Source of the DNA: Gammaproteobacteria bacterium
Lineage (GTDB): Bacteria; Pseudomonadota; Gammaproteobacteria; HTCC5015
Assembly: GCA_013817245.1 (NCBI GenBank)
Contig: JACDDA010000001.1
Span: 310,001 to 374,000 of the forward strand
DNA: 64,000 bases
Direction: 5' to 3'
Part shown: piece after piece, positions 1 through 64,000 of the stretch
How the letters are laid out: each line of letters begins with the position of its first letter
Numbering within the stretch: the stretch's first letter is position 1
Position numbers and translations under genes: made by a program
Notes under the pieces: model-generated
Told to the model about the DNA's origin: nothing
Databases searched by the model: none
Seen by the model: the letters and a program-made list of their open reading frames with translations, nothing else

Positions 1-56
1 CCGCAATAGGTTTCCGAAAAGAATACCAATAGTTCATTATGATGCTAATTTTTAAT

Positions 57-1820
57 CTAGAAAGGAACGTTGAATTGACGCATCGTATCACGAACATGCG
101 TATCGTTCGGCGTTTGTTCTAAAGCTTTGCGCCAGATCATTTCAGCCGCTTGATGCTCGCCTGCTACCCACAAGACTTCGCCTAAATGTGCTGCAATTTC
201 AGTATCGTATTGCAATATTAATGCGCGCTTTAAAAAAATAGCGGCTTCGCGATATTTTCCCATGCGATACAACACCCAGCCTAAACTATCGGTAATCGCA
301 GCATCATCTGGTTTTAACTTCAACGCTTTATCTACCAACATAAACGCTTCTTGATAACGTGTTGTGTGGTTGGCCAACAAATAACCCAACGCATTCATAG
401 CGCTGGCGTTTTCAGGTTCTTTTTTTAACACCGCGCGTAAATCCGCTTCGGCTACTAATGGCTGGCCTAAGGTTTCAGCTATTAAAGCGCGGTTATATAA
501 TATATCGCCATTATCGGGATATTCTTTTAATGCGGTAGTTAATGCCGCAAAAGCCTCTTCTGTTTTTTTCGCTTCGCGGAATAATTGCGCTTCTGTTAAC
601 CAAAAACGTATTCTGAAAGCATCGGTTATTTCATTTGCGCGCCATTGCTGAATCAAAATTAAAGCATCGTTAATTTTACCGACGCGTGCCATCGCATGTA
701 ACATGCGCAGTCTTGCTTCTAAAACATATTTACTTTCTTCGCTAACGGCTTGATAAGCCGTAATGGCAGCAGCATCACTGCCGCTGCCCTCAGCAAGACG
801 GCCGAGAAAATAATGTGCTTCATCACTGCGTTGATTGAGCGCCAACATTTTACGCAATTGTTTTTCTGCTACGACGGTGCGCCCCATGTCCATGGCTAAC
901 AAAGCATCGCTTAATAATAAATCACCGTCATTCGGTGCTTGTTGTAACAATAACTGATATTGCTCACTGGCTTGCGGATAACGTTTGCTAGACATTAATA
1001 ACAAGGCATAAGCTGAGCGTAATTCGAAATCTTTCGGCTGGGTTAATAAAGCTTTTTCTAACAATGCTAAAGCCGCTTCCGTTTGATCTAGCTGCCGCAA
1101 TAAACGCGCTTGTAAAATTAACGCTGCACTTAAGTCTGGTTTTAGGGTTAAGGCCGCTTTACTTAAATGCAATGCGGCTTCGTAACGTTGAAAAATCGCC
1201 GCCAAACTTGCGTAAGCAAATAACGCATGCGGATTGCTACGATAATCAACAATGAGTTCAGCCATCCGTTGCAATGCTAACGTGGCATCCGATTCGATCG
1301 CTAACAACGTTGCCACCGACATAAAACCTTTCGCGTCATCAGTTAACGCTAAGATCGCACGCATCGCCGTACGTGCTTGCGGTAAATCGTTCACACGCAA
1401 GGCCAACATGGCATTAAATTGCCATGCCTCGACATTATCCGGCGCTAATGCAACCCAGCGTTGTGACGCTTGATAAGCATGTGCATTATCTTTAGCGTAA
1501 ACGCCGATATGCACGACGCGTTCTGCTAACACCGCGTCATCAATCAAGTCTGCAGCCGCAGTTAAATGCTGCATGGCCACTGGCCAATCTTCATTGCGCA
1601 CCGCCACTTCGCCCATCAGAAAATGCGCGATCGCTTGATCTTCAGTGGAAGGATTAATCTGCGCGGGTCGAATGCGCGGCTGATCCAAATAATAGGGTGC
1701 CGACGCTATCGTCATCGGTACAGGCACAGTGCTGGCACAACCGCTAAGCACCAGGCTAAACACTGGGCTGATCAGGATGGCCATCAACAGTCGTGCGTTA
1801 TGAATATAAGTACGTGGCAT
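57..1820 (-). CDS. TPR-repeat outer-membrane-type lipoprotein
   Basis: 587 aa. The N-terminus is a lipoprotein signal: a short basic stretch, a hydrophobic segment and the lipobox LSGC with Cys28 as the expected lipidated residue. The rest, from about residue 60 to 580, is a series of tetratricopeptide helical pairs (A/G-x-x-Y/F-rich, ending in a canonical TPR block such as DDAAITDSLGWVLYRMGKY near residue 510). It is probably a scaffold anchored in the inner leaflet of the outer membrane. It is divergent from hemA, the same place a TPR protein occupies in Pseudomonas-type genomes, which supports orthology with that uncharacterised family. The specific partner is unknown. Confidence 0.85.
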   Translation of the reverse strand: MPRTYIHNARLLMAILISPVFSLVLSGCASTVPVPMTIASAPYYLDQPRIRPAQINPSTEDQAIAHFLMGEVAVRNEDWPVAMQHLTAAADLIDDAVLAERVVHIGVYAKDNAHAYQASQRWVALAPDNVEAWQFNAMLALRVNDLPQARTAMRAILALTDDAKGFMSVATLLAIESDATLALQRMAELIVDYRSNPHALFAYASLAAIFQRYEAALHLSKAALTLKPDLSAALILQARLLRQLDQTEAALALLEKALLTQPKDFELRSAYALLLMSSKRYPQASEQYQLLLQQAPNDGDLLLSDALLAMDMGRTVVAEKQLRKMLALNQRSDEAHYFLGRLAEGSGSDAAAITAYQAVSEESKYVLEARLRMLHAMARVGKINDALILIQQWRANEITDAFRIRFWLTEAQLFREAKKTEEAFAALTTALKEYPDNGDILYNRALIAETLGQPLVAEADLRAVLKKEPENASAMNALGYLLANHTTRYQEAFMLVDKALKLKPDDAAITDSLGWVLYRMGKYREAAIFLKRALILQYDTEIAAHLGEVLWVAGEHQAAEMIWRKALEQTPNDTHVRDTMRQFNVPF

Positions 1821-2139
1821 AGCTCAACTATAAATCAGAATTCCCAGAAAAATCTGTCTCATTATTCATCCATCGATAAATTTCAATCAATAACTGCCAG
1901 CATTTGCGTTACCAGCTCACACATTGGCGGCCTAACAGCCACTTTTTGAATCGCCTCAGCCTAATTAATTCCCGGCTTGTCGGCGGTTTGTTGATCTATT
2001 TACCATTAATATCCGCAGCAGCGAGATGCGGCGGCGCCGATTCAGCCTAAAGCGGTGACATAGACGATTAGCGCTGCTGCAGATACCTGCAGCTGGTGTA
2101 GAATCCTACTAAGCATTTGATTTTTCAGCGAAGCCCACT
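1821..2139. other. Divergent intergenic region, TPR lipoprotein / hemA
   Basis: This region must hold the promoters of the divergent TPR gene and hemA. A TAGAAT hexamer near 2098 could be a hemA -10 box, but I see no convincing -35 box at the right distance. No RNA gene or repeat is recognised. Confidence 0.4.
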
Positions 2140-3408
2140 ATGCCGCTTGTTGCCCTAGGTCTAAACCACAAAACCGCTCCCATTGATTTACGGGAACAGG
2201 TCACCTTTGGGCCGGAACAATTGTTAGACGCGCTTAAAGGTTTAGCGGGGGTTCCCGAAGTCAACGAAGTCGCGATTTTATCGACCTGTAATCGCACCGA
2301 AATTTATTACAACGTCGACTCCGAAAGCGACGATGTAGCGCTGCAATGGTTTTTAAATAAACATGGTTTAGAAGCCAGCAATCACAGCCAGTTTTTATAT
2401 CGTCATCTTGATGAACACACCGTTAGACATTTATTTCGCGTTGCCTGCGGTTTAGATTCTATGGTGCTAGGCGAACCACAAATTCTCGGCCAATTAAAAA
2501 CCGCTTATCAAGCAGCGGAAACCGCAGGCACCGTCGGCTTACAACTCAGTCACTTATTTCAATTTGCCTTTTCCGTCGCCAAAGAAGTACGCACGCGTAC
2601 TGATATTGGCGCAAATCCGGTTTCAATTGCCTTTGCAGCGGTACGTTTAGCGCAACGCATTTTTAGTGATTTAGAAAACCGTACCGCTTTATTAGTCGGT
2701 GCAGGCGAAATGATTGAACTCGCGGCCCGTCATTTAAAAGGCCAAGGCATTGGTCATATTATTATTGCCAATCGCACGATTGAACGCGCCCGTCCCTTAG
2801 CACGCGAATTCGAAGGCGAAGCTGTTGCATTAACCGAGCTTGCGAATAATTTACATCGCGCCGATATTGTTATTTCGTGTACCGCTAGCCCCATTCCCGT
2901 TATTGGTAAAGGCACCGTCGAACGCGCGTTGAAAAAGCGTAAACATCAACCCATGTTAATGATTGATATTGCGGTACCGCGTGATATCGAACCCGAAGTA
3001 GAAAAACTCAACGATGTTTATTTATATAGCGTTGATGATATGGAATCCGTCATTGAAGAAAATCGGCGCTCACGCGAACAAGCCGCTGAACAAGCCGAAG
3101 CTATCATCACCTTAAAAGTCGCTGAGTTTATGGCATGGCAACGCTCGCTCGATGCCGTCAATACCATTCGCAAATATCGCGCAGCCGCTACCGACATGAG
3201 CAATGATGTTTTAGATAAAGCTAAAAAAATGTTGGCGACCGGCAAAACACCGGAAGAAGCCTTACAATTTTTAGCGCATACACTGACCAATAAATTATTA
3301 CACACGCCCACCATTAAACTTAATCAAGCCGCACGTGAAGGCCGTGAACAACTGCTCAGCGCCGCCAGTGAACTTTTCGAACTCGACAACCATAATCCAA
3401 AAAAATGA
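2140..3408 (+). CDS. hemA: Glutamyl-tRNA reductase
   Basis: 422 aa, full length for the family. It reduces glutamyl-tRNA(Glu) to glutamate-1-semialdehyde with NADPH, the first committed step of C5-pathway tetrapyrrole synthesis in the cytoplasm. The N-terminus [14 protein letters not shown] and the catalytic motif [11 protein letters not shown] with the nucleophile Cys50 are intact. A Rossmann NADPH domain follows ([16 protein letters not shown] near residue 190), then a C-terminal dimerisation helix region. The start gives the canonical [14 protein letters not shown]. Its stop overlaps the prfA start by 4 bp, so hemA, prfA and prmC form one operon. Confidence 0.98.
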
Positions 3409-4487
3409 ACCCTAGTATTCGTAGCAAACTTGAGCAGCTAACTGCTCGGCATGAAGAAGTGACTGCGCTCTTAGCAGAGCCTAGTATTATTAGTAACCAA
3501 AATAAATTCCGCGAGTTGTCGCGCGAATACTCGCAATTAGACCCCATCAGTAACCATTTTTTACATTACTGCACTCAAATCAATAATCGCGCAGCCGCAG
3601 TAGATATGCTTAACGATCCCGACATGAAAGATATGGCGCAAGATGAACTCAACAGCATTGATGCGGAATTAAGCAAACTTGAAAAAGATCTGCAATTATT
3701 GTTATTGCCCAAAGATCCGCACGATGAAAGCAATATCTTTTTAGAAATTCGTGCGGGCACCGGTGGTGACGAAGCCGCTATTTTTGCTGGCGATTTATTT
3801 CGCATGTATACACGTTATGCCGAACTTAATCGCTGGGGCATTGAAATACTAAGCGAACATCAAGGCGAACACGGCGGCTATAAAGAAATTATTGCACGCA
3901 TCGCGGGCAAAGGTGCTTATTCGAAATTAAAATTTGAATCCGGTGCGCATCGCGTGCAACGCGTACCCGAAACCGAATCACAAGGACGTGTGCACACGTC
4001 TGCTGCGACCGTGGCGATTTTACCCGAAGTCGATGAAATCGAAGACGTTGAAATTAATGCTGCAGATTTACGCGTCGATACCTATCGTGCATCCGGTGCC
4101 GGCGGACAGCACATTAATAAAACGGATTCGGCGATTCGCATCACGCATATTCCTACCGGCGTGGTCGTCGAATGCCAAGAAGAACGCTCACAACATAAAA
4201 ATCGCGCACGCGCGATGTCTTTATTGAAGTCACGTATTTTGCAAGGTCAACAAGACAAACAACGACAAGAACAAGCACAAACTCGCAAATCATTAGTCGG
4301 TAGTGGTGATCGCTCGGAACGCATTCGCACGTATAATTTTCCACAAGGTCGCGTCACCGATCATCGCATTAACTTAACCTTATACAAACTCGACGAAGTC
4401 ATCGGTGGCGGACTAGAAGATATTGTTGGGCCATTGATTAATGAATATCAAGCAGACTTATTAGCACAACTCAGTCAGCAACTATGA
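3405..4487 (+). CDS. prfA: Peptide chain release factor 1
   Basis: 360 aa. It recognises UAA and UAG in the ribosomal A site and triggers peptidyl-tRNA hydrolysis. The anticodon-like tripeptide is PET at residues 188-190 (the PxT pattern of RF1, not SPF of RF2). The catalytic GGQ is at 233-235, both at the positions known for the E. coli protein. It overlaps hemA upstream and prmC downstream by 4 bp each. PrmC methylates the Gln of this GGQ, so enzyme and substrate are translationally coupled. Confidence 0.98.
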
Positions 4488-5320
4488 CCTTGCGTGAAGC
4501 ATTGCGCTGGGCATTCACTCACTCAAACAACCCTACTGATCCAACTGTGCGTATTGATCTAGAACATTTACTCAGTCATGTTCTGCAACAACCGCGCAGT
4601 TATTTACACACATGGCCAGATAAAGCATTAACACTTCCAGAAGAAACTCTATTTTTAGATTCAGTAAAGCAACATCAGCAAGGCACGCCGCTGGCTTATC
4701 TAATCGGCAAACAAGCATTTTGGTCTTTAAATTTTTATGTATCACCTGCTGTATTAATTCCGCGCGCTGATACTGAAGTATTGATTCAACTTGCACTCGA
4801 AAAATTACCGTCAACGCCTATTCAAGTATTGGAATTAGGGACAGGCAGCGGCTGTATTGCGGTGACATTAGCGCACGAACGACCGGACTGGCAGATTTTA
4901 AGTTGCGATGTTTCAGCAGACGCATTACAGATTGCCGAAAAAAACCGCGCACGTTATCAATTAACAAATTTACAATTTCGTCATAGCCATTGGTATGATG
5001 CAGTCGATGCAACACAATTTGATTTAATTATTAGCAATCCGCCTTACATTGCTGACGATGATGCGCATTTGCGCGACTTATTACCGCATGAACCTTTATT
5101 AGCGTTAACTGCCGGTGCAGATGGTTTAAATGCCTTGCGCCACATCATCCAACACGCGACACACTATTTAAAACCGGCAGCGTATCTGATACTCGAAATG
5201 GGTTATGACCAAGCAGACGGGGTGCGCGATTTATTAAAAATGGCAGATTTTTTTAATATCCATATTCATCACGATATCGCGGGTCGTGCACGCGCAGTCA
5301 GTGCACAAGCATCGAAATAG
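4484..5320 (+). CDS. prmC: Release factor glutamine N5-methyltransferase
   Basis: 278 aa SAM-dependent methyltransferase that modifies the GGQ glutamine of RF1 and RF2. The N-terminal helical substrate-binding domain covers about residues 1-80. The SAM-binding motif I ELGTGSG is at 117-123, and the catalytic NPPY, which binds the glutamine amide, is at 185-188. It is the last gene of hemA-prfA-prmC; the start codon overlaps the prfA stop (ATGA). Confidence 0.97.
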
Positions 5321-5434
5321 ACACAAAAGCATCACATTAACGCTTTAGGATTCAAGACAGCTACAAATCGGACGCTATAGCCGTATTAAACCTTTAAACT
5401 AAAATTTCCTTTTCTTATAGGATAACAACACGCA

Positions 5435-5818
5435 ATGAAAACTATCGACAACGTCGCCGTTTGGTTTGAAATCCCCGTGACGAATTTAGAACGCGCTAAA
5501 AAATTTTACGAAACTGTGTTAGACATTAGCATGCACGATTTAGACATCGGCGAAGATTTAAAAATGGCGTTGTTCCCTAACACCGAAGGCACAATCGGCG
5601 GCAGCCTGTGTGAACGGCATGAATTTTATACACCCAGCCAGCAAGGCGCGTTGATCTATTTAAACGCAAGCCCTGATTTAGAAGAAGCATTGCAACGCGT
5701 CGAAACAGCGGGCGGAAAAATTCTACTTAAAAAACGTCAGATTAGTCCGGAGTATGGTTATATGGCGTTAATCATCGACAGCGAAGGCAATCGGATTGCG
5801 CTTCATTCCATGACTTGA
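5435..5818 (+). CDS. VOC-family (glyoxalase-like) protein
   Basis: 127 aa, one vicinal-oxygen-chelate module made of two beta-alpha-beta-beta-beta units. Typical elements are WFEIPVTNLERAKKFYETVL at the N-terminus and a C-terminal IIDSEGNRIALHS. The family includes glyoxalases, extradiol dioxygenases and antibiotic-binding proteins, and the sequence does not identify a substrate. It is a single gene with its own leader after prmC, convergent with the DUF3147-like gene. A second, only distantly similar VOC protein lies at 60229-60624. Confidence 0.85.
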   Translation: MKTIDNVAVWFEIPVTNLERAKKFYETVLDISMHDLDIGEDLKMALFPNTEGTIGGSLCERHEFYTPSQQGALIYLNASPDLEEALQRVETAGGKILLKKRQISPEYGYMALIIDSEGNRIALHSMT

Positions 5819-5822
5819 TATC

Positions 5823-6173
5823 TTAAATCAAATTAATATTGAACCGTCGCAGCACTAATACTTCCACCGCAAATAAACTAATCGTTAATGCGACGCCCGC
5901 CAACATCGCCCAACCAAACATAACCTGTTTATTAAGCAAATAGGGCAACAATAAAAACATCGGTAAAGTCGGCAACACATACCAGAAAGTATAATAAGCA
6001 TGTGCCGCGATTTTCGATGATTCTTGATTTTCAAAATACAACCATAACAACACCATGATAGTCATCCAGGGCAGAGCACCAATCAATGCGCCAGCTTTGT
6101 CGGAACGCTTCGCCACTTCGGAAATAATGACAACCAGCGCCGCTGTAATTAAATATTTAATCCAAGTCTGCAT
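5823..6173 (-). CDS. DUF3147-like four-helix membrane protein
   Basis: 116 aa, almost entirely hydrophobic, with about four predicted membrane spans. A conserved-looking KRSDKAGALIGALPWMTI segment follows the first helix. I recognise it as DUF3147-like; no biochemical role is established. It is the last gene of a minus-strand cluster (HupE, anchor protein, 40-aa peptide, this gene), with 53 bp to the preceding small gene, so it is probably co-transcribed. Confidence 0.7.
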   Translation of the reverse strand: MQTWIKYLITAALVVIISEVAKRSDKAGALIGALPWMTIMVLLWLYFENQESSKIAAHAYYTFWYVLPTLPMFLLLPYLLNKQVMFGWAMLAGVALTISLFAVEVLVLRRFNINLI

Positions 6174-6226
6174 AATAAATATCTCTGTTACCTTTTTAAA
6201 GAAGTCTGGCTTACAATCAAGAATTA

Positions 6227-6349
6227 CTAATGTGTGTGACCGTGATCGCCCACTCCACTTCCATCAATACCACCGAGCATAACCATAGCTAAAATAATAA
6301 TTAAAACCACAATAGCCAGCGCTATATATTTTTTAGCAGAGGTATTCAT
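6227..6349 (-). CDS. 40-aa single-span membrane peptide with His-rich tail
   Basis: A short gene of 40 codons plus stop. ATG at 6347-6349 is preceded by AAGGA at a proper distance. The product has a short basic N-terminus (MNTSAKKY), one hydrophobic helix of about 20 residues rich in Ile, Leu and Val, then GGIDGSGVGDHGHTH. The tail has three histidines and an aspartate, which could bind a metal ion. It is placed tightly between the anchor protein and the DUF3147-like gene. I know no named family. That it is a real gene is inferred from the ribosome site, the membrane-helix composition and the operon position. Confidence 0.6.
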   Translation of the reverse strand: MNTSAKKYIALAIVVLIIILAMVMLGGIDGSGVGDHGHTH

Positions 6350-6360
6350 TCGGCTTTTCC

Positions 6361-7002
6361 TTATTTTAAATGTTTAATATCGGTATAAGCACCAATTGTT
6401 TGGAGCGTTACCGTCAACGTTTTATCTGTTCGATTACGCCAGAACCAACCGTGGTGACCATCAAAAGCAGCTTCAATAACGCCTTCATCACGCTCTTTAG
6501 AGCCTTTGCCATAACCATGATAATCAATTTTTAATTTCTTAGAGTCGCCATGAATATCAAAGTTAGCCTTACCGCCATTAGTAAACCAAACATAATTAAC
6601 TTTATGGCCTTTTTTGAGCTCAACCTTTATTTCCGTGCCTTCATTAGGCGCTAAAGTCACAATCATTTCATCACTACGTTGCGCTATTTTATTCTCTGCA
6701 ACTAGCATAGCTGTTGCACTAACAGCGGCATTCTCGACAGGCGGCGCTACAATTATCGCGGAGGCAATCTCAGGAGCAATAATTTTCTCACGCGTAACTT
6801 CAGCGGCTAACGATTGTTTAATTTCACCCATTGAAGTTAACCCCAATAAGTTGCCCACGCCTGTTGGATCTTTACCATACTCAGCAGGCAACACCACGGT
6901 AATCATCAAAACGGTCGCGACTATAAACGCAATAATACTTGATCGTAGCAATTGACGTGAGGAAGGAAGTTCATTTGGTGACGGCATTGGAGCGTTATAC
7001 AT
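6361..7002 (-). CDS. Membrane-anchored protein of the HupE neighbourhood
   Basis: 213 aa. A cytoplasmic N-terminal stretch of about 20 residues is followed by one membrane span (SSIIAFIVATVLMITVVLPA). The exported part has a low-complexity Ala-rich linker to about residue 110 and a small C-terminal beta-rich domain (LKKGHKVNYVWFTNGGKANF, FDGHHGWFWRN). It resembles proteins annotated only as transmembrane anchor protein beside HupE/UreJ genes. The ordered His and Trp residues of the C-terminal domain hint at a periplasmic ligand or metal-sensing role; that is inference. Only 30 bp separate it from the HupE gene upstream. Confidence 0.7.
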   Translation of the reverse strand: MYNAPMPSPNELPSSRQLLRSSIIAFIVATVLMITVVLPAEYGKDPTGVGNLLGLTSMGEIKQSLAAEVTREKIIAPEIASAIIVAPPVENAAVSATAMLVAENKIAQRSDEMIVTLAPNEGTEIKVELKKGHKVNYVWFTNGGKANFDIHGDSKKLKIDYHGYGKGSKERDEGVIEAAFDGHHGWFWRNRTDKTLTVTLQTIGAYTDIKHLK

Positions 7003-7032
7003 AATGAAATCTCTATTTATAAAAGTGGATGT

Positions 7033-7767
7033 TTAAGAAAGGAAAAAACCAGTCAGTTGATACTGAACTAACAAAAATCCAGCACTCATTATTATCACAT
7101 TTGCTAAGTAAGCATGTCGCTGAAAACTAGCAGCGCGTCGCCAATAACCCATAAAAATTAAAATAGCACCTAGCGCCAACAATTGGCCAATTTCAACACC
7201 AACATTGAAGGCAAGCAAGTTAGGCAATAATCCTTCGCGTGACATTTCGTATTCTTGAATTTTAGTTGCCAAACCAAAACCATGAAACAAACCAAATATT
7301 AATGTCGCTATTTTTGTATTCGGCTGAACACCAAGCCATCGCGGATACGCCCCCATATTATCCAGTGCTTTATAAACAATAGACAAACCAATAATTGCAT
7401 CGATCAAATAACTACTAACGTTAATATCAAAATAAACACCTGCCAGCATAGTCGTTGAATGACCAAAAGCAAAAAGGCTGACATAAATACCAATGTCTTT
7501 TATGCGATACAGAAAAAATATAACGCCAAATAAAAAAAGCAGGTGGTCATATCCAGTGATCATATGTTTTGCCCCTAAGTAAACAAAAGGCAACAACTGA
7601 ACACCGGCAATCTCTGCAATGTAGCCCTTGTCACCCTCTGTTACACCATGCGCAAAAATCATCGCCGGATAAAGAATAAAGATCGCGCTAATAACACGCA
7701 TCACCCAAAGACAAACTCGAGACCATACACAAAAAAAGCATGTGTTTCGATAATATAGATCAACCAT
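7033..7767 (-). CDS. HupE/UreJ-family membrane protein
   Basis: 244 aa from ATG at 7765-7767, which has GAGGA upstream; a GTG 15 bp further upstream is less likely. HupE/UreJ proteins are putative nickel or cobalt permeases. The family features are HMITGYDHLLFLFGVIFF, SLFAFGHSTTM and FGLFHGFGLATKI, which place conserved His and Asp residues within membrane helices. About seven membrane spans are predicted. No hydrogenase or urease genes are nearby, so the transported ion cannot be inferred from context. It is first in a four-gene minus-strand cluster. Confidence 0.8.
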   Translation of the reverse strand: MVDLYYRNTCFFCVWSRVCLWVMRVISAIFILYPAMIFAHGVTEGDKGYIAEIAGVQLLPFVYLGAKHMITGYDHLLFLFGVIFFLYRIKDIGIYVSLFAFGHSTTMLAGVYFDINVSSYLIDAIIGLSIVYKALDNMGAYPRWLGVQPNTKIATLIFGLFHGFGLATKIQEYEMSREGLLPNLLAFNVGVEIGQLLALGAILIFMGYWRRAASFQRHAYLANVIIMSAGFLLVQYQLTGFFLS

Positions 7768-7929
7768 GAAAATCCTCGCCACAGTTTAATTGCAAAATCA
7801 AAACATCCTTAGATGTGTCGTAGTTATATCCTATATCTCTTGTTTAGCCCAGCAGAGCAAGCATGCTTTTGATGTACGGGTGTCATTCATTAAAAACAAG
7901 ACCCAGGTTGATCGTAATTAAGCAGTAAC

Positions 7930-8019
7930 GTAGCCCGGATGAAGCCGAATTTATTCGGCGCAACCCGGGAAGAGTTGTTAAAGAACGTTCCCGGATTTCG
8001 CCCATACATACTGGGCTCC
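7930..8019. repeat. Interspersed palindromic intergenic repeat
   Basis: An imperfect dyad of about 90 bp. The outer arms are AGCCC and GGGCT, with internal inverted pairs CCGGGAA/TTCCCGG and GCCGAA/TTCGGC. The wording (TAGCCCGGATGAAGC, AACCCGGGAA, TTCCCGGATTTCGCCC) is typical of BIME/REP-like intergenic palindromes widespread in proteobacteria. It sits between the HupE gene and the candidate sRNA. Confidence 0.6.
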
Positions 8020-8079
8020 ATTTTAATTAAGTCTGGTACTCTTATTTAACTTAAATATTAAACGAAGAAACAATGCCGG

Positions 8080-8428
8080 TTATGGTGTGCCGAGCAGTGT
8101 TTAAGGGATAGCGACACATGAACAAGGATGTTCATGTGAATCGATCGCAACAGGATGTTGTGTTGAGGCGACGCGTTAACCCTTAAGCACGGCGAGGGCA
8201 CACTTTAATGGAATGCAATTCCATTAAAGTACACAGCATCCGAGCAAGTATTTGATGAACAGGATGTTCGAATGCCGCGATTGCAGGGATGCAATAGAGC
8301 GGCATTGGTGACTTTTTGTTACGACAAACAGATTTTTGCTCCTGCAAAATCTGCATTTATGCCATCCAGGGCAATCAAAGTTACTCGCTGTAGTCGTGTA
8401 GCGACGAGCGAAACGCTTTTTATTTTTC
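8080..8428 (+). ncRNA. Candidate CsrB/RsmZ-like CsrA-titrating small RNA
   Basis: Seen: a run of hairpins with GGA in the loop. 8115-8138 has a perfect 10-bp stem (CACATGAACA) with AGGA loop. 8146-8162 has a CAACA/TGTTG core with GGA loop. 8257-8269 has GAACA/TGTTC with GGA loop. 8280-8295 has TTGCA/TGCAA with GGGA loop. A 13-bp perfect stem lies at 8202-8230, and long closing arms 8085-8107/8180-8203 enclose the first two hairpins. A T-rich terminator ends the block. Known: CsrB-type RNAs present CAGGAUG-like motifs in loops, and the CsrA consensus is RUACARGGAUGU; ACAAGGATGT at 8122-8131 matches its core. Inferred: a CsrA-sequestering RNA. It could instead be a mobile hairpin repeat. Promoter not identified. 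Confidence 0.42.
8384..8427 (+). terminator. Rho-independent terminator of the candidate sRNA
   Basis: TCGCT/AGCGA stem-loop, then a second small hairpin AGCG-AAA-CGCT running directly into TTTTATTTTT on the plus strand. It lies just before the 3' end of the convergent EamA gene. Confidence 0.55.
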
Positions 8429-8440
8429 AACTATAAAATT

Positions 8441-9301
8441 TTAACGACTCACCCTCAACGATTCAAATACTGCCGCACCTAAAATCAATGCACCACCCAA
8501 TGCGATATTCCACGTGAGTGCTTCGTTTAATAAAAAATACGCCATAACGGCTGCCATCACCGGTTGTGCGCAGCTAACAAGTCCTACTGTTTTGGCACTG
8601 AAGAATCGCAAGCTTTCGGCTAATAAACCATGACCAATCGCAGTAAAAAACGCACCGAGTAATAATAATTTCCACCAATCCATTGATGACATCATCGCGA
8701 CATCATTCATACGCACGAAGGGTAGAAACACCACGGCGACGGCGAGCACTTGCCAGAAAAAAGTAATTTGCGAAGGATGACTTTTTAAATAATGGCGCAC
8801 GCCGATATTGCGTATCGCTAAACACAAACCGGAAAACACACCCCAAATCACGCCTTGGGTTGCGCCGCTGTTCCATGAAAAATGTGGCACTAATAACCAC
8901 ACACCTAAAAATACAACACAGCCGCTGATGATATCTTGCCATTGGATTTTTTCTTTGCGCCACAGCGGTTCGAGAAATACAGTTAACACGGGATAGGTGA
9001 AGGTTGCTAATACGCCGATGGTAATGGTTGATACCTGCAAGGAATGAAAAAATGTTATCCAGTGCACGCCCATTAATACACCTAACCCTAGAGCAATGGC
9101 AATGTCGCGACGAGGTTGCAGAATAAATAATTGTTTACGCCAAATAATTAATCCAGCCAACACGATAGCCGCAATTGCACAGCGCATGGCTGTCACGGGT
9201 AGTGGTGTTAGCGGTAATAATTTTGCAAACAAACCATTGGCGGATAATAAAACAACGGAGAGGTATAAAGCCCAAAAGCCACGTCGTGAAGAAGTTGTCA
9301 A
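8441..9301 (-). CDS. EamA/DMT-family transporter
   Basis: 286 aa with about ten membrane helices arranged as two EamA repeats (about residues 10-135 and 150-280). The second repeat has the usual GLVSCAQPVMAAVMAYFLLNEALTW signature. It is a drug/metabolite-superfamily exporter of the inner membrane; the substrate is unknown. The best start appears to be TTG at 9299-9301, since the next ATG, at about residue 39, would remove the first helix. Single gene. Confidence 0.85.
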   Translation of the reverse strand: MTTSSRRGFWALYLSVVLLSANGLFAKLLPLTPLPVTAMRCAIAAIVLAGLIIWRKQLFILQPRRDIAIALGLGVLMGVHWITFFHSLQVSTITIGVLATFTYPVLTVFLEPLWRKEKIQWQDIISGCVVFLGVWLLVPHFSWNSGATQGVIWGVFSGLCLAIRNIGVRHYLKSHPSQITFFWQVLAVAVVFLPFVRMNDVAMMSSMDWWKLLLLGAFFTAIGHGLLAESLRFFSAKTVGLVSCAQPVMAAVMAYFLLNEALTWNIALGGALILGAAVFESLRVSR

Positions 9302-9361
9302 AACAGCATGCTCGGTTATCTTAAGGCACTGGTATTGTAACGAGTGTTTATGAATGAAGCA

Positions 9362-9391
9362 TAAAAAAAGCGCAGGGATAAACCTGCGCTT
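9362..9391 (-). terminator. Terminator of the thiolase gene
   Basis: Stem AAGCGCAGG / CCTGCGCTT with a 6-nt loop. On the minus strand it is followed by a T run (the A run at 9363-9369). It is located 19 bp past the thiolase stop. Confidence 0.85.
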
Positions 9392-9409
9392 GTTAGATAA
9401 ACACGTAAC

Positions 9410-10591
9410 TTATAAACGTTCGATAGCGATTGCCACACCTTCGCCGCCGCCGATACATAATGACGCGATACCTTTTTGCTTTTCATATTTTTGCAAAGCG
9501 GCCAGCAAGGTTACGATAATTCGCGCGCCGGATGCGCCGATAGGATGACCTAAAGCGCAAGCACCACCATGCACATTAACTTTATCATGCGGCAAGTTTA
9601 GTTCTTTCATTGCTGCCATTGTGACGACTGCAAACGCTTCATTGATTTCATACAAATCAACATCGCTCGCTTTCCAGTTGGTTTTTTCTAATACTTTTTT
9701 GATCGCGCCTACTGGTGCAGTCGTAAACCATTCCGGTTCATGCGACCAGGTGCCGTGTGCGCGAATCGCAGCAAGCGGTTTTAAGCCGCGTTTTTTGGCT
9801 TCTGATTGTTTCATCAATACTAATGCTGCTGCACCATCAGAAATAGAACTTGAATTTGCCGCCGTTACAGTGCCGCCTTCTTTAAATGCCGGTTTTAATT
9901 GCGGAATTTTTTCGGGTTTTGCTTTGCCGGGTTGTTCGTCTACTTCAACCGTGATATCGCCTTGGCGCGTTTTAAGTGTGATGGGCGCAATTTCATTTTT
10001 AAAACTGCCGTCATTAATCGCTTGCTGAGCACGTTGCAGAGACGTTATTGCAAATTGGTCCTGATCTGCACGAGTAAAACCAAATTTTTCGACGGTTGCT
10101 TCTGCGAATACACCCATTGCGGTTTTTTTATACGCGTCTTCTAAACCATCTAACATCATGTGATCAATAATTTGACCATGACCCATACGATAACCGCCGC
10201 GTGCTTTAGGTAATAAATACGGTGCATTAGTCATACTTTCCATGCCGCCAACAACATAGATATCATGTGTACCCGCTAAAATAGAATCGTGCGCCATCAT
10301 TAACGCTTGCATACCAGAGCCGCACATTTTATTAATCGTCACACAATTAACTGATTTTGGTAAACCCGCGGCTAACGCGGCTTGTCGAGCCGGTGCTTGG
10401 CCTTGACCTGCGGATAACACATTACCCATAACGACTTCATCAATCGCATCAACATTCAAACCTGCATTTTTTACCGCTGCTTTAATCGCGGCTGCGCCTA
10501 ATTGCACTGCACTAGCTTCTGATAATACACCTTGGAATCCGCCCATCGCGGTGCGCGCCATACCGACAATAACAATTGGATCTGCTTGCAT
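9410..10591 (-). CDS. Acetyl-CoA C-acetyltransferase (thiolase)
   Basis: 393 aa, the usual length for biosynthetic/degradative type II thiolases. It interconverts two acetyl-CoA with acetoacetyl-CoA and CoA. The nucleophile Cys90 lies in INKMCGSGMQALMMA. The C-terminal GGACALGHPIGASGARI supplies the catalytic His, and SLCIGGGEGVA the second catalytic Cys. It is probably atoB/phaA-like; no phaB or beta-oxidation partner is adjacent, so the pathway is undetermined. It is a monocistronic unit with its own terminator. Confidence 0.93.
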   Translation of the reverse strand: MQADPIVIVGMARTAMGGFQGVLSEASAVQLGAAAIKAAVKNAGLNVDAIDEVVMGNVLSAGQGQAPARQAALAAGLPKSVNCVTINKMCGSGMQALMMAHDSILAGTHDIYVVGGMESMTNAPYLLPKARGGYRMGHGQIIDHMMLDGLEDAYKKTAMGVFAEATVEKFGFTRADQDQFAITSLQRAQQAINDGSFKNEIAPITLKTRQGDITVEVDEQPGKAKPEKIPQLKPAFKEGGTVTAANSSSISDGAAALVLMKQSEAKKRGLKPLAAIRAHGTWSHEPEWFTTAPVGAIKKVLEKTNWKASDVDLYEINEAFAVVTMAAMKELNLPHDKVNVHGGACALGHPIGASGARIIVTLLAALQKYEKQKGIASLCIGGGEGVAIAIERL

Positions 10592-10687
10592 GCTTTACTC
10601 CCAGCCTTTGCTGCGTTGACGAAATTTATAAAAAATATAATTAAAAAAACCAAGTAGAGAAATATTCAGCATGTGAACACAAATAAA

Positions 10688-11236
10688 TTAAAGCGTATCA
10701 AAACGCGGGAAATTTGCGGCAATGGGTGTACCGGTAAATTGAGCCACCCAACCTTCAGGATTATTAAATAAACGAATCGCACTAAAATGCGGCTCCGGCC
10801 CCATGTCAAACCAATGCGGCGTGTTTGCAGGCACGCTGATTAAATCATTTTGCGTGCACAACACGGCGTACACTTTATTGTCGATATGTAAGCTAAACAA
10901 ACCTTGGCCAGCAACAAAAAAACGCACTTCATCTTCACCATGAGTATGTTCTTCTAAAAACTTTTTGCGAAATTCATCTTTTTGCGGATGTTCAGGATGC
11001 ATGTTCACAACATCCACGGTGACATAGCCACCTTCGTGTTTAAGTCTATCAATTTCGCGTTGATACGCATTTATGATCGCCGCTTGATCCATATCAGGCG
11101 TGACTTCATGCGTCGCTTGCCAACGTTCAAAACGCACACCTACTGCGCCTAAGATATCCGCAATCGCTGAACCATCAGTGGCTTGCTCTACAACCACGGT
11201 GGGTTGGTGATCTGCATAAACTTTAATTTGACTCAT
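10688..11236 (-). CDS. mtnD: Acireductone dioxygenase
   Basis: 182 aa cupin of the methionine salvage pathway. It oxidises the acireductone made by MtnC: the Fe form gives the methionine precursor 2-oxo-4-methylthiobutyrate and formate, the Ni form an off-pathway product. Metal ligands are visible in EEHTHGEDEVRFFVAG (two His and Glu) and NTPHWFDMG (His). The start overlaps the mtnC stop (ATGA), giving the order mtnB-mtnC-mtnD on the minus strand. Confidence 0.96.
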   Translation of the reverse strand: MSQIKVYADHQPTVVVEQATDGSAIADILGAVGVRFERWQATHEVTPDMDQAAIINAYQREIDRLKHEGGYVTVDVVNMHPEHPQKDEFRKKFLEEHTHGEDEVRFFVAGQGLFSLHIDNKVYAVLCTQNDLISVPANTPHWFDMGPEPHFSAIRLFNNPEGWVAQFTGTPIAANFPRFDTL

Positions 11237-11922
11237 GTATCATCTCCCAATGGAATTTGATCGAAACGTTGTACTTGTTTGTGCTGCGAATTTTTCGGAA
11301 CTTCGCCGCGCACTAATTGGCAAGTTTGCATACCGGCCGTATGCGCGGCATCTAGCTCTTCGGTAATGTCCGATAAAAATAAAATTTGCGCCACGGGTAC
11401 ATTCATATGTTTAGCAATGATGCGATAAGCATCCGCTTCACGTTTTGCGCCAGTTAACGTATCAAAATAATCTTTAAACCAACTACTCATGTCACCTTGG
11501 TTGGCGTAACGAAATAATAATTTTTGGGCTCTCACTGAGCCAGATGAAAACACATACAAACCATAACCTTGTGCATGCCAACGCTTTAAGCTGTCGTAAG
11601 CATCGGGATAAACATGCGCATGTAATTCGCCACTCGTATAGCCGTGCTCCCAAATCAAACCTTGCAACTGTTTGAGCGGGGTGATTTTACGATCTTTCGC
11701 TATCCACGTTAATAAAGCATCAATCACTTCTTCGAGATCTGCATCAAGGCGCTGCATTTCCTGACGCGAATCATTTAATAAAGAAGCCACTTGTTGATCT
11801 GCTTGGTGAGTGCGCACAAAAGCGGGCAATTCACGGGCAGCAAAGGGAAACAATATGTCTTTAACAAAAGCAAGATCGGTAGTCGTGCCTTCGATGTCGG
11901 TCAAAATAGCGGTGATGCTCAT
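11233..11922 (-). CDS. mtnC: Enolase-phosphatase E1
   Basis: 229 aa from the ATG at 11920-11922, which has AAAGGAG upstream and gives MSITAILTDIEGTTTD; a 15-residue longer reading frame lacks a ribosome site. It is a HAD-superfamily enzyme that enolises and dephosphorylates 2,3-diketo-5-methylthiopentyl-1-phosphate to acireductone. The nucleophile motif DIEGTT, FSSGS (motif II) and LFLSDITEELDAA (motif IV) are present. The gene starts 13 bp after the mtnB stop and overlaps mtnD by 4 bp. Confidence 0.96.
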   Translation of the reverse strand: MSITAILTDIEGTTTDLAFVKDILFPFAARELPAFVRTHQADQQVASLLNDSRQEMQRLDADLEEVIDALLTWIAKDRKITPLKQLQGLIWEHGYTSGELHAHVYPDAYDSLKRWHAQGYGLYVFSSGSVRAQKLLFRYANQGDMSSWFKDYFDTLTGAKREADAYRIIAKHMNVPVAQILFLSDITEELDAAHTAGMQTCQLVRGEVPKNSQHKQVQRFDQIPLGDDT

Positions 11923-11935
11923 GATATAGGCTCCT

Positions 11936-12586
11936 TTAACGATCGGTCGCAGGCGCTTGTACTGCATGACCCAACTGCCGCAAGGTCAATTCGCATTGCA
12001 TCAAAAATTCCAACCCTTCCATGTGACGACGAGCTTCGGCCATCGTAGAGCCGAAGGAGTATAGACCGTGGCCACGAACTAAAAAGCCCCAGGCGATTGG
12101 TTTTTTAGTCCACTGTTGGCGTAATTGACGCGCCAGTACCGTCATATCTTGATGATTATTGAAAATGGGAATGCACACTTCGGTTTCATGCGTGGTAATT
12201 CCCTGCAGCGATTTAAGCATTTCCAGATCGTGTAGTTTTAATCCAGAACCGCTCATAACTGATAATACGGTCGCCGCGACAGAATGCGTGTGCAGCACCG
12301 CACCTATGGTTGCATCTAATTGATATAAATTCGTGTGTAGCAGCGTTTCGGCCGAGGGCTTTAACTCGCTGCCCAGTGCTTGGCCTTGCCAGTCGACAGT
12401 CAAAAAATCTGCGGCGCTAAGCGCGGCTTTATCACGACCCGAAGCCGTCATTAAGGCCGTTTTGTCGTTTAAACGCTGCGAAAAATTACCGCCCGTGGCC
12501 GGGCACCAGCCTTTTGCAGCAATAAATTGCGCGGCGGCGATCAAGCCATTCGTCGCTTCGGCAACAGTGGAATTAGTTAGGTTCAT
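11936..12586 (-). CDS. mtnB: Methylthioribulose-1-phosphate dehydratase
   Basis: 216 aa, class II aldolase/adducin fold. It dehydrates 5-methylthioribulose-1-phosphate in methionine salvage. The zinc ligands HTHS (in GAVLHTHSVAATVLS) and RGHGLYSFG toward the C-terminus are visible. It is first in the mtnBCD operon. mtnA/mtnK or MTA phosphorylase genes, needed upstream in the pathway, are not in this window. Confidence 0.95.
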   Translation of the reverse strand: MNLTNSTVAEATNGLIAAAQFIAAKGWCPATGGNFSQRLNDKTALMTASGRDKAALSAADFLTVDWQGQALGSELKPSAETLLHTNLYQLDATIGAVLHTHSVAATVLSVMSGSGLKLHDLEMLKSLQGITTHETEVCIPIFNNHQDMTVLARQLRQQWTKKPIAWGFLVRGHGLYSFGSTMAEARRHMEGLEFLMQCELTLRQLGHAVQAPATDR

Positions 12587-12681
12587 GCAATCGGAGCTCA
12601 GCAGAAGTCAAAACCGGGCGGCATTATAACGCAATTGGCCGGCTGGGCTGCAGACCCAACCGACTCAATAGACCGGCAGAA

Positions 12682-13614
12682 TCAGAAGTTGCCTTTAAGT
12701 TTGACGGTGGCTAGCTCACGTTTCAGCACGCGCTGAAACCAGGTAGGGCCCACCCAAGAATAAATGACCACGGCTAACCACAATAAGGTTATCGCGAAAC
12801 TCGCATTGGGATAACCGGCATCGCCCAATGCCAAGGTACTCACTTGAAATATCAGATATAACGCAATCAATAAACCAATCACCCGTTGTTGCGAACCGCG
12901 CGTTAACCACGCATTAAAACGCCACCAACATCCTAAGAAAATACTGTCACGCATTTTAATTTCTGCTAATAAACGAATCGCACCAACATGATTAGCGTCT
13001 TGTTGCAAAACCCAAATAGCATGATCACGCGCTTGCGCAACATCACCTTGCACTAATAACATTTGTCCCAAACCGATCAATGCATCACGATGATTAGGCT
13101 GCAAACGCAACGCTTCACGATACGCGTGTTCAGCAGCAAGGCGTTGACCCAAGCGTAGTTTTAAATCCGCATCACGTTCATGAATATCGGGATCATCTGG
13201 CGAAATAGATAAAGCCTGCTGTAAATATTGTTGCGCCTCGGCCATCTTGCCCATTTGTTCTGACGCGGCCGACAAACCCATTAAATAATCCGCATGTTCA
13301 GGCGCCAACTCTAAGGCCGAAGTAAAATATGTATGCGCAAGTTTAGCTTTGTTTTGCAACAAACAAACCCGACCTTGCACATAATGACAAAAGGGATTTT
13401 CCGGTTCTAAACGCAAACCTAATTCCGCTTCATACGCGGCTGCATATAAACGTTTATGCAAAGTTAAAACAAACGCTAAAAAACTATGCAAGCCACCCAT
13501 GTGCGGTGCAATGCTTAAGGCTTCGCGTAAAGTTTCAATAGCACCCGCAGCATTACCATAACGCAATTGTTGATCAGCGCGTTGCCACAAACTACTAATG
13601 GCTTGATCATCCAT
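12682..13614 (-). CDS. TPR protein with C-terminal membrane segments
   Basis: 310 aa. Residues 1 to about 215 are tetratricopeptide repeats (for example NHRDALIGLGQMLLVQGDVAQA). Two hydrophobic segments follow (RVIGLLIALYLIFQVSTLAL and FAITLLWLAVVIYSWVG) and a basic tail. This suggests a cytoplasmic TPR platform anchored to the membrane. It is last of three overlapping minus-strand genes (AAA ATPase, membrane protein, this one; 8-bp overlap with the membrane protein). No named function is known to me. Confidence 0.8.
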   Translation of the reverse strand: MDDQAISSLWQRADQQLRYGNAAGAIETLREALSIAPHMGGLHSFLAFVLTLHKRLYAAAYEAELGLRLEPENPFCHYVQGRVCLLQNKAKLAHTYFTSALELAPEHADYLMGLSAASEQMGKMAEAQQYLQQALSISPDDPDIHERDADLKLRLGQRLAAEHAYREALRLQPNHRDALIGLGQMLLVQGDVAQARDHAIWVLQQDANHVGAIRLLAEIKMRDSIFLGCWWRFNAWLTRGSQQRVIGLLIALYLIFQVSTLALGDAGYPNASFAITLLWLAVVIYSWVGPTWFQRVLKRELATVKLKGNF

Positions 13615-14110
13615 ACCATTGACTCAAAAAGTGTTTGCCAAAATTAATTAAACTATCAATCACCACACTTTCTAATCTGCGGCCAATAAAATAAGCGAGG
13701 AACAATCCGGGAATACCGGTCATAGCCTGCCCTGAAAAATAATGAAATAAAGCAAACGCCTGCGCTTGACTTAAATACACCATATAACAAACATACAAGG
13801 TCACAACTGTTAATGCTAAACGCGCATAACGCAAATCACTGACCGACAACCATTCAAAATGCAAAGCAGCGGCAGCCAGCAATACCAACATAACAAACAC
13901 AATATACGCCAAGATCAACAAACCAATTTCATAACGTTTACGCGGACTGCCCAAGGCAATGCTGTTATAAATAAACCACGCCCAACTAATCAACGCGCCG
14001 CCAAACATCACGGCTAATAAAGGCCATAAAGGATCCACTACCAAACGCGCTGCTAAGCTACGTTTAGGCTCATCAATGATTTCATAGCTTGCAGAAGAAT
14101 CAACGCTCAT
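13607..14110 (-). CDS. Four-span membrane protein of the AAA/TPR operon
   Basis: 167 aa. After a polar N-terminus of about 25 residues there are about four hydrophobic spans (PLWPLLAVMFGGALISWAWF, IGLLILAYIVFVMLVLLAAA, ALTVVTLYVCYMVYLS, and a weaker one near GIPGLFLAYF). I do not recognise the family. Its start shares one base with the AAA gene stop (TAATG), which implies translational coupling and a probable physical partnership. Confidence 0.75.
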   Translation of the reverse strand: MSVDSSASYEIIDEPKRSLAARLVVDPLWPLLAVMFGGALISWAWFIYNSIALGSPRKRYEIGLLILAYIVFVMLVLLAAAALHFEWLSVSDLRYARLALTVVTLYVCYMVYLSQAQAFALFHYFSGQAMTGIPGLFLAYFIGRRLESVVIDSLINFGKHFLSQWYG

Positions 14111-15486
14111 TAACGGCTGCCATGTTTATCAAGAAACCGTAATACATCATCGTATTGACCTGCTTCATTCGCATAACGCGCATAATTACGCGCCGTCGTT
14201 AACCATTCTAAAGTAGTAGGTTTAACTTCCCGTAACGCTGTTTGCAAATGCTCCATTTCAATCACGCCTTGCTGACCACTGGCAATTGCCGCTTGAATGG
14301 CTTCATCTACTGCTGTTTCAACTACATTGCGTAAATCTGCGCCGGAAAAACCGCTAGTATTTTTAGCTAAAAAATTAATATCAATATCATTAGCAACCGG
14401 ACGCTCAGCTAATAAAATTCGCAATACGGATTCGCGTGCGGCTTGATCCGGCGGCGCAATAAACACCACGCGATCAAAACGACCCGGCCGCCGAAATGCC
14501 GAATCTAATGCCCACGGTACATTGGTCGCCGCTAACACTAAGACTCCGCTATTATTTTGTGCAAAACCATCCAGCTCGGATAAAAACTGACTGACTAATT
14601 TAGAACTCGTGCCTTCTCGCGTGTGTTGGCGTTTACCTGCTAACGCTTCAACTTCATCGAAAAAAATTACTGCGGGCGTATTGCGTCGCGCTTGTTCAAA
14701 CATCGCATGAAGTTTTTGTTCGGATTCACCGATGTACATATCTAAAATATCGGAAATCGCAACATTAAAAAATTTCGCCTGACATTCACCCGCGGTTGCG
14801 CGCGCTAACAAAGTTTTGCCGCATCCGGGTGGGCCATATAATAAAATTCCGCCGCCGACACGTTTGCGAAACACTTGAAACAAAGAGGGTTTTTGAAATG
14901 GCAAAATAATTTTTTTACGGATTTGTTGTTTAACATCTTCTAAACCGCCAACATCCGCGAAACTAACGTGCTCATGCTCGGGTTCAACTAAACGTTTTAA
15001 CTCGGTGACATTGGTATCATCATTCGCCACCACGCGTAATTTCGGCCGCGCACTTTCAGTCTTATTACCCATATTCGTCGCGACTGGAGTATTTACTGGG
15101 GTATTTAAAGCGCGCACTAATTCGAGCGCTTCTGGCAAATCAGCCAACATAGCATTGGCCGTAATCGCACGTTGATGCCAAGTGCGCGCTTCGCTAATCT
15201 CATTCGCGGCTAGATAACATTGCGCACGCGCGAGCCAAACATCGGCTTGCTCTAGCAATAATAATTTCAAACCCACCTGCGGTGCTTGCTGACGACGACA
15301 TAATGCCGCCATTACAATTTGTTCTTGAGCGCTTAACCAATGACTAACCGGCAATTGTGACAATTCGGTATACGCTTCATTATCACGCCCGGCCTGAACG
15401 AGGGCTTTACATAACAAACCGCGCAATGCGGCATTATCAGGATTAATATTTAAAGCTTGTTGTAGAGCATTAATTTCGTCAGACAT
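14110..15486 (-). CDS. AAA+ ATPase with N-terminal TPR region
   Basis: 458 aa. Residues 1-125 resemble TPR helices (ALNINPDNAALRGLLCKALVQAGRDNEAY). A charged linker follows, then one classical AAA module: Walker A GPPGCGKT at 218-225, Walker B VIFFDEVE at 273-280, sensor-1 TN at 321-322 and the arginine-finger motif RRPGRFD at 332-338. The closing helices (LEWLTTARNYARYANEAGQYDD) recall the meiotic-clade (Vps4/spastin-like) C-terminus. There is no protease domain, so it is probably a hexameric remodelling or unfolding ATPase. Its partners appear to be the two membrane proteins encoded directly downstream. Substrate unknown. Confidence 0.85.
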   Translation of the reverse strand: MSDEINALQQALNINPDNAALRGLLCKALVQAGRDNEAYTELSQLPVSHWLSAQEQIVMAALCRRQQAPQVGLKLLLLEQADVWLARAQCYLAANEISEARTWHQRAITANAMLADLPEALELVRALNTPVNTPVATNMGNKTESARPKLRVVANDDTNVTELKRLVEPEHEHVSFADVGGLEDVKQQIRKKIILPFQKPSLFQVFRKRVGGGILLYGPPGCGKTLLARATAGECQAKFFNVAISDILDMYIGESEQKLHAMFEQARRNTPAVIFFDEVEALAGKRQHTREGTSSKLVSQFLSELDGFAQNNSGVLVLAATNVPWALDSAFRRPGRFDRVVFIAPPDQAARESVLRILLAERPVANDIDINFLAKNTSGFSGADLRNVVETAVDEAIQAAIASGQQGVIEMEHLQTALREVKPTTLEWLTTARNYARYANEAGQYDDVLRFLDKHGSR

Positions 15487-15590
15487 AGCATCGCACTGCG
15501 TAATATTTGAGATACGATAGTATTGCCTCTGTCGCCCGCTCGCAACTAAGAAAACGCAGATGATCCATCTTTAACCTAAAGTGAGACGTT

Positions 15591-15944
15591 ATGCCAACCC
15601 CGATCTTTTTTGTTTTAGGTTTGATTTTAAGCAATGTGTTTATGACCATTGCCTGGTATGCCCATTTAAAAGAGCTTGGCGGTAAACCGTGGTTTATTGC
15701 GGCACTGATCAGCTGGGGCATTGCTTTAATGGAATACTTATTTCAAGTTCCGGCTAATCGCGCGGGTTATCAAACTTTTTCCTTGGAACAAATGAAAGTC
15801 ATCCAAGAAGTAATTAGTTTAGCGGTATTTGTGCCGTTTGCGATTTTGTATATGAAAGAAAAAATTAGTATTAATTATTTACTGGCCTGTATCTGCTTGC
15901 TGGGTGCCGTGTTTTTTATTATGCGGCCGAAGATTACGCTGTGA
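15591..15944 (+). CDS. DMT-family protein (DUF486)
   Basis: 117 aa with four hydrophobic spans and the DUF486 signature TIAWYAHLKELGGKPWFIAALISWGIALMEYLFQVPANR. These are small multidrug-resistance-like membrane proteins of unknown substrate. The gene is divergent from the AAA operon and followed by a strong terminator. Confidence 0.9.
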   Translation: MPTPIFFVLGLILSNVFMTIAWYAHLKELGGKPWFIAALISWGIALMEYLFQVPANRAGYQTFSLEQMKVIQEVISLAVFVPFAILYMKEKISINYLLACICLLGAVFFIMRPKITL

Positions 15945-15981
15945 TGAGATAAAAAGCGGATGACTTAAAAAACGGATACAT

Positions 15982-16013
15982 AAAAAAACGCCCGGACATG
16001 CCGGGCGTTTTTA
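15982..16013. terminator. Bidirectional rho-independent terminator
   Basis: GC-rich stem AACGCCCGG / CCGGGCGTT with a 5-nt loop, flanked by A7 on the left and T5 on the right. It can end both the DUF486 transcript and the convergent desaturase transcript. Confidence 0.92.
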
Positions 16014-16041
16014 ATTTTCATCAGAACGTCTGCAAAAAAAA

Positions 16042-17226
16042 CTAACCTGCTACTAAGGTATAACCACGCAAGCTTGCAGCAAATTGACGCAAAGCTTCTA
16101 CGCCAGATTGTTCTGCGCGACGGCACCATTCAATAATGGCTTGCAGTAATTTTTCTTGGCTTTCGTAAGTGCGTTCCCAAATTTCGCGTAACTGACTGCG
16201 ATATTGATAAACCAATTCCAACGATTTATGACTGCTCAAGGTTTGCGCTAAAGTTTGACGATGACTTTCATTCATACGCACTTCTTCACGCGTTAAAGCA
16301 ACCTGCGCATGTTTTAATACTTTACGCGCTTGCTCATCAGCCTTGCTGTACTCTTCTTGTAATACTGGCTTAATAACCGTATCGGCATAACCTGCCATTA
16401 CATGCATTTTACTGCGAATAATAGCTTTAACCGTTTCCATATCAATCTGTTCTTTGCTGTGATCAATTTGTGGTTGCGGTGCTACTTTTTTCACTTTCGC
16501 TAAACCCAATGTTTCTAATACACGAATGTACATCCAGCCAATATCAAATTCCCATGGCTTAATCGAAAATTTTGCTGAGCTTGGATACGCATGATGATTG
16601 TTGTGCAATTCTTCGCCGCCAATCCAAAATGCCCAAGGAATTAAGTTGGTCGCATCATCAACGGTTTCATAATTACGATAACCCCAATAATGACCCAAGC
16701 CGTTAATACCGCCCGCAGCGTGGATAGGAATCCAAACCATTTGCAAGGCCCAAATCGTTAAACCAATGGGTCCAAACAATATGAGATTGATGGCCATAGA
16801 AATATAAATACCCATTTCTTTAGGTTTGCCGCTGTAGATTTTATTTTCCATAAAATCATTCGGTGTGCCATGGCTGTATTTAGCAATGGTTTCTGCATTG
16901 TTAGATTCGTGACGATACAATTCGGCGCCTTCTAACAATACTTTGCGAATACCATATACACGTGGGCTGTGCGGATCGTCTACGGTTTCGCATTTAGCAT
17001 GATGCTTACGATGGATCGCGACCCATTCACGTGTCGACATGCCCGTTGTAGTCCACAACCACGCACGGAAAAACTGTTGTATTACCGGATGTAAATCCAA
17101 ACCTAGGTGTGCCTGACTACGATGCAAATACAAAGTAACGCCGGCAATGGTAATTTGGCAAACAAGCACGGCGTACAACACGTAGCCCCACCACGGTAAA
17201 TCAAACAAACCATTCAGTACTGACAT
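16042..17226 (-). CDS. Acyl-CoA/acyl-lipid delta-9-type fatty acid desaturase
   Basis: 394 aa membrane di-iron desaturase. The three histidine boxes are HRSQAH (residues 35-40), HRKHH (near 72) and HNNHH (near 207). Hydrophobic spans flank boxes 1 and 2 and lie between boxes 2 and 3. It introduces a cis double bond into long-chain acyl groups, affecting membrane fluidity. After about residue 260 there is a charged alpha-helical extension with many Arg, Glu and Gln, longer than the core enzyme needs. Monocistronic, with a 557-bp upstream region. Confidence 0.9.
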   Translation of the reverse strand: MSVLNGLFDLPWWGYVLYAVLVCQITIAGVTLYLHRSQAHLGLDLHPVIQQFFRAWLWTTTGMSTREWVAIHRKHHAKCETVDDPHSPRVYGIRKVLLEGAELYRHESNNAETIAKYSHGTPNDFMENKIYSGKPKEMGIYISMAINLILFGPIGLTIWALQMVWIPIHAAGGINGLGHYWGYRNYETVDDATNLIPWAFWIGGEELHNNHHAYPSSAKFSIKPWEFDIGWMYIRVLETLGLAKVKKVAPQPQIDHSKEQIDMETVKAIIRSKMHVMAGYADTVIKPVLQEEYSKADEQARKVLKHAQVALTREEVRMNESHRQTLAQTLSSHKSLELVYQYRSQLREIWERTYESQEKLLQAIIEWCRRAEQSGVEALRQFAASLRGYTLVAG

Positions 17227-17783
17227 AGATACACCCTATATAAGGAGGTTAAAATTTCGTACAAACCACAATCAAACTTTATTAGCGGCGCGAATCTGAC
17301 ATTCTCGCCTAAAATTAACATAAGAAAACTAACGAGCCTCATGCTTAGTTCTTATGAGGGGATCCCTGTCCTGACCAGACAATAATGACATAAGCCATTA
17401 TGTGCATTGCAGATTGCGCAAATAACTCGAAAAGTTATTGTAAATCCCACATTTAGCCGGATTTCAGAGCTGGGCATTTAATCATGGGTTTTTCGCAGAT
17501 GCTAGCACCGCCTGTCATCTAAAAATCATCCAACACTCACCGAAACGTCATAGTGAAGCGCCCCATCGCTACCCGTCTTACAAAATCAGCCTATAGCGGC
17601 CCGCAGTATATGGTGGGTCTGCTGTACAAATACAAGCCGTAGCTCCATCAATAAATCAAAACTCAAAATCAGACTTGCACTGTCTCTCTAGTTGCATATC
17701 ATGACGCCTGTTATCAAGTCCCACCCAATCCCATTGGTGAGATGCTAACAACACAGATTCACCCAACGAATTAGGCTTTATAT
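17227..17783. other. Long divergent intergenic region, desaturase / ABC operon
   Basis: It holds the promoters of the desaturase and the Gld-type operon. I find no open reading frame with a ribosome site, no tRNA and no repeat. An AAGGAGG at 17240-17246 is on the plus strand and is not followed by a start codon, so it is not a ribosome site for any gene seen here. Confidence 0.4.
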
Positions 17784-18764
17784 ATGACCGATGATTTAAA
17801 CCCGCAGCCCGCTTTAGTCCAACCTTTAGTTGAGCTAAGTGGCGTTAGTCGCAACTACGGCAATGTGCGCGCTGTGAATAATCTTAGCTTTGTATTACAT
17901 CCGGGCGAGATTTTAGGTTTTCTGGGCCCTAACGGCGCCGGCAAATCGACGACGATGCAAATGATTTGCGGCACGCTGGCGCCTTCAGCAGGCTCTATCA
18001 CTATTGATGGCATTGATTTACTCACCGATGCAGTACGCGCCAAACAACACATCGGTTATCTACCCGAAAATCCACCGGTTGATTTAGATGCAACCGTCGA
18101 TGAGTATCTGCACTTTTGCGCGCAGCTGCATAACGTTAAAAAACTTCAGATCGCGGCGGCGCTTGATAGCGTCAAACAACGTTGCGGTTTAACGGATGTT
18201 GGCAAACGTTTAATCGGTACATTATCGAAAGGTTATCAACAACGTGTTGGTATCGCTCAAGCGCTGGTGCATTCACCTCGCATCGTCGTACTTGACGAAC
18301 CCACCGTGGGTTTAGATCCGGTGCAAATCCGCGACATCCGAAATTTAATTCGCGAAATTGGTCGCGATCACGGGGTAATTTTATCTACTCACATTTTGCC
18401 CGAAGTACAAATGGTCTGTAATCGCGTGCAAATTATTAATCATGGTGAATTAGTCTTTAACAACAACATCGAACATTTAAATAAACAGATGCAAGCGAGT
18501 CGCTTGTTAATTAGCTGTCGGCAATTACCCAGCGAAGCAGAGCTCGCCAACTTACCGGGTGTACAACAAGTCGATATGATCGACAAACAACGTGCCCGCC
18601 TGCATTACGCCAACGAACAAAACCCGGCTGAAATATTAGTTGAACGCAGCGTGCAAGAACACTGGGGTTTACAAGAACTCATTCCCGAATCACATAGTTT
18701 GGAACAAGTATTCATGAATCTTATTGCTACCGATCAAATTATTTCAAACGAGGTTGCAGCATGA
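17784..18764 (+). CDS. ABC transporter ATPase, GldA/Nod-I type
   Basis: 326 aa. One ABC domain (residues 15-235) with Walker A GPNGAGKST, signature LSKGYQQRVGIAQAL and Walker B VVLDEPTVGLDP, then a C-terminal extension typical of ABC-2 exporters. It energises the permease encoded next (4-bp overlap). The four-gene order ATPase, permease, GldG-like, DUF4340 is a known conserved but poorly characterised export module, related to the gliding-motility Gld proteins although this organism type is not expected to glide. Confidence 0.9.
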   Translation: MTDDLNPQPALVQPLVELSGVSRNYGNVRAVNNLSFVLHPGEILGFLGPNGAGKSTTMQMICGTLAPSAGSITIDGIDLLTDAVRAKQHIGYLPENPPVDLDATVDEYLHFCAQLHNVKKLQIAAALDSVKQRCGLTDVGKRLIGTLSKGYQQRVGIAQALVHSPRIVVLDEPTVGLDPVQIRDIRNLIREIGRDHGVILSTHILPEVQMVCNRVQIINHGELVFNNNIEHLNKQMQASRLLISCRQLPSEAELANLPGVQQVDMIDKQRARLHYANEQNPAEILVERSVQEHWGLQELIPESHSLEQVFMNLIATDQIISNEVAA

Positions 18765-19510
18765 TATTAACCATCGCCAAACGCGAATTACGCGGCTTAT
18801 TTCATTCACCTTTAGCGTGGGTGTGTTTAGCCGTAGTACAAATTATCGTGGGATTCTTTTTTGCAATTACCATTAATGAATTCATACGTTATCAAGCCCA
18901 ACTTAGCGGCGAGTCCACCTTAGGCGTAACTGATATTGTTGCACCACAATGCATGGCGGTTTTAAGTTTTGTGATGTTATTTATCATGCCCTTATTAACA
19001 CCACGCTTAATCAGCGGTGAACATCGCAATAAAACCTTGCCGCTGTTGCTGGCGGCGCCGACAACTACTACGCGCATTATTCTCGGCAAATTTTTTGCGA
19101 TGCTGATTTTTATTTTAATCACGCAAGCATTGTTATTCTTGATGTTGTTATCGTTGTCGCTAGGCACTCAATTAGATTGGGGGCAAATCACTACCGGTAT
19201 TTTTGGTGTTTTATTGTCACTGGGTTTATTCGCCGCCATTGGTTTATATATTTCAACGTTAAATCGTGAACCCATGGTGGCTGGTGTGCTCACCTATGGC
19301 GCTTTATTTTTATTATGGATACTCGGCGTGGGTGCCAGCATGGTGGGAGAAGCCGGCGAAGTATTAAAATGGTTATCGCTCACTCAACATCAAGATAACT
19401 TTTATCGTGGCTTGATCGACAGCCGCGATTTAGTTTATTACGGTTTATTCACTGGCTTTTTCCTTTTACTCAGCATCCGTCGTTTAGATGCAGAACGCTT
19501 ACACGCCTAA
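18761..19510 (+). CDS. ABC-2 type permease (GldF-like)
   Basis: 249 aa with about six membrane helices. The start MILTIAKRELRGLFHSPLAWVCL is typical for this permease class. It forms the membrane channel with the upstream ATPase and overlaps its gene by 4 bp. The family exports unknown substrates. Confidence 0.88.
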   Translation: MILTIAKRELRGLFHSPLAWVCLAVVQIIVGFFFAITINEFIRYQAQLSGESTLGVTDIVAPQCMAVLSFVMLFIMPLLTPRLISGEHRNKTLPLLLAAPTTTTRIILGKFFAMLIFILITQALLFLMLLSLSLGTQLDWGQITTGIFGVLLSLGLFAAIGLYISTLNREPMVAGVLTYGALFLLWILGVGASMVGEAGEVLKWLSLTQHQDNFYRGLIDSRDLVYYGLFTGFFLLLSIRRLDAERLHA

Positions 19511-19519
19511 GACACTATT

Positions 19520-20908
19520 ATGAAACTTGATAAAAAAATTATTCGTTCACTGCGCTGGCAACATGCTAGCGGCACTTTTTTGCTTATTGCCATTGTCGCT
19601 TTATTGAGCTGGCTCAGCACCCAATATCACGATCAGTTTGATCTAAGCGCCGCTAATCGCAATACGCTGACCGATGCTAGTCGCCAGTTGCTCAAAAAAA
19701 TGCCGGATCCCATCACGGTCAAAATATTTCTCGCAGAAGACGCACCACAAGCGAGCTCAATAAAAACCTTATTGGATCGTTATAGCCGGTTTAAAGAAAA
19801 CTTTAAATTTGAATTTATCAATCCAGACACCAACCCTGCACTAGTTAGAGCTTTAAAAATTAATTACGCGGGTGAGTTAGTCGTTCAATACCAAGACAAA
19901 GAAGAACGTTTATCTAATCTAAACGAAGCTGATTTTAGTAATGCGCTACAACGCATGTTACAAACTCAGGAGCATTGGGTGTTGTTCTTGCAAGGTCACG
20001 GCGAGCGCAATCCTTTGGGCAACGCTAATCACGACTTTAATAAATTTAACATTCAATTAGAAAACCGTGGTTATAAAATTCAAACTATTAACTTGGCAGA
20101 AACTCCCGCTATCGCCACTAACACCAGCGTTTTAGTAATAGCCAGTCCGCAAGTGAAACTGCTCAGCGGTGAGATCAAACTCATTAATGAGTACATTGCT
20201 GGCGGCGGCAATTTATTATGGTTAACCGATCCTGCTGAACAAGCCGGTTTAGAAAGTTTAGCCACTAACTTAGGCATTAAAATTTTGCCAGGCATGATTG
20301 TTGATGCGATGACGCAAGCATTAGGCATTCAACAAGTAGACTTTGCTTTAGTCAGCAAATATTCATCGCATCCGGTCACTCATGCTTTAAGCGCGATCAC
20401 AGTCTTTCCGCAAGCGGTTGGTTTAGATCATGCTGGCGAAAGTTTTAGCGCGGAAGCTTTATTACAAACTCAAGAACGCTCGTGGACGGAATTAAGCGAT
20501 ATTAACAAAGGCGGCGACATTGATTTTAATGCCAACACGCAAGAAGTAGCCGGCCCTATCACGCTCGGTTTTGCATTAACGCGCACGCTTGAAACGCCAA
20601 CCACGCCTAATGAAAATAAAACTAATCGCTCAGAACAACGTGTCATTGTTGTCGGTGATGGTGACTTTTTAGCCAACGCGGTTATCGGTAATGGTGGAAA
20701 TTTAGAACTCGGCTTGTCGATGATGAATTGGTTAGCACATGATGACAATATGCTGAATGTGGCGCCGATCATGCCACCCGACACGCAGCTCACCCTCAGC
20801 AATATGCAACTGCTTGCGTTAGAAATATTTTTTGTGGTGTTGCTGCCTTTAGCGCTGATCAGTGCTGGCGTGGTTATTTGGTTAAAACGTCGCAAAGCTA
20901 AATCATGA
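19520..20908 (+). CDS. GldG-family ABC auxiliary protein
   Basis: 462 aa. An N-terminal membrane span (about residues 15-33) and a C-terminal span (about 435-455) bracket a large periplasmic domain. That domain includes the GldG-like region VLVIASPQVKLLSGEIKLINEYIAGGGNLLWLTDP. It probably works as an extracytoplasmic partner of the ABC exporter. Its stop overlaps the start of the DUF4340 gene (ATGA). Confidence 0.87.
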   Translation: MKLDKKIIRSLRWQHASGTFLLIAIVALLSWLSTQYHDQFDLSAANRNTLTDASRQLLKKMPDPITVKIFLAEDAPQASSIKTLLDRYSRFKENFKFEFINPDTNPALVRALKINYAGELVVQYQDKEERLSNLNEADFSNALQRMLQTQEHWVLFLQGHGERNPLGNANHDFNKFNIQLENRGYKIQTINLAETPAIATNTSVLVIASPQVKLLSGEIKLINEYIAGGGNLLWLTDPAEQAGLESLATNLGIKILPGMIVDAMTQALGIQQVDFALVSKYSSHPVTHALSAITVFPQAVGLDHAGESFSAEALLQTQERSWTELSDINKGGDIDFNANTQEVAGPITLGFALTRTLETPTTPNENKTNRSEQRVIVVGDGDFLANAVIGNGGNLELGLSMMNWLAHDDNMLNVAPIMPPDTQLTLSNMQLLALEIFFVVLLPLALISAGVVIWLKRRKAKS

Positions 20909-21789
20909 AAAATAGTTTTCTATTAAAAAAGCATTACGTTAATTTAGCGCTAATCATTATCGTTTTAGCGCTAGTTGCGGTTGTCTGGCTAAAACCTGGA
21001 CAACCCACGGCAGCAAAAATATTTGCCGCATTAACTGCAGACCAAGTGCAAAATATCGAACTACAGGTTTCCAACAAAGAATCTGTGCAGATTAAAAAAC
21101 AAAATGGCGTTTGGCAGATTACCGCGCCGATTACTATTCCGGCTAATCGCTTTCGCATCGAAAAAATATTAAGCATTACTCAAGCTAATAGCGAAAAACA
21201 TTATGCTGCTAATGATTTAGATTTAACTCAATTTGAGTTAATGCCGCCGCAAGCGCGTTTAATTCTCAATGAGCATGTCATTGAATTTGGCGGCATCGCT
21301 GAATTAGGTCAGCAACGGTATGTGAAAATTGAAAATGAAATTTTGCTGATCACAGATGATTATTTTCCGTTGATCAGCAGCGGCTTAGCCGGTCTCGTGG
21401 ATTCACAAGCTATTCCCGAAACCCAAAAGCTACTCAACATTCAAATGCCGAAATTTACCATTAGCCAAACCACGAAAGGTGCTTGGGCAATTTCACCCGC
21501 AAACCAACAACACACCAGCGATAGCTTGCAAGCATGGATTACTCAGTGGCAACAAGCGCGTGCTGTTTTTGCCGAACGATTTGTTAATCTTGACACTAAC
21601 AATGCGCCGATCGTTATTCTGCATTTCGCGGACAAAAGCCAATTGCAATATCATCTTATTACTAGCAATGGTGAAACCGCACTGTATCGTGCGGATGTCG
21701 GCATCAAATATCATTTTAGTTATGAAATTTTTCAAAGTATTGCTAACGAGCCCGCTCTTCCCGCCGCTGTAAACACCGCAACACCTTAG
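20905..21789 (+). CDS. DUF4340 membrane-anchored protein
   Basis: 294 aa. One N-terminal membrane span (LALIIIVLALVAVVWL) is followed by a periplasmic region of repeated short beta units (QNIELQVSNKESVQIKKQNG; RLILNEHVIEFGGIA) typical of DUF4340. The family regularly follows GldG-like genes. It ends 2 bp before mutM, so mutM is probably the last gene of this transcript. Confidence 0.85.
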   Translation: MKNSFLLKKHYVNLALIIIVLALVAVVWLKPGQPTAAKIFAALTADQVQNIELQVSNKESVQIKKQNGVWQITAPITIPANRFRIEKILSITQANSEKHYAANDLDLTQFELMPPQARLILNEHVIEFGGIAELGQQRYVKIENEILLITDDYFPLISSGLAGLVDSQAIPETQKLLNIQMPKFTISQTTKGAWAISPANQQHTSDSLQAWITQWQQARAVFAERFVNLDTNNAPIVILHFADKSQLQYHLITSNGETALYRADVGIKYHFSYEIFQSIANEPALPAAVNTATP

Positions 21790-21791
21790 CA

Positions 21792-22604
21792 ATGCCTGAG
21801 TTACCGGAGGTTGAAACAACACGTCTCGGTATTTCACCTTATCTGCTCCAACAATCTATTACTGATATTCGCGTTCATAATAAAAATTTACGCTGGCCAG
21901 TGCCGCAAGATTTAATCAGTCGTTTCCGCAATCAATCTATTAATGCCGTCGAAAGACGCGGCAAATATTTATTAATTAACACCGCTGTTGGTACATTAAT
22001 TATTCATCTCGGCATGTCGGGGAGTTTGCGTATCGTTGAGCCTAATACGCCTTTACGTAAACATGATCATGTTGAATGGTTGCTGGATAATAATAAAATT
22101 ATGCGTTTCCATGATCCACGACGTTTTGGTTGCGTGTTGTGGGCTGAAAATGCGGCCGAGCATTCACTTATAAAAGTATTGGGGCCCGAGCCTTTTGCTG
22201 ATGAATTTAATGGTGCTTATTTACATGCGACTAGTCGCAAACGCAGCGTGGCCATTAAAAATCTAATCATGAATAGCCATATCGTTACCGGCGTTGGTAA
22301 TATTTATGCAAGTGAAGCTTTATTTATGGCGGGAATTCGCCCCAAGCGTATGGCGCAACGTATAAGCAAAGCAGACAGCGAAGCTTTAGCTTGCGCAATT
22401 AAAATTATATTAAAAGCAGCTATCGAACAAGGCGGAACAACCTTGCGTGATTTTGTGCGCGAAGACGGTACACCAGGATATTTTAAACAACAATTATTTG
22501 TTTATGGTCGAGAAGGCCAAGCTTGTCGTAAATGCCAACACATAATCAAACAATATGTATTAGGCCAACGAAGTACTTATTATTGCTCAAACTGCCAGAA
22601 ATAA
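21792..22604 (+). CDS. mutM: Formamidopyrimidine-DNA glycosylase
   Basis: 270 aa. It excises 8-oxoguanine and formamidopyrimidines from DNA with beta,delta-elimination activity. The N-terminal PELPEVE supplies the catalytic Pro (after Met removal) and Glu; VGNIYASEALF is the helix-two-turn-helix segment. The C-terminal zinc finger has four Cys (CRKC and CSNC). Only 2 bp follow the DUF4340 stop. Convergent with coaD. Confidence 0.97.
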   Translation: MPELPEVETTRLGISPYLLQQSITDIRVHNKNLRWPVPQDLISRFRNQSINAVERRGKYLLINTAVGTLIIHLGMSGSLRIVEPNTPLRKHDHVEWLLDNNKIMRFHDPRRFGCVLWAENAAEHSLIKVLGPEPFADEFNGAYLHATSRKRSVAIKNLIMNSHIVTGVGNIYASEALFMAGIRPKRMAQRISKADSEALACAIKIILKAAIEQGGTTLRDFVREDGTPGYFKQQLFVYGREGQACRKCQHIIKQYVLGQRSTYYCSNCQK

Positions 22605-22611
22605 AATTATA

Positions 22612-23103
22612 TTATTTTTTAGAGGCTGGTAATTTTTTATTCATTTCTCTCAATACTGCAGGATGCACATAAGCGGCTACATCACCACCATGACGCGCAA
22701 TATCTTTGATCAAGGTAGAAGACAAAAAAGTAAATTCAACTGCGGGACTTAAATAAACCGTTTCGATATTAGGCTGCATGCTGCGATTCATACCAGCAAG
22801 CTGCACTTCGTATTCAAAATCAGAAACTGCACGCAAGCCACGAATAATAACGCTGGCACCCACATCACGCGCATATTCAACCATCAAATTACCAAAGGTA
22901 GTGACTTCTACGTTTTTAAATTCACTGAGTACTTCACGGGCTAATGCGGCACGCTCATCTAAAGTAAACAACGGATTCTTCGACGAACTCGCCGCAATCG
23001 CCAAAACAACTTTGCCGAAAACTTTTGCTGCGCGGCGCACCAAATCTGCATGACCATTGGTAATGGGATCAAAAGTCCCAGGGTAGATGGCGGTTACTTG
23101 CAT
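22612..23103 (-). CDS. coaD: Phosphopantetheine adenylyltransferase
   Basis: 163 aa. It transfers AMP from ATP to 4'-phosphopantetheine, the penultimate step of CoA synthesis. The nucleotidyltransferase motif TNGH is at residues 15-18 and the C-terminal FLSSTLIKDIARHGGD corresponds to the ISSTxVR motif. Transcribed downstream of rsmD with a 41-bp gap. Confidence 0.97.
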   Translation of the reverse strand: MQVTAIYPGTFDPITNGHADLVRRAAKVFGKVVLAIAASSSKNPLFTLDERAALAREVLSEFKNVEVTTFGNLMVEYARDVGASVIIRGLRAVSDFEYEVQLAGMNRSMQPNIETVYLSPAVEFTFLSSTLIKDIARHGGDVAAYVHPAVLREMNKKLPASKK

Positions 23104-23144
23104 GCGCGAGTCCTCTCAATAAATAACGAAATATTTTTAGCTAA

Positions 23145-23705
23145 TTAGTTTATAGCAACCAAACCATAAACAACGTCGCCGGATTGTTTCTGCCGCTCAT
23201 AATGCCAGCCCGAGGGTAGTGCTGGCAAACCCTGAGCGGCCGATTGCTCTATATATAATAGTGTATGCGCCGTTAAACATTGACTGCTGTGCAATACCGC
23301 CAACACCTGCTGCATATTTAGCGCAGTAAAAGGTGGGTCAATAAATACAATATCAAAAATCTGCTGAAGACTAGCAAGATATTGCAAGCTGTCCACTTGC
23401 TGAATCTCTATTTGTGTTGCGTTCAATAAATCCTTTTGCGTACGCAAATGTTTTACCAGTATTGCTTGCTGCTCTAACATTAGTACGTGGCTTGCGCCAC
23501 GTGACGCTGCTTCAAACCCTAACGCGCCACTACCTGCAAACATATCCAAACAACGTGCGCCTGCCATTCGCGGGGTCAACCAATTAAACAAAGTCTCACG
23601 CACCATATCTTTAGTGGGTCGCAGACCTTCGGCATTTAACACCGGAATACGTCGCCCGCGCCACGTGCCTGCAATAATGCGGATCGTATTAGCGGCTGCA
23701 GGCAT
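23145..23705 (-). CDS. rsmD: 16S rRNA (guanine966-N2)-methyltransferase
   Basis: 186 aa SAM-dependent methyltransferase. Motif I is LDMFAGSGALGFEAASRGA, and the catalytic DPPF in DIVFIDPPFTALN matches the N6/N2-type methyltransferase motif. It modifies G966 of 16S rRNA in the 30S subunit. Start and stop abut the upstream M16 gene (1-bp overlap), so it belongs to the M16-M16-rsmD-coaD unit. Confidence 0.95.
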   Translation of the reverse strand: MPAAANTIRIIAGTWRGRRIPVLNAEGLRPTKDMVRETLFNWLTPRMAGARCLDMFAGSGALGFEAASRGASHVLMLEQQAILVKHLRTQKDLLNATQIEIQQVDSLQYLASLQQIFDIVFIDPPFTALNMQQVLAVLHSSQCLTAHTLLYIEQSAAQGLPALPSGWHYERQKQSGDVVYGLVAIN

Positions 23706-25021
23706 TATTTATTTGCGGGCTTGGTCACAGCGCCGCCGACGATCACCAAGGCTAATTGCTCAGGATGTACGCGCCTAGTAAAAGCATCGCGAATATCCGT
23801 TACAGTGACAGCGCGAATTTTTTCATTGAATGTATTTAAATAATCTAAGGGCACATCATAAAAACCCATCATCGCTAAATAACCGATGCGCTCTTTGTTA
23901 CTATCAATGCGCAAAGCAAAACCGCTGGTAATATTTTGGATGGATTTTTCTAGTTCTTTTTCAGTTGGGCCTTGTTCAACGAATTTTTTGATTTGCTCAC
24001 GCATCAACGCAATAGCAGCTTCCGCTTGATCGTTGCGCGTTTGCATGCCGGCAGTGAAAGGACCAGCGACCGCCATCGGCGCAAAATAACTGTACACGCT
24101 ATAAGCTAAACCGCGATCTTCACGAATACTTTGCATTAATCGCGAAGCAAAACCACTGCCGCCTAAAATATGATTCCCCACATATAAAGCAAAATAATCG
24201 GGATCATTACGCGCTACTATCGCTTGGCCTAACAAAATATGTGTTTGCGCCGTCGGCATAGCGATACGCTTTTCTAAATTCGCGACTTTATTCGCAACTG
24301 TTGGTAAAGCCGCCGCTTTTGTTCCTGTCGCTAAACCCTGGGTTAATTGTTCCGCTATCGCTTCTGCTTGCGCGCGCGACACGTCGCCAACCAATACTAC
24401 CAACGCATTTTTCGCGACGTAATATTGCTGATGAAATGCTTGTAAATCTTTAGCCTTTAATTTTTGCACACTTTCAGCCACACCTTCTTCAGGTGAAGCA
24501 TAAGCATGTGTGCCATAAATCGCCGCATAAAAAGCATCTGCGGCAATATCTCCTGGCGATTGCTGCTTCGCTTTAATTCCCAATAACAAACGATTTTTAT
24601 CGCGCTCAACATCAGCTATTGGAAAAGTAGGTTTGGATAAAATAACACTGGCTGTTTCTAAGGCAATTTTTAATTGATCTGCATCGGTCAAACTACGCAA
24701 ACTTAAAGTTGCCATATCACGATCCGCACCGGTTGAAACGACCGCGCCTATATTTTCTAAGCGACTTGCAATTTGATCAGCATTCCAATTACCTGCGCCA
24801 CTCATTAATAAAGCACTGGTTAACTGCGCCACACCGGGCTGTTGCGCATCGCGCGCACTGCCAGCAGCAAATACTACGCGCACATCTAGCATCGGAATTT
24901 CAGGTGAAGCAACAAATAAAACTTTACTGCCTTTCGTAGTCGACCATTGTTGAATAGTCGGCCCCGCTATCACAACCGAAGCCCATAACATCATGCTCAT
25001 TACTGTAATTAATTTTTTCAT
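23705..25021 (-). CDS. M16-family peptidase-like protein lacking the zinc motif
   Basis: 438 aa with a signal peptide (MKKLITVMSMMLWASVVIAG). The M16 fold is recognisable (NALVVLVGDVSRAQAEAIAEQL, GGSGFASRLMQSIREDRGLAYSVYSY). The inverted zinc motif HxxEH is absent: the corresponding region reads QPGVAQLTSALLMSG. It is therefore expected to be the non-catalytic partner of the M16 protein encoded 2 bp upstream, as in other paired M16 genes. Periplasmic. Confidence 0.9.
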   Translation of the reverse strand: MKKLITVMSMMLWASVVIAGPTIQQWSTTKGSKVLFVASPEIPMLDVRVVFAAGSARDAQQPGVAQLTSALLMSGAGNWNADQIASRLENIGAVVSTGADRDMATLSLRSLTDADQLKIALETASVILSKPTFPIADVERDKNRLLLGIKAKQQSPGDIAADAFYAAIYGTHAYASPEEGVAESVQKLKAKDLQAFHQQYYVAKNALVVLVGDVSRAQAEAIAEQLTQGLATGTKAAALPTVANKVANLEKRIAMPTAQTHILLGQAIVARNDPDYFALYVGNHILGGSGFASRLMQSIREDRGLAYSVYSYFAPMAVAGPFTAGMQTRNDQAEAAIALMREQIKKFVEQGPTEKELEKSIQNITSGFALRIDSNKERIGYLAMMGFYDVPLDYLNTFNEKIRAVTVTDIRDAFTRRVHPEQLALVIVGGAVTKPANK

Positions 25022-25023
25022 GT

Positions 25024-26445
25024 TTATTCTCCGCTCACGTTAGGAGCAGTTATAGATGACTGCGGCACAAGTTCTGCCACTGTCACATGCTGATCAACAA
25101 AATACTCTTTCGCTACAGATTGAACTTGTTCAGCCGTCACCGCTTTAATTCCTGCGACATATTCATCTGCACGTTGCCAACCTAAACCAACCGCTTCTAA
25201 GAGACCTAAGCGCATGCCTTGATAAAACATAGAATCGCGCTGATATACTTCACTGGCTAACACTTGGGCTTTGACGCGTGCTAACTCTTCAGCGCTGATT
25301 TTATGCGTTTTTAATTTATTTAATTGTTGGCGCAATGCGGTTTCAATATCAGCGACTTTTTTGTTGTCGTTCGGCACAGCACTCAATACAAACGAAGAAT
25401 TCAAACGGTCATACATGTCATAACTGACGCTCACTTGCGCGGCAATTTGTTGCCCGCGAATTAATTCACGACTCAAGCGCGCGCTATCGCCACCGTCTAA
25501 CACACCCGCCAATACATCCAGTGCGTACACTTGCCAAGCTTCTTTGGCAGTTTTTAATACGGGCACGGGATAACCTAACACTACATAAGGGACTTCTGCT
25601 GGCGCATGCACTTTTATGCGCCGTTCACCTAATTGCGGAATTTCAATTTGAGTTTTTGGCGGGACTAATAGAGAAGGTTTAAGTTTGCCGAAATATTTTT
25701 TGGCTAAAGCATAAACTGCTGCGGGCTGCACATCTCCGACCACTACTAAGATAGCGTTATTCGGTGCATACCAACGATCATACCATTCACGTGCATCGTT
25801 CACTTTGTAATTCGTAATATCATCCATCCAACCAATGATCGGATGATGATACGGACTGTTCACAAAAGCAGTGGCTTGAAATTGTTCGAATGTTAAAGCT
25901 TGCGGATTATCTTCGGTGCGCATACGGCGCTCTTCTTTAACAACTTGTAATTCTTTTTTCAATTCGGTTTCATCTAATTTTAAATTGCGCATCCGCTCCG
26001 CTTCCAAACGCAAGCACAACTCTAAACGATCTGCCGCAATCGTTTGAAAATATGCAGTGTAATCCGTACCAGTAAAAGCGTTTTCTTCGCCGCCATTAAA
26101 CGCAATAATTTCTGAAAATTCGCCAGGCTTTAATTTTTTGGTGCCTTTAAACATCATATGTTCCAACATATGCGAGATGCCGGTAACGCCGTTGTGTTCA
26201 TAGCTAGAACCCACGCGATACCATACTTGCGACACCACTACCGGTGCGCGATGATCGGGCAACACCAAAATCCGCATGCCATTATCTAATTCATAAACCG
26301 TTACATTTGCTGCCGTAGTAGCTGGCAATAATTCGGCATGTGCTAGCGTGTTATACACACCGGCGTTACATAAAAGAGCTATTCCCATTAGCTTAAAGAA
26401 ATTTGCTTGTCGGTATTTATTTTTAATACTATTAATTAAGCGCAT
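25024..26445 (-). CDS. Periplasmic M16 zinc metallopeptidase, catalytic partner
   Basis: 473 aa. A signal peptide (about residues 15-37) is followed by an M16 N-terminal domain with the inverted zinc motif HMLEH in GISHMLEHMMFKGT and the downstream Glu ligand region ELKKELQVVKEERRM. The second domain has VVLGYPVPVLKTAKEAWQVYALDVLAGVL. It probably degrades peptides in the periplasm as a heterodimer with the following gene. First gene of a unit continuing into rsmD and coaD. Confidence 0.92.
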   Translation of the reverse strand: MRLINSIKNKYRQANFFKLMGIALLCNAGVYNTLAHAELLPATTAANVTVYELDNGMRILVLPDHRAPVVVSQVWYRVGSSYEHNGVTGISHMLEHMMFKGTKKLKPGEFSEIIAFNGGEENAFTGTDYTAYFQTIAADRLELCLRLEAERMRNLKLDETELKKELQVVKEERRMRTEDNPQALTFEQFQATAFVNSPYHHPIIGWMDDITNYKVNDAREWYDRWYAPNNAILVVVGDVQPAAVYALAKKYFGKLKPSLLVPPKTQIEIPQLGERRIKVHAPAEVPYVVLGYPVPVLKTAKEAWQVYALDVLAGVLDGGDSARLSRELIRGQQIAAQVSVSYDMYDRLNSSFVLSAVPNDNKKVADIETALRQQLNKLKTHKISAEELARVKAQVLASEVYQRDSMFYQGMRLGLLEAVGLGWQRADEYVAGIKAVTAEQVQSVAKEYFVDQHVTVAELVPQSSITAPNVSGE

Positions 26446-26634
26446 TAATACTCCAATTTTCTAACTGTTTTCTAATAACGACATAAAATAAACCACTTAA
26501 TTCTTAAACAGCAGCAGCGCTAATTTCTTACCAGCACGGGCTGCAGATGATACGATACTGCCGGCGGCAATCCCAGCTTGAACTTTGCGGATGACGCTGC
26601 CTCACTTTAATAAGGTTTATATCAGGTTTACATC

Positions 26635-27612
26635 ATGAATTGGCTACAACGTGTTTTCCAATCCCATCCGAGTACGCCGGACACGAGTCCCGCCAACCGC
26701 TCGGCGTTGCAACAGAGTCTACGAAAAACTCGCGCGATATTGACCACTGATTTAGGTGATTTGTTGCGCGGCAAGAAAAATATTGATGCCGCCACGCTCG
26801 AAGATCTAGAAACACGTTTATTGATGGCGGATGTCGGCATTAGCACCACGGAATGGATTATTGACCAACTCCGTAGTCGGAGTAGTTTTAATGAGAGCAC
26901 TGATCCTGATGCGTTGATGCAACATTTATTTAACATCTTGTGCGAGAGCCTGCAAACCAACAAACCTGCCCTTACTATTGATGCCGCAAAACCATTTACC
27001 TTCTTAGTTATCGGTGTTAATGGCAGCGGCAAAACCACCACCATTGGCAAGTTAGCGCATTATTTTAAGCAACAAAACCAACAGGTGTTGTTAGCTGCGG
27101 GTGATACTTTCCGCGCGGCTGCGATTGAACAATTGCAAGCGTGGGGTCAGCGCAATGACGTGGCGGTTATTGCCCAACAATCTGGCGCCGATAGTGCAGC
27201 GGTAATTTTTGATGCGTTACAAGCTGCGCAAGCACGCAAGGTTGATATTTTAATTGCTGACACCGCTGGCCGTTTGCATACTCAACAAGGCTTGATGGAT
27301 GAGTTAAAAAAAGTAAAGCGCGTCCTCAGTAAATTAGATGCAACAGCGCCGCATGAAACCTTATTGGTGTTAGATGCCAGCAGCGGTCAAAATGCGTTAG
27401 TGCAAGCACGACAATTTCATGAAGCGATTGGCGTCACCGGTTTAGTGTTAACAAAATTAGACGGCACTGCAAAAGGTGGTATTGTATTTGCCATCAGCCG
27501 CGAACTCGGTTTGCCGATTCGATTTATTGGCGTAGGCGAAAAGGCCGATGATTTACGCGTCTTTGAGCCGGTAAGTTATGTCGCCGCATTGTTAGATGAG
27601 AACACGCCCTAA
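26635..27612 (+). CDS. ftsY: Signal recognition particle receptor FtsY
   Basis: 325 aa SRP GTPase that docks ribosome-nascent-chain complexes at the membrane. The N domain covers about residues 20-110. In the G domain the P-loop GVNGSGKTT is at 127-135, followed by [15 protein letters not shown] and a C-terminal [12 protein letters not shown]. It lacks the long acidic A domain of the E. coli protein, as many family members do. The stop overlaps the ftsE start (TAATG). Confidence 0.97.
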
Positions 27613-28304
27613 TGTTGCAATTCGATCATGTCTTTAAACGTTATCCCAGCGGACAAGATGCACTGAGTGATGTGAATTTTTTTCTCGCAGCGGGTGAAAT
27701 GGCGTTTTTAACCGGACATTCGGGTGCGGGCAAAAGTACTTTTTTAAAACTCGTTACCGCTATTGAATATTGCTCGCGTGGCCAAATTATTATTAATGGC
27801 ATGAACATCAGCAAATTACCCAAATGGCGTGTGCCGTATTTACGTCGACAAATCGGCGTGATTTTTCAAGATCATCAATTACTGCATGATCGCACCGTGT
27901 TTGATAATGTTGCGTTGCCTTTAATTATTGCGGGTTATGCGCATCGAGAAATTGGTCGACGGGTGCGCGCTTCTTTAGACAAAGTTGATTTGCTCCATAA
28001 AGAACGAGCGTATCCCATCACTTTATCCGGTGGTGAACAACAACGTGTTGGCATCGCGCGCGCGGTAGTGAACAAACCACCCATTTTACTTGCCGATGAA
28101 CCTACGGGTAATTTAGATCCCGCATTATCGCGCGACATTATGAATTTATTCGCAAGCTTCCACCAAGTCGGTGTGACCGTGTTAGTGGCTACTCACGCGA
28201 TTGATTTAATTAACACACTGCCTTATCGACGTATTATTTTAAGCCAAGGCAAATTAATTCACGATGGTCATGCCGCATTGCATGAGGAAGATGCGCATGG
28301 TTGA
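27612..28304 (+). CDS. ftsE: Cell division ATP-binding protein FtsE
   Basis: 230 aa ABC ATPase with Walker A GHSGAGKST, signature LSGGEQQRVGIARA and Walker B ILLADEPTGNLDP. With FtsX it controls septal peptidoglycan hydrolase activation at the divisome. Coupled to ftsY upstream (1-bp overlap) and ftsX downstream (8-bp overlap with the preferred ftsX start). Confidence 0.97.
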   Translation: MLQFDHVFKRYPSGQDALSDVNFFLAAGEMAFLTGHSGAGKSTFLKLVTAIEYCSRGQIIINGMNISKLPKWRVPYLRRQIGVIFQDHQLLHDRTVFDNVALPLIIAGYAHREIGRRVRASLDKVDLLHKERAYPITLSGGEQQRVGIARAVVNKPPILLADEPTGNLDPALSRDIMNLFASFHQVGVTVLVATHAIDLINTLPYRRIILSQGKLIHDGHAALHEEDAHG

Positions 28305-29262
28305 AGCACGTCGCAAACAATCACCGGCATGGCAAGGGCTGATTAGCGCTTACGCTATCAATCATGCACAAGTGTGTATTAGCAGCTTGGGTCGTTTATG
28401 GCGCGCACCGATTGCGAGCTTAATGACTGCTGCGGTTATCGCAATTTCACTGGCATTACCGGCAGGATTTTTTATTGTATTAGAAAATGCGCAACGTTTA
28501 AGTGGTGGCTGGGATGGTATCGCGCGCGTCTCCTTATATATGAAACGTGATCAGCCCAACGAACGTATTACACAACTCGTGCAGAGTTTGCGACTACGCT
28601 CAGAAGTTGCTCACTTACAATTCATTAGCGCCGATCAAGCATTAGAAGAATTTAAAACCCGTAGCGAATATGGCACGGCATTAGACGCCTTACCTAACAA
28701 TCCATTGCCTGCCGTGATTGTGATCACACCCACCGCCGCCAATGCGGAGCCGGCAGCGTTAGAAGCTTTCGCGGCTGAATTACAGCAGTTTTCAGAAGTT
28801 GATCAAGTCCAGCTAGATTTACAGTGGTTAAAACGCTTATACGCCATCATGGATTTGATTCAACGCGGCTTACTGATTATTGCCAGCTTATTAGCACTGG
28901 GCGTCGTGCTGGTGATCGGCAACACCATCCGCCTCGACATCCTAAATCGTCGCCATGAAATCCAAGTCATGAAACTGATCGGCGCAACCGCCGGCTTTAT
29001 TCGTCGACCGTTTTTGTACACCGGTTTTTGGTATGGCCTTAGCGGCGGCATCATCGCCCTTTTGTTAGTCAACGGCGGCTTAGGCATGCTCCGCAGTCCG
29101 GTTAAACATCTTGCCGGCAGCTACAACAGCGACTTCCAATTGCAAACATTCGGCTTTGTAGACACCTTTATATTGCTGGGCGTCGCCATTAGTTTGGGTT
29201 TATTAGGTTCCTGGCTAGCCGTCAGCCGCCACCTACAAACCATCGAGCCCGGTAGCCGCTAA
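28297..29262 (+). CDS. ftsX: Cell division protein FtsX
   Basis: 321 aa from ATG at 28297, which has GAGGAAG 6 bp upstream; a longer frame begins at 28264 but without a ribosome site. Four membrane spans: one near residue 45, then three toward the C-terminus, with a large periplasmic loop between spans 1 and 2 that in the family contacts hydrolase activators. [18 protein letters not shown] is the conserved MacB/FtsX-type cytoplasmic segment. Confidence 0.95.
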
Positions 29263-29297
29263 AACCCGCTTCACGCGCACGGGAACCTGCCTTATCA

Positions 29298-29324
29298 TTA
29301 GCACTCTAACGCTCCGAGTGCCAA
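29298..29324 (+). promoter_or_regulatory. CIRCE-like operator (HrcA site) upstream of rpoH
   Basis: TTAGCACTC - 9 bp - GAGTGCCAA, compared with the CIRCE consensus TTAGCACTC-N9-GAGTGCTAA: one mismatch in 18 and the exact 9-bp spacer. It lies 51 bp before the rpoH start codon, in the ftsX-rpoH gap. CIRCE is the binding site of the heat-shock repressor HrcA; hrcA itself is not in the window. Operator function is inferred from the match. Confidence 0.8.
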
Positions 29325-29374
29325 AACTGATAAACACTGCTAGACTCTATCCACTTTCCAAGGGGACTTCACCG

Positions 29375-30238
29375 ATGACGACTGCCGTTATTCGCCATGA
29401 TTTCAATACCTTACCCGTATTATCCAGCGATACGCTGGATCGCTATATGGCACACCTCAGCCAAATTCCCATCCTCAGCGCGGACGAAGAACACGCGCTA
29501 GCGATTCGTTTACACGAACAAAATGACCTTGCTGCCGCGCAAAAACTTATTTTGTCGCACCTACGTTTTGTCGCACACATCGCACGCGGCTATAAGGGCT
29601 ATGGCCTGCCCATGGCCGACCTCATCCAAGAAGGCAATATCGGCCTAATGAAAGCCGTCAAACGCTTTGACCACAAGATAGGCGTACGCCTCGTTTCGTT
29701 TGCGGTGCATTGGATACGCGCCGAAATTCACGAATACATTATTCGCAACTGGCGCATCGTTAAAGTTGCCACCACCAAAGCACAACGCAAATTATTTTTT
29801 AAATTGCGCAGCGCCAAAAAACAACTCGCTTGGCTAAACCAAGATGAAGTAGAAACCGTGGCACGCGAACTCGGCGTAGACGTCGCCAGCGTTATAGAAA
29901 TGGAAAGCCGCATGAGCGGCAAAGACATCGGCTTTGACTTACACGACGACGCCGATGAAGAAACCAGCTTTGCACCCGTGCAATATTTAGAAGCCCCGAA
30001 CGCAGATCCTGCGCGCTTACTCGAACGCGACGACTGGCAAGACACCCATGCCGATAAACTCAGCGATGCGTTAATCAAACTGGACGATCGCAGCCGTGCG
30101 ATTCTCGAACGCCGCTGGCTAGCTGACAAAAAAGCCACCCTGCATCAACTCGCAGACGAATACGGCGTATCCGCAGAACGCATTCGTCAATTAGAAAATA
30201 ACGCCATCAAGAAACTGCGCACCGCGATTAGTGCGTAA
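29375..30238 (+). CDS. rpoH: RNA polymerase heat-shock sigma factor sigma-32
   Basis: 287 aa from ATG at 29375 with AAGGGGA upstream; an in-frame extension to 29318 runs into the CIRCE site and is rejected. Region 2 ([18 protein letters not shown]), the RpoH box QRKLFFKLR at residues 137-145, which separates it from RpoD/RpoS, and region 4 ([19 protein letters not shown]) are all present. It directs transcription of chaperone and protease genes. It follows ftsYEX, the common gammaproteobacterial order. Confidence 0.97.
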
Positions 30239-30263
30239 GAAATCCTTGCTATAACTCTTATCG

Positions 30264-30294
30264 ATGAACCGGTGACAAATTGTTACCGGTTCAT
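30264..30294 (+). terminator. rpoH terminator
   Basis: Fifteen-bp stem (ATGAACCGGTGACAA with its near-perfect complement, one mismatch) with a single unpaired A at the apex, so in practice a slightly shorter stem. It is followed by TTATAT and lies 26 bp after the rpoH stop. Confidence 0.7.
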
Positions 30295-30601
30295 TTATAT
30301 CAATCCGTCTTTTTATTGCAAAGCACAATCTAGAAATATAAAAATTTTTATCAAGCGTCTATCGACTTGACCTATAAGTTGATTTGGTTGCTCAGCGGCA
30401 ATATTTTCTAAGATTCGTCCACCGAGTACGGAGCCTTCGCTTCCACCAATGTTATTCCCGTCTTATTTACTAAAATTGCTGAGTCGTCCGGATAACGTTT
30501 TGAGCGCAGCAATCCCCGTGCTTTTTTGTTTTTCGGTAGTGTTTGGTCTTGTTTCGGTATTTTCATAAAGCTTAATACTTTTTTCGGTCTCCTTGGCTAT
30601 T
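30295..30601. other. Gap between rpoH terminator and CRISPR trailer end
   Basis: No gene is supported. The open frame entering here from the array is an artefact of the 60-bp CRISPR period. I see no degenerate repeat copy next to the first repeat. Confidence 0.5.
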
Positions 30602-33600
30602 TTTCTAAGCTGCGTGTGCGGCAGTGAATTTTCCAGCCGTCTACTTTTCCGCCGGCTTCTATTTCTAAGCTGCGTGTGCGGCAGTGAATGCATTTTGCAG
30701 TTTATAGCGCCGCTTTTTTGGTTTCTAAGCTGCGTGTGCGGCAGTGAATTCCGAGCCGATTTAATTAATCCAGACTTTATTTTTCTAAGCTGCGTGTGCG
30801 GCAGTGAATGCTCCAACAAAGCAAGCAAGTTTTTCCGATGATTTCTAAGCTGCGTGTGCGGCAGTGAATGGCAACGGCAACTTGAATAACGTCAACGTGC
30901 TTTTCTAAGCTGCGTGTGCGGCAGTGAATATTCTTCGGTGATATCGCGACCACCGCTGAACTTTCTAAGCTGCGTGTGCGGCAGTGAATTACTGTTCGCG
31001 GGCAAGTAAATAGTCATGATTTTTCTAAGCTGCGTGTGCGGCAGTGAATAGCTTAGTTATAACTTGCTAACGACTGGTTTCTTTCTAAGCTGCGTGTGCG
31101 GCAGTGAATTTGCCGTTGTCAGCGCCCCGCCGATGATGCTATTTCTAAGCTGCGTGTGCGGCAGTGAATAATCCACCATGCGTTTCTTGTCGCTTAACAA
31201 TTTTCTAAGCTGCGTGTGCGGCAGTGAATCAGGTGTCCACTGCTTAATCGTCGGCATAGTATTTCTAAGCTGCGTGTGCGGCAGTGAATTCTGCGCGGTG
31301 ACAATCAGCCACGAGGTGCTCTTTCTAAGCTGCGTGTGCGGCAGTGAATTCGGTATAAAAAAATCATTAAACATACACATATTTCTAAGCTGCGTGTGCG
31401 GCAGTGAATATAAAGCGCAGTTAGTCGCGGCGATAGAATCCTTTCTAAGCTGCGTGTGCGGCAGTGAATGTTTAGTCCAACGTCATTATTTTGTTTAGAC
31501 TTTTCTAAGCTGCGTGTGCGGCAGTGAATCTCAACAAGATTGACGTACGCATCATCGCTTATTTCTAAGCTGCGTGTGCGGCAGTGAATGGGGCAGCTCA
31601 TCTTTTAGAAATTCAACGTCCTTTCTAAGCTGCGTGTGCGGCAGTGAATCAAGCGCTGAAGCCGCTGACACAATTCATCTGTTTCTAAGCTGCGTGTGCG
31701 GCAGTGAATCACACCAAAGAGTTTCTAATATTGAAAAATAGTTTCTAAGCTGCGTGTGCGGCAGTGAATAGGCTGGAGGCCATACGCCACGCGGTCTACA
31801 ATTTCTAAGCTGCGTGTGCGGCAGTGAATATTGTGTGTCAACTGTAACATTACCTAGTGCCTTTCTAAGCTGCGTGTGCGGCAGTGAATACATCGGATCA
31901 AAACTGCACGTCCGTTGACATTTTCTAAGCTGCGTGTGCGGCAGTGAATGCATATTGAAGTTATACATCGCGGTAATAGATTTTCTAAGCTGCGTGTGCG
32001 GCAGTGAATCTTGATATTGATTTACTACGGAAAATCAATGCTTTCTAAGCTGCGTGTGCGGCAGTGAATGCACAAATACCGGCGATCAAACAAATATATC
32101 GTTTCTAAGCTGCGTGTGCGGCAGTGAATAGTGGGTCATTATTTTTAAGCGCTGTGATCACTTTCTAAGCTGCGTGTGCGGCAGTGAATAATTACGTTCC
32201 ATTTTGGTCTATTTGTTCTTATTTCTAAGCTGCGTGTGCGGCAGTGAATTCGGCGGCGGTGGTGGTGGCGGTTCATCCGGTTTTCTAAGCTGCGTGTGCG
32301 GCAGTGAATGAGTAGCGATAACTCGCTACCATATTTCCCCTTTTCTAAGCTGCGTGTGCGGCAGTGAATATATAGCATGTGGATTTGCGGTTTTGAGCGG
32401 TTTTCTAAGCTGCGTGTGCGGCAGTGAATGATTCCGAGTTGCTGACTCAAGGAATCGTCTGTTTCTAAGCTGCGTGTGCGGCAGTGAATGCTATTAGCCA
32501 TAGCCACGATCGGCGATATTATTTCTAAGCTGCGTGTGCGGCAGTGAATACCACAAGCCGGCGCGATGGGCGACACGTCACTTTCTAAGCTGCGTGTGCG
32601 GCAGTGAATACAAAGCCGCAACAAGCACTCAAGTTACCGCTTTTCTAAGCTGCGTGTGCGGCAGTGAATTATTCTCGGGAATGCGTGCATTTTTGGTTCT
32701 ATTTCTAAGCTGCGTGTGCGGCAGTGAATGTGTTTGTTGATAGTCAGCTAAAACACGCAGATTTCTAAGCTGCGTGTGCGGCAGTGAATGCGCAGATGGT
32801 CAGCCGATGGGTATTTTAGGCTTTCTAAGCTGCGTGTGCGGCAGTGAATAAGTGCCGTAACCATCTGGCGCATTAGGATTCTTTCTAAGCTGCGTGTGCG
32901 GCAGTGAATGGGGCAGCTCATCTTTTAGAAATTCAACGTCTTTTCTAAGCTGCGTGTGCGGCAGTGAATGCAGCTTCAGCGCCGGTGATTACAGAAACTG
33001 CTTTCTAAGCTGCGTGTGCGGCAGTGAATCATATTCTGCTTCCCACTGATCAATCGTTAACTTTCTAAGCTGCGTGTGCGGCAGTGAATCCTTAAATGCC
33101 GCGCCGGCTACCTGCCTGGCTTTTCTAAGCTGCGTGTGCGGCAGTGAATTCTGGGGCGGCTCGATTATTCGTCAAGTGACCTTTCTAAGCTGCGTGTGCG
33201 GCAGTGAATAATAAATCGATGCTCTCGCCCGAAAGTTTTTCTTTCTAAGCTGCGTGTGCGGCAGTGAATCTTTGTTTAACCATTTTTTCTCGGTTTGATT
33301 CTTTCTAAGCTGCGTGTGCGGCAGTGAATGAGTTAAGATTTTATTATTTTCGAGTTGAGATTTTCTAAGCTGCGTGTGCGGCAGTGAATATCAAGTTAGA
33401 ATTATTAAGCTAAAGCAGAGCTTTCTAAGCTGCGTGTGCGGCAGTGAATTAATAGATAAGTATCGCGTAGTCGCATGGCAATTTCTAAGCTGCGTGTGCG
33501 GCAGTGAATCATGACGGGGAGTTAATTAGTGAAACAGAGGCTTTCTAAGCTGCGTGTGCGGCAGTGAATATAATTATGGGAAATAAACAATCGTTTTCAA

Positions 33601-35669
33601 TTTTCTAAGCTGCGTGTGCGGCAGTGAATAAAAGAATATTTTTCGGCGTACTTTAGTGTTTTTTCTAAGCTGCGTGTGCGGCAGTGAATCTTGCGGGAAC
33701 CGCTATAAAATATTTCTCAGTTTTCTAAGCTGCGTGTGCGGCAGTGAATATCGCCCACCAGCCAACCGAAAATGGCGCAGCTTTCTAAGCTGCGTGTGCG
33801 GCAGTGAATTTTATTATCAAATCGCAGACGATGAATTTGTATTTCTAAGCTGCGTGTGCGGCAGTGAATTTCAAAAAATAAAAAGCCAGCAATTCGGCGG
33901 CTTTCTAAGCTGCGTGTGCGGCAGTGAATTGGTTCTTGGCTCGGCATTTCTAGAATGTATTTTTCTAAGCTGCGTGTGCGGCAGTGAATACCGCACTCAA
34001 GCAGCGCGTAGTAATGATTATTTTCTAAGCTGCGTGTGCGGCAGTGAATACATATATAAGTGTTAATGACAGCATTGCGGCTTTCTAAGCTGCGTGTGCG
34101 GCAGTGAATTCAGCTTTGCCGCCCGACAAACAAAACAGACGTTTCTAAGCTGCGTGTGCGGCAGTGAATTTAATACATAAATTACAGGCGCATTATGATG
34201 CTTTCTAAGCTGCGTGTGCGGCAGTGAATCCCGGCTACTGCTGCAAGATATGTATCTACTATTTCTAAGCTGCGTGTGCGGCAGTGAATAACAGAAACTG
34301 GCAAATTGGAATCTTGCCAGTTTTCTAAGCTGCGTGTGCGGCAGTGAATGAGGACCCAGCGACGCTATAGCTTCTAAAGTTTTTCTAAGCTGCGTGTGCG
34401 GCAGTGAATCAATCCCGAATACAACGCCGCTCACCTGGATCTTTCTAAGCTGCGTGTGCGGCAGTGAATGCCTTTCGTAAGGCCTGGGCTTCCGCGCATT
34501 TTTTCTAAGCTGCGTGTGCGGCAGTGAATGCGCACTGCGCCAATATCGCCGAAAATGCTGCTTTCTAAGCTGCGTGTGCGGCAGTGAATTGTATAAGTCG
34601 CCGCCCCGAAGGGCGGCTGTGTTTCTAAGCTGCGTGTGCGGCAGTGAATGCAAACAGATACGCTATAACTATTATGGATGATTTCTAAGCTGCGTGTGCG
34701 GCAGTGAATCTATTACTGCTGGCAAGGTCACTGGTGTGACATTTCTAAGCTGCGTGTGCGGCAGTGAATAAAATGCAGCAAGTCAAGTAGCGCTGCTAAG
34801 TTTTCTAAGCTGCGTGTGCGGCAGTGAATAGCACAAAGCTACAAAAAGGATATGAAAATGGTTTCTAAGCTGCGTGTGCGGCAGTGAATAAGCTGGAGGC
34901 CATACGCCACGCGGTCTACACTTTCTAAGCTGCGTGTGCGGCAGTGAATCCGATGCTAGTGCCGGCGTGAGACAAGCTGGATTTCTAAGCTGCGTGTGCG
35001 GCAGTGAATTTGTCTCACGCATGTGTCAAGACCTAGCCCACTTTCTAAGCTGCGTGTGCGGCAGTGAATTACAAAAAGGATATGAAAATGGGAAATTTCA
35101 CTTTCTAAGCTGCGTGTGCGGCAGTGAATCACTATATAACTCGCACGTTGTACACGCTGCTTTTCTAAGCTGCGTGTGCGGCAGTGAATATCAACATTAG
35201 ATATTGTTTCAAGTGTTGATTTTTCTAAGCTGCGTGTGCGGCAGTGAATGCTTAATGCTGATGACGCGCACATTGTTGAGCTTTCTAAGCTGCGTGTGCG
35301 GCAGTGAATCGCTATATAACTCGCACGCTGTGCACGTTGCTTTTCTAAGCTGCGTGTGCGGCAGTGAATTGATATAGGCTTGCGTGTTGTTCTCATTACT
35401 CTTTCTAAGCTGCGTGTGCGGCAGTGAATGAAGTGATAAGGTTGTTTGGGTCGGAATATACTTTCTAAGCTGCGTGTGCGGCAGTGAATCATAAAACTAT
35501 CGTCAATCGCTATATTTCCATTTTCTAAGCTGCGTGTGCGGCAGTGAATAGGGTCTGGGTAGAGATCGGTCGTTTTTGGTTTTTCTAAGCTGCGTGTGCG
35601 GCAGTGAATACGTTCTTCTTTAACCGCGTACCACGCTTTTTTTTCTAAGCTGCGTGTGCGGCAGTGAAT
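30602..35669 (-). CRISPR. Type I-F CRISPR array, 85 repeats and 84 spacers
   Basis: 85 copies of a 28-bp repeat spaced exactly 60 bp apart (starts 30602, 30662 ... 35642), giving 84 spacers of 32 bp. By my reading all repeats are identical. In transcript (minus) orientation the repeat starts ATTCACTGCC and ends CAGCTTAGAAA, so the expected crRNA 5' handle is CTTAGAAA. It matches the I-F repeat class except for the hairpin-closing base and the first base. The leader end is on the right, beside cas6f, so the newest spacers are near 35640 and the oldest near 30630. Spacer n, counted from the left, starts at 30630+60(n-1). Phantom open frames arise on both strands because the period is divisible by three. 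Confidence 0.99.
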
Positions 35670-35839
35670 AGGAGTTTACGGGGAAAAAAATAAGTTACAA
35701 GAAGGACTTAGTTGCATTAATCAGTTTTGACCAATGATTTTAAGGCCTATTGCAACTTATTGAATTTAATGCAAATTTTTAAAGAGCTAATTTTATTGGT
35801 TCAAACTAATGACCAATATGTGTGATAGCTACAAATACT
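35670..35839 (-). promoter_or_regulatory. CRISPR leader
   Basis: AT-rich non-coding stretch directly upstream, in transcript sense, of the leader-proximal repeat. It should hold the pre-crRNA promoter and adaptation signals. It contains interleaved inverted repeats: AATAAGTTACAA (35689) with TTGCAACTTATT (35750), and TTGCATTAA (35712) with TTAATGCAA (35766). A looser pair is GTTTTGACCAAT (35724) and ATTGGTTCAAAC (35795). The functions of these dyads are not known. Confidence 0.75.
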
Positions 35840-36012
35840 CAAATGGAAGCGCTATATTCTGCCGCGGCTTCCGCAATGCTGCTCTTGTTCCACAATCAAC
35901 CGACCCATGCCAATAAGCAAGCACCATTGCGCTGTTCACGCTACGTTGAACTTGCGCTTTGGCTTGTTTGATAATCTGACTATGCTGATTAGCATATGAT
36001 CGGATGTTGATA
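35840..36012 (-). pseudogene. Frameshifted fragment of a DUF1016 (YhcG-type) nuclease gene
   Basis: On the minus strand one frame gives IIKQAKAQVQRSVNSAMVLAYW. Reading then moves to another frame for GRLIVEQEQH, and to a third for AAAEYSA. Joined, these match the DUF1016 N-terminal domain pattern (AR..V.RAVN..MV..YW.IGR.IVE.EQ...RAEY). At least two frameshifts and no C-terminal PDDEXK domain: a dead remnant. It lies between cas6f and the leader. DUF1016 proteins are often found in defence or mobile contexts. Confidence 0.65.
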
Positions 36013-36044
36013 ATGGCGTTTTGCTCACAATAAATTTCTTAACG

Positions 36045-36623
36045 TTAAAACCAAGGTACGGTAGCGGATGCGCTTAATCCATAAAGATTAAAGCCGCCGG
36101 TAACGGCTTGTTCAACTTCCCGTTTGCTGATGAATAAACGAAAATCATTTCCGCCACTCAAACTATGCAGGTGAATGAAAGGTTCTTTCAGTTTTTCATC
36201 CTTAAAGCCTTTTAGAAGTACCAAGGCATTTTGTTCAGTGATGTTTTCGCGGCGCGCCTTACGCCTGGCGACACGCTCAATATTCGATTTTGCCTGTAAA
36301 CGACTAAAACAAGCATATTGTGAGATGCTAGCTGGCACTTCGCGAACTTTAGTGAAGTGTACATAATCACTAAAGCGGGCAAGCCATTTTCGAATATCGA
36401 GCGCATCAAGTTGAGATTGTTCATTTGCAAACAACCTCAATTTTTTTCCTAAATACAGCGTGGACTTATCATGCTCAGGAAACGCGACCGCAATTGGTAC
36501 TTGTTTATTGGCATCTTGAATTTCTACCAGCGCTAAATGAATTTGCTGATAGATCTTGGCCCATAGGAAATTTAGCCCGATTTCGGCATCGGGCAGCAAG
36601 GTAGCTTCAATGTAAAATTTCAT
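36045..36623 (-). CDS. cas6f: Type I-F pre-crRNA endoribonuclease Cas6f (Csy4)
   Basis: 192 aa. It cuts each repeat at the 3' base of its stem-loop and stays bound to the crRNA 3' hairpin in the Csy complex. The catalytic His29 falls at the same position as in Pseudomonas aeruginosa Csy4. An arginine-rich helix (RVARRKARR, residues 117-125) fits the RNA major-groove-binding helix, and SLSGGNDFRLFI holds candidate active-site Ser residues. It is the last cas gene before the array, 2 bp after csy3. It must process a repeat whose loop-closing pair is broken, so it may differ in RNA contacts from characterised homologues. Confidence 0.95.
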   Translation of the reverse strand: MKFYIEATLLPDAEIGLNFLWAKIYQQIHLALVEIQDANKQVPIAVAFPEHDKSTLYLGKKLRLFANEQSQLDALDIRKWLARFSDYVHFTKVREVPASISQYACFSRLQAKSNIERVARRKARRENITEQNALVLLKGFKDEKLKEPFIHLHSLSGGNDFRLFISKREVEQAVTGGFNLYGLSASATVPWF

Positions 36624-36625
36624 GG

Positions 36626-37666
36626 CTAATCCTTGTCGCTTTCGCCAAAGACACCACCACGCACTAAAACCGCCATTACATAGTGCTCTTCATCTGTGTT
36701 AGCCAAAGTTTCACCACGAGCGTATTTATCAAAAAGCGTATAAAAGTCTGATTTGTTTTTTGGATTACGGTAGGCAACACCTAAATTGGTTACAGCACCA
36801 TAAGGTTCTATTGCAATAGGGCCTGTTTCATTTTCTGAAAAGGCTGGGTACCAGGTATCAATAGTGCGAAGGGCATTGCCAATTTTTTGTGAGTGCATAG
36901 CGGCATTGTCATTTACTGCATAAAGAATCTTACTTTTCTTAGATTTACTATTACCTTTATCCATTACCAACTCTTCACTTGGATAAACTTCTTGTGCTTT
37001 GCCAACTTGTGCATATGCAGTGATTTCGAGCAGTAAAAAACGATCTCCCGATAATGCGCTTGCAATTTGGTCTGCCAATTCATTAATTTTTGAGTCACTA
37101 TTATCAAAGCTGCGCAACGAAATTTTTGTGGCATCAAACTTCCAAGATAAATCTGAGCCACTGTTAAGAACCTTAACGCAGACTTCAATATTTTCAGCGC
37201 CGACACGATTGCGCCATAAAAAACGGCCGCTCGCTATGTTGATTGCGTAACGCTTTGCTAATTCGGTAAAGCTATATTTTTCGATGTAGGCTTTTGCAAC
37301 AGCTGAATAACTTTTATGAAAATCAGCGTTATTGCAGGCCGATGGTTTAGCAACGCCACTTAGCACCTTCAACGTAAAAGTTAATTTAAGCGTATCTTGA
37401 TCTTGGGCTAGAGCGCACACATCTACAGTTTGTAAATTCGGGCTTTCCACTTTTACATCTAATTTTGCGGGGTCGTCTTTTAAAGCTTTCGGCAAGCGAT
37501 TGGAAATCGTACCGCGAACTGATTTTTCAATCAGTGCTAATGGCGTTGATTTTTCTGATCGCTTATCCCATGTCGTTCCATACATATAGCCATCGGAGGA
37601 CACCAATTTTTTTTCAAACGCCAATACCGATGCCTTGCCAATTGTTTGCGATTCATTCTTTGCCAT
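36626..37666 (-). CDS. csy3: Type I-F Cascade backbone protein Cas7f (Csy3)
   Basis: 346 aa from ATG at 37664-37666 with AGGAG upstream, giving MAKNESQTIGKASVLAFEKKL; an upstream extension to 37774 overlaps csy2 and lacks a ribosome site. Several copies of this RAMP-fold protein form the helical backbone on the crRNA spacer. Recognised by GYMYGTTWDKR, the GRFLWRNRVGAENIEV segment and the C-terminal VMAVLVRGGVFGESDKD. It follows csy2 by 16 bp. Confidence 0.96.
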   Translation of the reverse strand: MAKNESQTIGKASVLAFEKKLVSSDGYMYGTTWDKRSEKSTPLALIEKSVRGTISNRLPKALKDDPAKLDVKVESPNLQTVDVCALAQDQDTLKLTFTLKVLSGVAKPSACNNADFHKSYSAVAKAYIEKYSFTELAKRYAINIASGRFLWRNRVGAENIEVCVKVLNSGSDLSWKFDATKISLRSFDNSDSKINELADQIASALSGDRFLLLEITAYAQVGKAQEVYPSEELVMDKGNSKSKKSKILYAVNDNAAMHSQKIGNALRTIDTWYPAFSENETGPIAIEPYGAVTNLGVAYRNPKNKSDFYTLFDKYARGETLANTDEEHYVMAVLVRGGVFGESDKD

Positions 37667-37682
37667 GATGTTGCTCCTGATT

Positions 37683-38594
37683 TTAAACGTTAAGGTTTTG
37701 AGTGATGGATAGTGATTGTTGACATAAGTAAAGATTGCTGAATTCATCGTAATGGTAGTGCCACAGCAATTCATCTAACGCATTCAGCCGATAGGGCATT
37801 ACGAATTCACCGAGGGTTACAACAGCTTCTGCAAATCTATGCGGTGTTTCTGGGTCACGTTGATTCAAGGTTTCACCAGGAGGGATGAGTGGCGCTATGC
37901 CATGAAACCCAGTAGCAATTGGCACTAGCCAACCCGATGTTTTGCGCTTACTTGTCCAGGTTACCCTGCCTTCATCGTCTATTTCGCTACGATGCTTAAT
38001 GCTTAAATAATCAAGCAATGCATCGAGTGCATCTTGCCCTTGTTGCATAGCTTCTATCATTAGTTCACGACGCTCTATTAATGCATAGCCGGGCATTAGT
38101 TGACGTTTAAGTTTTCGCTCTGATACTTCGTCGTCAATCACATGAAAATCGACGTTGCCGACAGATAATAAATCACCGCCCGCGAATTTTAAACCGCCTA
38201 ATAATTGCAAATTAACTTGTTCTTGTAATTGGTTTTGAGTAAATGGATTGACGCCTTCGCACTCGATAATGAGCGAAACATCCAGATGGCAGCGGGCTTC
38301 TTCAATAAATGCAGAACGATTTCCATCCTTGTCTAATGGGTTGCCCGTGCCAATGATGGAATACACATAGTCGCCACGACCTTTGTAGGTTTGTAAATCA
38401 AGCCAATGGCAAACAACGCCTACTTTTGTGAAAAGTAAATCTTCAAAACCTGCCGTTATCAGTTTTCGCTGGAGTGCATGTACGGCGCCAAGCCATGCGG
38501 TTAATGCAGGAAAACCAATGGTGTAGGGGCTAGACAATGCATTCGCGTTTTGGATATGCAAATGCGGCAATAGCAAAATCCGCTTGATGCTCAT
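37683..38594 (-). CDS. csy2: Type I-F Cascade subunit Cas5f (Csy2)
   Basis: 303 aa. It caps the crRNA 5' handle and forms a heterodimer with Csy1. The N-terminal RILLLPHLHIQNANALSSPYTIGFPALTAWLGA is characteristic. The start overlaps the csy1 stop by 4 bp. It is expected to contact the handle CTTAGAAA deduced from the array. Confidence 0.95.
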   Translation of the reverse strand: MSIKRILLLPHLHIQNANALSSPYTIGFPALTAWLGAVHALQRKLITAGFEDLLFTKVGVVCHWLDLQTYKGRGDYVYSIIGTGNPLDKDGNRSAFIEEARCHLDVSLIIECEGVNPFTQNQLQEQVNLQLLGGLKFAGGDLLSVGNVDFHVIDDEVSERKLKRQLMPGYALIERRELMIEAMQQGQDALDALLDYLSIKHRSEIDDEGRVTWTSKRKTSGWLVPIATGFHGIAPLIPPGETLNQRDPETPHRFAEAVVTLGEFVMPYRLNALDELLWHYHYDEFSNLYLCQQSLSITQNLNV

Positions 38595-39850
38595 AACAAG
38601 CCCTCCTTTTGTTCTTCGATAAGATAATAGACATGCATAAGCTCATCATCATTCAAGGCTAAGGCTTCGTTACCCAGCACTTTTTTATAAGCTAAAATAA
38701 TCCAACGAGCGGCATTCTTTAGAAAAGCTTCTAACGCTTGGCCGTTCTCATCGCGCTCGTTTTGCCAGTGGTTATCAAGAATAATTTTCTGCACTTTTGG
38801 CAAGCTATCAAAGCGTTCGCGCAATGACCACCCCTTTTCATTTGCACGGATCTGCCAAATAATTCGTACTATGTCATCAAAAATACTTAACAGGATTTCA
38901 TCGCGACGAGTTCGCACTTTCAGGTTATTGCGAGAATCAGTTAGGCACTTATGCAATAACTCAAAGTTAGCTTTGAATTGATTAGGCCATAAGCAGTTAC
39001 TAAAAAAGTCTGTATTAGGTAAACGGATTTTTTCTGGCTTTAGGGTGGGTGGTATGCTTTGGAGTAAGTAGGCTTTACCACCGTATTGATTGTTCAGCAC
39101 GCTGATATTTTGAGGTTTTGTACCGCCGTAACCAATCACGCCGAGGTTATAAATGTCGTCAAATCCCGTAATACTAATTTCATTTTTCTTGCGTTGTTCT
39201 TTTGCTTTGGTAATCACATCACCGAAACGCATCTCTTGTATACGGTTACGTAGCACATACATGATGCCCGATGGTGTGAGCACTGAAAGCTGATGATAGT
39301 CATTTAACACTGGAAAGAAGACCTGCTTAATTTTTGAGCTCGTAACGGAAGCGGGATCGCTTTCCTTCATTGCCATTAAGCCTAATCTTAATTCTTCATA
39401 GCTTGCAGTAGGAATACTCAATAAATTTTTGGCAAGCTCTGTTTCTTGCTCAATATGAGAAATTAGCTGTTTTCCATCAGAAAGCTCGATCGTTAAAAAT
39501 TTGTACACATCTAGTGCAGCAGCATTTCCCAATGCATCAAGGTCGGCGCTGACATTGCCACTCCTAATGAACCCGTCTGTGCTGAAAGCGCCATTGGCAA
39601 TAACAGTTGACGTCTTAGAATTTTTATTTTTCCTGCCACTAGGGTGACTAAATGTGCAGGGATGTGATGACATGGAAATTTGTCCTGCTCTTCTAGCGGC
39701 GTCTGGTAACCAGTTATTTATATTAAATTCTTCGTCTGCTTCTAAATGAACGCATTGAACATCATGCTCATCCATACCCTCAGTGATAATTTTCTTAAGG
39801 CTTTTGGTTTTTCTGTCATTTAAAAAATCTTGAATTTTACTATCTAACAT
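38591..39850 (-). CDS. csy1: Type I-F Cascade large subunit Cas8f (Csy1)
   Basis: 419 aa. With Csy2 it recognises the PAM and starts strand separation. Family signatures seen are the YGGTKPQNISVLNNQYGGKAYLLQS region near residue 240 and LPNTDFFSNCLW. It lies 8 bp after cas3 and overlaps csy2, within the single cas1-to-cas6f operon. Confidence 0.95.
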   Translation of the reverse strand: MLDSKIQDFLNDRKTKSLKKIITEGMDEHDVQCVHLEADEEFNINNWLPDAARRAGQISMSSHPCTFSHPSGRKNKNSKTSTVIANGAFSTDGFIRSGNVSADLDALGNAAALDVYKFLTIELSDGKQLISHIEQETELAKNLLSIPTASYEELRLGLMAMKESDPASVTSSKIKQVFFPVLNDYHQLSVLTPSGIMYVLRNRIQEMRFGDVITKAKEQRKKNEISITGFDDIYNLGVIGYGGTKPQNISVLNNQYGGKAYLLQSIPPTLKPEKIRLPNTDFFSNCLWPNQFKANFELLHKCLTDSRNNLKVRTRRDEILLSIFDDIVRIIWQIRANEKGWSLRERFDSLPKVQKIILDNHWQNERDENGQALEAFLKNAARWIILAYKKVLGNEALALNDDELMHVYYLIEEQKEGLL

Positions 39851-39858
39851 ATTTCCTC

Positions 39859-42800
39859 CTATTTAATTTCGGCTAACCCAGTTTGCGGGGAGTAACTAAA
39901 TCTTTTGCTTCCATCTTCATTAACCGGAATTGAAATCTCACCAAATTTTGATGCGGCTTTTTTTACCGTTATACCAAACTTAGTGGCAGTGTGTTTCAAA
40001 ATAATTTCGTAGTCTCGATGTAGCCATAATCTATTTTCTTTGATCGGGTGTAAATGATGACTAATTCCCTGCAATAGCTCGGCTTTGGCGAGGTTACCTT
40101 TTTTATCCTTCTCCATAAAAACATACTTTGTTTCGCGTTCATCCGGGTTAGGCATAAGGTATAAAATATGTGTGGGCCTGCTTGCACGAAATCGATTCAG
40201 TTGTTGGGGTAAAGCGGTAAGCCACCAGCATTGACTCAACCATCCCTCAAGGGCTTCTGGGCCTTTCGCGTTAAATTTTGTCAGTGAATTCGCGATTGCG
40301 ATGTGCTCTAAATCATCAAGGCGATTATGTTGGTCTAATGTTTCTTGACGAGATATTCTCGGTGTTGCATTTATGCGTTCCTGAATAGATTTTTCATCGA
40401 CTAGATCATTCAGCTTATGGCTATTTAATTTCAGTACGCTCGTCTCATATCCCGGATGGCAAAATGCTGGGGTACGATTTTTAAATTCTATATTTAATTG
40501 CTTAAAGCCTTTAAGGTTGTATTGCAGCAAAGCCATATTGCAGCTTGCGGGCTCAACATTGCGATGGCGCAACACCCTGCCTGCCAATTGAATAATTGAA
40601 CGATAAGAGGATGGTTCGACTACTGCCCAATCAAAATCGTGATCGCGCCCTACTTCTTCCACCGGCGTTGCAACTAAAATATAAATAATATTTTTTGTTG
40701 TCGAATTTTTAAGTTGCTGCTTGATGTGCGGATGTTCGAACACGGCATCTGGCTTTTTTCTTTTCAGCACTTCATCCAAATGCTTTTCTTGTACGCTGCG
40801 CATCAACAGCACTTGTTGGCTATGGTAGGCCATCACCCTAACGTCGATATCATCAGGCCAAAGTGCATTCATCAAAAATTCAGTTAATGCTACGCAGGGC
40901 GTGATGTTGGCAACCCGTACTACACCAAACGATACCTGTTTTTTTGTGTTTAGATCTATTTGGTGATTATCGTTGTGCTTTTCAATAATTGACTGTTGTA
41001 CGGTTTGGAAAAAAACATTCTGTAAGTTTTTTTCGTTTACATCGGATGGCAACGTGATAGATGCAATATTTGCTTTACGTTTAACGAGTTGTTGTGAAAG
41101 AGATTTCACGCGCTGTTCAATAAATACATGATGGAAGGCAAAGAAGCTTGCCTCGTTTCTCTCAGTCGCTTGCGATACGATGGTTTCAATTCGTACGCCA
41201 TATTCGTCCACCCAAGCGCAGCCAATTTTTTGATTGACGTCACGGCTTTTGGCAAATAATTGCCAACCTTGTTGGTAGGCGTTGAAATATCCTAGCGCCA
41301 AATCTGGTGGAATGGTGGCAGAAGAAATCATGACTTTACGGCCAAGCATTCCTGCTAGATGCACTAGCCTTCCGATGGCGATTAAATCGCCGCCATCAAA
41401 ATCATCAATTTCATCAATCACCAAATCGGACGACATTAAACGCAAGCATGGCAAAATGTAACGACCGCCACGTTTAGTTTCTGTTGCTGCCATAATATGG
41501 TCGATGGTGCATGCCAATACAGGAGCGTATAAAAATTGCCGATCCTTTTTGGTGATTAAAACAGTCGCCAAGCCTTCTTCTGGAATATTACCATCGTAAT
41601 CAAATTCGCCTTCTAATAAGGTTTCCATAGATTCCGAGCCGAAATCCTCAGCAGAAATTTTTTCATCTTCTTTTTCCTGGTTCGCTTTATGAAGGTCGGC
41701 TACGGCTTTTGAGCCAATTAAAACCGCAAGCTCGGTTTCATCAAGCCCAATGCGTTGGCGGTATTCGTCACCTGTTTGCAAAGTCAGCGTACGCAGGCCA
41801 AGTGCTAAAATATAACGTAACTCATCTGCGGCAGGAGACAAAGCGCGCATAATTTTGGCATTGGCAAAAGTTTTACCGCAGCCTGTGCTGGCCATATTCA
41901 CTGTAAAAAAACCAAAGTTATCATTTTGTTGTTTTGTTATTTCTGCTTCGCGCCATTGAGTAATTTTTGTGACCACTTTATCTTGCCAGCCGTATTCTTT
42001 AGGGCTTTTTTGCATTAAATTCTTAGTTGCGTGGGCGAAGGGTAATTCTTTTTCAAATGCCGGCAACCAATGCACCGTGTTTAATGCTTGCTTGGCAACG
42101 CCATGTAAATGTTCGTCTAATTTTTGTTTGAGTTGTTTTGTTTTTCTATCGGTATTTGCATAAATATTAAGCTGACTCTTCCAATTTTTATCAGCAGGCT
42201 TAGATGAATATAAATGGTCACCCAACATGAGTGATAAGCGAGCGTGATGCAAGACAATACGCCAAACGCCATTTTCTAAAGACTGACCCAGTAAAGGTTG
42301 CTCAGATAGCGCTTTCGCTGCCCATTTCTTTATTTGGCTCAACCATGCAGTAGATTCACTCAAAAGCCCCTGCGGAAAAGTCAGACAATCATTTACATTG
42401 ACTGTGCTGCTTAAATTCTCATAGCCAAAAGTCTGATCTAAGTTTGCAAAAAGATCATGATATCTAGCCAATGGAGCACCATTGAACTGCTTTTGTAGTT
42501 GCGTCGATTTATCTTTATTACTATCGCCTGGCAACGGAAGTCGATGGTGCGTTAATATCAACCAAGCCACCATGCTTGCGAGCGGAGGCAATTTACGTAA
42601 TGGTGTTTTAATTGCATTTTTTGCCAGAGATTGCTTAAGGGATTCCTCGTTTATTTTTCCTTCGACTAAGCGGCTCAACCATTGTTCATCTGTTTCGGCA
42701 CCATTAATAAATGCATGCAACAACAGGCATGAAACCCATTCATGACGAAGTGGATCGCCCAATGCTTTATTCACAGTAAGTTTGCTTATAAAGCATGATG

Positions 42801-43179
42801 AAGCCTTACCCCAGTCATGAAATAACGCTGCAAGTGCCGCACATACTTTAATCAACGGCAAGTAGTGCCAATGACTCTCAAGCATTTTTATTTCATTTTT
42901 TGTGCTATTCACCGGCACTCTACCTATTTCATCAAATTGATTTTTGTTGCCGACCACCCATAAAAATTCACTTCGTGAACGACTGCGTATCCAATGACAC
43001 GAAACGGCCGTACTTTTGCTCGCTGTTTGACGTAGCATTTTTTTTACGGTTTGTAAGCCATCTTCAGTAATGACGGTTTGCCAAGTATTGTCGCCAATAC
43101 GATCTGCAAAAGCGTCGAGTACTCTTCGCGTTTTTTTGAGTGCATTTTTCTGGCATTGGGATACAAAGGTGACCATCAT
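39859..43179 (-). CDS. cas3: Cas2-Cas3 fusion nuclease-helicase (type I-F)
   Basis: 1106 aa. The N-terminal Cas2-like domain (MMVTFVSQCQKNALKKTRRV, to about residue 95) is fused to Cas3, the arrangement unique to type I-F. It is needed both for adaptation, with Cas1, and for target degradation. The HD nuclease motif is at 121-122 (LFHDWGKAS), Walker A STGCGKT at about 431-437, DEID box at 589-592, and helicase motif VI-like QLAGRVLRHRN further on. No truncation or missing key residue is seen. It overlaps cas1 by 4 bp. Confidence 0.97.
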   Translation of the reverse strand: MMVTFVSQCQKNALKKTRRVLDAFADRIGDNTWQTVITEDGLQTVKKMLRQTASKSTAVSCHWIRSRSRSEFLWVVGNKNQFDEIGRVPVNSTKNEIKMLESHWHYLPLIKVCAALAALFHDWGKASSCFISKLTVNKALGDPLRHEWVSCLLLHAFINGAETDEQWLSRLVEGKINEESLKQSLAKNAIKTPLRKLPPLASMVAWLILTHHRLPLPGDSNKDKSTQLQKQFNGAPLARYHDLFANLDQTFGYENLSSTVNVNDCLTFPQGLLSESTAWLSQIKKWAAKALSEQPLLGQSLENGVWRIVLHHARLSLMLGDHLYSSKPADKNWKSQLNIYANTDRKTKQLKQKLDEHLHGVAKQALNTVHWLPAFEKELPFAHATKNLMQKSPKEYGWQDKVVTKITQWREAEITKQQNDNFGFFTVNMASTGCGKTFANAKIMRALSPAADELRYILALGLRTLTLQTGDEYRQRIGLDETELAVLIGSKAVADLHKANQEKEDEKISAEDFGSESMETLLEGEFDYDGNIPEEGLATVLITKKDRQFLYAPVLACTIDHIMAATETKRGGRYILPCLRLMSSDLVIDEIDDFDGGDLIAIGRLVHLAGMLGRKVMISSATIPPDLALGYFNAYQQGWQLFAKSRDVNQKIGCAWVDEYGVRIETIVSQATERNEASFFAFHHVFIEQRVKSLSQQLVKRKANIASITLPSDVNEKNLQNVFFQTVQQSIIEKHNDNHQIDLNTKKQVSFGVVRVANITPCVALTEFLMNALWPDDIDVRVMAYHSQQVLLMRSVQEKHLDEVLKRKKPDAVFEHPHIKQQLKNSTTKNIIYILVATPVEEVGRDHDFDWAVVEPSSYRSIIQLAGRVLRHRNVEPASCNMALLQYNLKGFKQLNIEFKNRTPAFCHPGYETSVLKLNSHKLNDLVDEKSIQERINATPRISRQETLDQHNRLDDLEHIAIANSLTKFNAKGPEALEGWLSQCWWLTALPQQLNRFRASRPTHILYLMPNPDERETKYVFMEKDKKGNLAKAELLQGISHHLHPIKENRLWLHRDYEIILKHTATKFGITVKKAASKFGEISIPVNEDGSKRFSYSPQTGLAEIK

Positions 43180-44195
43180 AATGCTGTTGCCGTTTCGTCA
43201 TCATTTATATCAACAGCGTACTCAATATCTGCTATGGCATTTTCTTCTGGCTTGCCTCGTAGTGCTAATGCTTTAACTTGATCAAACATGAAATCTAATG
43301 CTTTGTGCTGCGCAAACGACAGCAAACACTGTTGACGGAATTCTTGCTCGGTGGCGTTTTCTTTTGCGCAGATGAAAGCCCAAGGTAGAACGATGGCATC
43401 TTTAATCAGATCAGCTATATCGAATACTAAAGCACCGCGCCGCGTTTTGCCGTGCATCACTGCGAATCCATGCGGAATTCCAAGCACCCACAAAGTGCAT
43501 GCGGCTAAACCATAGGCTAAATAATTACCGTGATTTAAAAAAGCATTCGCTTTGTCTATGCCTTCATGTTGGCGCACAAAGTCGGTGTGTTTAGTTCTGT
43601 GGGCAGCGTATTTATAGAGGGTTTTTGTTAGTTGTGCTTCTATAAGTAACGCTTCGTTCACGTTTGTGGCGGAATTTAATCGTTGGCTAAAGTTTTCTAG
43701 TGCCGTTTTAATAGCACTGTCCTCTACATCAAATCCCTCTGCTTTTAGATCGCGGTCTTTTTGCCATACGTGTACTAAATATTCGATGCGCGTTTTTTGT
43801 AATGTTTTGGCTGCAATCAATCGTTGTGCGTCATCAAACCAAAATGATAACCAACCTTGTACATATTGTGTTGGACGATATTCGCTTTGCGGCGTCATCC
43901 ATTCAATTTCGCAGCCCATATATAAAGGTGTACCACCACCACTACAAAAACCAATGAGCACACCTGCTTTTGCTAGCATGCGTACTGCTGCTTGTGTGAT
44001 AGACGTGCCGGCGCCCAACATGACAACCGTCGTGTTGGCAATAGGGATATTCCAATATTGATTTTCGTGTTTAGCCTCTTTTAGATAAAGTACGCGCCCA
44101 TCTTTTTGCATGACGCGACAATGTTCCAAATAATAAAGATTGGCACGCTTGGAGTGCAGTATGGCTTTTAAATCAGAGGGAGAAAAATCATCCAT
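43176..44195 (-). CDS. cas1: CRISPR integrase Cas1 (type I-F)
   Basis: 339 aa. It forms the integrase with Cas2-3 that inserts 32-bp spacers at the leader. Typical for Cas1f are the N-terminal PSDLKAILHSKRANLYYLEHCRVMQ, the MLGAGTSITQAAVRMLAKAGV core and the C-terminal ALVFDIADLIKDAIVLPWAF with conserved acidic residues. First gene of the six-gene cas operon, 112 bp downstream of a small hypothetical gene. Confidence 0.97.
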   Translation of the reverse strand: MDDFSPSDLKAILHSKRANLYYLEHCRVMQKDGRVLYLKEAKHENQYWNIPIANTTVVMLGAGTSITQAAVRMLAKAGVLIGFCSGGGTPLYMGCEIEWMTPQSEYRPTQYVQGWLSFWFDDAQRLIAAKTLQKTRIEYLVHVWQKDRDLKAEGFDVEDSAIKTALENFSQRLNSATNVNEALLIEAQLTKTLYKYAAHRTKHTDFVRQHEGIDKANAFLNHGNYLAYGLAACTLWVLGIPHGFAVMHGKTRRGALVFDIADLIKDAIVLPWAFICAKENATEQEFRQQCLLSFAQHKALDFMFDQVKALALRGKPEENAIADIEYAVDINDDETATAL

Positions 44196-44307
44196 AAAAT
44201 ATTTTATTTTTTATACTCATATAAAATTTTCATTTCATTCTTTGAGAATTTTTTATTTCTTCCATCATCATATCAATGCTTTCCGATTGTCTATTTTCAT
44301 AAATAAC

Positions 44308-44562
44308 CTAATGAGGCTGCTCAAGCGCAGCTTCAAACACTATGCGATAGCATTCTTGGCGCTTCTTTTTAACCTGTTCAAGCCCATATGGTTCAATACC
44401 ACTGGACAGCCCCAGGTAGGTTTCACCCCATATTTCATAGCTGGTGTTATCACTAAACATTAAAATCAATTGTTTTTGAGGTCTAACTTTATCAGCGTTA
44501 CTTTCGCGCACCCCAATTGCGGAAGTAGTTTTTCCCAGCATAACTTCTGGTGATCCACGCAT
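44308..44562 (-). CDS. Small hypothetical protein upstream of cas1
   Basis: 84 aa, with AAAGGA upstream of the ATG. Not recognised. The middle section (LILMFSDNTSYEIWGETY) and the end (CYRIVFEAALEQ) align with the product of the broken gene just upstream, so the two are paralogues. The pattern of short beta strands suggests a small single-domain protein without membrane or signal segments. Position and orientation suggest co-transcription with cas1, but a link to CRISPR immunity is not shown. Confidence 0.65.
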   Translation of the reverse strand: MRGSPEVMLGKTTSAIGVRESNADKVRPQKQLILMFSDNTSYEIWGETYLGLSSGIEPYGLEQVKKKRQECYRIVFEAALEQPH

Positions 44563-44601
44563 GGTTTTTCCTTTATTTAAGAGATTACGTTTTTTATCTA
44601 C

Positions 44602-44859
44602 TCATTTATCATCTAGAACAGGATGTTCAAACACTACTTTCATTCTGTTGCCACCATAATCTTTTGCTTGCTCTCGCGTCATTTGATCGTGAGCGCTGAT
44701 CCTTATTTCGCCTATTTGATTTGCATACAGCTCATAAAATTAGCTGTTTTCCAGTTCCAAAAATATTTGGCAGGATGGATATCCGTCTTGGGTATTTTGT
44801 TTGACGATAATACTTTTTATGGTATGGCCTACTAGTTGTGCAAACTTGCTATCGCTCAT
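44602..44859 (-). pseudogene. Paralogue of the small upstream-of-cas1 gene, broken by a stop
   Basis: A single frame of 85 codons from ATG at 44857-44859 (AATGGAG upstream), with one in-frame TAA at 44740-44742 as codon 40. The two halves read MSDSKFAQLVGHTIKSIIV...FLELENS and FYELYANQIGEIRIS...MKVVFEHPVLDDK. They align with the intact neighbour (SDNTSYEIWGE; YRIVFEA). A single nonsense change with both halves intact implies recent inactivation, or a sequencing error. Reinitiation inside it seems unlikely. Confidence 0.7.
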
Positions 44860-44925
44860 TGTATTTCTCCATTTTCCTTATCTAGACTCTAGCAAGCATC
44901 ACTGCCAAATCCTGTCAGGGGCTTT

Positions 44926-45903
44926 TTAAGTGGCATATATTTTTTCCGCTGCGCGTAGTTTTTCGGCAACGGCGGCTCGCAGATCAGGCGGGCTTATCAC
45001 TTCTACTTCTGCGCCGTATTTCAGGATATCCATTATTAGCTCGGTTGCGTGATGATAAGGTAGATGCAATTCATAACTGCCATCGGCTAACTGTGTGCCT
45101 TTTTGATCGGGGTGCCATTGTTCCTGTGCAACCCAACGCGCTCGATAGGCGTTAAATTTGAGGACTGCCGTGCGCGTTGCTTCGCCCGCAAAGAGGCCAT
45201 AAGCCGTTGCGTAATGTCGGTGAAGTTTTTCAGGAGGGATTTGGTGGGCTGCATGTTGGCTCGCGGTTACTTGCTGAATACCGTCAAGCGCAAAGATTCG
45301 TAATTCATTTGCTGTGTGGCAATAGGCGTCGAGATACCAGTTGTCTCTGTAAAAGACTAGCTGTTGTGGCGAGATAGTGCGTGTTTTCGTTTCATTGTTG
45401 CTCTTGCTGTAATACACAACCTGAAGTTGCTGCTGTTTATTAATGCTATTAATCACGGCTTTATACGCGGCATCATTATAAGTGCGTCGCCCCATGCTTA
45501 AGATATGAATACGTTCGGTGAGATTTTGACTGCCACCGATTTTTTTATTAGCGAGTATTTTTTGTATGCGTTGAACCAGTTTTTGTATGTCTGTATTTAA
45601 CAGACCGGCTTGCACGCGCTCTAATATGAAATGCGCCATAGACAGGCCTTCTAGTTCAGCTTGGCTCATCCATACGCCAGGGAGTTCGTAGTTGTCTTGT
45701 TGTTTTGTGTTGTAATAATAGCCGCCGCGTTCGGTGTTTAATTCTATTGGCGCGCCGAATTTATCACGCAGCTCTTCGTTAACGAGACGATAAGCATGTC
45801 GTTCTGAGCATTCTAGCTCTTCTTGTATCTCATTAAGAGAAACGGGCGTACGGCGTTCTTTGAATAATTGATGCAGCTTATAAATTTTTTCGATACTGCC
45901 CAT
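44926..45903 (-). CDS. WYL-domain transcriptional regulator
   Basis: 325 aa. An N-terminal winged helix-turn-helix (about residues 1-60, RRTPVSLNEIQEELECSERHAYRLVNEEL) is followed by a WYL domain. The WYL signature lies in QLVFYRDNWYLDAYCHTANELRIFALDGI, about residues 175-205, and a C-terminal WCX-like extension follows. WYL proteins bind ligands, probably nucleic acid or nucleotides, and often regulate CRISPR and other defence loci. It is upstream of and co-oriented with the two small genes and the cas operon, so it is a good candidate regulator of the locus; that is inference. Confidence 0.9.
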   Translation of the reverse strand: MGSIEKIYKLHQLFKERRTPVSLNEIQEELECSERHAYRLVNEELRDKFGAPIELNTERGGYYYNTKQQDNYELPGVWMSQAELEGLSMAHFILERVQAGLLNTDIQKLVQRIQKILANKKIGGSQNLTERIHILSMGRRTYNDAAYKAVINSINKQQQLQVVYYSKSNNETKTRTISPQQLVFYRDNWYLDAYCHTANELRIFALDGIQQVTASQHAAHQIPPEKLHRHYATAYGLFAGEATRTAVLKFNAYRARWVAQEQWHPDQKGTQLADGSYELHLPYHHATELIMDILKYGAEVEVISPPDLRAAVAEKLRAAEKIYAT

Positions 45904-45928
45904 GCCAAACGTCCTGTTTTTATAATAT

Positions 45929-45963
45929 TAACGCTAATTACGTTACAGCTAACAACGTACGTT
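45929..45963 (-). promoter_or_regulatory. Palindromes in the WYL-gene promoter region
   Basis: Two dyads 26-60 bp upstream of the WYL start: TAACG-7-CGTTA at 45929-45945 and the perfect 10-bp palindrome AACGTACGTT at 45954-45963. Both share an AACG half-site. A TATTAT hexamer on the minus strand next to the first dyad may be the -10 box. They are candidate operators for autoregulation. Confidence 0.45.
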
Positions 45964-46137
45964 ATTTTACTAGAGGCAGTATAAGGGAGCTTGCTTAACA
46001 AAATAAATTATTTGCTGACCATTGAGCCGAGCAAGAAAACGTTTTATCGGTCAGTATGTGTCATAAAAATGACACTTTGCTGTCAGCAAATAAAAATTGG
46101 ATGATGTTTGTGGGTTGTATTTATTTTTTTATTTCTG

Positions 46138-47310
46138 TCAAGCGTCTATCGACGGCTGCGCAAAATATCGCAACACGATATACCCCAATACTCCTGCTGC
46201 AAATGAACCTACCAACACGCCTAAACGTACCGCGGCGGTGTGCGCTGGATCTGAAAACGCAAGGCTGCCGATAAACAAGCTCATTGTAAAACCAATGCCA
46301 CACAATAAAGCGATGCCGTAAAGTTGTAACCAATTTGCATCTTTGGGTAGTTGTGAAATACCTAATTTAATGGCGGCCCATGAAAAAATAAATATGCCGA
46401 ATTGTTTGCCCAAAAATAAACCGAGCATAATGCCTAATGGAATACTGCTGGTTAATTCTCCAAGTCCCACGTGTTTTAGATCTACGCCAGCATTCACAAA
46501 TGCAAATAAGGGCATAATGCCAAAGGCAACCCACGGCACTAATGAATGCATGAGTTTGCCTGCTATTTTATTACCTTCCGAATCTTTTAATGGAATAGCA
46601 AACCCTAAAATAACGCCGGCTAAGGTTGCGTGTACGCCGGATTTTAATACGCATACCCATAACACGACACCCACCATAATATAAGCTGCGATGCGTGTAA
46701 CTTTGTAAAAATTAAGTATTAATAAAACGCCGCAACATGCGCCCGCAAGTGCTAACGATAACCAAGAAAGATTGTCGGTATAAAACATGGCGATAATAAT
46801 GATGGCGCCTAAATCATCAATCACCGCAAGCAACAACAAAAATGTTTTTAAGGCTACAGGTACCCGTGCTCCTAATAGCGCGACAATGGCTAAAGCAAAC
46901 GCGATATCGGTCGCGGTTGGGATCGCCCATCCATTGATGGCTGTCGCATCGCTTTGGTTAAACCAAACATAAATAAGTGCTGGACATAACATGCCGCCAA
47001 TTGCGCCCATCAACGGTAACGATGCTTGCGACCAATGCGCGAGATGACCTTCGAGAAATTCGTGTTTGATTTCTAGGCTGATAGTTAAAAAGAAAATGGC
47101 CATCAGTCCGTCGTTAATCCACAGGAACAATGGTTTTGCTAGGTGTAAATCACCCAGCCGGATTTCTAGGGGCGTTGTTAATAACGCGTTATATAAAACA
47201 TCCGCGCTGGTATTGCTCATTAATAAGGCGATAACTGCCGCGAACAACAAGACAACGCCACTAGCGGCTTCGAGTCGGAAAAAATTTCCTATGCTTTTTA
47301 CAAATAACAC
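46138..47310 (-). CDS. nhaA: Na+/H+ antiporter NhaA
   Basis: 390 aa with about 12 membrane helices. It exchanges Na+ or Li+ for protons at the inner membrane. The key features AIPTATDIAFALAI and LLLAVIDDLGAIIIIAMFYT, holding the ion-binding aspartate pair, are intact. The likely start is GTG at 47308-47310. Single gene; it marks the return to core chromosome after the CRISPR locus. Confidence 0.96.
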   Translation of the reverse strand: MLFVKSIGNFFRLEAASGVVLLFAAVIALLMSNTSADVLYNALLTTPLEIRLGDLHLAKPLFLWINDGLMAIFFLTISLEIKHEFLEGHLAHWSQASLPLMGAIGGMLCPALIYVWFNQSDATAINGWAIPTATDIAFALAIVALLGARVPVALKTFLLLLAVIDDLGAIIIIAMFYTDNLSWLSLALAGACCGVLLILNFYKVTRIAAYIMVGVVLWVCVLKSGVHATLAGVILGFAIPLKDSEGNKIAGKLMHSLVPWVAFGIMPLFAFVNAGVDLKHVGLGELTSSIPLGIMLGLFLGKQFGIFIFSWAAIKLGISQLPKDANWLQLYGIALLCGIGFTMSLFIGSLAFSDPAHTAAVRLGVLVGSFAAGVLGYIVLRYFAQPSIDA

Positions 47311-47332
47311 ACGATTGCTCTTTCTTAAAAGA

Positions 47333-48184
47333 CTAACGATAGATCATGTATTCCACTGCGTTTTTATCAGCTGATTTGACGCTATGCATCAGTTGATCCG
47401 CAGTTTTTAACATGGCATCTACACTTTCAGGTGGGGTTTGAAATGTTACTGCACCAATACTAAAAGTGACAGGCCAGCTATTGGCTATCATTTTATCAAG
47501 CATGATGCGTTGTAATTTTGGCATAACATCACGCGCAGCGTCGGTGTTGGTAGCGGGCAATAAAATAGCGAATTCATCACCACCCATTCGTGCAACTGTA
47601 TCACTCGCGCGTAAATTACTTTGAATGGCATTAATTACTTCTTTTAATACTTTGTCACCGACGCTATGACCTTCTTTATCGTTGATTTGTTGAAAATTAT
47701 CAATGTCGATATAAGCCACGGTGAATGGCATTTTATAACGTTCTGCGCGTTTGATTTCGTGCTCAGCAATGTCCCACAAGGCGCGTGAGTTTGCGGCACC
47801 CGTTAAAAAATCAGTACGAGCTAATTTGCTTTCTTTTTCGTAGCCTTTTTTCAAGTTAATCAATAATACAATCACGAGCACTAACACTAAAAATTGCAGG
47901 CTTGCATTCCAAAAACTAGTGAATGTTTGTGCATGTGTTTCACCCGCAAGGGTATTAACGAGATGCCAGATAAAAACGCTGGTTAATGCAATTATTAAAC
48001 TGGGGTAGCGGCCTAAGCACCACGTGGCATAGGAAACAGGAATAAGATAGAGAGGCGCGAATGCCGATTCATAGCCCGTTTTGTAATCCAACCAAGCAAA
48101 TAAAGAAATACAGACGATGATATTTAGCAGATGTAACCAAACTGGCCATTTCTGTATTTTTTCAAGCAGCGGATGCATTTTCAA
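47333..48184 (-). CDS. Membrane-bound diguanylate cyclase (GGDEF)
   Basis: 283 aa. About four to five N-terminal membrane spans form the sensory part (to about residue 115), followed by a GGDEF domain that makes cyclic di-GMP. The active-site motif RMGGDEFAILLPA is intact. An RxxD (RASD) five residues before it is a product-inhibition I-site. No EAL domain. The signal is unknown. Confidence 0.92.
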   Translation of the reverse strand: MKMHPLLEKIQKWPVWLHLLNIIVCISLFAWLDYKTGYESAFAPLYLIPVSYATWCLGRYPSLIIALTSVFIWHLVNTLAGETHAQTFTSFWNASLQFLVLVLVIVLLINLKKGYEKESKLARTDFLTGAANSRALWDIAEHEIKRAERYKMPFTVAYIDIDNFQQINDKEGHSVGDKVLKEVINAIQSNLRASDTVARMGGDEFAILLPATNTDAARDVMPKLQRIMLDKMIANSWPVTFSIGAVTFQTPPESVDAMLKTADQLMHSVKSADKNAVEYMIYR

Positions 48185-48351
48185 ATCCTTTTACGTTGGT
48201 TACTTGTGCGTTACTGGTTCACTACTGGTTCACTTCGGGTATGAGCGATGACGTACTGACAACATAAAACACCGCGCTACCGCTGGCAAGGTTTATTGAA
48301 TTATTTCGATGCGCGGCGGCATAACTGCTCTGGCGTGCAGCTCTTTAAGAC

Positions 48352-49236
48352 TTAAACAAACCCTAGAGAATAAGGAAAATAATGGTCTATTAATAAGAAG
48401 GCAAATAACAACATCAAATAGGTAATGGAAAAAACAAAGGTTTGCATGGCTAAGCGATCATCTTTAGTTTTTTGTAGTTTAAAGACCATGTACAAAAATC
48501 GTGCATTCAACAAACTGACGCCTGCTAAATAAATAAGCCCGGTCATGCCTACCACGTAGGGCAATAAGGTCACTAATACTAATAAAATAGTGTAAAGCGT
48601 AATGTGCAAGCGCGTGAAATCGGCGCCATGTGTTACTGGCAACATAGGAATATTAACGCGCGCATATTCTTCGCGTTTATTCACTGCTAACGCCCAAAAG
48701 TGCGGTGGTGTCCAAATAAAGATGATTAAAAATAATAATAATGAATGCGGGTGAATTTCGTTAGTGATCGCGACCCAACCCAATATCGGCGGCATGGCCC
48801 CTGCAGCACCGCCAATCACAATATTTTGCGGAGTGGCGCGTTTCAGATACAAGGTGTAAATCACCGCGTAGCCGATCATTGACGCAAACGTTAATAAGGC
48901 GGTTAAGACATTCACCCAAATAATTAATGTCAGCATAGATAAAACCGCCAACGTTAAAGCAAATATAAATACTGCGCGGGTTGATAATTGACCTTGGGGT
49001 AATGGACGATCTTTAGTGCGTGCCATTTCGGCATCTGCATGTCTATCAATTAAATGATTTAGCGCGGCAGCAGATGCGGCGGCTAGCCAAATGCCAATAC
49101 TGCCGAAAATAGCAGGCTGCCATGCAACCCAACCCGGCGTTGATAACAACATACCCACAATTGCGGTGAACACAATAAGCGCTACTACACCTGGCTTGGT
49201 TAGTTGGTAATATTGTTTGAGCGAATTATTTAACAT
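48352..49236 (-). CDS. cyoE: Protohaem IX farnesyltransferase
   Basis: 294 aa UbiA-superfamily membrane prenyltransferase that converts haem B to haem O. The prenyl-diphosphate-binding Asp-rich motif is seen in NHLIDRHADAEMARTKDRPLP, with about nine spans. Its neighbour ctaA then oxidises haem O to haem A for the aa3-type oxidase encoded downstream of the SURF1 gene; the name ctaB is equivalent. Confidence 0.96.
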   Translation of the reverse strand: MLNNSLKQYYQLTKPGVVALIVFTAIVGMLLSTPGWVAWQPAIFGSIGIWLAAASAAALNHLIDRHADAEMARTKDRPLPQGQLSTRAVFIFALTLAVLSMLTLIIWVNVLTALLTFASMIGYAVIYTLYLKRATPQNIVIGGAAGAMPPILGWVAITNEIHPHSLLLFLIIFIWTPPHFWALAVNKREEYARVNIPMLPVTHGADFTRLHITLYTILLVLVTLLPYVVGMTGLIYLAGVSLLNARFLYMVFKLQKTKDDRLAMQTFVFSITYLMLLFAFLLIDHYFPYSLGFV

Positions 49237-49240
49237 GTTT

Positions 49241-50245
49241 TTATCGAGTAGTCGCTGGGCTGCGAATAAAATATAAAGCCGTGATAATGGTTAGCAACAA
49301 TAAAGCGGCAACACCGTTATGCGCTGTAGCAACTGACAATGGCAAACCAAATAACACGTTACTAATACCTAACGTTATTTGTAAAAACAACATCGCTAAC
49401 ATCGCAACGCCGGTAATAGTAATAATTTTTCGGCCCTGCGCATGACGCAACAAGGTAATTGCCATCGCACTGATAGCTAAAAATGTAATCACCGCGCCAA
49501 TGCGATGACTTAAATGAATGGCGACGCGTGCGGGGCCTTCCAATACACCGCCTTCATAATCAATGCCTAAACCACGCCATAAAATAAACGCATCATTAAA
49601 ATGCATATCCGGCCACCATTGCTGATTGCATTGTGGAAAACCGTAACACGCTAATGCAGCGTAATTTGTACTCGTCCAACCGCCTAAAAATATTTGCGCC
49701 AATAAGATAAACAATACTAACCATAAAGCACGGCGCCATTGCGGTTGCACTATTTGTCCAGCGACGCCGACGGTATAACGCAAACACAACCACCACAATA
49801 AACTTAAAGTAGCTAAACCACCGAACAAATGTGCGGTAACAATAACAGGCTTCACCAACAAGGTGACTGTCCACATGCCAAGCAAACCTTGAAAGATGAC
49901 TAATCCCAACAATAGCAACGGCAATGTTTGACTAACGCCAGCACGGCGTTGACGCCATGCCACTATATTAATCATCACGATCAACAAACCTAAAGTACTC
50001 GCACAATAGCGATGAATCATTTCTTTCCAGGCTTTTGCTGCGACTACAGGTCGATCGGGATAATGCAGCGCGGCTGTAGCTATTTCTTCAGTAGTCTTAG
50101 GGACATCAAGATGCCCATAACACCCCGGCCAATCAGGACAACCTAAACCAGCATGCGATAAGCGCACATACGCACCTAACACGATGACAACTAATGTCAA
50201 AATAGTGGCCGCCCATGTTAATCGTTGCAGTAAAACCATTTTCAT
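49241..50245 (-). CDS. ctaA: Haem A synthase
   Basis: 334 aa, eight-helix COX15/CtaA family protein that oxidises the haem O methyl group to give haem A. Conserved features are GAYVRLSHAGLGCPDWPGCYG near the N-terminus and HLSHRIGAVI in the second half, with His ligands in helices. 4 bp separate it from cyoE and 3 bp from the SCO-like gene, so the group is one operon. Confidence 0.94.
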   Translation of the reverse strand: MKMVLLQRLTWAATILTLVVIVLGAYVRLSHAGLGCPDWPGCYGHLDVPKTTEEIATAALHYPDRPVVAAKAWKEMIHRYCASTLGLLIVMINIVAWRQRRAGVSQTLPLLLLGLVIFQGLLGMWTVTLLVKPVIVTAHLFGGLATLSLLWWLCLRYTVGVAGQIVQPQWRRALWLVLFILLAQIFLGGWTSTNYAALACYGFPQCNQQWWPDMHFNDAFILWRGLGIDYEGGVLEGPARVAIHLSHRIGAVITFLAISAMAITLLRHAQGRKIITITGVAMLAMLFLQITLGISNVLFGLPLSVATAHNGVAALLLLTIITALYFIRSPATTR

Positions 50246-50248
50246 ACA

Positions 50249-50851
50249 TTAACCAATCTTAGAAATTTTCAACAGTTTATTAAGATCTTTTAAAATATCG
50301 CGTGGATTAATTGTTGGGGCAAACTGCATCATTAAATTTGCGTGCGGATCAATCAGTAATATTTGATCTTGCAAAGGGATATTTAGGATTTTAAGTTGTT
50401 GCCATAACGTTTGATCTGCCGGCGCAATCATGATTTTCAAATCGGCATGCTGTTTTAATATTTCCGATAACCCAACCAGCTGTTGGGTATTTTGCAACAA
50501 CAATACTCGCTGCACTCTTTCCGTTTCTTTATTTAATGCTATGCGAATTTGTCTAGTGTTATACAAATTTTTCTGACATACCTCGGCGCACTCACCTACC
50601 ACCGGAATCATAATCGTCCAATGCCCGGTTAGATTTGCCAAAGTTAAATTTTCATTTGTCGCATTCGTTGCGTTAAATTCTTTTAATGGTTGCGCCGGAT
50701 TAATTAATTCACCATGGTTAGTCGTCCCCCATGGTTTTCCTGGCGCAGTATTTAAATACAAATACCAAGCGCCAAACATAGGCGCCGAAAATAAAGCAAA
50801 TAATAAAACTACGGTACGGTTACTGGTTTTTTTGTTAGTAATGTCATTCAT
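50249..50851 (-). CDS. SCO-like thioredoxin-fold oxidase assembly protein
   Basis: 200 aa. One N-terminal membrane span (TVVLLFALFSAPMFGAWYLYL), then a periplasmic thioredoxin-like domain with CAEVC (Cys-x3-Cys), the spacing of SCO copper-binding proteins. It fits the small SCO-related protein found between SURF1 and ctaA in many gammaproteobacteria. It probably helps copper or disulfide chemistry in building the CuA site. Assignment from motif and context; overall similarity to classical SCO1 is low. Confidence 0.7.
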   Translation of the reverse strand: MNDITNKKTSNRTVVLLFALFSAPMFGAWYLYLNTAPGKPWGTTNHGELINPAQPLKEFNATNATNENLTLANLTGHWTIMIPVVGECAEVCQKNLYNTRQIRIALNKETERVQRVLLLQNTQQLVGLSEILKQHADLKIMIAPADQTLWQQLKILNIPLQDQILLIDPHANLMMQFAPTINPRDILKDLNKLLKISKIG

Positions 50852-50878
50852 AACAATGATTACACCTTAGAATTAATT

Positions 50879-51619
50879 TCAGTTACAGGCCGAGTGCTTA
50901 CAATAAAAAAAAACAACTAACATAATAAGCGTAAATAAAAACCATTGCGCAGCATAGCTGTAATTACTTAATGGGCCTTTAACTACAGGGCGCCAGTGTG
51001 GCTGCAAGATACTAGCAGAATCATTTTTGCTCTCTATCACAAACAGTGCAGGATAAAATGATGTTCCTATCCGCTCGGCCAATAAAGCTAGATCAATATA
51101 TTGTATCACTCGCGGCCATTGTGCATTGCTATCGATCGCTCCCAAACGAAAGCCTTTTTCAATGCGCGTTATGCGCGCCTGTATGACTTGTCTGCCGGTG
51201 GGCGGATCAATCGCGGCGAGAGGTGATCGCTGCGCGTTCGCTTGTACCCAACCACGATTAACTAACACGACACCATCAATCGTTTGCAACGGTGTTAACA
51301 CATCAAAGCCGATACGGCCATCCAACATTTGATTATCTAATAAAAATTGCTGCGGCAAATAAATGCCTTGTAGTGTTACGCGCTGCAACCATAGGTTTGA
51401 TGGTTTCTTTTGCATGTCAAACATGATCACCGGCGCATGTAATGCCTGCTCTGCTTGTGCCAATACTTTAGATTTATAAGCGGCGCGCTCTAATTGCCAA
51501 ACGCTTAACCGCAACATGCCGCCTGCAGCTAATAGCACCAGCAAAATTACCCACCAGCGACTACTAAATGCTCGGCCACCGATTACAAATTGAACGGCAT
51601 GCTTAGGCATGCAATTCAC
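50879..51619 (-). CDS. SURF1-family cytochrome oxidase assembly protein
   Basis: 246 aa with two membrane spans, one near residue 22-40 and one at the C-terminus. The SURF1 signatures VTLQGIYLPQQFLLDNQMLDGRIGFDVLTPL and VLVNRGWV are present. It assists haem A insertion into subunit I. Transcribed toward ctaA and cyoE. Confidence 0.92.
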   Translation of the reverse strand: MNCMPKHAVQFVIGGRAFSSRWWVILLVLLAAGGMLRLSVWQLERAAYKSKVLAQAEQALHAPVIMFDMQKKPSNLWLQRVTLQGIYLPQQFLLDNQMLDGRIGFDVLTPLQTIDGVVLVNRGWVQANAQRSPLAAIDPPTGRQVIQARITRIEKGFRLGAIDSNAQWPRVIQYIDLALLAERIGTSFYPALFVIESKNDSASILQPHWRPVVKGPLSNYSYAAQWFLFTLIMLVVFFYCKHSACN

Positions 51620-51666
51620 TGCTGTTTACGTTAAGCTCATCGCTCTTTATTTGACGGTGATTCATC

Positions 51667-51900
51667 ATGACTCTGATCATTATCGCGGTATTGGCCTTGA
51701 TCGTATTGAATTTATTCATCGGCTTATTTTACTTACTCACAGATCACGGCAAAACTAAACGCAACGTCAACGCCTTAACGTGGCGGATCGGGCTTACCGC
51801 TGCGCTGTTAGTATTTTTGGTAGTCGCATTTGTATTCGGCTGGATAAAACCACATGGCGTAATGCCGCAACAAACACAAACACAAACACAAACATCTTAA
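51667..51900 (+). CDS. Twin-transmembrane protein (DUF2909)
   Basis: 77 aa with two hydrophobic helices joined by a short polar turn (LLTDHGKTKRNVNALTWRIG), characteristic of DUF2909 proteins regularly found beside SURF1 in oxidase clusters. The tail QTQTQTQTS comes from a hexanucleotide tandem repeat (ACACAA) just before the stop and may vary in length. The only plus-strand gene in this cluster. Confidence 0.85.
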   Translation: MTLIIIAVLALIVLNLFIGLFYLLTDHGKTKRNVNALTWRIGLTAALLVFLVVAFVFGWIKPHGVMPQQTQTQTQTS

Positions 51901-51947
51901 AACATTTTATTAAAGAATTTTACCCATTTTATAGGGTTCATAAAAAA

Positions 51948-51970
51948 CGCTGCTCAAGGCAGCGCTTTTT
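51948..51970. terminator. Terminator after the DUF2909 gene
   Basis: Stem CGCTGC / GCAGCG with 5-nt loop TCAAG, preceded by A6 and followed by CTTTTTATTTT. It can serve the plus-strand DUF2909 transcript and, through the A run, the minus-strand oxidase operon. Confidence 0.85.
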
Positions 51971-52020
51971 ATTTTATGAATTAATAGAGCCTGCCTTGTT
52001 TAACGCAAAAAATAAACGCC

Positions 52021-52893
52021 TTACAAGCAATACACAAAAATGAACAACCCAAACCATACTACGTCAACAAAATGCCAATACCAAGCAGCGGCTTCAAAAG
52101 CAAAATGTTTTTCTGGTGTGAAATGCCCTTTAATGCAGCGCACTAAAATAACAGCCAACATGATCGCGCCTATGGTTACATGCGCGCCGTGAAAACCCGT
52201 TAACATATAAAAAGTTGAACCATAGATACCACTAGCCATGGTTAAGTTCAATTCGTGGTATGCGTGAATATATTCATACGCTTGAAAACCAATAAATGCA
52301 AAACCGAGCAATACAGTTAACGCTAAACCCGCGATCAATTGACGACGGTGTCCAGCCTTTAATGCATGATGCGCCCAAGTAATCGTGGCGCCCGATGTCA
52401 CTAATATAATAGTATTTAATAATGGGATGCCCATAGCGCCCATCGCTTCATATTGGCCACCAATTTTGCCAGGACCATTCGATGGCCAGACATTACTAAA
52501 CTGCGGCCATAACCATTCATTGGTCGCAACACCTGAGCCTTCACCGCCTAACCAAGGCAAAGACAAGGTACGCGCATAATATAAAGCGCCAAAAAAAGCA
52601 GCGAAGAACATCACTTCAGAAAAGATGAACCAAAACATTCCCCAACGAAATGAAATGTCTACTTGCGCGCTGTACATTTGCTTTTCGCTTTCGCGAATGA
52701 CGGTACCAAACCACCCAATCATCATGAACAACGTTATCGCTAAACCTGCCCACATCGCTATCGCACCAACGGAATGGCCATTTAATAAAATCGAAAAGCC
52801 ACCTAATAAAGTGGTAAGTCCAACAGAACCAAAAATAGGCCACCAGTTAGTGGAATGCGGAATGTAATAATGATCTGAATGTGCCTGCGACAT
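52021..52893 (-). CDS. ctaE: Cytochrome c oxidase subunit III
   Basis: 290 aa with seven membrane helices; it stabilises proton uptake into the oxidase. Conserved WWPIFGS, RWGMFWFIFSEVMFFAAFFGA and the closing AAAWYWHFVDVVWFGLFI are present. Last gene of the ctaC-ctaD-ctaG-ctaE operon. Confidence 0.97.
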   Translation of the reverse strand: MSQAHSDHYYIPHSTNWWPIFGSVGLTTLLGGFSILLNGHSVGAIAMWAGLAITLFMMIGWFGTVIRESEKQMYSAQVDISFRWGMFWFIFSEVMFFAAFFGALYYARTLSLPWLGGEGSGVATNEWLWPQFSNVWPSNGPGKIGGQYEAMGAMGIPLLNTIILVTSGATITWAHHALKAGHRRQLIAGLALTVLLGFAFIGFQAYEYIHAYHELNLTMASGIYGSTFYMLTGFHGAHVTIGAIMLAVILVRCIKGHFTPEKHFAFEAAAWYWHFVDVVWFGLFIFVYCL

Positions 52894-52941
52894 AAGTTGC
52901 TGTCTCCAGTAAATGTTTAAAACGCTTGTAACTATGTTAGA

Positions 52942-53493
52942 TCAACGTTTTTCGGTGATATCAAAAAACGTGTAAGACAAAATCACTGTATCAATATTAG
53001 CGGGCAATTTAGGATCTATCACAAATCGCACTGGCATTTCTTTTTCTTCATCAATCTTAAAAGGTTGCCGAGTAAAACAAAAACATTCGGTCTTGCTAAA
53101 ATATAAAGAAGCGGCCGCAGGCGATACACTCGGTGATGCTTGCGCAATTAAATCTCTACCGCTGCGATTTTTAGCGCGAAACAAAGTGCTCCGTGGCTCA
53201 CCTAATTTCACCGTTACCGTCGTTTCTTCAGGCGCAAAATCTATAGGCGCACTGTTGGCAACATTCGCAGTAAATTTTACCTGCACTTCACGGCCCACTT
53301 GCCCTTGCGCAGCATCAACTGATTGCGCACGCGCTTCATTTAAGCCGCTGGTATTGCCATTCAAACCCGTGATATCACAAATCACGCTATATAAAGGTAC
53401 TAACAAATAACCAAAACCAAACATCGCTACCGCAACGAGCAGCAAACGCGTAACCGTTTTACGGGCGGCTTGCTGCACATTGACGTTAGTCAT
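52942..53493 (-). CDS. ctaG: Cytochrome c oxidase assembly protein CtaG/Cox11
   Basis: 183 aa. One N-terminal membrane anchor and a periplasmic domain with the copper-binding CFCF in SKTECFCFTRQPF; it delivers CuB to subunit I. VPLYSVICDITGLNGNT is the other family signature. 6 bp downstream of ctaD. Confidence 0.96.
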   Translation of the reverse strand: MTNVNVQQAARKTVTRLLLVAVAMFGFGYLLVPLYSVICDITGLNGNTSGLNEARAQSVDAAQGQVGREVQVKFTANVANSAPIDFAPEETTVTVKLGEPRSTLFRAKNRSGRDLIAQASPSVSPAAASLYFSKTECFCFTRQPFKIDEEKEMPVRFVIDPKLPANIDTVILSYTFFDITEKR

Positions 53494-53499
53494 AAAAAT

Positions 53500-55098
53500 T
53501 TAACCGTGCGTTTCCGCTTCAATCACTTTCTGGCTAGGTGCTGTTTCAAACGTATGATAAGGCGCGGGTGATGGAACAGACCATTCTAAACCTTTGGCAC
53601 CTTCCCACACGCGATCGGTAGCTTTAGGGCCGCCGCGCACACACTTAATCACAATCCACACTAACAAGAGTTGCGAGAAGCCAAAAAGAAATGCGCCGAT
53701 GCTTGCGACTTGATTGAAGTCTGCAAATTGTACTGCATAGTCAGGAATACGACGTGGCATGCCCGCTAACCCTACAAAATGCATTGGGAAAAATGTAATG
53801 TTCATGCCGATCACTGACAACCAAAAATGGGTTTTACCCAAGGTTTCGTTGTACATATGGCCGGTCCATTTCGGTAACCAATAATAAACCGCCGCCATGA
53901 TAGCGAAGACTGCGCCGGGCACTAATACATAATGAAAATGCGCAACGACGAAATACGTATCGTGATATTGAAAATCAACTGGGGTGATGGCTAACATCAA
54001 ACCGGAAAAACCACCAATCGTAAACAACACCACAAAACCTAAAGAAAATAACATCGGCGTTTCAAATGTCATGGAGCCTTGCCAAATAGTTGCAACCCAA
54101 TTGAATACTTTTACGCCCGTGGGAATTGCAATCAACATGGTGGCAAACATAAAAAATAATTCACCGGCCAACGGCATGCCGACCGTGAACATGTGATGCG
54201 CCCAAACAATGAATGATAAAAATGCAATCGACGCTGTCGCGTAGACCATCGAGGCGTAGCCAAACAATGGTTTACGAGCAAACGTAGGCAGAATCTGCGA
54301 CACAATACCAAACGCAGGCAAAATCAAAATGTAAACTTCAGGATGACCGAAAAACCAAAATATGTGTTGAAACAATACTGGATCACCACCACCGGCGGCA
54401 CTAAAGAAACTAGTACCGAAAAATTTATCGGTTAACAGCATCGTCACTGCACCGGCTAAGACCGGCATAACTGCAATTAACAAATACGCAGTAATCAACC
54501 AAGTCCATACGAATAAAGGCATGCGCATTAACGTTAAACCTGGCGCACGCATATTCAAAATAGTTGCGATGACATTAATTGCACCCATGATGGAAGAGAT
54601 ACCCATTAAATGCACAGAGAAAATCGCAAACGGTAAAGCATCACCGGTTTGTAATACCAACGGCGGATACAAAGTCCAACCACCGGCTGGTGCGCCGCCA
54701 TCCATAAATAAAGTTGATAACAACATAGCGAACGCAAATGGCAGAATCCAGAACGACCAGTTGTTCATACGCGGTAGCGCCATATCGGGCGCACCAATCA
54801 TCATGGGGATCATCCAGTTAGCCAAGCCTACAAACGCTGGCATGACGCCACCAAAAATCATTACTAGCGCATGCATCGTGGTCATAGAATTGAAAAATTG
54901 CGGATTCACCATTTGCATACCGGGCTGAAATAATTCAGCACGAATAATCAGCGCCATAATGCCGCCGATAAAAAACATAATTAAACTGAACCACAAATAC
55001 AAACTACCAATGTCTTTATGATTAGTAGTGGTAAGCCAACGCACTAAACCGCGCGGTTGGTGGTGATCGTGATGGTCGTGTGCTGCTGCAGTGCTCAT
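53500..55098 (-). CDS. ctaD: Cytochrome c oxidase subunit I (aa3 type)
   Basis: 532 aa, twelve membrane helices, the catalytic haem a/a3-CuB subunit. CuB and haem ligands are visible in [18 protein letters not shown] and [13 protein letters not shown], and the D-channel entry fits [20 protein letters not shown]. The N-terminus has a His-rich stretch ([11 protein letters not shown]). Lies between ctaC and ctaG. Confidence 0.98.
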
Positions 55099-55147
55099 AT
55101 ACTGTCCCCTAATCCAAATAATGGGTCAAAAATCGGGTTAAACAAAT

Positions 55148-56008
55148 TTACTGTGGGGTTGCTGCGTTAAGTGCAACCGTAGACGTTGGGGCTGAAGCGT
55201 TGGCTATTTGGGTAGGATTTTTTTGTTGTTCAATCCATAACTTAAATTCCGCTTCGCTTACTGCTTTTACAACAATCGGCATGAAGCCATGATCTTTACC
55301 GCAAAGCTCAGCGCATTGACCACGATAAATGCCTTCTTTATCAATCTTGGTCCAGACTTCATTTACAAAACCTGGAATCGCATCTTTTTTCACAGCTAAA
55401 TCAGGCACCCACCACGCGTGAATAACATCATTGGCGGTAATTAAGAAACGAATTTTTTTACCCACTGGCAAGACGAGTTGATTATCGACGTTCAATAAAT
55501 AATTCGGTACTGATTTAGGGTCTAAACCCGATTTTACTTGGCGCACTGTATTACTTTCATTGTCTAAGCGGCTGTAGAGCGAGACGCCTTGATCGACATA
55601 TTCATAACCCCACATCCATTGATAGCCAGTGATCTTAACGGTCATATCAGCGTTGCGCGTATCTTCCATTTTGATCAGCATTTTGGCGGCAGGAATTGCC
55701 ATCGCAATCAAAATAAAGAAAGGAATAATGGTCCAGATAATTTCCACTGTATGGCTTTCATGAAACGTCGCTGGTTTAACGCCGCGTGATTTACGATGTA
55801 AATAGATAGAGGCAAACATAACGCCAAACACACCCACACCAATCACTACACAGATCCAAAAAATAATCATGTGTAACTCATACACTTCATTACTGATCTG
55901 CGTTACACCACGGGGCATATTCACGGCCCAGTCTGCCAAAACAGGTTGCGCTATCAATACCAATAACGCGCAAAACAATCCCTGTAGGGCGGCTTTCAAT
56001 CTGTGCAT
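55148..56008 (-). CDS. ctaC: Cytochrome c oxidase subunit II
   Basis: 286 aa. A signal peptide, two membrane spans (about residues 45-70 and 90-112) and a periplasmic cupredoxin domain. CuA ligands are His197, Cys232, Cys236, His240 and Met243. It accepts electrons from cytochrome c; there is no fused cytochrome c domain. First gene of the oxidase operon, 264 bp from bioC. Confidence 0.97.
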   Translation of the reverse strand: MHRLKAALQGLFCALLVLIAQPVLADWAVNMPRGVTQISNEVYELHMIIFWICVVIGVGVFGVMFASIYLHRKSRGVKPATFHESHTVEIIWTIIPFFILIAMAIPAAKMLIKMEDTRNADMTVKITGYQWMWGYEYVDQGVSLYSRLDNESNTVRQVKSGLDPKSVPNYLLNVDNQLVLPVGKKIRFLITANDVIHAWWVPDLAVKKDAIPGFVNEVWTKIDKEGIYRGQCAELCGKDHGFMPIVVKAVSEAEFKLWIEQQKNPTQIANASAPTSTVALNAATPQ

Positions 56009-56272
56009 GTGTTACTCCTCACCTAAAATCTAAAATTAAGCGTCAATATCATGGGTGATGCAACGTGATGAACTCGTTTGCACGCATGAAAACTTACTTA
56101 CCAAACAATTCTTTGCCGCAGCTCGGCTTAAAAACCTACAACAGAATGTCGTCGCAAGCTTAGGCCGGGGCAAGCCAGTCAGAGACAACCGGCCGCACTG
56201 TGCGGGCGCGATTGTACCTTAAAGTTGTAGGGGAATAGAACTGACTAAAGCAACTGTATGAGAGTTGAGTTC

Positions 56273-57145
56273 CTAAGGAATTCGCGCATACGCATAAGCA
56301 ATCTGCCAAGTGGCCTGATATTGACCATTTACCAAGGGGTAAGCGCGTGCCAATTGTTGCTTAATATTACGTGGCAACGTGCGTTGCGCAGTAGATTCGG
56401 CTAATTCGCTCATTACCACCGTATTGGCGCCAATCGTCCGTAGCTCTAGCAATAATTGATCGACCGTCTCGTAATAAGTGTGTTCGGTGCGCAATTGCCA
56501 CTGTATTTCGGCAAATCCCGCTTGTTCTAACTGCGCCTGCAATTCAACTTGCGGCAGACAACTATTCACATGTCTGCCCGCATCCACGTGTTGCCAAGCC
56601 TGATTTAATTCCGCCAGCGTGCCGGGTAAAAAAGTCGCAAACGCTAACACGCCATCACTTTGTAAGACCCGCGCACACTGTTTAAATACCTGCGCTATAT
56701 CCGCACACCATTGAAACGCTAAGCTTGAAGCGGCGATCGAAAAACTTTTAGCGGCCAACGGCAAGCTTTGCGCATCCGCACAAACCAACGCCGTAGCCGG
56801 CAATTCTGCACGCAAACACTGCAACATGGCGGGCGCTAAATCTACCGCGACACACTGCGCATGAGGATAATGCTGTTGTAATAAGTTGCTGACAAAACCA
56901 GTGCCCGCGCCAATATCTAATAATCGATTCACTGATTGATCTACTGATTGATCTTCTAATCGATCCACCAATTGATCCACCAATTGATCGCTTGGCCGCT
57001 GCCGCCGAGCATGCTCAGCATTATAATTTTGCAAGCCATGCACTAAAACTTCCGCTACGTGTTTTTGTAAATGTGCGGCAGCGGCATAACGAGGTGCGGC
57101 ACGATTAAAAGCGCTGCGAATACGCGCTTGTTGCAAAGAATTCAC
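56273..57145 (-). CDS. bioC: Malonyl-ACP O-methyltransferase BioC
   Basis: 290 aa. It methylates malonyl-ACP so that fatty-acid synthesis can make the pimeloyl chain for biotin. The N-terminal RSAFNRAAPRYAAAAHLQ and SAM motif I LLDIGAGTGFVSNLL (near residue 77) are typical. A repeat-encoded insert, about residues 50-76, precedes motif I and lengthens the protein compared with the usual family size. Overlaps bioH by 4 bp; bioH removes the methyl group at the end of the pathway. Confidence 0.92.
   Translation of the reverse strand: MNSLQQARIRSAFNRAAPRYAAAAHLQKHVAEVLVHGLQNYNAEHARRQRPSDQLVDQLVDRLEDQSVDQSVNRLLDIGAGTGFVSNLLQQHYPHAQCVAVDLAPAMLQCLRAELPATALVCADAQSLPLAAKSFSIAASSLAFQWCADIAQVFKQCARVLQSDGVLAFATFLPGTLAELNQAWQHVDAGRHVNSCLPQVELQAQLEQAGFAEIQWQLRTEHTYYETVDQLLLELRTIGANTVVMSELAESTAQRTLPRNIKQQLARAYPLVNGQYQATWQIAYAYARIP
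56918..56989 (-). repeat. Twelve-bp tandem repeat inside bioC
   Basis: Six in-frame units of 12 bp on the minus strand, coding DQLV, DQLV, DRLE, DQSV, DQSV and NRLL; the last leads into the conserved DIGAGTG. Unit lengths are exact and differences are point changes, so the frame is kept whatever the copy number. Confidence 0.85.
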
Positions 57146-57939
57146 GCCTTAACCTCGCTGATAACATTACCCATAATATTAGAAGGCCAAATGCTGCGCC
57201 AAAAATCCAAACACTGTTGTGGATGCGAAATAAACGGCGCATGACCGCTACGGGGCACCACATAAATATTGGCTTGCGCATTTAACTGCTGCAAAGCAAG
57301 CGCCGCTTTAGCGGGCACAATGCCATCTTTCTCGCCCAACAAACACGAGGCAGGGCATTGCAAATTTTGCCACGCTGCGCGCACATCGCTATTTCTTAAT
57401 ATATGCAAGCCCGCGGTTAAGGCTTCTAAACTGGGCTCACCACCTGCAGTTAATGCGGTATTTAAATCCTGTATTAAAATTTTGATGTGCTCCTCGCCTA
57501 GTGCTTGCAACGCTAAAAAATCGCGCATGGTTTTACGATAATCCGTGCGTAACGACGTCGCAAAATTATCTAATGCAACTTCACGCATAGCGTCAGGCCA
57601 ATCACTGCGTCGTACAAAACACGGCGTGCTCGCAATTAAATCAACACGGTTTGCGCTATAACCACTTGCACATAAATCTAAGGCCACTAAACCACCTAAA
57701 GACCACGCTAATAATTGCGCATTTTCAGGAATAATTTCACGCAGCGCTTGCGACCAATCACGCAACGTTAGACCCGGTAAATAATGTCGATTAAAACCAT
57801 GTCCCGGTAAATCCACACAATGCACGCGGTAGCGGGTTTGCAGTAAAGGTAAGAGCGGCGCCCAAACGGCGCTGTTCATGCTCCAGCCATGCAATAAAAC
57901 TAAATCAGGCCCAGCGCCATACACTTTTTTAGTTAACAT
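57142..57939 (-). CDS. bioH: Pimeloyl-ACP methyl ester esterase BioH
   Basis: 265 aa from ATG at 57937-57939 (MLTKKVYGAGPDLVLLHGWSM); a TTG-started frame 30 bp longer is possible, and neither has a strong ribosome site. An alpha/beta hydrolase with oxyanion region HGWSMNSAVW, nucleophile motif AWSLGG, which has Ala where the usual GxSxG starts with Gly, and catalytic His in RSGHAPFISHP. It frees pimeloyl-ACP from its methyl ester in biotin synthesis. Coupled to bioC. Confidence 0.9.
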   Translation of the reverse strand: MLTKKVYGAGPDLVLLHGWSMNSAVWAPLLPLLQTRYRVHCVDLPGHGFNRHYLPGLTLRDWSQALREIIPENAQLLAWSLGGLVALDLCASGYSANRVDLIASTPCFVRRSDWPDAMREVALDNFATSLRTDYRKTMRDFLALQALGEEHIKILIQDLNTALTAGGEPSLEALTAGLHILRNSDVRAAWQNLQCPASCLLGEKDGIVPAKAALALQQLNAQANIYVVPRSGHAPFISHPQQCLDFWRSIWPSNIMGNVISEVKA

Positions 57940-58033
57940 AGAATGCGCGCGTCGCGATTCACAAGCCAAGCAGGATGCGCTTGGCTACAATGCGACTTTG
58001 TTTGATTGTCTTTAACTGATTGCATAAAACCAC

Positions 58034-58684
58034 ATGACTAATTTATTGCCTTTTACAAGTAACGGCTCGACTTCCATCACACTGCTCGCGTTAGAACTAG
58101 TCGCTATTTTTGTGAGCGCCTATTTTTGCGGTTCTATTTCGGCTGCCATTATTGTCTGTCGCTTAATGGGTTTGCCTGATCCGCGTATCACTGGCTCAAA
58201 TAATCCGGGCGCAACCAATGTTTTGCGCATCGGTAATAAAACGGCGGCCATTATCACACTGCTAGGTGATGCACTGAAAGGTTTCTTGCCTGTCTTTATC
58301 GTCGCGTATGGTTTTGATTTAGATGCGAAATATGTAAGCGCCGCGGCCTTAGGTGCATTTTTGGGACATTTATACCCGGTGTTTTTTGGCTTTAAAGGCG
58401 GCAAAGGTGTCGCCACTGCGTTTGGTATTGCCTACGGATTAAACCTTTGGCTAGGTTTAGCGGCCAGCGGCACTTGGTTGTTGATGGCGGTTAGTTTTCG
58501 CTATTCTTCTTTAGCCGCTTTAACCACTTTCTTCTTTTTACCTATTTATTGTTATCTATTCCTGGGCTCCACTCTGATGGTTGCGAGTATGAGTTTAATT
58601 TCTTTGCTTTTGTTTTATCGTCATCGCAGCAATATTCGTAATTTATTAAACGGTCAAGAAAGTCGGATTGGCCAAAAAAAATAA
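58034..58684 (+). CDS. plsY: Glycerol-3-phosphate acyltransferase PlsY
   Basis: 216 aa membrane acyltransferase that acylates glycerol-3-phosphate from acyl-phosphate. Conserved GSISAAIIVCRLMGLPDPR, GSNNPGATNVLRIGNK and KGGKGVATAFG motifs, with about five spans. plsY usually lies beside tsaD; here a 3.1-kb islet separates them, and a diverged copy of the last codons of plsY is found at its far end. Confidence 0.95.
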   Translation: MTNLLPFTSNGSTSITLLALELVAIFVSAYFCGSISAAIIVCRLMGLPDPRITGSNNPGATNVLRIGNKTAAIITLLGDALKGFLPVFIVAYGFDLDAKYVSAAALGAFLGHLYPVFFGFKGGKGVATAFGIAYGLNLWLGLAASGTWLLMAVSFRYSSLAALTTFFFLPIYCYLFLGSTLMVASMSLISLLLFYRHRSNIRNLLNGQESRIGQKK

Positions 58685-58689
58685 TGTTT
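58643..58689 (+). repeat. Left direct repeat at the plsY 3' end
   Basis: 47 bp covering the last 13 codons and stop of plsY plus 5 bp. It is matched at 61743-61789 with four mismatches and no gaps, at a distance of exactly 3100 bp. Confidence 0.9.
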
Positions 58690-58690
58690 A

Positions 58691-58728
58691 TTGATGGGTA
58701 TCGCGTTGCTCAACCCATCCTACGCGCT
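58691..58728. repeat. Solo copy of the MITE terminal repeat
   Basis: About 37 bp running from TTGATGGGTATCGCG to CCTACGCGCT. Same sequence and orientation as the right terminal repeats of the two elements at 59360-59708 and 60675-61021. It sits 2 bp past the left direct repeat. Confidence 0.85.
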
Positions 58729-58749
58729 GTGTCCGCGACTGTTGCTGCT

Positions 58750-58772
58750 AAAAATCCGCTGTTAAAGCGGAT
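58750..58772 (-). terminator. Terminator of the DUF3096 gene
   Basis: Stem ATCCGCT / AGCGGAT with 5-nt loop, followed on the minus strand by TTTTTAG. It is about 60 bp past the DUF3096 stop. Confidence 0.65.
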
Positions 58773-58833
58773 CTATGCTGCCGTCCTTGTGTATCGCGAT
58801 CGTCGTAGCGGAGGTTTGCTGCAACAAGCGGTG

Positions 58834-58977
58834 CTATATGCGCAGACCAAACAACTGAATCAAACCGACGACAATCAAGTAAATGGCCACCACGTAGTTC
58901 AGAAGCTTGGGCATCATGAGGATGAGTACGCCGGCCAGAATGGAGAGTATGGGGATGAGTTCGATATGCAGGTTCAT
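58834..58977 (-). CDS. DUF3096-type 47-aa membrane protein
   Basis: 47 aa, ATG at 58975-58977. Two hydrophobic segments separated by MPKLLNY: IELIPILSILAGVLILM and VVAIYLIVVGLIQLFGL. This matches the DUF3096 pattern (short N-terminus, P-x-LLNY turn, closing GLIxLFG). Function unknown. The ribosome site is weak (GAG about 12 bp upstream). A terminator downstream on the same strand supports a real gene. A longer plus-strand open frame over the same bases is a shadow. Confidence 0.75.
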   Translation of the reverse strand: MNLHIELIPILSILAGVLILMMPKLLNYVVAIYLIVVGLIQLFGLRI

Positions 58978-59359
58978 GGTGATTTTGATCTCGGTGGTTG
59001 GAGGTTCCTCAGTGTGCCATTACGTTGTCTGAATAGCGATTGAATCCGCCCGAAATAAAAGGGGAAAAGGTGGAGTGGCAGAAAATGGGATGGGCACAAG
59101 AAAAGAGAAAATGAGTCTGAGGCTCCCCCACTAAAACGAATTTTCAGGATGATTCCCGACCAATCGAACCATTCATGACAACCACATGAATTTTTGGCAC
59201 AGAGGTGCATCAGGGTTTTTATTGTCATTCAACAATGCTACAAAGCGCACTGCTTTAATTTATAGATGTCATTGATTCATCGAAAACATCGGCATAACTT
59301 AATGCCGATGAAAAAAAGAATGTTGGTATTAACAATAGTTTATATTGATGTTTGATCAT
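58978..59359. other. Gene-free stretch of the islet
   Basis: No supported gene. A perfect 9-bp hairpin (CATCGGCAT / ATGCCGATG, 59287-59310) is flanked by A4 and A7 and could act as a weak terminator. Open frames here lack ribosome sites and family resemblance. Confidence 0.4.
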
Positions 59360-59708
59360 AGCGCGTAGGATGGGTTGAGCAACGCGATACCCATCATCAT
59401 GCGCCCCTGTCACTCCACTCTCCCAAACTACAACTCCCGATTCATTTCTAAAAAACTTTTTCGTATCTAATTACAAATTAAAGAATAAGCCCGATCGTGG
59501 ACTCTTTACACATGTCCGGTTTTTTCAAAGCCATGCTGATCGTCGCAATACACCCACAGGATCGATTAATAATGCATTACAACGATTCGCGAAGTTAACT
59601 TGCAAAGAAATAAATTCCCCTTTGAATAAGCCCGTCGCTCTTGCGTCACATTTAAGCAACGATTTTTTTATCAATGGGTATCGCGTTGCTCAACCCATCC
59701 TACACGCT
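59360..59708. mobile_element. MITE-like element, copy 1
   Basis: About 349 bp bounded by inverted repeats of about 36 bp: left AGCGCGTAGGATGGG..., right ...CCCATCCTACACGCT. The whole interior aligns with copy 2 with scattered substitutions. No transposase gene and no clear target-site duplication. Confidence 0.75.
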
Positions 59709-59714
59709 GGAAAC

Positions 59715-60113
59715 TCAACTTTTCGGAGCATACTGCTCAAAGACCTGCTGCCCCGTCATTTTATGTGTCTCGTTCTTAAGCTCGTAGTAGCCGGGCTTTT
59801 CATCGAAAAATATTTCGTTCGTCAATTGAAATTCCTGATCCTGGAAGATGCCAGCAGGTAATATGAATTCATCACTTGGAAGCAAGTGATAGAATAAATG
59901 CGTCCCACAGATTGAACAAAATCCACGCTCGGCCCAATCAGATGAACGATAAATCGATGGCTCGGCGCCGCTAAACTCAACAGCGTTTCCGCAATGCACA
60001 GCAAACATCGGGCCTCCAGACCAACGCCTGCACATAGAACAATGACAAAGTCCTACTTCCTTGCATTCATTCGCCGCGACTTCTATCGAGCCGCAAAGAC
60101 ATTTCCCTTTCAT
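59715..60113 (-). CDS. GFA-family (glutathione-dependent formaldehyde-activating-like) protein
   Basis: 132 aa from ATG at 60111-60113 with GAGGAG upstream; a longer frame to 60194 lacks a ribosome site. Zinc-binding Cys clusters CLCGS, CHCSMCR and CSICGTH define the GFA/CENP-V fold. Family members bind glutathione adducts, but most have no proven substrate. It ends 7 bp from MITE copy 1 and lies 115 bp downstream of the VOC gene in the same orientation. Confidence 0.88.
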   Translation of the reverse strand: MKGKCLCGSIEVAANECKEVGLCHCSMCRRWSGGPMFAVHCGNAVEFSGAEPSIYRSSDWAERGFCSICGTHLFYHLLPSDEFILPAGIFQDQEFQLTNEIFFDEKPGYYELKNETHKMTGQQVFEQYAPKS

Positions 60114-60228
60114 AGCTTCTCCTCTAGATAAAGCAGCGCGTACGCCAAACTTACCCGACCCGAACGCGCGTAATGGCTTGCACTTCAACATCATTACTCA
60201 GTGCACTGAAAAAGCATCGCCATTTTCC

Positions 60229-60624
60229 TTATTTCATGGAGTGAAATCCAATTAAGTTGCCTTCAGTATCCTTAGCCAGCGCGCAGAAACCGTGCTCACC
60301 GATGGGTGTTTTTTCTTGGAATAAACTGCCCCCGTGCGCTGCCGCTCGCGCGACCTGCACAGCGCAATCATCACATCCAAAATAAACCAGAGTGCCACCA
60401 CCGCCAGGAGTAAAGCCGTCCATTTTGACCAGCATACCGCCTGCACCGTAGCTGCTCATCCCGGACTCTTTGTCCATAGGAAAACACCACATATCCATCG
60501 CCACATCAGGAATCGGACTGGGCATATGTTCAAGCCGAGTTTCAAGCACGGCCTCATAAAATGCTTTGGCACGCGTCATGTCTTGCACGTAAATCTCGAA
60601 ATGAACAACTGTGTTGGTTTTCAT
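60229..60624 (-). CDS. VOC-family protein
   Basis: 131 aa, ATG with GCAGGAG upstream. VOC fold: HFEIYVQDMTRAKAFYEAVL at the N-terminus, PIGEHGFCALAKDTEGNLIGFHS at the C-terminus, resembling the PhnB/glyoxalase-like bacterial group. Substrate unknown. With the GFA gene it forms the only intact enzyme pair of the islet, enclosed by the two MITE copies. Confidence 0.88.
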   Translation of the reverse strand: MKTNTVVHFEIYVQDMTRAKAFYEAVLETRLEHMPSPIPDVAMDMWCFPMDKESGMSSYGAGGMLVKMDGFTPGGGGTLVYFGCDDCAVQVARAAAHGGSLFQEKTPIGEHGFCALAKDTEGNLIGFHSMK

Positions 60625-60674
60625 CGTACTTCTCCTGCGGGTGACTTGTGATGATGTTTAATGAAGGTGTAGAA

Positions 60675-61021
60675 AGCGTGTAGGATGAGTTGAGCAACGC
60701 GATATCCATCATCGCCTATGTCATTCCGCTCTTCCAAACTATAATTCCTGATTTATTTCCAAAAAAACTTTTCCGCATCTAATTACGAAATAAAAAATAA
60801 GCTCAACCGTGGACTCTTTCCACATGCCCGGCTTTTTTCACAGCCATACTGATCGTCGTAATACACCCACAGAATCGATTAGTAATGCGTTACAACGATT
60901 CCCGAGGTTAATTTGCAAAGAAATAAATTTCCCTTTGAATAAGCCCGCTGCTATTGCGTCATATTTAAGCACCGATTTTTTTATTGATGGGTATCGCGTT
61001 GCTCAACCCATCCTACGCGCT
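60675..61021. mobile_element. MITE-like element, copy 2
   Basis: About 347 bp, same orientation and same inverted ends as copy 1 (left AGCGTGTAGGATGAG, right CCCATCCTACGCGCT). Its right end forms the C-terminal codons of the neighbouring pseudogene frame (RVGWVEQRDTHQ), so it seems to have inserted into, or just at, that gene. Confidence 0.75.
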
Positions 61022-61655
61022 TGTTACGTGATTGAATTGCCAACATAACCTTTGGATGATCTGGATCAATTTCCAAAAGCTCTTGAACTACATGCTTTAA
61101 CGCTTTCCTACAGTTTTTTGTTGAGTCTTGAATATCTTGCTCACGAGCCTTCAAATAATTTACCATTTCTTCACTATTGAAATTAATTTCTCTAGATTTC
61201 AGGTGGACGAGAGAGTTTCGATCCTTGTGGAGACGCTTTAATGATTCGTAAGCTTGACCAGATTTTGACATTTCTTTTCCTGTGATCAGTTTAGGAATAA
61301 TCAGCCACTTTGATATAAAGTCTAGTTTATCCAAGTGATCTTTAGAATATTTATCTCCCAAACAAGATGCAGCATAATCATAAATAAAGGCTTCGAAGTA
61401 CATTGCTGTGAACACGATCGCAATAATGCACGACTGATCTCTAGCCTCTTCTAGTGGATCTAATTCTATAAGCAGAGAATAATATTAGGATGGAGGATCT
61501 TCAGGGTCATCACAGCTTGATAGCAATGAAGAAATATCAGCCCAAAGCTTCTACACCTTTGGATTTATTTCCTCAAAAGTATCCAGCTTGATTTCCGCAA
61601 TCCATCTAAACTTATCGTCTCCCCCTAAGCGGAAATATGTTTCAAATCTTTCCAT
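60981..61655 (-). pseudogene. Decayed hypothetical gene with two stops
   Basis: A single frame from ATG at 61653-61655 (MERFETYFRLGGDDKFRWIAEIKLDTF) is broken by TAG at codon 35 and TAA at codon 57. It then stays open for about 168 codons (ELDPLEEARDQ, FEAFIYDYAAS, SLKRLHKDRNSLVHLKSREI). The last 12 codons lie in the terminal repeat of MITE copy 2, so the natural end is probably lost. I do not recognise the family; the HKDRNSLVH stretch recalls HEPN-like or abortive-infection helices, but weakly. Confidence 0.65.
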
Positions 61656-61742
61656 ATGGTTTCACATAACATTTGTATAGGGGCCTGAAGACAGATATTC
61701 CAGGAATTAAAATTCAATAAGCTCAACTCGATTGATCCTAGC

Positions 61743-61789
61743 TTATTACACGGCCAAGAAAGTCGCATTGGTCAAAAAAAATAATGTTT
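61743..61789 (+). repeat. Right direct repeat, diverged plsY 3' end
   Basis: 47 bp matching 58643-58689 with four mismatches. It still reads LLHGQESRIGQKK-stop, against LLNGQESRIGQKK in plsY. Only this tail is present; the sequence before it is unrelated to plsY. Confidence 0.9.
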
Positions 61790-61798
61790 CCTGCTTAC

Positions 61799-62842
61799 CT
61801 AACGAGTACTTAAAGGCCAACGCGCACGCGCGCGAATAAAATGGTCGACTGGATGCTGCTGCGCCGTTTCCACATAAAAGCTACCGACCAAGGCAATCAT
61901 CGCGCCGTTATCAGTACAAAATTCGATGCGCGGATAAAATACCTCTACGCCGCGCTGCTCACCCAACGCGCGCAATTGCGCTCGCAAACGCCGATTGGCG
62001 CCTACGCCACCGGCAACCACTATGCGTTTCAAACCCGTTTGTTGCAAAGCGCGATCGACCTTCATAGATAAGGTGTCTACCACCGCTTCTTCAAATGCGC
62101 GGGCAATATCCGCACGCGTTTGTGCATCCATCGCAGAACCATCTAATAATCGCTGAATCGTTAACGCCACAGCGGTTTTTAAACCACTAAAACTAAAATC
62201 TAGCCCAGGTCTGTCGGTCATAGGACGAGGGAAACGGGCTTTACCTTGAAACCGTGAAGCATCTCCGTGCTCAGCCAAGGCAGCCAAGGCCGGCCCACCG
62301 GGATAACCTAAGCCTAATAATTTGGCTGTTTTATCAAACGCCTCACCGGCCGCGTCATCCAAACTTTGTCCCAGTAATTCATATTGCCCCAACGCGCTTA
62401 CCGCCATCAGCTGAGTGTGGCCACCGGATACTAATAAGGCTAAAAAAGGAAATTCAGGCGCGGGTTCTTCTAATAACGGCGCTAATAAATGGCCTTCCAT
62501 GTGATGTACACCTATCGCGGGACAACCCAAGCTCCAGGCTAAGGATTTCGCAAAAGCAGCGCCGGTTAACAAGGCGCCTATCAGGCCGGGGCCTTCGGTA
62601 TAGGCAATCGCATCGAAGCTATTTGGATCAATTTGGGTTTCCGCCAATAATTGTTGATACAGCGCGGGCAAGCGCCGCACATGATCTCGTGAGGCTAATT
62701 CGGGAACGACCCCGCCGTATTCGGCATGCAAAGCGACTTGGGAATGCAAAACATGCCCCAACAAACCCTGCTGACGATCATAAATCGCCAATCCGGTCTC
62801 ATCGCAGGATGTTTCTATGCCTAAAACCCTTATTGTTTTCAT
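61799..62842 (-). CDS. tsaD: tRNA N6-adenosine threonylcarbamoyltransferase
   Basis: 347 aa. It transfers threonylcarbamoyl from its adenylate to A37 of ANN-decoding tRNAs, with TsaB and TsaE. The N-terminal [17 protein letters not shown], metal ligands HHMEGH and the ASKHA nucleotide-binding segments ([23 protein letters not shown]) are intact. Divergent from rpsU, the classical gammaproteobacterial arrangement. Confidence 0.97.
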
Positions 62843-62859
62843 ATCTACGCTTTCTATGT

Positions 62860-62887
62860 TTGCTTTCGCTGGAGTCGCGATTATAAT
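62860..62887 (+). promoter_or_regulatory. Sigma-70 promoter of rpsU
   Basis: TTGCTT - 16 bp - TATAAT, ending 32 bp before the rpsU start codon, in the 77-bp tsaD-rpsU gap. Confidence 0.7.
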
Positions 62888-62919
62888 CGGCGACCCTTGA
62901 ATTGGAGAGTGTTACTTTC

Positions 62920-63135
62920 ATGCCGAATGTCCGTGTTAAAGAGAACGAACCTTTTGAATCTGCTATGCGTCGTTTTAAGCGTACGTGTGAAAAAGCCGGT
63001 GTTTTGACCGAAACCCGCCGTCGTGAGTTTTATGAAAAGCCTACTACCGAACGCAAGCGTAAATCTGCTGCTGCGGTAAAACGCCATCAAAAGCGTATTT
63101 CTAAAGAACATTCTCGTCGCATACGCCTTTATTAA
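62920..63135 (+). CDS. rpsU: 30S ribosomal protein S21
   Basis: 71 aa from ATG at 62920 ([21 protein letters not shown]) with GGAGAG upstream; an 18-bp longer frame starts within the ribosome site. Basic, Arg- and Lys-rich, normal length. It helps 30S subunits pair with mRNA. First of an rpsU-yqeY order. Confidence 0.97.
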
Positions 63136-63195
63136 GCCGTTTGCATCAACTCGATCCCCTAAATCCATAAGGGTGGTCAAGGTTGTGAGTCAATT

Positions 63196-63654
63196 ATGAG
63201 TGTCGCCAACGAAAACCTGAAAACCCGTCTTCAGGATGACATGAAAGCCAGCATGCGTGCGGGTGAAAAGACACGCTTGGGTACGATTCGGTTAATTTTG
63301 TCGGCCATTAAACAAATTGAAGTCGACGAACGCATTGAACTAGACAATACCCGGATCTTAGCCATCTTAGACAAAATGGTGAAACAGCGTCGTGAATCTA
63401 TTGGCCATTTTGAAAAAGCTGCGCGGCAAGATTTGATCGACATTGAACAAGCAGAATTAGTGTTGATTCAATCTTATCTGCCGGAACCCTTAAGCGAAGC
63501 AGACATTTTAGGCTTAATTGACGCCGTCATCGCTGAAACAGGCGCAAGCTCTGCGAAAGACATGGGCAAAGTCATGGCATTGCTCAAACCAAGATTACAA
63601 GGTCGCGCTGACATCGGCCAAGTTAGCACTCTAATTAAAACCAAATTAGCTTGA
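63196..63654 (+). CDS. GatB/YqeY-domain protein
   Basis: 152 aa, the typical length of YqeY. Begins LKTRLQDDMKASMRAGEKTRLGTIRLILSAIKQIEVDER; the C-terminal helical half (SAKDMGKVMALLKPRLQGRADIGQVS) resembles the tRNA-binding tail domain of GatB. Possibly involved in tRNA-dependent amidation. Its position 60 bp after rpsU is conserved in related bacteria. Confidence 0.93.
   Translation: MSVANENLKTRLQDDMKASMRAGEKTRLGTIRLILSAIKQIEVDERIELDNTRILAILDKMVKQRRESIGHFEKAARQDLIDIEQAELVLIQSYLPEPLSEADILGLIDAVIAETGASSAKDMGKVMALLKPRLQGRADIGQVSTLIKTKLA

Positions 63655-64000
<346 letters not shown>

Follow-up and report, generated by a model that had tools for sequence, protein, structure and literature searches.

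How did a small block of accessory genes come to lie between plsY and tsaD, with the end of plsY repeated on its far side? The locus that raises this question was analysed within a 64-kb stretch of DNA, referred to below as the window. A preliminary description of this DNA read the islet as an element integrated at the 3' end of a protein gene that had brought its own copy of the gene's tail, and suggested that the plsY tail may be an unrecognised attachment site. The following features form the borders of the islet.

58034..58684, + strand: plsY, glycerol-3-phosphate acyltransferase gene, complete, native left flank (PF02660, E=1.6e-49)
58643..58689, + strand: left repeat copy, plsY 3' end (sequence comparison)
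61743..61789, + strand: right copy of the plsY tail, beside tsaD at the ancestral plsY end; presumed non-functional remnant
61799..62842, - strand: tsaD, native right flank (PF00814, E=1.4e-96)

The repeated plsY tail and the ancestral junction

The repeat is 47 bp long and consists of the last 13 codons of plsY, the stop codon, and 5 bp beyond it. Its two direct copies (58643-58689 and 61743-61789) are offset by exactly 3100 bp and agree without gaps at 43 of 47 positions, which gives an overall identity of 91% with a longest identical run of 17 bp. The local alignment score of the pair was 37, as against a best score of 14 among 300 shuffles, and a chance origin of the repeat is excluded. 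The left tail reads LLNGQESRIGQKK and the right tail LLHGQESRIGQKK. The four mismatches amount to one residue change (N to H) and three synonymous changes. Thus, the exact recurrence at 3100 bp with four mismatches, and the coding of the same tail except for one residue, are both as the preliminary description had them. The similarity of the two copies breaks off sharply at both repeat ends, and comparison across the repeat boundaries showed that the right copy retains no plsY sequence from further upstream than the tail. The final shared TTT of the left copy may be part of the end of the REP-type repeat beginning at that point, as other repeat ends likewise begin with TTTAT. No further gene-tail repeats of this kind were seen within the window. 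The window also holds a CRISPR array (30567-35600 and 36045-44195) with at least 84 matching copies at a 60-bp period. Its repeat, TTTCTAAGCTGCGTGTGCGGCAGTGAAT, resembles type I-F, and ORFs of cas-like sizes adjoin the array.

plsY and tsaD are convergent here, ending at 58684 and 61799, respectively. They had been described as normal neighbours, and in relatives they are indeed commonly convergent neighbours: the spacing is at most 300 bp at 95 of 194 distinct plsY loci (median 51 bp, counted between the last matched codons of the two genes), while tsaD lies elsewhere or off the contig at 73 of the 194. At the islet, the distance from the last codon of the right tail to the last codon of tsaD is 21 bp (3121 - 3100). 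Because this spacing matches the ancestral distance, the right copy corresponds to the former end of plsY, which makes the 3.05 kb separating the copies an insertion. On the other side, bioC-bioH stands head to head with plsY, as it does in the same-family genomes G002 and G003 and in other genomes. The conservation of this flank indicates that the working plsY is in its native place and that neither flank has moved. In other words, the islet is an insertion at the ancestral plsY-tsaD junction. In a further genome of the same family, G001 (L133 633-2837), plsY was undetected and bioH directly follows tsaD; plsY has possibly been lost or replaced there.

Cargo and REP-type repeats of the islet

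Between the two tails lie accessory genes and mobile repeats, in keeping with the preliminary description.

58687..58731, - strand: solo REP-like palindrome, GTAG-tagged, abutting the plsY stop
58834..58977, - strand: gene for a DUF3096 small membrane protein (PF11295, E=5.2e-17)
59360..59708, no strand assigned: 348-bp non-autonomous repeat with REP-like inverted ends, copy 1
59715..60107, - strand: GFA-family gene, whose ORF may extend to 60194 (PF04828, E=5.5e-14)
60229..60624, - strand: glyoxalase/VOC-family gene (PF00903, E=3e-6)
60675..61021, no strand assigned: 348-bp repeat copy 2, in the same orientation as copy 1
60981..61655, - strand: decayed gene with two in-frame stops, its C-terminus running into a REP end

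The cargo is foreign-looking on three counts: the GFA protein shares 70% identity with a protein of Aeromonas caviae, relatives of the decayed gene are carried by Pseudomonas and Thiothrix plasmids, and GC, which is 0.43-0.53 in the flanks, drops to 0.37 across the decayed gene. The decayed gene found no match among the sampled genomes of the class, and the islet DNA found none in plasmids. Rfam gave a sub-threshold match only, and PADLOC detected no defence family. Integron cassettes were considered as the genes share one strand, and were rejected because, on our own reading, the core motifs of the REPs are wrongly ordered. The preliminary description stated that no integrase remains. This is borne out: no tyrosine-recombinase motif was found in a scan of the window, and a profile search of the islet genes (DUF3096, GFA, VOC, and decayed gene) gave no integrase match.

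The islet contains five REP copies, with palindromes and inverted pairs. The two copies of the 348-bp repeat flank the GFA and glyoxalase-like genes and are 84-92% identical across their aligned parts, and the repeat interior had no further occurrence either in the islet's own genome or among 368 others of the class. The REP family itself was found in the islet and at two other places in the genome only. On contig C7, a 222-bp relative of the REP-ended repeats (L147 3009-3230) precedes a gene resembling superoxide dismutase, and a lone REP lies on contig C1 (L148 2814-2850). The genome has three Y1 transposase genes; the stretches surrounding these yielded no copy of the islet REP.

Could the REPs themselves have produced the second tail? 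REP/RAYT-type transposition of the REP-ended repeats would fit with the palindrome that abuts the plsY stop, the number of REPs in the islet, and the presence of Y1 transposase genes. However, the right tail copy is not adjacent to any REP, the family was found in so few places, and REP-type elements are not known to duplicate 47 bp of their target. We regard such an origin of the tail duplication as highly improbable.

The plsY-tsaD gap in other genomes

The preliminary description proposed a comparison of plsY-tsaD intervals across relatives. This comparison revealed empty as well as variably filled sites, whose absence would have counted against the earlier reading; the empty ones were seen in distant relatives only. 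At 26 of the 194 distinct plsY loci, other DNA of 0.3-14.3 kb lies between plsY and tsaD, and in E. coli the gap is occupied by ttdRABT. The gap is an ordinary insertion hot spot for accessory DNA, since conserved neighbours hold varied accessory DNA (95 loci abutting, 26 filled). An insert of ~14 kb in the same-family genome G002 (L132 986-15277) carries ebo-like genes as read from ORFs (UbiA-like, dehydroquinate-synthase-like, and TatD-like), with neither a tail repeat nor an integrase motif detected in it.

Is the plsY tail an attachment site? A repeated plsY tail was present in none of the 26 filled gaps, and no real tail repeat was found at any of the 194 loci. The best tail-repeat score among relatives, at locus L107, came from a short AAGTCGT-type repeat beside the stop and not from a copy of the gene tail. 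The integrase search in larger inserts that had also been proposed detected none: no tyrosine-recombinase motif was found in the 26 filled gaps by a motif scan of limited sensitivity, which recovered two of the three known tyrosine recombinases of the source genome. Integrase motifs at L049, L056, and L089 lie downstream of tsaD, outside the gap. In E. coli, every one of the 5,375 matching genomes (of 5,426) has an unbroken plsY end. A protein search found no plsY in viral contigs, and a degenerate pattern for the plsY C-terminus gave two matches there, neither of which held a PlsY gene. Finally, two of the three tyrosine recombinases in the source genome resemble XerC/XerD, and no obvious phage-type integrase is among them. 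The third is XerC-like, about 280-294 aa long, and adjoins an IS91-like transposase on contig C15 (L146, 3140 bp), according to ORF reading. These four tests (filled gaps, E. coli, viral contigs, and the genome's own recombinases) together lead to the conclusion that the plsY tail is not an attachment site in general. The earlier reading of an element at the plsY 3' end thus holds for an insertion at the ancestral junction and for foreign-looking cargo. No other genome examined supports its proposal that the plsY tail may be an unrecognised attachment site.

Origin of the islet and comparison with known systems

Islands at gene 3' ends are judged by flanking direct repeats drawn from the gene tail, an integrase inside the element, and reuse of the site in relatives, and it is the repeats that the islet displays. 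Several observations would be accounted for by a site-specific integrative element that had the 3' end of plsY for its attachment site, restored the gene with a tail of its own, and later lost its integrase. The imperfect direct repeats run from inside the gene to just beyond its stop, plsY is whole, the displaced tail is on the far side, and foreign cargo lies between. There are also precedents: imperfect repeats and gene ends supplied by the island are known from dusA islands (PMC4482086), and SGI1 integrates at the trmE 3' end (PMC8409611). Against this stand the results from the window, the genome's recombinases, the other filled gaps, E. coli, and the viral contigs given above, and no paper in the collection searched joins plsY, a genomic island, and an attachment site. 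A private element whose integrase was lost would still be compatible with these results because the closest PlsY in other genomes is only ~60% identical. Overall, we consider a lost element of this kind somewhat unlikely. A narrower form, in which the tail would serve a rare and undescribed circularising element of this lineage as attachment site, with the islet as its stripped remnant, appears quite unlikely; if true, it would make a conserved coding sequence the target of a new integration site.

Alternatively, plsY and adjoining DNA could have been duplicated in tandem within the genome, with everything except the second copy's tail later lost by deletion. This would also leave a complete plsY on the left and a coding tail in the expected place on the right. 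The H of the right copy is absent at that position from the listed tails of relatives, as expected for a non-functional remnant. However, duplication alone does not explain the foreign cargo, no plsY sequence is left upstream of the right tail, and drift would be expected to yield mainly non-synonymous changes. Of the four differences, three are synonymous, an outcome with P=0.026 had the right copy done nothing but drift. The bias is weaker if the left copy was also changing (P about 0.17, a rough estimate), and three synonymous changes are few. The synonymous excess (P=0.026) suggests that the tails probably diverged in two lineages while both were in use, and we judge an origin by duplication to be unlikely.

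The explanation that we favour, tentatively and at a little under an even chance, is a one-off import of accessory genes by recombination at an ordinary hot spot. The donor would have been a related bacterium with accessory genes already behind its own plsY. One side would have been joined by homologous pairing in or near plsY, and the other by an illegitimate or short-homology join that severed the resident plsY shortly before its end. The final 13 codons and stop of the resident gene would then have been left beside tsaD, while the incoming end completed the working plsY. Inside the islet, REP-ended repeats and cargo may have been duplicated or have decayed. The abrupt loss of similarity upstream of the repeat points to a breakpoint rather than a fade, and filled gaps elsewhere carry accessory DNA with no tail repeat, which argues for import. 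Homology-assisted integration at one end has been described for competent bacteria and, at low frequency, for E. coli (PMC3240628), and duplications can also arise on transformation with repeated DNA (PMC3784515). The genome has a ComEC-type gene, which DNA uptake requires; by itself this is no proof of natural competence. We infer import, with its related donor, one-sided mechanism, and order of events, from a single instance with no close relative. An attL/attR pair would give the same picture as an import scar, and import, site-specific integration, and duplication with decay share a geometry that makes them inseparable from one instance.

The arrival of the islet was most likely a one-off recombination accident and not the work of a mobile element for which this is a regular site. 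The plsY-tsaD gap is an ordinary landing place for accessory genes across Gammaproteobacteria, and the islet is one clear case in which an insertion left a readable scar in the form of a duplicated gene tail. It also serves as a warning that gene-tail repeats flanking an insert do not alone prove a site-specific element.

How does the islet compare with known systems? With SGI1 at trmE it shares a whole gene, a tail copy beyond the insert, and accessory cargo. It differs from SGI1-like islands in its size of only 3.1 kb, in the lack of detected integrase or excision functions and of a second plsY example, and in repeats that are diverged and share only a short identical run. dusA-specific islands (PMC4482086) likewise have imperfect direct repeats within a housekeeping gene whose end the island can supply, but they occupy the 5' end of the gene, share a common integrase family, and are found in >200 genomes, none of which applies to the islet. 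The islet's palindromes resemble the GTAG-tagged ~35-bp palindromes and inverted pairs of REPs and REPINs (PMC3733652, PMC3116915), whereas its pairs are spaced by about 270-625 bp and are seldom found in the genome. A homology-facilitated origin of the islet is inferred from sequence with its donor unseen, unlike the products of homology-facilitated illegitimate recombination (PMC3240628). With that process the islet would share one homologous and one illegitimate junction and the import of foreign DNA, for which no dedicated recombinase gene is needed.
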